Positions 1 through 23,495 of a stretch of 23,495 bases of DNA are shown piece after piece. The stretch's first letter is position 1. Every line of letters starts with the position of its first letter. The position numbers were made by a program, and so were the translations under genes. The notes under the pieces were generated by a model. The model was not told where the DNA came from and ran no database searches. It saw only the letters and a list, made by a program, of their open reading frames with translations. The DNA is from a virus: positions 1 through 23,495 of IMG/VR virus record IMGVR_UViG_3300022074_000386; one strand, given 5' to 3'.

Positions 1-770
1 TTTGTCGGATTGGCAATCGTAGTTGTCTGACCCAGTGTCAGCGAAAAGTTGTTTGACGCAGCAAAGTCAGGCGTGACCGTAGCTCCAGGCGTCAGCGTTG
101 TAATCGTTCCACGCTGTGCAGCCGTAAAGGTTTGCGCCGTACCAGTGACCGCATTGTCAGTCGGAAGCGTTAACTGCGTCGATACAAGCGCACTACCTTC
201 CTTGACGTAAATCTTGTCCTGGTCAGTGGCATAACAAATCTCGCCGTCCTGTAGGTCAGCAAGAGATGCGTTTAGGTTCGCATATGTGCCGCGTGCAATT
301 TTTATGAGAGTTCTGCTAGATGGAGTTCCGCTGGCAAAATTGCCTCCATCTGCTGTGCCTACGCTTGCGCTGCCAGTAGTAGCAGCAGTAATTCTGCCTT
401 GCGCATCAACAGTGATGTCAGCGTTTGTATAGCTGCCTGCCGTTACAGACGTGTTATCCAGGCTGACCAGAATTGAACCGTTAGTGGTGATAGGACCACC
501 TGTGGAACTAAGTCCAGTGCCAGTGCTTATGTCTAAGGAAGTAACCGTGCCAGTCGTTAGCGTCGTCCAGGTCGTGTCGTAATCAGTAGCAGATGCCTTG
601 ATTAGTGCTTGCCCAGCAGCTCCGCCTGCAGCAACTGTCCCCGCCGACTGCACCAATGACGCGACGGTTACTTTCTTAGTCTGATCGTTTACTAGGTCAA
701 CAATCGGCAAGACATCAGTTGTTGCTGGGCTGGTGTAGGCCGTGAGCTGTGAAATTTTGACGTTCGACAT
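1..770 (-). CDS. Tail fibre-like protein, 3' end beyond window
   Basis: The frame is open from ATG at 770 to the left edge, so at least 256 residues are present and the C-terminus is missing. It starts MSNVKISQL and shares with the next gene upstream an N-terminal block of the form MSN-KI--L, then D--PIVD, then KK. The middle is Ser/Thr/Gly rich (for example SLDISTGTGLSS and NADITVDAQGRI), typical of beta-rich fibre shafts. Near the edge is AAQRGTITTLTPGATVTPDF followed by SNNFSLTLG and IANPTN, a block I know from marine phage fibre and structural proteins. A 24-base gap separates it from the preceding gene and I see no clear ribosome binding site. The likely role is an accessory fibre attached near the tail tip. 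Family assignment is by pattern recognition only. Confidence 0.75.
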   Translation of the reverse strand, partial: MSNVKISQLTAYTSPATTDVLPIVDLVNDQTKKVTVASLVQSAGTVAAGGAAGQALIKASATDYDTTWTTLTTGTVTSLDISTGTGLSSTGGPITTNGSILVSLDNTSVTAGSYTNADITVDAQGRITAATTGSASVGTADGGNFASGTPSSRTLIKIARGTYANLNASLADLQDGEICYATDQDKIYVKEGSALVSTQLTLPTDNAVTGTAQTFTAAQRGTITTLTPGATVTPDFAASNNFSLTLGQTTTIANPT

Positions 771-794
771 GGCTCAGACGACTTTGAACACAGT

Positions 795-1892
795 TTAAGA
801 CCAAGTGCTAATCGCCACTCGCTTCCAAGTGTTGGTGGCTGTGCATACGTAGATATAGTTCGCATCCCATGCGACTTCGCCTGCTGTACCAGCCGCTGTG
901 GCTGATGCAGGGGTCAGTGTCGGGATGACTGGCCGAGCGCCAAGAGTAATGTTGGCAGCAGCAATCGCCACCATGCTTGTCAACGTGCCTGCTGACTGGA
1001 CTTGCAAGTCCAATTTGCCGTCTTCCGTAGTGTCAGTTGCGTCCAATATTGACGCGACCATTGAGGCATAAGTGTGGGCAATAGGAGTGCTCGCGTCATT
1101 ATTCGACTGAAAAACGATTGAGCTAATGACGTCATTGTCTACACCAGCGATACCACCTCTGTGGTGATACAGAACAACGTCAGCTGCTGATGAGGCTACA
1201 TTTTGCTTTGACTCTACAAATACACCAGTCGACAAGCTTGACTGTGTGACATGAAACGTGTGCTGTGGGTTCGTCTCGTTGACGCCAACACGATCCCTAA
1301 TTGCCCTTATTCTTGTTGAGTTTGTTCCTGCGTTGCTAGTAATTATATCAATAATTCCGTCTTCCGTTGTGTCGCTCGCATCGTCAATCTTGGCCAGGAT
1401 CTGAGCGTACGTATGATCCTGACTGTTATCATTTCGACCGCGAAACTCAATGTTTCCTAAGTTGTCGTTATCAGCTGGTGATGCTGAGTTGCGATACAAA
1501 ACAACGTCAGGAGCCGTGTCTAGGCCAGCATCATTGTTCTCAATGATGACCTGATCAGTCGTGTCAGCGCTAAACAAATGCAATTGTGCTGCTGCAGTGC
1601 CAGTTCCAAGTTGAAAGCCGGCACTGGTGTAGCTGGCAATGCTTGTCTCGTTAATTGTTACGCCAATTTCATCAGCAGCAGCCCTATAAAAGCCTGTCTG
1701 ACCAGCGTCTGAGGCAAACGCGATGCTTGGCTGCGAGGCTGTCCCATCAAGAACATTCCTGAATAAAGCTTTGTAGCCAATCTTTTTGTTCTTATCTGCT
1801 GCAGTTGCCTCGCTGACATCAACAATAGGAATAGCATCGCCATCCGCTAATGTGACGATGTCATTTAGGTCCGTAATTTTGCGGTTTGACAT
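795..1892 (-). CDS. Tail fibre protein with two internal repeats
   Basis: A 365-residue protein. The N-terminal block (residues 1-45: MSNRKITDL, IPIVD, KNKK) matches that of the next fibre gene and is probably the attachment part. Two copies of a repeat of about 85-100 residues follow, at roughly 103-198 and 210-310. Each carries DVVLY, then a DND motif, then HTYA, then a D-DTTEDG turn and a hydrophobic strand. The C-terminus (about 328-365) has TPASATAAGTAGEVAWD, YIYVC and NTWKRVAISTW, a tail-end signature I associate with marine phage fibres. The start lies one base past the stop of the preceding gene, so translation is probably coupled. The role is inferred to be host recognition or a fibre shaft; the receptor cannot be predicted. 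Confidence 0.8.
   Translation of the reverse strand: MSNRKITDLNDIVTLADGDAIPIVDVSEATAADKNKKIGYKALFRNVLDGTASQPSIAFASDAGQTGFYRAAADEIGVTINETSIASYTSAGFQLGTGTAAAQLHLFSADTTDQVIIENNDAGLDTAPDVVLYRNSASPADNDNLGNIEFRGRNDNSQDHTYAQILAKIDDASDTTEDGIIDIITSNAGTNSTRIRAIRDRVGVNETNPQHTFHVTQSSLSTGVFVESKQNVASSAADVVLYHHRGGIAGVDNDVISSIVFQSNNDASTPIAHTYASMVASILDATDTTEDGKLDLQVQSAGTLTSMVAIAAANITLGARPVIPTLTPASATAAGTAGEVAWDANYIYVCTATNTWKRVAISTWS
963..1265 (-). repeat. Fibre internal repeat, copy 2
   Basis: Encodes about residues 210-310 of the same fibre. Landmarks in matching order are QHTFHV, GVFVES, ADVVLYH, VDNDVISSIVF, HTYASM, LDATDTTEDG and SMVAI. It is a few residues longer than copy 1, with the extra length around the SNNDASTPIA segment. 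Confidence 0.7.
1299..1586 (-). repeat. Fibre internal repeat, copy 1
   Basis: Encodes about residues 103-198 of the fibre protein at 795-1892. Landmarks are QLHLF, DQVIIEN, PDVVLYR, ADNDNLGNIEF, HTYAQI, DDASDTTEDG and TRIRAI. It aligns with copy 2 motif for motif. The similarity is clear in protein but diverged in DNA, so this is an old duplication. Confidence 0.7.
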
Positions 1893-1893
1893 C

Positions 1894-2871
1894 TCAGCAA
1901 GCCATTAGGACGCAAGGAACACAATAGCTTCCGTCAGCGTACGTCGTCGCAACCACAGTACTCGTGACCTTAGCGATTGTCTTGCTTCTCACGATGTCGT
2001 CTGCTTGTGGTTTGGCCGTGCCATCTCCTGCGGACATAAGCAAGTCGCCGCGAGCAATAGTCACGCCCTGCGAAACGCGAATAACAAAGTCACCCGTCAT
2101 TGCACAGTAAAAATCTTTCGTATAAACATCATCATCATCGTCCCAGCCTTGAAAAACGCCTGCAACGTTAACGTCGCCTTCAACGGTGGATACACTCATT
2201 CGATTCAATTGCTCATTGTCTTCACTGCCCCACTCGCACATCTCGTCAAGGTTGGTTAGCACCGTGCCACGTTTAATCTCGATGCGATCGGCGTTTCCAG
2301 GGAGTTGTGACCAACGAGACAGGTGAGCACCTGTCAGGCTTACAGTTCCGCCACTTACAACTATGTTTCCTTCATCAGTATTCCCGTCTCTCTTAAATCT
2401 TATATAGTTTCCGTCAGTTGCCAATCTATTCAAGCCCAAGCAAAAACCATTATTTATTGCAATGTTTAAACGACCACGGTCTGTGATTTGCAGGCCCTCA
2501 AGGCTTTGATCTGTAGTCTCGAACGGATTTACAGTGGTTTTTACCAATATCGATTTTCCACCACTGGAGCCTACATCTTTCCCGATACTTAGTCTTTGAG
2601 TTCCGTCAACCCTAAACTTCAGCTCTGTCTCCCCTAAAACAGCACCATCAACCAAGCCTCTTAGCGGAGTCCAAGCATTTGCAGCAGTGCGAAGCTTCAG
2701 TGCTTGCGCTGAAGAATTGTCGGCCCAAGTCTGATATGCAGTCTTAGTGACCATTGCAGTGTCAGTACTGCCGCTATGATTTGAGAACAACGCAGCAAAC
2801 CTTGCATTGATATCCGACCGGACTGCTGCACCTGTGCCATTATCTACAGTACTGTCAGAAGCCTGAGCCAT
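1894..2871 (-). CDS. Structural protein, cyanophage-style N-terminus
   Basis: A 325-residue protein directly after J, with a 4-base gap. The N-terminal 60 residues (DNGTGAAVRSDINARFAALF, then NHSGSTD, then TAYQTWADNS and LKLRTAANAW) form a block that recurs in marine phage tail and fibre proteins. The middle resembles beta-rich fibre sequence (LKFRVDGTQRLSIG). The region around residues 185-240 includes AHLSRWSQLPGN and EIKRGTVLTNLDEMCEWG, and the C-terminal part has GDFVIRVSQGVTIARGDLL and a DGTAKPQADDIVRSKTIAKV stretch. That last part resembles phage fibre domains carrying a peptidase-like or chaperone-like 'A-GDLLvsn..G' motif. Three Cys lie near the C-terminus. The location implies a tail-tip accessory or fibre subunit. 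No enzymatic function can be claimed. Confidence 0.75.
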   Translation of the reverse strand: MAQASDSTVDNGTGAAVRSDINARFAALFSNHSGSTDTAMVTKTAYQTWADNSSAQALKLRTAANAWTPLRGLVDGAVLGETELKFRVDGTQRLSIGKDVGSSGGKSILVKTTVNPFETTDQSLEGLQITDRGRLNIAINNGFCLGLNRLATDGNYIRFKRDGNTDEGNIVVSGGTVSLTGAHLSRWSQLPGNADRIEIKRGTVLTNLDEMCEWGSEDNEQLNRMSVSTVEGDVNVAGVFQGWDDDDDVYTKDFYCAMTGDFVIRVSQGVTIARGDLLMSAGDGTAKPQADDIVRSKTIAKVTSTVVATTYADGSYCVPCVLMAC

Positions 2872-2875
2872 TTCT

Positions 2876-5800
2876 TTATGGTTGCTTGGAACCGTATCCT
2901 ACTGCAGTGTACCTAAAACGCCTGTCAATCAAGAGCGTGCCATTCTTAAAAGCGACGTCGAAGCCTGTAGAAGTAGGCTCGCTAAGCACGAAGTAGTCCC
3001 CTGGTGCCATATCGTAAGCAATAATTCCTACAGAGACGTCTGTATTCTCGTCTGTATAGAAAGGAAACTCAAAGGGTACTGTTTGCGTCTGATAGTTTGA
3101 CTGCAAAGTTTTTTCGCTGGCCTCAGTGCGTCGCTCAAACTTGACGTCAAGCCCTAACGACTCAATTGCTGGTGTCTGGTCAGCACGCTTAGTGCTCAGC
3201 TCAGCCTTAAATTGAAAATGTCGGCCTGTAAATCTTGTGTTTTCTAACGGCACCCAGGGTCCGTAGCTCAGATTAGTTGCATTAACAAAGCTATCTGTCG
3301 CCTCAAACTGCAACGATCCTCCATCTTCTAAAATAACAAAGTCATCGACTCTGGCTGATCCGTCAATTTCGCCATTGTCATCTATTGCGGTACGCAAATA
3401 CACTTGCACGTCAACGTCATCTGCGATATCTCCATCAAAATCTGACCATGTTTCTATCAGGTCAACGCGATCATCAAAAGTATTTGCCCTGTATACGCCA
3501 GTGCTATCTAGTATCCTTTTGAAAGATGGACTGTATTTAGCACCAAAATCAAAACCTAATGCAAAGTAATATGTGCCCTGTGTGCGCTGTGTTCCAAATA
3601 TAGAGTCAATATTGCTAGTAAATCCATCTAAATCACTAACCTCATCATCAAACGACGCATCTCCGTCAAGCACTAAGCCGTCAAAGCCATCATCGTAATA
3701 GACACCATCTCTTATGCCAGGGAAGCTGTCTTTAGCTAACTGAATTGACTCGTAGTTAAACAATGGCAATTGGTCCGGCAAGTCAATAACCGCACTTGCA
3801 GCATTCAAACTTCTTACGCCTTGATTGTTCTCAAACTTGACAAAGTACTCGCCTTCTAACATCGGTAGTGTTACAGATGTGGTTCTTGCTTCAACTTCTC
3901 TTAGCAAGGTTGATTTGTACCACTCACCTGTTCCACCCTTTTTACCAGAGTGTCTAACAACAGCAATAAACTCGTCTAGAGGTAAGCCACTTGCAGTTGC
4001 AGACCAACGCACAATCACTTGATCTTTGCCAACTGGCTCTAACGTGACCTCTTCTGGGTCTGGCGGGCGATTTTGTACAGTTCCACCACCAATAATAGTC
4101 GTAACATCATCAGCCGTTGCATTAGCCTGAGCTTTGCCTGGCTTAGACTTATGGTTACTTGGTTCTGGACCAATCGAGTAAATTCTTACTTTTACAAGCT
4201 GCCCAGCTAAAACGCTGTCGTTAATTTCAACGTTAGTATTATTTGTTGTAATAGTTTTGAAGTTTCCGCTTTCTGTTATCTTGTATTCAACTACAAATCT
4301 GACTCCTCTTATATCTGGGACACCATCTGGGCCAAGCCCTCTTGACCAAGAAACATTGATCTGCTTGAATCTGTTGCGGTCTCTAGTGATGTCAAAAAAG
4401 CGAATTTGTACATCTTCTGGCGTGGCAGGGCGGTCGTCAAACAGAGTCGTACTAGGAAACTTGAGATCAGATGCCTTGCCTTCTACGACGTTATAAATAT
4501 TGTCAACATGTTGTACACCTACAATCGAATAAACACCATCTTCTCCCTCAGCAACCGACAAACACCGAAACTTTTGATTTTGAACACTCGTATCTGTAAT
4601 TGTCCAGACTGCGTCATCAGCAGGGGGTTCATCAAAGGGTGGACTTACAGTGATCGTTGATGTTCCATTAAGGGTTGCTGCACGAGCCTGCACACGCCCA
4701 TCTGGCAAGACAACAGTAATCTGATCACTGTTCCCAGGCGGCGAGGATACATTTTGGTCTGCAATCACCTTATTTCTATCTGCCCCTACAATTCGGCCAG
4801 CCAGTCTTGCCCCTTGACGCATTGCATCAGAGACGGCAAATATTTGACCCGGCAAAACATTCAAACCTTCAATGCCTACAGAGAAGTTTACTGTCTCACC
4901 ATCTAACTCTTCTGAGGTCATTACCCATTTCGCCATCCGCTGAGCTTGTGTTCTTGAGGTGCAACCAAACGCAACAATCTCTCTTGTTTGCAAGCCATAT
5001 TTCTTGATTGTGTCTATGTTCTCAACAATTACGTAATTAGGCTTGTAGAAGTTCTCAGGGTCGTTATACCTTGCGACCACTCTTGTACTTCGCGTTTTTA
5101 AAGAAGAACCGCTGTAAATAAAACCGCCTTCTACAACATTTGAGTTAGTAAAGACATGGATAGGGTCAAGCGTATTGCCTTCTCCTTTTAAATTGCCATG
5201 ATCAGCCGCCAGCTGAACCGTGTCAGACTTCCAAAAGACCATGCCACGAAACACGCTTGCAAGATCTTGTATGACGCTATACGCATCAGCCTGGCTGCTT
5301 ATGACTGTATTGATTGCAAATCTAGGCTCTTTGCGTTTTTTTTGTTTAGTGCCAGGAGCTATCGGTCCAACTACAGCTTCCTCGTACTCAGAAATTTCAA
5401 CTAACTCATTGCAATATTTAGCTATTGGTATCAAGTCAATCCAGCTTATATTGTTTACGGTGATGTAATCACCAGCGCCATAGCGCTTGTTAATCAACAT
5501 GTCATAAAAACAACAGACCGGACAAGTAGTCCACTCTGCTCGCTCTTTCAATGAGCCGTCAAATGGCAAAGAGCTAAATTCTAAATATCCGTCTTTATGC
5601 GCAGTTGCATTTGATGGGACTGCGACTTTTCTTCCTTTAACATCGTAAGCGCGAGATGGCAGGGATGGGTATTGCTCTGCGTCAATTGTTACTGCTGCAA
5701 CCGCTGTACCTGCATAGTTGATCTTTACATCCTTGTGAATTAGGATTTGATTCCACTGAAGCGTATCTCCACGACCTGACTCAAGCGGCACACCTGAGCC

Positions 5801-6448
5801 TTCTTTTTCTTTCAAATCTTTAAGATCAGTTTTTTTTATTTCAAACGCATCTTCTTTAGGATCAAACAAAAGTTTTTTGACTTTAATATTCCACGGACCT
5901 GTCGTGTTGGCGAAGAAGTCAAGCCGTATTTTAGGCGTCTTGAATTGATAGTTAGAAGTCGATATTCCCTCAATCTCGTCTGTATGCCGTACGATATAAG
6001 GGCCTCCAGAGGCTTGTATCTGGACCTCATATTTGATCCTTGCCGGAAACAGTTGGCCGCGAGCAACACCCTCGACAGCTGTTGAGTAAAGCTTTGGAAT
6101 CGTAAAAACAAGTTCAACAAAATCTGCCTCTGGATCTGTAACTGTCCGAATAACCTGGCCATCTCCATATTGCCTTTTGTCGACCCTGCCAGCGCTGTTT
6201 AGCCTCTCGGAGTAATTCCGACCGACCTGCCCGTCTGTTACGACTTGCGGTATAACAACTGTTTTTTGCTTGCTTAGCTTTTGTTGATTTAAGTTGCCTA
6301 CCGTATGACTCACGCTTTCCCTGAGCAACTCTTTGTCAGTTATAGGTGTTTCGTTGAGAAACACTCCATCCCTGCCTTGCACGCCTTCAATAGGGCCTTC
6401 GCAGATAAGGTCAATAGTTGTAATTGAGGTCTTAGATTGAAGCGACAT
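2876..6448 (-). CDS. J: Tail tip / host-specificity protein (lambda J family)
   Basis: A 1190-residue protein, close to lambda gpJ in size. The N-terminus has the J-family signature (TTIDLICEGPIEG, residues about 10-22, then LNETPI). Residues up to about 660 match the hub part, with KNLLFD-type and INTVISSQADAYSVIQDLA segments and a binding-ring-like region (AKWVMTSEELDGETVNFSVG). Two fibronectin-III-like domains follow, about 674-760 (PATPEDVQIRFFDI) and 793-886 (PPDPEEVTLEPVGKDQVIVR). An Asp-rich stretch lies near 915-945. The C-terminal part has beta-rich repeats ending LLIDRRFRYTAVGYG. It would form the central tail tip, contact the host surface and gate DNA release. Its ATG is two bases past the stop of I. 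Family assignment is firm; receptor specificity is unknown. Confidence 0.93.
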   Translation of the reverse strand: MSLQSKTSITTIDLICEGPIEGVQGRDGVFLNETPITDKELLRESVSHTVGNLNQQKLSKQKTVVIPQVVTDGQVGRNYSERLNSAGRVDKRQYGDGQVIRTVTDPEADFVELVFTIPKLYSTAVEGVARGQLFPARIKYEVQIQASGGPYIVRHTDEIEGISTSNYQFKTPKIRLDFFANTTGPWNIKVKKLLFDPKEDAFEIKKTDLKDLKEKEGSGVPLESGRGDTLQWNQILIHKDVKINYAGTAVAAVTIDAEQYPSLPSRAYDVKGRKVAVPSNATAHKDGYLEFSSLPFDGSLKERAEWTTCPVCCFYDMLINKRYGAGDYITVNNISWIDLIPIAKYCNELVEISEYEEAVVGPIAPGTKQKKRKEPRFAINTVISSQADAYSVIQDLASVFRGMVFWKSDTVQLAADHGNLKGEGNTLDPIHVFTNSNVVEGGFIYSGSSLKTRSTRVVARYNDPENFYKPNYVIVENIDTIKKYGLQTREIVAFGCTSRTQAQRMAKWVMTSEELDGETVNFSVGIEGLNVLPGQIFAVSDAMRQGARLAGRIVGADRNKVIADQNVSSPPGNSDQITVVLPDGRVQARAATLNGTSTITVSPPFDEPPADDAVWTITDTSVQNQKFRCLSVAEGEDGVYSIVGVQHVDNIYNVVEGKASDLKFPSTTLFDDRPATPEDVQIRFFDITRDRNRFKQINVSWSRGLGPDGVPDIRGVRFVVEYKITESGNFKTITTNNTNVEINDSVLAGQLVKVRIYSIGPEPSNHKSKPGKAQANATADDVTTIIGGGTVQNRPPDPEEVTLEPVGKDQVIVRWSATASGLPLDEFIAVVRHSGKKGGTGEWYKSTLLREVEARTTSVTLPMLEGEYFVKFENNQGVRSLNAASAVIDLPDQLPLFNYESIQLAKDSFPGIRDGVYYDDGFDGLVLDGDASFDDEVSDLDGFTSNIDSIFGTQRTQGTYYFALGFDFGAKYSPSFKRILDSTGVYRANTFDDRVDLIETWSDFDGDIADDVDVQVYLRTAIDDNGEIDGSARVDDFVILEDGGSLQFEATDSFVNATNLSYGPWVPLENTRFTGRHFQFKAELSTKRADQTPAIESLGLDVKFERRTEASEKTLQSNYQTQTVPFEFPFYTDENTDVSVGIIAYDMAPGDYFVLSEPTSTGFDVAFKNGTLLIDRRFRYTAVGYGSKQP

Positions 6449-6450
6449 AA

Positions 6451-7776
6451 TTAGTTGCTATCAAGCAGTTTGATTCCGATGCCGTACACCGTGAAAGTAG
6501 TGTTATTGTCCACACTAGCATCTAATATTTCAAACTCAAGCTTTATGTGACTGGCTTGCGCGGTTCTTGGCACCTCAAGACGATGACCATAAACAAAAGG
6601 TTTTTTTTCGCTAGCCTCAAATTTGCCCTGTAACGTAGCCCCTGCCGTAGACACAATCGTGTCTCCAGCTCCCTTCAGCCTTAGGTTAATCCTGTAAGTC
6701 ACGAAGCCATCGATCTGAGCAGAGTCTTCGTCACCCACATAGTCAAAAAAGTTTGTTTTTACTTTCAGGATCACGTCAATACTTTGCCTTGTTTTTCTGC
6801 TTTCACGCAATCGCTTAGTATGATACTCTAGGTTGTTATCGTTTACCTTGAGCAGGCTTGAATTAGCTTTTACAAGCCCATTGAGGCCAGTGCCGTCAGG
6901 ATTTGAAATCGTTTGATCAACAACTTGGCGATCTTTTTTCTTGCTCTCGAATACCTTGTCGGTTCCGTATTTGCGCGTAAGAAGATCGCCCGCCGGCGCG
7001 ATGCTATCACTTATCACTTCTCCGTTGACTTTTATTAGATCACGGTTGAACACCCCAAGCGTTTCCTTAATTGGGTCAGAGTCGTCTTTAATATCAACGT
7101 CAAGGGCAAGCAAGTGGCCTCCAGTAATTACACGCCCATAAATAACAGGGATGGTGGCACCTGTTCCAACTGTATTGACAGGACCATTGAATGCATACGA
7201 CTGCTGCCCCGATGCACCTCGGGTGTTGCCAGTTGGACCTGTACCACGAACATTAGTGCCACCTTCAAGTCTGCGGCTGCCAAGTCTCGGGACTTCTGGC
7301 TGTGGTGAGATTAAACCTGCTACGCCGCCTAAGGTTAAAGCAATGCCAAGATTTCCACCTACTGCAACAAGTGATGCTCCCAAAGTTGCAGTAGCTGCAG
7401 TTCCAACCGCGCCAGCACCAAATCCAGCTGCTCCGCCTAATCCGAATCCTACCGCAGGATTCAAGATAGCTAAAGCAACCAGACCAACCCCAGCCAAAAT
7501 CTGACCTGTTGAGCCACCACTACCACTAATTACGGGCACAACAATTAACGGCCTGCTACCAAACGGCAGGTGCAGTTCGTCATATCCCATTGCTGCACCA
7601 CCCTGAATCACCTTGTAGCCAATGCCGTTGTGATGGGCCTCGACGAGGTCTTTTTGTAGCTGCGGGTAGTTAAAGCAAAGCAGCTTTATGGCATCTGCAG
7701 GCGTCCTAAGGTTGCAGTACTCATGCTCGTATCCGTATTTTTCGCCTAGCTCACCTGCCAGCCTGACAAGTTGCAT
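6451..7776 (-). CDS. I: Tail assembly protein I (lambda I family), C-terminally extended
   Basis: I chose ATG at 7776 (441 residues) because the lambda-I domain begins exactly there (MQLVRLAGELGEKYG, then LRTPADAIKLLCFNYPQ). An upstream GTG at 7833 would add 19 residues unlike the family. Residues 1-85 form the ubiquitin-like I domain (ends RPLIVVPVISG). Residues 88-157 are a glycine-rich hydrophobic stretch with two or three possible membrane-active helices. At about 193-225 comes the second conserved block (SYAFNGPVNTVGTGATIPVI, then YGR). About 215 further residues follow (RKYGTDKVFE, YHTKRLRES, VILKVKTNFFDYVGD, YRINLRLKG). Lambda gpI is about 223 residues, so this protein is roughly twice as long. 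It overlaps the NlpC gene by 26 bases. It is inferred to assist J during tail-tip assembly. Confidence 0.88.
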   Translation of the reverse strand: MQLVRLAGELGEKYGYEHEYCNLRTPADAIKLLCFNYPQLQKDLVEAHHNGIGYKVIQGGAAMGYDELHLPFGSRPLIVVPVISGSGGSTGQILAGVGLVALAILNPAVGFGLGGAAGFGAGAVGTAATATLGASLVAVGGNLGIALTLGGVAGLISPQPEVPRLGSRRLEGGTNVRGTGPTGNTRGASGQQSYAFNGPVNTVGTGATIPVIYGRVITGGHLLALDVDIKDDSDPIKETLGVFNRDLIKVNGEVISDSIAPAGDLLTRKYGTDKVFESKKKDRQVVDQTISNPDGTGLNGLVKANSSLLKVNDNNLEYHTKRLRESRKTRQSIDVILKVKTNFFDYVGDEDSAQIDGFVTYRINLRLKGAGDTIVSTAGATLQGKFEASEKKPFVYGHRLEVPRTAQASHIKLEFEILDASVDNNTTFTVYGIGIKLLDSN

Positions 7777-8170
7777 GACGAAACGCGGCCACAGTCCTTT
7801 TCCAATAGTACTGCCGCAACGGCTCCACTGCACTAATACTGTCCATGCGTTGGTGCAAGATCCTGTCGTTGCCTAAATAAATGGCTGCATGCATCGGTGC
7901 TCTTGTTCCAAGGCGCATCAGCAATACATCACTCTCTTGCCGATCGTCTAGGTCAACCTGCCAAAAGCGCAGCTGCCTTGCATGCCTCAAAAAGATACTG
8001 TCAGTAGTCCCAAGGTCTTCAGGTCGCTCAAAGTCCGGCAGCATTACACCGAGCAACTCAAAGTATTGACGCAGCAGTGAATAGCAGTCTTGCTTACCGT
8101 AACTCCACTCCTTGCCAACTAAGGGTCGACAGTCAACCATTCCTTGTTTGGTACAGAGTAGACGTACCAA
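7751..8170 (-). CDS. NlpC/P60-type tail assembly peptidase (C-terminal half of lambda K)
   Basis: The frame opens at a TTG (8170, 139 residues). The only ATG near the domain start is at 8140, giving 129 residues. The catalytic-site pattern of the C40 peptidase family is visible: YGKQDCYSLLRQYF with the likely nucleophile Cys29 (TTG numbering), then PMHAAIYLG with His94 and a following ILHQ. LPDFERPED matches the segment after the Cys helix in lambda gpK. It would cleave peptidoglycan peptides or act in tail-tip assembly. It overlaps the JAB gene upstream by 52 bases in the -1 frame, and neither candidate start has a good Shine-Dalgarno. The ATG has AAGGA touching it with no spacing. How it is translated (re-initiation, coupling or frameshift) is open. 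Confidence 0.85.
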   Translation of the reverse strand: MVRLLCTKQGMVDCRPLVGKEWSYGKQDCYSLLRQYFELLGVMLPDFERPEDLGTTDSIFLRHARQLRFWQVDLDDRQESDVLLMRLGTRAPMHAAIYLGNDRILHQRMDSISAVEPLRQYYWKRTVAAFRHATCQAGR

Positions 8171-8427
8171 GGCATTTTACTTTGGCTGCAAGCCTTGCGG
8201 TCATAATGGCTTACTGGCGTGCCCTGCGGATGTGAATGAACAACACCTTCAATTACGCCAGCACACATTGCACGACCGTAGTCGACTGGGCTAATAACGA
8301 AAGTCTCTTCCGGATTGTCTGCAATGTTGCGACAAGGAAAATAGCTACCACTGACGACTAACCCTGCTGATTCTTTTGGGTACTGCTCTTCTGCATGGCG
8401 AACTGCTTCACGCTTGAAGTCTTGCAC
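8119..8427 (-). CDS. JAB/MPN (Mov34) metalloprotease-like tail assembly protein (N-terminal half of lambda K)
   Basis: A 102-residue protein starting at GTG 8427, supported by a strong GGAGGA at 8435-8440 seven bases upstream. The JAMM zinc motif is visible: Glu19 in PKESAGLVV, His64 and His66 in VVHSHP, then Ser73 and Asp76 in SHYD. The spacing between HxH and S is one residue shorter than the usual seven. FPCRNIADNPEETFVISP and MPWYVYSVP match the lambda gpK N-terminal domain. In lambda this domain and the NlpC domain sit in a single protein; here the frame stops at TAG (8119-8121) just where the linker to NlpC would begin. The start overlaps the end of L by 20 bases. It is inferred to be a zinc isopeptidase-type assembly factor. 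Confidence 0.88.
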   Translation of the reverse strand: MQDFKREAVRHAEEQYPKESAGLVVSGSYFPCRNIADNPEETFVISPVDYGRAMCAGVIEGVVHSHPQGTPVSHYDRKACSQSKMPWYVYSVPNKEWLTVDP

Positions 8428-9433
8428 CTGGGAATCCTCCGAACGGCAGGGAATTGTTCCTATCTGACTTACCCTCAGGGAATCTTACCCTACAGCTTGA
8501 CAGCCTCTTGCCACAAACATCAAGAGCCTCTTTTTCAGCTTTGGTAAGGCTTGAGTCTGTGATCTCTTGATCGTCAATGTCAAAACACTTGTCTCCTTTA
8601 TATGGACATTCTCTTTCTTTGTATTTCCATTGGCAAAATTCGGTCACAGTGCGTCTAGGTAATTGCAGGTTGGTTAAGTCAAGCTTCGCTGTAAGCTCGA
8701 ACTCAACAAATTGCAAGTTTTCACTTGCGACTCGATCTATATACCAAGTCTCTACCATCTTTGCGTCAGGGTCAGCTGTATCGTTATTGCCCTGACTTAT
8801 TAGGCTATTGTCATCTTGCGTTGCCAAAGAATCACTGTCTTCTGTCTGTGATGACTGTGCTTGCCCAAAGTTAGCAGAGTCTAAAAACTTAGCGAATGTC
8901 CGTATGCGAACCACTTTTGCTCCTAAAGGATTGTATTGAGCCAAAAGCAAGCTGATCGCACCGTTTACATTTGCTACTCGCAAAGATGGCCTGGGTAAGG
9001 CTCCTTTGCTTGTAAACTCAAATCCATCAACCTCGACAGGTACGGCAGGATATGTCTTACTGTCAAACTGAATGTCAGCTATCAAGCCATTCTTGCCCGC
9101 GTGGTATCGCAAAGTGCTCTGCACGCCGTTTATATCTAGATCTAAGTGTATTTCAAACAAGTCAATAATTGCTGTCGGTGCTAATGCTTGCAGCTGCTCT
9201 GACAGCGGCTCAAACGCTTCCCACTCGAGCAAACTATCTTCATTGTCAATAGTCGTAAGGGTAATTTTGCGCGGCCATTCCGGCTCAGCTGTCCCTGACG
9301 TACCCTCAACTATGCATCTGAAAGCGAGAGTGTGTCTTGTTTGCAGGTCTTCATCTCTAGATGCCCTGACAACATCACCAACGCCGTAAATTTGGCCAGC
9401 CTTCCACTCATGCCTGTTATACGGAAATGCCAT
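8408..9433 (-). CDS. L: Minor tail protein L (Fe-S type) with N-terminal extra domain
   Basis: A 341-residue protein; lambda gpL is about 232. Residues 1-75 are an added domain with the pattern W-AGQIYGVGDVV, then LAFRC-VEGTSGTAEP-WP and LLEWEAF, resembling small carbohydrate-binding-like modules in phage tail proteins. From about 88 the L family begins (DLFEIHLD, then TYPAVPVEVDGFEF and ALPRPSLRVANVNG). Residues about 185-228 are a polar Ser/Asp/Gln-rich insertion. The C-terminus has Cys267, Cys276, Cys283, Cys307 and Cys314; C-x8-C and C-x6-C match the spacing I recall for the iron-sulfur cluster ligands of lambda gpL. The protein ends NSLPFGGFPG. Start and upstream stop overlap as TAATG, and GAGG lies just upstream. 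It acts in tail-tip assembly with M, K, I and J. Confidence 0.9.
   Translation of the reverse strand: MAFPYNRHEWKAGQIYGVGDVVRASRDEDLQTRHTLAFRCIVEGTSGTAEPEWPRKITLTTIDNEDSLLEWEAFEPLSEQLQALAPTAIIDLFEIHLDLDINGVQSTLRYHAGKNGLIADIQFDSKTYPAVPVEVDGFEFTSKGALPRPSLRVANVNGAISLLLAQYNPLGAKVVRIRTFAKFLDSANFGQAQSSQTEDSDSLATQDDNSLISQGNNDTADPDAKMVETWYIDRVASENLQFVEFELTAKLDLTNLQLPRRTVTEFCQWKYKERECPYKGDKCFDIDDQEITDSSLTKAEKEALDVCGKRLSSCRVRFPEGKSDRNNSLPFGGFPGARLQA
8435..8440 (-). promoter_or_regulatory. Strong ribosome binding site for the JAB gene
   Basis: GGAGGA reads on the minus strand seven bases before GTG 8427, inside the end of L. It is one of the best Shine-Dalgarno matches in the window and decides the GTG start. 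Confidence 0.75.
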
Positions 9434-9774
9434 TAGGCCTCAAACACCTGCTCGAAAGTAGCAGTGATAGTAAACAAATTAGAATACGGCAAGGTCTTTT
9501 GCCACTCACGGCAAATCCACCTGTATGTAGCCGTATCATCTGGTGGGCTCCAGTCAAACGACTCAACGCCTTTGCGAAGCTCTAAGAAGGTTTCAATGTT
9601 ATTTGCCTCTGTAGACGTTCTGTTCTCGAAAGACAGTGTCCAAACCTTAGGATCTTGGTTAATGCCAAACGTCACCCTCTGCGAGTAACCAGAGCCAAAT
9701 TCAACAGCGCGAACACGCGGTTTTGACCTTTTGCTGGCTCCGTAGTCAGGAGTGAAGGTGAAAGTTTCTGCCAT
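9433..9774 (-). CDS. M: Minor tail protein M
   Basis: A 113-residue protein, matching the short lambda M-type minor tail family. The N-terminus has FTFTPDYGASKRSKPRVRAV, then FGSGYSQRVTFG, with the family's 'GYSQR' hallmark. WTLSFENRTSTEA, FDWSPPDD and WICREWQKTLPYSNLFTITA complete the family pattern, and it ends TFEQVFEA. It sits between tape measure and L, as in lambda, and overlaps both neighbours by TAATG junctions. GGAGG lies about 11 bases before the ATG. It is a structural tail-tip component near the distal end of the tape measure. Confidence 0.93.
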   Translation of the reverse strand: MAETFTFTPDYGASKRSKPRVRAVEFGSGYSQRVTFGINQDPKVWTLSFENRTSTEANNIETFLELRKGVESFDWSPPDDTATYRWICREWQKTLPYSNLFTITATFEQVFEA

Positions 9775-12700
9775 TAGCTAAGCAAGCCTCCAGGACGCTT
9801 CTGCCTTACCAACTCAGCCTGCACTGCTGCTCCAATAGCAGAGCCAAGAGCTTTTGCGTTGGGCTGGTCGCCTTGCACTCTGGAGCCTGATGCGTCAACG
9901 TTCACCACTACATTACCAACGCCACCAGAAGCCTCAACGCCTAACTTGCCGTTAGACCCGCGACGCAGCGGCATAATGGCTTCTGGGCCTGCCTCTCCCA
10001 TGATCCCAGCACCCTTTGCCATTGGGAAGATCGTTGGCTTATTAACAATGCCGCCATATGCAAATGGCACGATCTTGTTCTTGGCGTAAACGTTGCCTTT
10101 AGCGTTCGCGACGCTACTAGCACTGCCTCCTAATTCAAGGAAGTTACCAACGCCAGGAATAAGCGAAAGCCCTTTAAACAACGCAGCCTTGGCAAATATG
10201 CGAGAAAGGTCTTGCAAGATTGACTTTGTCATGTCGGCAAAATCTGCCTTGCCGGTTGCCACAAAATCAGCAAACGTATCGCCTAACGTCTGAACTGCCT
10301 GCACCGCTTGTGTCGCCAGTGCATCCTTCAAGTTCATTGCTTCCTCAAATATCTTTTCCAAGCCATTTCTAAAGTTATCTAAAGGCTCTTTTGTCTTTAG
10401 AAGCTTTTCTTTGATTTTTTGATATAGATCTGGCATGCCCTCTAAGAGGACTTTCATCTCATCTAATATTTTTTTACGTTCATATTCTTCCTGAGTGATC
10501 TCGCCAGCAAGCACTCTTGCTTGTTCAATTCGATCTTTTTTGCGGGCCTCTGCTTCTGCCTCTCTTTCTGCTTGGTCGGCACTTTCTTGCCTTAAGTCTC
10601 GGCCTCTAATTACTAAATCAAAGCCAGCCTGCAGAATTGCGTTCGCCCGAGCGAGAGCGTCTTCCGTCTCTTGGTTCGCAGTCAAAATATCTAATTCATA
10701 CGTCAAAGACGACTCAAGGAATTTGTTTTCATCAAACCTTGCCTGACGAATCTTGTTTCTTATATCAAGCTCAGCTTGAGTCATCATGACTCGTGTAGAC
10801 CCTGAGCCGCCACCATCTGAGTCTGGGTCGTCATAGTTATTTGGAGTGTAAGACTTAGGAGGGTCAATAGGAAGACCCGACATGCGGTCATACTCGACGC
10901 CTGCAACCGTGTAAGTACTTGCAAGTTTCATTGCAAGTGACAGGTTGTCAGCAGCAATTTTTGCTGCCTTTAGTTGATTTTCAAGTTGTCTAATCATCCG
11001 TCCGTTGCCTTCTGTCTCAAGACGGTCTTGCAACTCTTTAACCTTGTCATTCATCTCGCGAAGCCTATCGTTAGCCTCCTTATTAGTCGTCTCTCCAGCT
11101 ATCACTGACTTATTGAATTCTGCGTTCTTTTTGCTGTATTTGACCAAAGCAACTGTTGCTGCCGCAATACCTGCAGCTAAAGCAACCCAGGGATTGAGCA
11201 AAGACGCAGCTGTAAAGGACTTCATCGCCACTGTCGCCTTTCCGAAAGCTGTCCCAAGCGCAGTTGCAATCCCTATAAGATTCTGCAAAGCCAATGCAAT
11301 CCCAGCTGCGCCAGCAACAATCAAAAGCTCTTTAAAGTTTGCTATCAAGAAAGACGATGCATCTAGAAGTGCATTTAATCCCCTGGCTGCAGCGACTGCA
11401 CCTGACTTAATGGCAGGAAGGATTTCAAGCACAAACTCCGCAAATGCTTCTTGCAGTGCAGCTCCAATTGGCTGCAAAGCCTCACCAACTTCGCGACGAA
11501 CTTGGTCAAATGCAACTTTTGCCTTTGCTCCAGCATCCGCACTGCTATCCGCGATAGCTCTTGCTGTTTCTTCGTACCTCGGCCCTAGACTAATTATAAA
11601 CTTCATTAACTCATCTAGGCCTACGGTGCCTGCTTTAAATGCTTTTTGCAGCTCCGGCAAAGTCATCTTATTTGCCTCTGCAAATTGAGTAACAGCGCCT
11701 GGCAGTCTTTCACCTAACTGCCCAGAAAGCTCTTCTGCACTAACACGTCCCTTGCTGAAAGTTTGCACCATAGCTGTTATCGCCGACTCTACATCTTGCG
11801 CTCCTCCACCTGTCGCTTTTATCGCAGAAGTAACATTTCTAAAAACAACTTCTGCGTCCTCGATGTTACCACCTGCTCCAATGACTGCAGCTGACAAGCG
11901 CGTAATACCTTTAGTTGATACAGCCAAGGGTACATTAAAGTCCTTTGTAACTTCTGCCGCTGCTTTTAAAGCATCTGTGTACTGTGCGCCTGCTACACCC
12001 TCAAGAGCTATCTCAAGCTTTTGCAGTTGAGCCGCATAATCAGAAGTTGCGCCGAGCGCCTCACGCAGCATCTTCGCTTGTGCGCCGAGTGCGGCGCCAG
12101 CTGCTACTCCTGCAATGCCGCCAACTGCACCACCAACGGCGGCACCTAACGCACCTTCTGGGCCGCCGAAAACTCCGCCAGCAGCAACACCACCCAACCC
12201 TTGAGCTATGCCCCTAACAGTAGGTCTGCGACGACGCTTGTTTAATTTTTCAAGTTGACGATCTGTTTTTTCTATTTGATTACCTAGTTCGCGAAAGTCT
12301 TGACTTGTAGGGTCAAGGCCTGCTCGCAATTGTGCAAACGCAGCTCTCTGCGCCTGCAGACTATTAATGCTGCCCTTAGACGCAGCCGCTTGTCGATTAA
12401 TCTCAGCCGTCACTTGCGAGAGAGAACGACCCATCATTTCAGTAGCTGCCTTTGTATCAGCAGAACCAATAGAAGCAATTGTCCTAAAAAGACCACTAGC
12501 TTCAACTGGTTGATCAAGCATTAAGGGAGGCAAAGCGCCTCTTTCTCTGCGCCTGCGATTTCTAGCTATAGATTTAGCTACAGGATCAGTTTCGCCACCA
12601 AAACGTCCCAAAGTGCCTAAACGCGACCTGATCTCCGTTTTACGACCGGTTGGGTCAAGAGGATTTATGTCAAGCTGTCTTTGAAGGTCATTAATCCTAC

Positions 12701-13418
12701 GCAAAGTTGATATGTACTCTTCGCCTCCAATAACAAGATTGCCTAAATCAGACCGAAGCTCTTTAAGCTCCATCTGAACATTGTTTGTAGTTGCAGGTAG
12801 CTGGTTCAGCTCCCCGCCAAAGGTCTTTACAATTTCTGCTGCAGTCCTAAGTTTTTTATTGTTATCAACCTGCGCTTTAGTAACAGCTTGTATTTTCGCC
12901 TGCAATCTGCTCTCAAGCCTGATTCTTGCCTCAGCTAAAACATTTTGCCTGGATTGTTGAGCAACAAACTCCTCACGTAAGCCACCCTGCTCGTCAAAAG
13001 GCAGTACAGAAGGTCGACTTGCTGCAAAAGCTTCTGCCTCTAGAAACCTACCAGGGGTAGCCTTTACAAAAGTGCCTCTACGTCTAATCGCCGCTTGACT
13101 TGTTTCAGCAGTCTGCTCAGCTTTCTTGAGCTTTGCCTCGTAAAAAGCAATGTCCTTCCCAAGTTGCTGGAAAGTTTTGCTATTAAGGGCAGACTGACTC
13201 TGAAGCCCTTTCAAGGCTGTAACTTGACCTCTAATTACACTTATGCTCTCTCCACCTGATGTCGAAAAGTTTTTAACTCCTTTCGCAATTTCTTGCAGGC
13301 TTTTGCTAGTTATATCCGCAGTGCTGGCAAGCCCCCTTAGACTACTTTTTATCTTGGCGATCTCTTCAATACCTTTGAGGCCAAGCTTGATCTGTAGTTC
13401 TTCGACAGTTTTAGCCAT
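9774..13418 (-). CDS. H: Tail tape measure protein
   Basis: A 1214-residue protein. The N-terminal 400 residues are helical and charged (start MAKTVEELQIKLGLKG, repeated predicted coiled coil). A glycine/alanine-rich segment occupies about 405-445. The tape-measure core domain lies at about 450-650 (SDYAAQLQKLEIALEGVAG, then FSKGRVSAEELSGQLGERLP). Two hydrophobic segments occur near 690-715 (ELLIVAGAAGIALALQNLIG) and 738-757 (LNPWVALAAGIAAATVALV), likely membrane-active during DNA injection. A charged helical region spans about 900-1020, and a lambda-H-like C-terminal domain ends in GEAGPEAIMPLRRGSNGKLG. Its ATG overlaps the end of the T frame by 8 bases. By scaling with lambda, length predicts a tail well beyond 150 nm, perhaps about 180 nm (inference). 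It sets tail length with the G/GT chaperones. Confidence 0.95.
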   Translation of the reverse strand: MAKTVEELQIKLGLKGIEEIAKIKSSLRGLASTADITSKSLQEIAKGVKNFSTSGGESISVIRGQVTALKGLQSQSALNSKTFQQLGKDIAFYEAKLKKAEQTAETSQAAIRRRGTFVKATPGRFLEAEAFAASRPSVLPFDEQGGLREEFVAQQSRQNVLAEARIRLESRLQAKIQAVTKAQVDNNKKLRTAAEIVKTFGGELNQLPATTNNVQMELKELRSDLGNLVIGGEEYISTLRRINDLQRQLDINPLDPTGRKTEIRSRLGTLGRFGGETDPVAKSIARNRRRRERGALPPLMLDQPVEASGLFRTIASIGSADTKAATEMMGRSLSQVTAEINRQAAASKGSINSLQAQRAAFAQLRAGLDPTSQDFRELGNQIEKTDRQLEKLNKRRRRPTVRGIAQGLGGVAAGGVFGGPEGALGAAVGGAVGGIAGVAAGAALGAQAKMLREALGATSDYAAQLQKLEIALEGVAGAQYTDALKAAAEVTKDFNVPLAVSTKGITRLSAAVIGAGGNIEDAEVVFRNVTSAIKATGGGAQDVESAITAMVQTFSKGRVSAEELSGQLGERLPGAVTQFAEANKMTLPELQKAFKAGTVGLDELMKFIISLGPRYEETARAIADSSADAGAKAKVAFDQVRREVGEALQPIGAALQEAFAEFVLEILPAIKSGAVAAARGLNALLDASSFLIANFKELLIVAGAAGIALALQNLIGIATALGTAFGKATVAMKSFTAASLLNPWVALAAGIAAATVALVKYSKKNAEFNKSVIAGETTNKEANDRLREMNDKVKELQDRLETEGNGRMIRQLENQLKAAKIAADNLSLAMKLASTYTVAGVEYDRMSGLPIDPPKSYTPNNYDDPDSDGGGSGSTRVMMTQAELDIRNKIRQARFDENKFLESSLTYELDILTANQETEDALARANAILQAGFDLVIRGRDLRQESADQAEREAEAEARKKDRIEQARVLAGEITQEEYERKKILDEMKVLLEGMPDLYQKIKEKLLKTKEPLDNFRNGLEKIFEEAMNLKDALATQAVQAVQTLGDTFADFVATGKADFADMTKSILQDLSRIFAKAALFKGLSLIPGVGNFLELGGSASSVANAKGNVYAKNKIVPFAYGGIVNKPTIFPMAKGAGIMGEAGPEAIMPLRRGSNGKLGVEASGGVGNVVVNVDASGSRVQGDQPNAKALGSAIGAAVQAELVRQKRPGGLLS

Positions 13419-14087
13419 CTGCCTTCTTGCTGAATTCGGTCAGAGCAGCGGATTCCATAATGCGAAGACCCTCTAGCACTTCACGACGGTTCTCCACATC
13501 ATAAAGGTCGAAAAGGCCTCCGGAAACCAGCAATACGTCATATCGCAACCCAACGTACCCAGCCATGCTGACTGTCCATTGCGTCTGCATGCGCAGGAAC
13601 ATCATCACAATGTCCCAGTTCTCGTCCCATACCTCAAAATCCGCAGACTCCTGCTTTTTGGGTTTTGGCAGCTCTATACCAAACGCCGCAGCGTCCTCTT
13701 GAGTCTTGTCCTCAATGATTTTACCGCCAGAAGCCCAATGCACTGCGGCCTCCTTCAGTTTCCCGCTTGCGCCTCCCCATAAGTCTTGGTGTATGCAGCG
13801 AGAACAGCTTTCAGCCAATCGACGTCATCGGAGAAATCATCTAACTCTGCCTCTGAAAACTCAACTGGATCTCCATCCTCGTCATTAATACCTTCCCATC
13901 CAACAAGAACTTTTTTCAAAAGAGAGACGCCTTCTGCCTCGCTCACACCCTCAAGCTCTGACAGCTTGACACGCTTGAAAATCGCAGTGAATTCTGATTT
14001 TTCAAACTTGCCAGGCTTTTTCTCGCTTGGCTCTTGTACTTCTACGGGCCACTTGAAAGTTTTGACCTTTTTGCGAACAAAAGCCAT
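13411..14087 (-). CDS. GT: Tail assembly chaperone GT (G-T fusion by -1 frameshift)
   Basis: Predicted 225-residue product made when ribosomes slip -1 at GGGAAAC (13758-13764) near the end of G, then continue through the T frame to TAA at 13411-13413. The T half (about 115 residues: LKEAAVHWASGGK, then ENWDIVMMFLRMQTQW, VGLRYDVLL and RIMESAALTEF) looks like the DUF1799-type T domain of tail chaperones. The T frame opens only with a TTG at 13818 deep inside G, without a ribosome binding site, and its first 18 codons look like shadow sequence, so frameshifting is the natural route. The T end overlaps the tape measure ATG, as expected for proteins that bind the tape measure and recruit tail tube subunits. 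It is absent from the mature virion in lambda. Confidence 0.9.
13755..14087 (-). CDS. G: Tail assembly chaperone G
   Basis: A 110-residue protein ending at TGA 13755-13757. It starts MAFVRKKVKTFKWPVEVQEP and has a KFEKSEFTAIFKRVKLSELE block, then VLVGWEGINDEDGDPVEFSE and an acidic segment, and ends KTYGEAQAGN. This is the usual G-type chaperone pattern: a basic WPV-containing N-terminus, then the 'GW..i.d.dg..v.fs' block. Its last two sense codons, GGA AAC, are part of the slippery site. It is the first gene after the intrinsic terminator behind the tail tube; the ATG has no evident Shine-Dalgarno. It acts in the cytoplasm, coating the tape measure before tube polymerisation. Confidence 0.9.
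   Translation of the reverse strand: MAFVRKKVKTFKWPVEVQEPSEKKPGKFEKSEFTAIFKRVKLSELEGVSEAEGVSLLKKVLVGWEGINDEDGDPVEFSEAELDDFSDDVDWLKAVLAAYTKTYGEAQAGN
13758..13764 (-). promoter_or_regulatory. Programmed -1 ribosomal frameshift site GGGAAAC
   Basis: In the G frame the codons read GCG GGA AAC TGA, giving the X XXY YYZ heptamer G GGA AAC two codons before the stop. It differs from lambda's GGGAAAG only in the last base. A purine-rich GGGGAGG (13772-13778) lies 7 bases upstream and could act as a Shine-Dalgarno-like stimulator, as in dnaX. A weak stem, CCGCAG (13743-13748) with CTGGCGG (13724-13730, one bulged G), begins 9 bases downstream. The stimulators are inference; the heptamer and frames are read directly. 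Confidence 0.9.
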
Positions 14088-14124
14088 TAGCTAATCGAAC
14101 AAACCAATTTAGCTTACACAAAAA

Positions 14125-14148
14125 AAGGGAGCCGGCCAAGGCTCCCTT
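14125..14148 (-). terminator. Intrinsic terminator after the tail tube gene
   Basis: On the minus strand AAGGGAGCC pairs with GGCTCCCTT (9 bp, 14140-14148 with 14125-14133) around a 6-base loop, and seven U (14120-14126, two overlapping the stem base) follow. This is a textbook Rho-independent terminator for leftward transcription. It lies 22 bases after the tail tube stop and 38 bases before the G start. I see no convincing promoter between it and G, so it probably lets some polymerase through or is antiterminated. Confidence 0.85.
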
Positions 14149-14170
14149 ATCCCAGCCCAACGCTTTGACC

Positions 14171-15109
14171 TTAGGTGTAAATCAAGTCAAACTCAACGTT
14201 CGCAGACGAGTCTGGTACACAGGTGTATGGGATGTTAAGCATCGCAATACCGTCCTGGTCGCCGTAAGACACATCACCAATGTCAACCTTTGCAGAGGTG
14301 AACTGGACAATGTTCCCAGCAGCAGTGCCATGAGTGAACTGCAGATTCCCCAGTGCAGCGTCATCGTCAACCGCAGAAGCGAAGAAGTCCTTGGTGCCGA
14401 GAGCCACTGCCTCAATCGTGACAGAGCCACTCGCCGCACGATCAGTGATCAGTACCTCTTTAGAACCGCCTACAAGCTCTCGATAGACAGTTGAGTTGCC
14501 TAGGTCGAACGAGAAGCTTTGCAATGCACCGGCATAAGACAACAGCTGGAAGCCTGTAGTATTGCCGTTTTTGAACAGCAAAGGATCGTCTTGGTTTGCA
14601 TAGGTAGGCGTGATCAAAGCGCTGTCGTCTGGTGCGACGTAAATACCAGTGAACGTAAAGTCCAAGGTCGGAATCTCGCCCACATTGGCAGTGATCGCAA
14701 CGTTGCCGCGGCAGCCAGTCACCTTGTGCCTAACACCGTCAATCATGTAGTGAATGGTGACTGACGAGAAGCTTGCGCTGACAGGCTCATACTTAACGCT
14801 AGTGCTTGCAGTCACTGTTTCAGCTAAGCCACAAGCCTTGAGAGCCTTGCCGTATTGAGGTGCAGTGCCAGCAGCCCCAGAACCAGCAAGCTCAACGCTG
14901 AATGAGCATTCAACGCGAGTGTTGGCCAAAAGCTGCTGAGATGCGCCCAAATAAGGACGAATTAGGTCACGGCTGACAACATCACTGCTTTGCGGTGTGA
15001 TTTCCAGAGCCTTTACCAGTACGGCGTCCGCTCCTGTTGGAGTCGGATCGGTTGCATAAACCGACTCGCTTTCTATCAGAACTAGGCGTTTGCGGAGTAG
15101 CAGTGCCAT
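14171..15109 (-). CDS. V: Major tail tube protein
   Basis: A 312-residue protein in the position of lambda V, between the tail terminator and G. The N-terminus (MALLLRKRLVLIESESVYAT, then DPTPTGADAVLVKALEITP) and RDLIRPYLGAS are typical of a siphophage tube protein family. Other family-like blocks are VECSFSVELAGSG, GVRHKVTGCRGNV, IPTLDFTFTGIYV, and QSFSFDLGN near 200. The C-terminus (FTSAKVDIGDVSYGDQDGIA, then MLNIPYTC) completes a beta-rich tube fold. AGGTAG lies a few bases before the ATG. A strong terminator follows, fitting a protein needed in hundreds of copies. It would form stacked rings around the tape measure. Confidence 0.88.
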   Translation of the reverse strand: MALLLRKRLVLIESESVYATDPTPTGADAVLVKALEITPQSSDVVSRDLIRPYLGASQQLLANTRVECSFSVELAGSGAAGTAPQYGKALKACGLAETVTASTSVKYEPVSASFSSVTIHYMIDGVRHKVTGCRGNVAITANVGEIPTLDFTFTGIYVAPDDSALITPTYANQDDPLLFKNGNTTGFQLLSYAGALQSFSFDLGNSTVYRELVGGSKEVLITDRAASGSVTIEAVALGTKDFFASAVDDDAALGNLQFTHGTAAGNIVQFTSAKVDIGDVSYGDQDGIAMLNIPYTCVPDSSANVEFDLIYT

Positions 15110-15221
15110 CGGTTTCTACCTGTGGTGGTTGTGGTGGCAGCGTTCGCTGGATCAAAGTGCGTACGCCTGTTTCAGGATCAAGGAGGTAACTCCCGCCATG
15201 ACCACTGTGTTCATCCAACAT
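14982..15221 (-). CDS. Small overlapping reading frame before tail tube
   Basis: A 79-residue frame from ATG 15221. Its first 45 residues lie in the gap before the tube gene and look protein-like: HGGSYLLDPETGVRTLIQRT then PPQPPQVETDG. I recall small phage proteins of the 'GGSY..dp..G...lv.rT' type beside tail tube genes, which raises confidence. From 15109 onward the frame runs inside the tube gene for 128 bases, with a Ser/Arg-rich tail (NRSGRRTGKG) that looks like shadow coding. There is no Shine-Dalgarno before 15221. It may be a genuine short gene with an accidentally extended C-terminus, or not translated. Function unknown. Confidence 0.5.
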   Translation of the reverse strand: MLDEHSGHGGSYLLDPETGVRTLIQRTLPPQPPQVETDGTATPQTPSSDRKRVGLCNRSDSNRSGRRTGKGSGNHTAKQ

Positions 15222-15264
15222 GTTAAGTGGAAAGGGTGTTTAGGTTTATCGTAGCCCTACCGCC

Positions 15265-15690
15265 CTATTGCGTTAAATCGTTCACATTCGTTCGATAGCG
15301 GACGTCGTATTCGCAGCTGATGATCCCCGACGGTTTGTCAGATTCAATAAATTCAAATTCTGTCCTGACAGGTACCACGTCGTGCGCATAGCCGCCAAGC
15401 GTTAAGTCAGCCATCACTTTGCTGTGGAGCGATTCAATCGTGTCATCAGCTGCCTGGTCTGGAATGTCGGCTCTTTCAATCACAGTGATCCTTACTGTCA
15501 TCGTCCAATCAAGCTTTGGCAAGCTTGTGGTCTGTACGCAAACATCCCGTATAGGTTGAACAATGATTGCGGGAGACTCGACTCTTGCTACTGGGTCAAC
15601 ACGAGTACGGAAGATTCTTGTTCCAACGCCTGCCGTACCAGTCAATGCTGTCCTGATAGCTGCCAATATGTTTTCGCGCTTGGTCGTCAT
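15265..15690 (-). CDS. Tail terminator protein (lambda U-like)
   Basis: A 141-residue protein. It starts MTTKRENILAAIRTALTGTA, a helix common to tail terminator proteins, then RIFRTRVDP, SPAIIVQP, WTMTVRITVIERA and an IESLHSKVMADLTLGG helix, and ends with EFEFIESDKPSGIISCEYDV then RYRT. That is the alpha/beta pattern of the U-type/tail-completion family. It overlaps the head-tail joining gene by ATGA. It would cap the tail tube and join it to the head. Z is not seen as a separate gene in this window, so this protein or its neighbour may cover that role. Confidence 0.78.
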   Translation of the reverse strand: MTTKRENILAAIRTALTGTAGVGTRIFRTRVDPVARVESPAIIVQPIRDVCVQTTSLPKLDWTMTVRITVIERADIPDQAADDTIESLHSKVMADLTLGGYAHDVVPVRTEFEFIESDKPSGIISCEYDVRYRTNVNDLTQ

Positions 15691-15977
15691 GACTTCATCA
15701 GCATCACACGCATAATCTTGCCATCATCTAAAAGCATCGGCTCGCGCACCGTGTAGTTCACACTATCGACGGTCATCGTGTCGCCATGAGCTACTTCGGA
15801 GAAGTCTGCCGTCTTGACAACCACTGCATAGTCGGTTGTTAGTACTACCCCGTCAGCAATGATTTCATTAGGCGATTCAAAGTAACCCACGCTTATGGTT
15901 CCGCCTAACACCACTGGAACCGTGAAGCCTGGAGTGTCAAAAAAAGCGTTTAGATCTTCTTGAAAATCGAGTGCCAT
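15687..15977 (-). CDS. Head-tail joining protein (lambda FII-like)
   Basis: A 96-residue protein. It starts MALDFQEDLNAFFDTPGFTV and has VVLGGTISVGYFESP, a DGVVLTTDYAVVVKTADF block and VDSVNYTVREPMLLDDGKIM near the end. This is the pattern of the small FII-type head-tail connector family: an acidic N-terminal helix followed by a beta-barrel with 'dG.v..v..y.V.e...ddG'. Its ATG lies 8 bases past a GC-rich hairpin whose 3' arm contains AGGGG, so its ribosome binding site may be paired in the mRNA. It would join the portal vertex to the tail. Confidence 0.8.
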   Translation of the reverse strand: MALDFQEDLNAFFDTPGFTVPVVLGGTISVGYFESPNEIIADGVVLTTDYAVVVKTADFSEVAHGDTMTVDSVNYTVREPMLLDDGKIMRVMLMKS

Positions 15978-15985
15978 ATGAAAAT

Positions 15986-16005
15986 GCCCCTGGTTTCCCA
16001 GGGGC
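15986..16005 (-). terminator. GC-rich hairpin, possible weak terminator or translational control
   Basis: GCCCCTGG pairs perfectly with CCAGGGGC over 8 bp around a GAAA tetraloop (minus-strand reading), followed by ATTTTC. It sits 12 bases after the stop of the putative decoration gene and 8 bases before the ATG of the FII-like gene. The U tract is short, so termination would be weak. The AGGGG of the 3' arm is the best Shine-Dalgarno candidate for the next gene. Confidence 0.55.
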
Positions 16006-16017
16006 GTTGATCATGGA

Positions 16018-16395
16018 TCAGTTGTACTTCTTGCGCCCTAGTGCAGTGACGCTTACCGCACCAGCACCAGTACCACCAGCGACAGTGATGACAGCACGGG
16101 CATATCGCTTGATCTCATCGGTGTTGACGACAAGAGTTTCGACAAGCGCAGTGTTGGCAGTCGTAGTGGTGAACGCAGCATCAGTCACATCAGCAAAAGT
16201 GCTGTTGTCAGCTGAATCCTGCACCTTGACCGCATAGGTGATGCCAGAGCCGCCAGCCTCAGCATCCAAAGTCAAAGTGATGTCACCTTCATAGTCCAGA
16301 AGGTCAACGCCTGTTTCGTTGCCAGTTGCGGTGACAACGTCGTTAGGCGCAAACGACAGGACGGTCAAAGTCCGTCGAGTGTTGCCGATGCTCAT
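16018..16395 (-). CDS. Putative head decoration or capsid-associated protein
   Basis: A 125-residue protein of unassigned family. It is Thr/Ala/Val-rich and looks like one beta-sandwich: LTVLSFAPNDVVTATGNETG, then DYEGDITLTLDAEAGGSG, YAVKVQDSADNSTF, VVNTDEIKRYARAVITVAGG and a basic end (LGRKKYN). The 'v.vqdSaDnstF.dv...' block resembles phage structural proteins that bind the capsid lattice, and it lies just downstream of the capsid gene, where lambda-like phages keep decoration or head-completion genes. AGAGGA lies about 10 bases before the ATG, and it overlaps the upstream gene's stop by ATGA-type overlap. The decoration role is inferred from position and composition only. Confidence 0.7.
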   Translation of the reverse strand: MSIGNTRRTLTVLSFAPNDVVTATGNETGVDLLDYEGDITLTLDAEAGGSGITYAVKVQDSADNSTFADVTDAAFTTTTANTALVETLVVNTDEIKRYARAVITVAGGTGAGAVSVTALGRKKYN

Positions 16396-16601
16396 GATTG
16401 CTTGGTCCTCTTACGAGTAGTTGGCTTTTTCGGGGGGCAAGCCGGTGCCTCCTCTTCTGCAGGGGCATCCTCTTGCTTGTGCTCAACAGCCTTGCCGAGA
16501 CCAATTAAGGTCTCAGCATCGCTGTCATCGATTTCCAGGATGGAGCCTGCATCAGCAGGCTTACCAGAAATCATTACTGATCTGAGGATTTCGACCTTCA
16601 T
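16392..16601 (-). CDS. Small post-capsid protein, conserved type
   Basis: A 69-residue protein whose ATG overlaps the capsid stop as ATGA. Residues 1-40 (MKVEILRSVMISGKPADAG, then ILEIDDSDAETLIGLGKAVE) match a small family I know directly behind phage capsid or portal genes: 'MKV.iLr.v...g..v..G.v.e..d.da..Li..GkA'. The rest is a disordered acidic then Pro/Lys/Arg-rich tail (AEEEAPACPPKKPTTRKRT). It occupies the position of lambda FI, which assists DNA packaging, but sequence alone does not show that function. Confidence 0.75.
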   Translation of the reverse strand: MKVEILRSVMISGKPADAGSILEIDDSDAETLIGLGKAVEHKQEDAPAEEEAPACPPKKPTTRKRTKQS

Positions 16602-19111
16602 CAGGTGGCGAAACAGAATGCACCAGGCTGTTTAACAGCAAAGTCGACGTCCTGCAACGCAATGATACGAACCGTACCAGCGGTAGCACCTGCATAAGGA
16701 TCAACAGTCAGGTCCAGGCCAGACCACATCGCCATGATCAGCTGTGAGAAGTCGCCAAACAGCGCATCATTGTTCGACAGCTGATTAGACACGGTCACGG
16801 GGTAGCCGTTGATCTCGTTATCGGAGAACACGAACTCACCGCTGCCTGCATCCTTCTTGGTGCTCTTCAGAGCGCCGCGAGCAGAAGCGTTGATGATGTA
16901 GCGCAAGCTGCCAGCGTCAGCATTTGCCACAGCAACATCGGTCTCCATACCGATGTACTCGTCAAATGTGCCAAAGCTGGTCAAGGACTGAGTGCCGATG
17001 CCAGTAGTGTTGATAATGCCCAAAGGCTGGTTGGAAGAACCAGAGCCATTTAAGCCAACACGATCAAGCTCAAGAGCAAGAGACTTGGCGAGGTCATCAC
17101 GGACCATTGCCTCAACGCTGATGTCAGATTGAAGCAGAAGCTTTCTGCTGAAATCCGTGAAAGCGCCGCACGTCTTTGGCGAAAGATTCACCTGCTCAAT
17201 AGTTTGCTGAGATTCGGTGGGCGAAGACCCCTCGCCTACCCAGTAAGCAGAACTCGAGCCCGACTGCTTAGGAATTGAGATGTTGCCGTTGATGCCACTC
17301 AAGGTGGTCATTCCAGCGCCAGCTAGTGCAAGGCGATTGCGCAGTAACTCAATGAAATCGCCTGACAGCAGAACATCGTCGACAAGATTTCCACCAGCGG
17401 TTGCAACACCAACTGTCAAGTCACGACGCAGCACCTCATTAGGCACCACAATGCCGTTTGAGGCACGATCGTACTTTTTAGCAGCCTCGCGTCCTACCTC
17501 AATTTCAAACTCAGCTGCCTTGCGAGCCTGTGCGTCGCCAGGGCTTGCCAAGTGATTCAGTGCGCGAATGAAGCTGAAGCGCTTGACTTCTTTCTGAGAC
17601 AGACCGACATCATTAGAAGTGACGTCGGCAGAACGGATAGGTTGTTCCACTTGACGAGTTCCGATTTTTTCGAGAAATGCAGCGCGAGCTTCGTCAATGG
17701 AGCTATCTCCATCAACCAACTCACGGGCTAGGTCTGCCATACGGTGTTGAGAACCGAGAGCATTGATAGCGGCAACGCGGTCTTTCTCGGCCTTTTTGGC
17801 CTCCGACCGAATCACCTCCAAGTTGGGAGTTTGTTCTTCCATCACAGGAGTGGGTGTAGATGCGGTGGTGACCGCTGAGCGATTTTCCTGTTTTGCAACA
17901 GGAGCTTCGTCCACAATAGTAGTGTCCGCAGGTTGTGAAGATTCAGGTGCAGCAGGCTCTTCTGAAAGAAGCGAGCGTCCGATACCAATTGTTGGATCAG
18001 CAGGAATTGAAACAAGGCTCAATTCATGTGGTGTCCAGCTAGTAGCAAGCATTCCTTCTTCGCGCTGCTCAACCTCATCGATCGAATAGCCAAACGAAAT
18101 ACCGCGCAAGATGCCGTCTTTAACGTCATCTAAGTACTGTTTGGCAAATTCAGAGCGCGAAAAGCGGATTTTGGCGTATGCACGCTTTTTGCCGTCATCG
18201 AGATAAGCCCTCTCTACAACACCTAGAACTTTGTCTGGATTGTGGTTGAACAGGAATGGCGCTCCGTCATTAAGACGCATGAAGTTAGGCGCCTTACTGT
18301 CGTGGCTCAGTATCTCAGTGCCGAAGTACCGCGTGACTGGGTACTCAGAGCTAAACGGAAACTCAAAAGTCCGCTCATCAATGCTGCGGATCTCGGTTGC
18401 CTCAGTACGCTGCATGCGCTCGCCAACCACTGAACGCTTTTCCTCCGGCTCTTCAGCGCGGATTGCGGCGATTTTGGTCAGCGTGCTGAACTTATGCCCG
18501 ACCTTGCGATCGGTTGCTTCCTTGTCCCGATAGAGCGTGATCAGTGCAGCAGGATCATCTTCTGTGCCAGTGATCGTAAAAGACGAGTCAGGCACATCAA
18601 TGCTGCCGTCACGCACGATGCGATCGATACGACCCTCGGCGCGGCCACCTGATGAATTCCAAGAGACAAAGTCTCCTGTCTTTAGAGCGTCAGGTGCCGC
18701 TCTTTCCTGTTCTTGCGCCATAGGGTCAAAGAGTTCTTCCCCATTATTGCTAATAAGTTGTCTACCCTCACGCGCTTTTTTAATTCGCTTTGAGCGGGCG
18801 TCAGACCAAGACTTGCCAGCATCTCCACCCCATGCAGCCCAAGCAACCCTGCCATTGCTCGGATACCCATCCTCTCCTGGGCTAAAGCCCTTGCCCTGCT
18901 TATCCACCTCATGCCTCGCGAACCAAGCGGACATGCTCACAACAGTGTCTGCACTTAGCTCATTGCCGCTCAAAATCTGACTAGCGCGAGTGCGTGCAAC
19001 ATCTGTGCCACCACCCTCACCTTCTGACTTCCAATCGCGATAACGCTGTGCTTCAGCCCTCATGCCGTCATTTGGCATGAGGTCAATGTCAACTCCGTTT
19101 ACGTTTGCCAT
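16601..19111 (-). CDS. Prohead protease - scaffold - major capsid fusion protein
   Basis: 836 residues from ATG 19111, where the conserved N-terminus begins; an upstream ATG at 19174 would add 21 Cys/Pro-rich residues inside the portal gene. Five parts are visible. Residues 1-116: a small conserved domain (MPNDGMRAEAQR, FARHEVDK, SPGEDGYPS, WAAWGGDAG). About 142-215: a DUF2945/Tudor-like domain (KTGDFVSWNSSGG, then VGHKFSTLTKI). About 240-385: HK97-type prohead serine protease with likely catalytic His290 (LFNHNPDKVLG) and Ser365 (ELSLVSIPADP). About 425-500: a charged helical linker/scaffold. About 505-836: HK97-fold major capsid protein (SGDFIELLRNRL, then KLLLQSDISVEAMVRDDLA). The capsid part would be released by self-processing, but in a precursor this size the cleavage scheme is unclear. 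It overlaps the portal by 23 bases. Confidence 0.9.
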   Translation of the reverse strand: MANVNGVDIDLMPNDGMRAEAQRYRDWKSEGEGGGTDVARTRASQILSGNELSADTVVSMSAWFARHEVDKQGKGFSPGEDGYPSNGRVAWAAWGGDAGKSWSDARSKRIKKAREGRQLISNNGEELFDPMAQEQERAAPDALKTGDFVSWNSSGGRAEGRIDRIVRDGSIDVPDSSFTITGTEDDPAALITLYRDKEATDRKVGHKFSTLTKIAAIRAEEPEEKRSVVGERMQRTEATEIRSIDERTFEFPFSSEYPVTRYFGTEILSHDSKAPNFMRLNDGAPFLFNHNPDKVLGVVERAYLDDGKKRAYAKIRFSRSEFAKQYLDDVKDGILRGISFGYSIDEVEQREEGMLATSWTPHELSLVSIPADPTIGIGRSLLSEEPAAPESSQPADTTIVDEAPVAKQENRSAVTTASTPTPVMEEQTPNLEVIRSEAKKAEKDRVAAINALGSQHRMADLARELVDGDSSIDEARAAFLEKIGTRQVEQPIRSADVTSNDVGLSQKEVKRFSFIRALNHLASPGDAQARKAAEFEIEVGREAAKKYDRASNGIVVPNEVLRRDLTVGVATAGGNLVDDVLLSGDFIELLRNRLALAGAGMTTLSGINGNISIPKQSGSSSAYWVGEGSSPTESQQTIEQVNLSPKTCGAFTDFSRKLLLQSDISVEAMVRDDLAKSLALELDRVGLNGSGSSNQPLGIINTTGIGTQSLTSFGTFDEYIGMETDVAVANADAGSLRYIINASARGALKSTKKDAGSGEFVFSDNEINGYPVTVSNQLSNNDALFGDFSQLIMAMWSGLDLTVDPYAGATAGTVRIIALQDVDFAVKQPGAFCFAT

Positions 19112-20630
19112 TGCTCCGCTTGCGGGTGGGCTGTGGGTCTTCTGATTCAAGCAAGGACAGCTGCATGTCCTCATCAGTCAAGTCAAGGTCCTTGTCTAGC
19201 TTGATGCCAGCCTCTTGAGCGATTTGCTGCTCACGAGCCAGCTCTGAGACATTGTCGTCAAAATCGCCGCCAGAGTAAGCAATGACTTGTGACTTAGTCA
19301 TGTAACCGGCCTGCTCGGCCTCCCTGTAAGCCTTGACTTCTTTCAAGGGGTCAACCCAGCTCCAACCACGCGGCATCCACCGAGGCGATAAATACCTCTC
19401 TGGACGCAGCTCATAGTCAGGAAAGTTGCAATAGCCGCTTAGCACCGCAAGGTTCAGCCACTCGCGGAACACCCGCATATGCATATTGTCAATCAAATAC
19501 TTCTGCACAACACGCCAGTGCTCACGATCCTCGAGCAGTGACAATCGTGAGCTGCTGTAGTTCGTATCACTAAAGTCGCGAGACAACGTTTCATAAGAAC
19601 AACCGAAGCCTGACGCAAAACGTCTGACCTTGTTTTTAACGAACATCTCAAACTGCTGATCTGGAGAGTCAATGTCTGGTACAGAAACAGTTTCGCCAGG
19701 CGAAAGGTATTTAAAAGTGCCAGGCTCAAATTCACTTATGCGTTGATTATTTTCTATATCGTCAGGGACCAGCTCTCCCTCGTTATTTGTAATAAATCCC
19801 ATGATACTTGCGCCCGCACGAGCGCGAATTACCGCTGCTTCTTCATAGCCTTGCAGCTGGTGTGCATCCGCCATCACGCTGTGGAACCACGGCACACCTC
19901 TGTTCTGACCTGGCCTTTCAGGCATAAACAGATGAATAACATCATCTGCAGGCAAGAAAACATGCTTAATTCCTGGCGATGGATTGCCTTGTAAAAATGT
20001 ATCACCAGGGTGACGTGTCAAGATCGCATAACGAACAGGACGACCCCACTCATTAACTTCAACACCATTACGCCACTCATTCCCAGCAGCCAGCGTGTCA
20101 CCTTGATAACTCTCGTCTAAAAAATCACTTTCGACCATCTGCAGCGCCAATGGCACCTTCGACTCGCCAAAGGCACGGCGCACAATTCTGAACATCGCCT
20201 CGCCTGATTCGCACATAGCGCCAGCAGCAAGCCACTCAAAATCATGAAAGCTATACCTGCCAGCGCAATCACAAGCATTCGGCCTAGTCCAATAGGACCA
20301 CTTCGCCTCAATTTCAGCGTTGATCCTGTTGTCTCGCTTGCTTCCGCGTAACTGCAGCACCTGAGATTGAAGCTTGATGCCAGTGCCGATCACATTAATC
20401 TGCGTAGTACGTTTCGCTTGACGCGCATATGGATTGTTCCGCACCATCTCGCGAGAACGGTCCCGCAGTCTTCGCAAATTCCCTCGAATCTCCGCATCGG
20501 CACTCGCCTGCGTAGACATCCAATCAGATGTCAGACGCGAAACCATCGCACCTGTGTACCCACGACGGAACGTACGCGGGTTTGGCTTGCCAAAGCCAAG
20601 AAAATTTAAAATCCTTGTCCGGATACCCAT
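19089..20630 (-). CDS. B: Portal protein (lambda B family)
   Basis: A 513-residue protein. The N-terminus (LNFLGFGKPNP, then DAEIRGNLRRLRDRSREMVR) and the run NNPYARQAKRTTQINVIGTG are the classic lambda-type portal signature. DFLDESYQGD and AGNEWRNGVEVNEWGRPVRY, a helical KHVFLPADDVIHLFMPERPG stretch and RGVPWFHSVMADAHQLQGYE follow the family order. The C-terminal part has SRDFSDTNYSSSRLSLLEDR, and DPLKEVKAYREAEQAGYMTK ending in a basic NGKRKRS tail. GAGG lies 11 bases before the ATG. It would form the dodecameric DNA-entry ring on which the terminase docks. The gene runs directly into the capsid fusion, so protease, capsid and portal are co-translated. Confidence 0.95.
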   Translation of the reverse strand: MGIRTRILNFLGFGKPNPRTFRRGYTGAMVSRLTSDWMSTQASADAEIRGNLRRLRDRSREMVRNNPYARQAKRTTQINVIGTGIKLQSQVLQLRGSKRDNRINAEIEAKWSYWTRPNACDCAGRYSFHDFEWLAAGAMCESGEAMFRIVRRAFGESKVPLALQMVESDFLDESYQGDTLAAGNEWRNGVEVNEWGRPVRYAILTRHPGDTFLQGNPSPGIKHVFLPADDVIHLFMPERPGQNRGVPWFHSVMADAHQLQGYEEAAVIRARAGASIMGFITNNEGELVPDDIENNQRISEFEPGTFKYLSPGETVSVPDIDSPDQQFEMFVKNKVRRFASGFGCSYETLSRDFSDTNYSSSRLSLLEDREHWRVVQKYLIDNMHMRVFREWLNLAVLSGYCNFPDYELRPERYLSPRWMPRGWSWVDPLKEVKAYREAEQAGYMTKSQVIAYSGGDFDDNVSELAREQQIAQEAGIKLDKDLDLTDEDMQLSLLESEDPQPTRKRSNGKRKRS

Positions 20631-20632
20631 GA

Positions 20633-21208
20633 TCAGTTAAACCTCACAAACATGTTGCGTGGATTGCCGAGGCCATTTGCCATTAGCTCAGCCTGCTCTT
20701 CACGCTTAACTTCAGCTTTCAGCCGACCTTCTAGCTGAATAAGGTCTGCAAGGTCGTAACGCTTTAGGTTGCGGTTGCCAATCCTGTACTCCTGTACAGC
20801 ACCACCTGCTAACAACGTTCTTATTGCTGTCTGGACAGCCTCTAGGTCTTTCTTGGCTTGACTACGACCGTCAAATTTAAGATTGCCAGACCCTGTGTAG
20901 CTGAGACTAGCTTCAACTGTCAGGCTGCCATAGCCGAGGGTCAAGCTTTCAGCTGCTTTTGTCGCTATCGCCTGCCAATACCACGTTCCAGCGTCGAAAG
21001 CCGCAGAATCTGTGGCGCTGATCGTAAATTCCCAACCCTGGTTGTAAATAGCACCTGTTGTGTTAAAAGCAGTTGGGGCTTGATTAGTTCTCAAAAAGTA
21101 CTTAAGCGTCCACTCATCACTCTTGATGTCATTCCCAAAATTATCAGTGGTAGAGCCGTCTCTCCACTTGATGGTGTCACCAGCCCGGATCTCGCTTGGA
21201 ATGTTCAC
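20633..21208 (-). CDS. gpW-like head-tail connector with N-terminal beta domain
   Basis: 191 residues from GTG 21208, five bases after the large terminase stop; no ATG fits the conserved N-terminus. Residues 1-100 resemble a beta-rich domain seen near phage connector genes (IPSEIRAGDTIKW, then WTLKYFLRTNQAP, GWEFTISATDSAAFDAGTWY). Residues 115-180 resemble gpW (LEAVQTAIRTLLAGGAVQEY, then LKRYDLADLIQLEGRLKAEV). Lambda gpW is only about 68 residues, so this looks like a fusion of connector and an extra domain. The position between large terminase and portal is that of W in lambda. It would stabilise packaged heads and prepare tail attachment. The domain split is inference. Confidence 0.8.
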   Translation of the reverse strand: MNIPSEIRAGDTIKWRDGSTTDNFGNDIKSDEWTLKYFLRTNQAPTAFNTTGAIYNQGWEFTISATDSAAFDAGTWYWQAIATKAAESLTLGYGSLTVEASLSYTGSGNLKFDGRSQAKKDLEAVQTAIRTLLAGGAVQEYRIGNRNLKRYDLADLIQLEGRLKAEVKREEQAELMANGLGNPRNMFVRFN

Positions 21209-21213
21209 AGGGA

Positions 21214-23073
21214 CTACCAGGTTTGGACGAAATTACGGCGTTTAGGCCGCTTTTGTTGCTTAGATCCTAGCTGAGAAGCCTTATTAGGCTCATTTCGCCG
21301 CTCAAACTGATCCCAGATGCTTCTCCTGTCAAACTTCTGGTAAAGGCGGTGCAAAGCTGCGTATGCATAGACCATTTCGTCTAAAGCCTCATTAGCGCTC
21401 TGGCTCTTCTTAATCCACACTCGCTCCGGAAAACCATTTCGATATCTCAAAATTTGGCGCTCGGCCGTAATCTCAGCCAGGTACTCAGAACCGACAGTTG
21501 GATAAAAATGCAGATAACCAGGGCCAGGGTCGTTGTGCTTAAGTCGGCCGAATAACAAGCTCTTGATTCCATCAACACCCACAGGGAACAACGAAGCACC
21601 ATTTTTCATGGCTCGACCCTTGAAGTTAATGTCAACTTTGCTTGGCTTGCCTAGCGGTGGCTTGCCTTTTTGGCCCATACCTTTAATTGCAATGACGCCC
21701 ATTGCTGCACGTTCTCTTGCGTAGCCATACACCTCTTGCGTGTGGTGGCCACCTGAGTCAATGCAGCAAACCTCAATGTTTAGCTTTCGACCATCTTCTG
21801 TGTCGTAAGGATTTTGCAAGACCTCGTCTAACTGCTTCCAGACCTCTGGCCTGGACGGTGATCCATAAAGAACAACTCGATCAACCAAATACATCTCTTC
21901 ATCTCGTGCGATCCCCCACACCGACAGGCTCAGTCTGTCATCTTGACAGTCGGTCCCACAAGTAAGTAACAACACTTCAGCTGGTGGCCTGCCTTGCTTA
22001 TATGTCTCCTCTGCCGCACGCTGCAGTAATGACTCACCACTAATTTTGCTCGCATATTCGTCCTCCCAAACCTCACCTAATATTGTCTGAACGAAAGTCT
22101 TAAGTTGCTCTGCATCGTGCTTAGCATCTAAAAACTCTTCTACAAGGTTTGACCATGCTGCATTTGGTGAATAGCTGTAAGCAGCCCAAATATGAAATCC
22201 AACGTGTTTGCCATTCCCAGGCTTTGTTGCCCTCCATTCTCCTCTCTCAACCATCCACCGTTTTTTCGAGTGAGGAATCAATTCGCCGCATTTCTCACAC
22301 TCATAACATGCTGTGGACGGATCATCATCGAGCCACTTGATCTGCGGCCAGCGTAGATACTGCATATGACCACACGCAGGACAGGGGCAGAAATATCTTT
22401 GTTCATTTGACTGCTGATACATCCGCTCTATGCGACTAAAATCTTTCACTGTCGGAGTAGACCCAGACACAATCTTTCGATTCCAGTAATACTCAGTACG
22501 CCGTATCCCTAGCTTGATCTGGTCACCCTCGGAACCAGCTGACGGCGGATAGCCATCGACCTCGTCAAACAGCACGATCCGTCTGCTAACACGCCGGAAA
22601 CCACGCGGTGAGTTGGCTCCAACCAAGCTGAGAGTCCCGCCTGGAAACTGCTTTTGCAGAATCGTATTTGCTCCATCCTTTGCTTTTGCCTCGCTTACTA
22701 AACCTTTTAACGCAGGCGTATCACGAAGCATCGGTGCAATCTCTTCCTTTGAATAACCCTGCGCATCCTCGATCGTTGGTTGCACCAGCATGATTGGTGC
22801 TGGGTCTTGGTGGATGTAGTACCCAATTACATGGTTCAAAATCTTCGAGTACCCAACACGAGCTGACTTCATTACTGTCACCTGCTCGATGGCTGGATCA
22901 GATATTGCGTCCATGATTCCTTTTTGATATGGCAGCGTTCTCCAACGACCACCTTCAGCGCTCGATTCAGCGCTTAAAAACGCATGCTCATCAGCCCATT
23001 CACTCAAGCTCAGCTTCTTTGGTGGCTTGAACGCTGATAACGCTTTTTTCTCCAAGTACTGGATATTGCTCAT
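21214..23073 (-). CDS. terL: Terminase large subunit (lambda gpA family)
   Basis: A 619-residue protein. The packaging ATPase region has the gpA-type Walker A KSARVGYSK at residues 69-77, identical to what I recall for lambda gpA, and a Walker B VLFDEVD at 167-173. A zinc-knuckle-like set CPCPACG (229-235) and CYECEKCGE (256-264) follows. The nuclease part includes TCGTDCQDDRLSLSVWG near 370 and CCIDSGGHHTQEVYGYA, with conserved Asp residues of an RNase H-like fold. It ends in a basic tail (KQQKRPKRRNF). Its ATG overlaps the small-subunit stop as ATGA. It translocates DNA into the prohead and cuts it; the gpA family implies cos-type ends, which this window cannot show directly. Confidence 0.95.
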   Translation of the reverse strand: MSNIQYLEKKALSAFKPPKKLSLSEWADEHAFLSAESSAEGGRWRTLPYQKGIMDAISDPAIEQVTVMKSARVGYSKILNHVIGYYIHQDPAPIMLVQPTIEDAQGYSKEEIAPMLRDTPALKGLVSEAKAKDGANTILQKQFPGGTLSLVGANSPRGFRRVSRRIVLFDEVDGYPPSAGSEGDQIKLGIRRTEYYWNRKIVSGSTPTVKDFSRIERMYQQSNEQRYFCPCPACGHMQYLRWPQIKWLDDDPSTACYECEKCGELIPHSKKRWMVERGEWRATKPGNGKHVGFHIWAAYSYSPNAAWSNLVEEFLDAKHDAEQLKTFVQTILGEVWEDEYASKISGESLLQRAAEETYKQGRPPAEVLLLTCGTDCQDDRLSLSVWGIARDEEMYLVDRVVLYGSPSRPEVWKQLDEVLQNPYDTEDGRKLNIEVCCIDSGGHHTQEVYGYARERAAMGVIAIKGMGQKGKPPLGKPSKVDINFKGRAMKNGASLFPVGVDGIKSLLFGRLKHNDPGPGYLHFYPTVGSEYLAEITAERQILRYRNGFPERVWIKKSQSANEALDEMVYAYAALHRLYQKFDRRSIWDQFERRNEPNKASQLGSKQQKRPKRRNFVQTW

Positions 23074-23495
23074 TCTTCTTTTCCGCCAGAAAGGTCCTCG
23101 AGCGTCTCTCGCACAATATCTTGCAGCGCTTTCATGGCTGCTTCGTCTAGATCAGGTATCCGTTGCTTTGCCTTCGTAGGGATTCCAAGCATTTTGCCTC
23201 GCGCTAACGACACAATTTCTAGCCACTTCGCCTCGACCTCTTCAACTGGTACAAGTTTGCCTTGTTTCTGCTGCCTGTCAATTTCAAGAAGCTCTGCTTT
23301 TAAGTGCTCTGTTCTTGCGCGGCTTTCGTCGTAGTCCGGAACATATTCCTGAGTTCTACTCATTCGCTCTTCCGCTGTTCTTTTAGCAGGTGGTTTGTCA
23401 GGGACTTTGACCGCAACAGGTCGCTGTGTGTTCTTGTTCCACGCTTTTACCAATGTATCGGCATCCAACATCGGGGTGCCTTTTTTGTCTGGGTG
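23070..23495 (-). CDS. terS: Terminase small subunit (Nu1-like), 5' end beyond window
   Basis: The frame is open through the right edge: eight more codons (HPDKKGTP) precede the first ATG at 23471 without a stop. Because HPDKKGTPMLDADTLVKAW reads like the end of a Nu1-type winged-helix DNA-binding domain, I treat the ATG as internal and the gene as cut at its 5' end. The rest has a basic segment (RTAEERMSRTQEY), a helical coiled region (RTEHLKAELLEIDRQQKQGK, then LVPVEEVEAKW) and a C-terminal part (LGIPTKAKQRIPDLDE, then LEDLSGGKEE) expected to bind the large subunit. It overlaps terL by ATGA. It would recognise the packaging site, which probably lies just outside the window. Confidence 0.82.
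   Translation of the reverse strand, partial: HPDKKGTPMLDADTLVKAWNKNTQRPVAVKVPDKPPAKRTAEERMSRTQEYVPDYDESRARTEHLKAELLEIDRQQKQGKLVPVEEVEAKWLEIVSLARGKMLGIPTKAKQRIPDLDEAAMKALQDIVRETLEDLSGGKEE

Follow-up and report, generated by a model that had tools for sequence, protein, structure and literature searches.

How a tail gene that appears to lack a start codon of its own comes to be translated is the question raised by a pair of overlapping reading frames in the window, i.e. the whole 23,495-base virus record analysed here, whose source is a marine-type phage and whose minus strand encodes a head and tail module (Table 1). Between the tail tube gene and the tape measure gene sits a short gene, G, with the 3' end GCG GGA AAC TGA, and from this end a second frame, T, continues in the -1 register, reads LKEAAVHW... 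and stops at a TAA (13411-13413) lying just inside the tape measure gene, of which the ATG occupies 13416-13418. On the sequence evidence, we hold it highly probable that a programmed -1 ribosomal frameshift joins the two frames into a predicted G-T fusion.

Table 1. Features of the predicted frameshift locus and its neighbors, in window coordinates
Feature	Position	Strand	Basis
Tail tube protein (V-like), upstream of G	14171..15109	-	PF18906 Phage_tube_2
G, predicted tail assembly chaperone, zero-frame product, 110 aa + TGA	13755..14087	-	Open reading frame and translation, phrog_569, position
SD-like GGGGAGG, 7 nt before heptamer, possible upstream stimulator	13772..13778	-	Anti-SD pairing; putative role
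Predicted slippery heptamer G_GGA_AAC	13758..13764	-	X_XXY_YYZ phase; invariant in 84 distinct clade sequences
TGA, zero-frame stop of G	13755..13757	-	Abuts heptamer; stop-adjacency in 30/38 lineages
Possible downstream stem-loop, 4 nt after heptamer	13729..13753	-	Family-wide excess structure
T, -1 frame extension, 115 codons + TAA, DUF1799	13411..13758	-	Starts at junction codon CTG
Tape measure protein (H-like)	9774..13418	-	PF20155 TMP_3 + Tape_meas_lam_C; start overlaps T end

The T frame matches the DUF1799 family (PF08809; 2.3e-14, 53.8 bits against a gathering score of 26) and phrog_680 (2.3e-23), and G matches phrog_569 (3.4e-12). The score of G against Phage_TAC_4 (PF08748; 0.011, 16.4 bits) lies under the Pfam gathering score of 21.1, and by its sequence G is possibly a distant relative of that family. 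The original prediction had placed GGGAAAC in X_XXY_YYZ phase at the TGA of G, and had described the -1 frame as a DUF1799-like T of about 115 residues ending over the tape measure ATG; the coordinates, phase and sequence of the heptamer, as well as the length, end point and family of T, all proved correct. As a plain 7-mer, GGGAAAC is not rare in the window (2 occurrences vs 2.2 expected), so that its mere presence is uninformative, and what carries information is its phase and position. The heptamer count was dropped as evidence, since about two are expected by chance. Within the window's G, GGGAAAC is the only in-phase heptamer.

Relatives of the locus share both the heptamer and the frame offset, as the prediction had required of them. 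GGGAAAC followed by TAA or TGA, with the same -1 offset, was found in 81/81 sequences (80 relatives retrieved through G, plus the window), and among T-family loci of the 60% identity group to which the window belongs, every one with G in view (154/154) contained GGGAAAC. In 84 distinct 240-nt sequences of the clade, pooled from G-found and T-derived loci and selected for GGGAAAC at the stop, sequence variation is zero within the heptamer, upstream of it the variation entropy peaks at third positions of the G frame (1.31-1.53), and downstream it peaks at third positions of the T frame (1.26-1.41). This switch of third-position variation from one frame to the other points to coding selection in both frames, with the frame changing at the heptamer. 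The codon before GGA is GCG, TCG, GTG or CCG, and always NNG, in the 65 distinct G genes, while the encoded residue varies among Ala, Ser, Val and Pro. Likewise, the Asn codon of the heptamer is always AAC, even though elsewhere in the same G genes AAT outnumbers AAC by 53 to 8.

Were T instead a separate gene, started without fusion from an internal TTG or a non-AUG codon, a usable start should be found ahead of its conserved part. The window does hold a TTG (13816-13818) within G, 20 codons before the junction, and databases list a separate T in S-CBS1, PS-1 and RC1. As the prediction had it, T has no ATG before the conserved part and opens with this TTG, which is the sole candidate start ahead of the junction; a purine-rich ribosome site was looked for upstream of the TTG and none was found, and its counterpart is missing in many relatives. 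From the upstream stop to the end of the LKEAAxxW block, 53 of the 84 distinct sequences contain no ATG, GTG or TTG in the T frame at all, and in 70 of the 84 the junction codon is CTA, which is not a start. The window's clade yielded no case of T having a conserved start and lacking the slippery site. An independent start, which in addition leaves the invariance of the heptamer unexplained, was rejected on these counts, and we regard it as very improbable.

A change of frame made by RNA polymerase slipping on a homopolymer run, rather than by the ribosome, is less probable still. Many relatives carry A6 runs (AAAAAAC) at the same place, on which slippage of this kind might be imagined, but the window offers GGG and AAA only, GGGAAAC and AAAAAAC swap among lineages, and the bacterial transcriptional slippage on record involves runs of about 9 A or T (PMC5009743); for GGGAAAC this explanation was rejected. 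That a sequencing error or pseudogene has split one gene into two frames has nothing in its favor beyond the frame break itself and a negligible probability, being refuted by relatives in which the break falls at the identical position in independent contigs and sequenced phage isolates, with purifying selection in both frames.

Under the programmed -1 frameshift, most ribosomes would translate G and terminate at the TGA. In a minority, tRNA-Gly on GGA and tRNA-Asn on AAC would shift back by one base to pair with GGG and AAA, after which these ribosomes would read CTG as their next codon, now in the T frame, and produce ...QAGN-LKEAAVHW... across the junction. Both the occurrence of slippage and its efficiency are inferred, and it may be helped by the stop next to the site, by the SD-like element and by a hairpin downstream. 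By analogy with lambda, free G would coat the tape measure protein and the T part of the rare G-T molecules would recruit the tail tube subunit, a putative chaperone role for G and G-T alike.

In order to place the site within the wider DUF1799 family, T homologues were gathered from phage isolates and viral contigs and divided into 38 groups at 60% T identity; a single-protein scan of genome contigs led to one locus. A heptamer lies directly before the zero-frame stop in 30/38 lineages (AAAAAAC in 19, GGGAAAC in 11). Of the eight lineages without a stop-adjacent heptamer, four have XXXAAAC or AAAAAAG 3-30 nt before the stop, including two in which AAAAAAC sits one codon earlier than the stop-adjacent position, and the other four depart from the usual type of site: in one, an unusual heptamer precedes the stop by 9 nt, and three have no heptamer of X_XXY_YYZ form, among them L277, for which G may have been wrongly assigned. 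In the L295 and L288 groups the heptamer, GGGAAAC or AAAAAAG, stands 24-30 nt back from the stop of G, as lambda's also stands back from its stop. The background frequency of in-phase X_XXY_YYZ heptamers, across the G genes of the 38 lineages, is 14 of 4658 codon junctions (0.3%). A binomial test of the stop-adjacent heptamers returns an extreme value, which takes the lineages as independent and is explained in part by common descent; that the exact bases are kept while the amino acids vary is the better argument.

Signals that could stimulate slippage were found on both sides of the site in 35 representatives, a set that includes four extra members of the window's clade and is therefore not fully independent. 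Upstream, anti-SD pairing is strongest just before the heptamer: 10-nt windows that begin between 16 and 12 nt ahead of it average about -5 kcal/mol, against values of roughly 0 to -2 at greater distances upstream, and their pairing is stronger than in synonymously shuffled sequences by 1.1-1.2 kcal/mol (standard error 0.26); the SD-like GGGGAGG is clear in the window. Downstream, 45-nt windows that open at +5 from the heptamer have a more stable predicted fold than their synonymously shuffled versions (mean z -1.52, standard error 0.24), an excess that drops to about zero further on. For a possible dnaX-like arrangement, with an SD-like element upstream and a stem-loop downstream, the signals are family-wide, and the window's hairpin taken alone gives a modest, non-significant z of -1.27. 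Covariation support for the hairpin within the clade was not found (RNAalifold -4.8 kcal/mol, covariation term -0.34), on which result a downstream RNA structure conserved within the clade was rejected, so that the hairpin draws on the family-wide energy excess only. An Rfam scan of the window returned no known element. Taken over the family, the predicted site of DUF1799 phages usually consists of XXXAAAC with an adjacent stop, SD-like purines upstream and excess RNA structure downstream.

The near-fixed XXXAAAC-stop layout suggests that the stop may have a part in the shift. A_AAA_AAC slips far less readily than A_AAA_AAG in E. coli (PMC5009743), which makes the efficiency of an AAC-ending site on bacterial ribosomes uncertain. 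A tentative and rather unlikely extension is that DUF1799-type phages use a termination-coupled G/GT shift, in which the zero-frame stop would occupy the A site while tRNA-Asn slips from AAC to AAA, and release-factor supply, the SD-like element and the hairpin would jointly set the G : G-T ratio. Such coupling, if true, would account for the almost constant placement of XXXAAAC, which in E. coli performs poorly next to AAG-ending sites, directly against a stop. Some dnaX slippery sites are reported to be followed at once by the zero-frame stop (PMC5009743), and mean site-to-stop distances of 26 and 36 nt in the two tail-chaperone sets of PRFect (PMC10885494) put a distance of zero at the close end of the range.

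The lambda mechanism and its spread among tailed phages have been reviewed (PMC5009743), and the original prediction's description of the locus as lambda-type is right in part. What the window shares with lambda G/GT is the position between tube and tape measure genes, a short G with a -1 extension T in overlapping frames, an in-phase heptamer of the form G_GGA_AA(Z) leading into an open -1 frame, and a conserved offset. The likeness in gene order and direction of shift does not extend to the heptamer's last base (AAC, not AAG), to its spacing (in lambda, analysed as a control, 15 nt separate GGGAAAG from the stop, and the window has no gap) or to the protein families, which in lambda are Phage_TAC_2 (PF06894) and Phage_tail_T (PF06223) and in the window TAC_4-like and DUF1799; the window's G and T gave no accepted match to PF06894 or PF06223. 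Burkholderia phage KL1 gp18/gp19 has a predicted GGGAAAC directly before the TGA of its first gene (PMC3483164), but its T part belongs to Phage_TAC_18, without a DUF1799 profile match, and an additional gene stands ahead of the tape measure. Heptamers of both types have also been reported elsewhere, e.g. G_GGA_AAC and A_AAA_AAC in haloarchaeal tailed viruses (PMC5009743), AAAAAAC in phiCbK and GGGAAAC in Colossus (PMC3556154).

Closer in T family are the Drexlerviridae tape measure chaperones (Phage_TAC_4 and DUF1799), of which pSf-1 has A_AAA_AAC directly before TAA, a heptamer different from the window's; in Klebsiella phage Sushi the annotation joins the frames into a frameshift product. 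Sushi-type Klebsiella phages read GCA AAA GTT TAA, a non-standard heptamer, so that the shift has apparently been retained at a different kind of site, possibly, judging from these bases, through single-tRNA slippage on A_AAA. Sushi (L098:820-930) and its relatives among L299-L319 retain the DUF1799 frame and have no standard heptamer. The Synechococcus phages S-CBS1, S-CBS3 and S-LBS1 share a homologous G, an alignable T, a stop-adjacent heptamer and the -1 offset with the window, and differ in having AAAAAAC instead of GGGAAAC and in being annotated as separate or hypothetical genes.

The G/GT frameshift system is already known, from lambda and, for GGGAAAC-TGA, from KL1, and the window is a well supported new example. 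A literature search for DUF1799 together with frameshift found no paper, and papers outside its scope may exist. What the family adds is that the DUF1799 'gene' beside many tape measure genes would, in most lineages, be the C-terminal half of a frameshift fusion, so that its annotation as an independent gene starting at TTG or CTG is probably spurious; T is frequently entered as a gene of its own in public records (e.g. S-CBS1, PS-1 and RC1, with the RC1 gene beginning at the junction CTG). The family-wide XXXAAAC-stop signature offers an easy detection rule, and the natural site variants should be useful for learning how bacterial ribosomes handle AAC-ending heptamers, and whether an adjacent stop helps.

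Some labels in the records are likely misannotations, with the G of S-LBS1 (L087:2501-2881) named a siderophore-transport ATPase and the T of Acidovorax phage Aval (L092:989-1300) an FAD-dependent oxidoreductase. In the head module of the window, one 857-aa frame (16601-19174, minus strand) has matches to head maturation protease families as well as to major head protein families and is, by these matches, a predicted protease-capsid fusion. The portal gene ends (19089) within the start of this frame.
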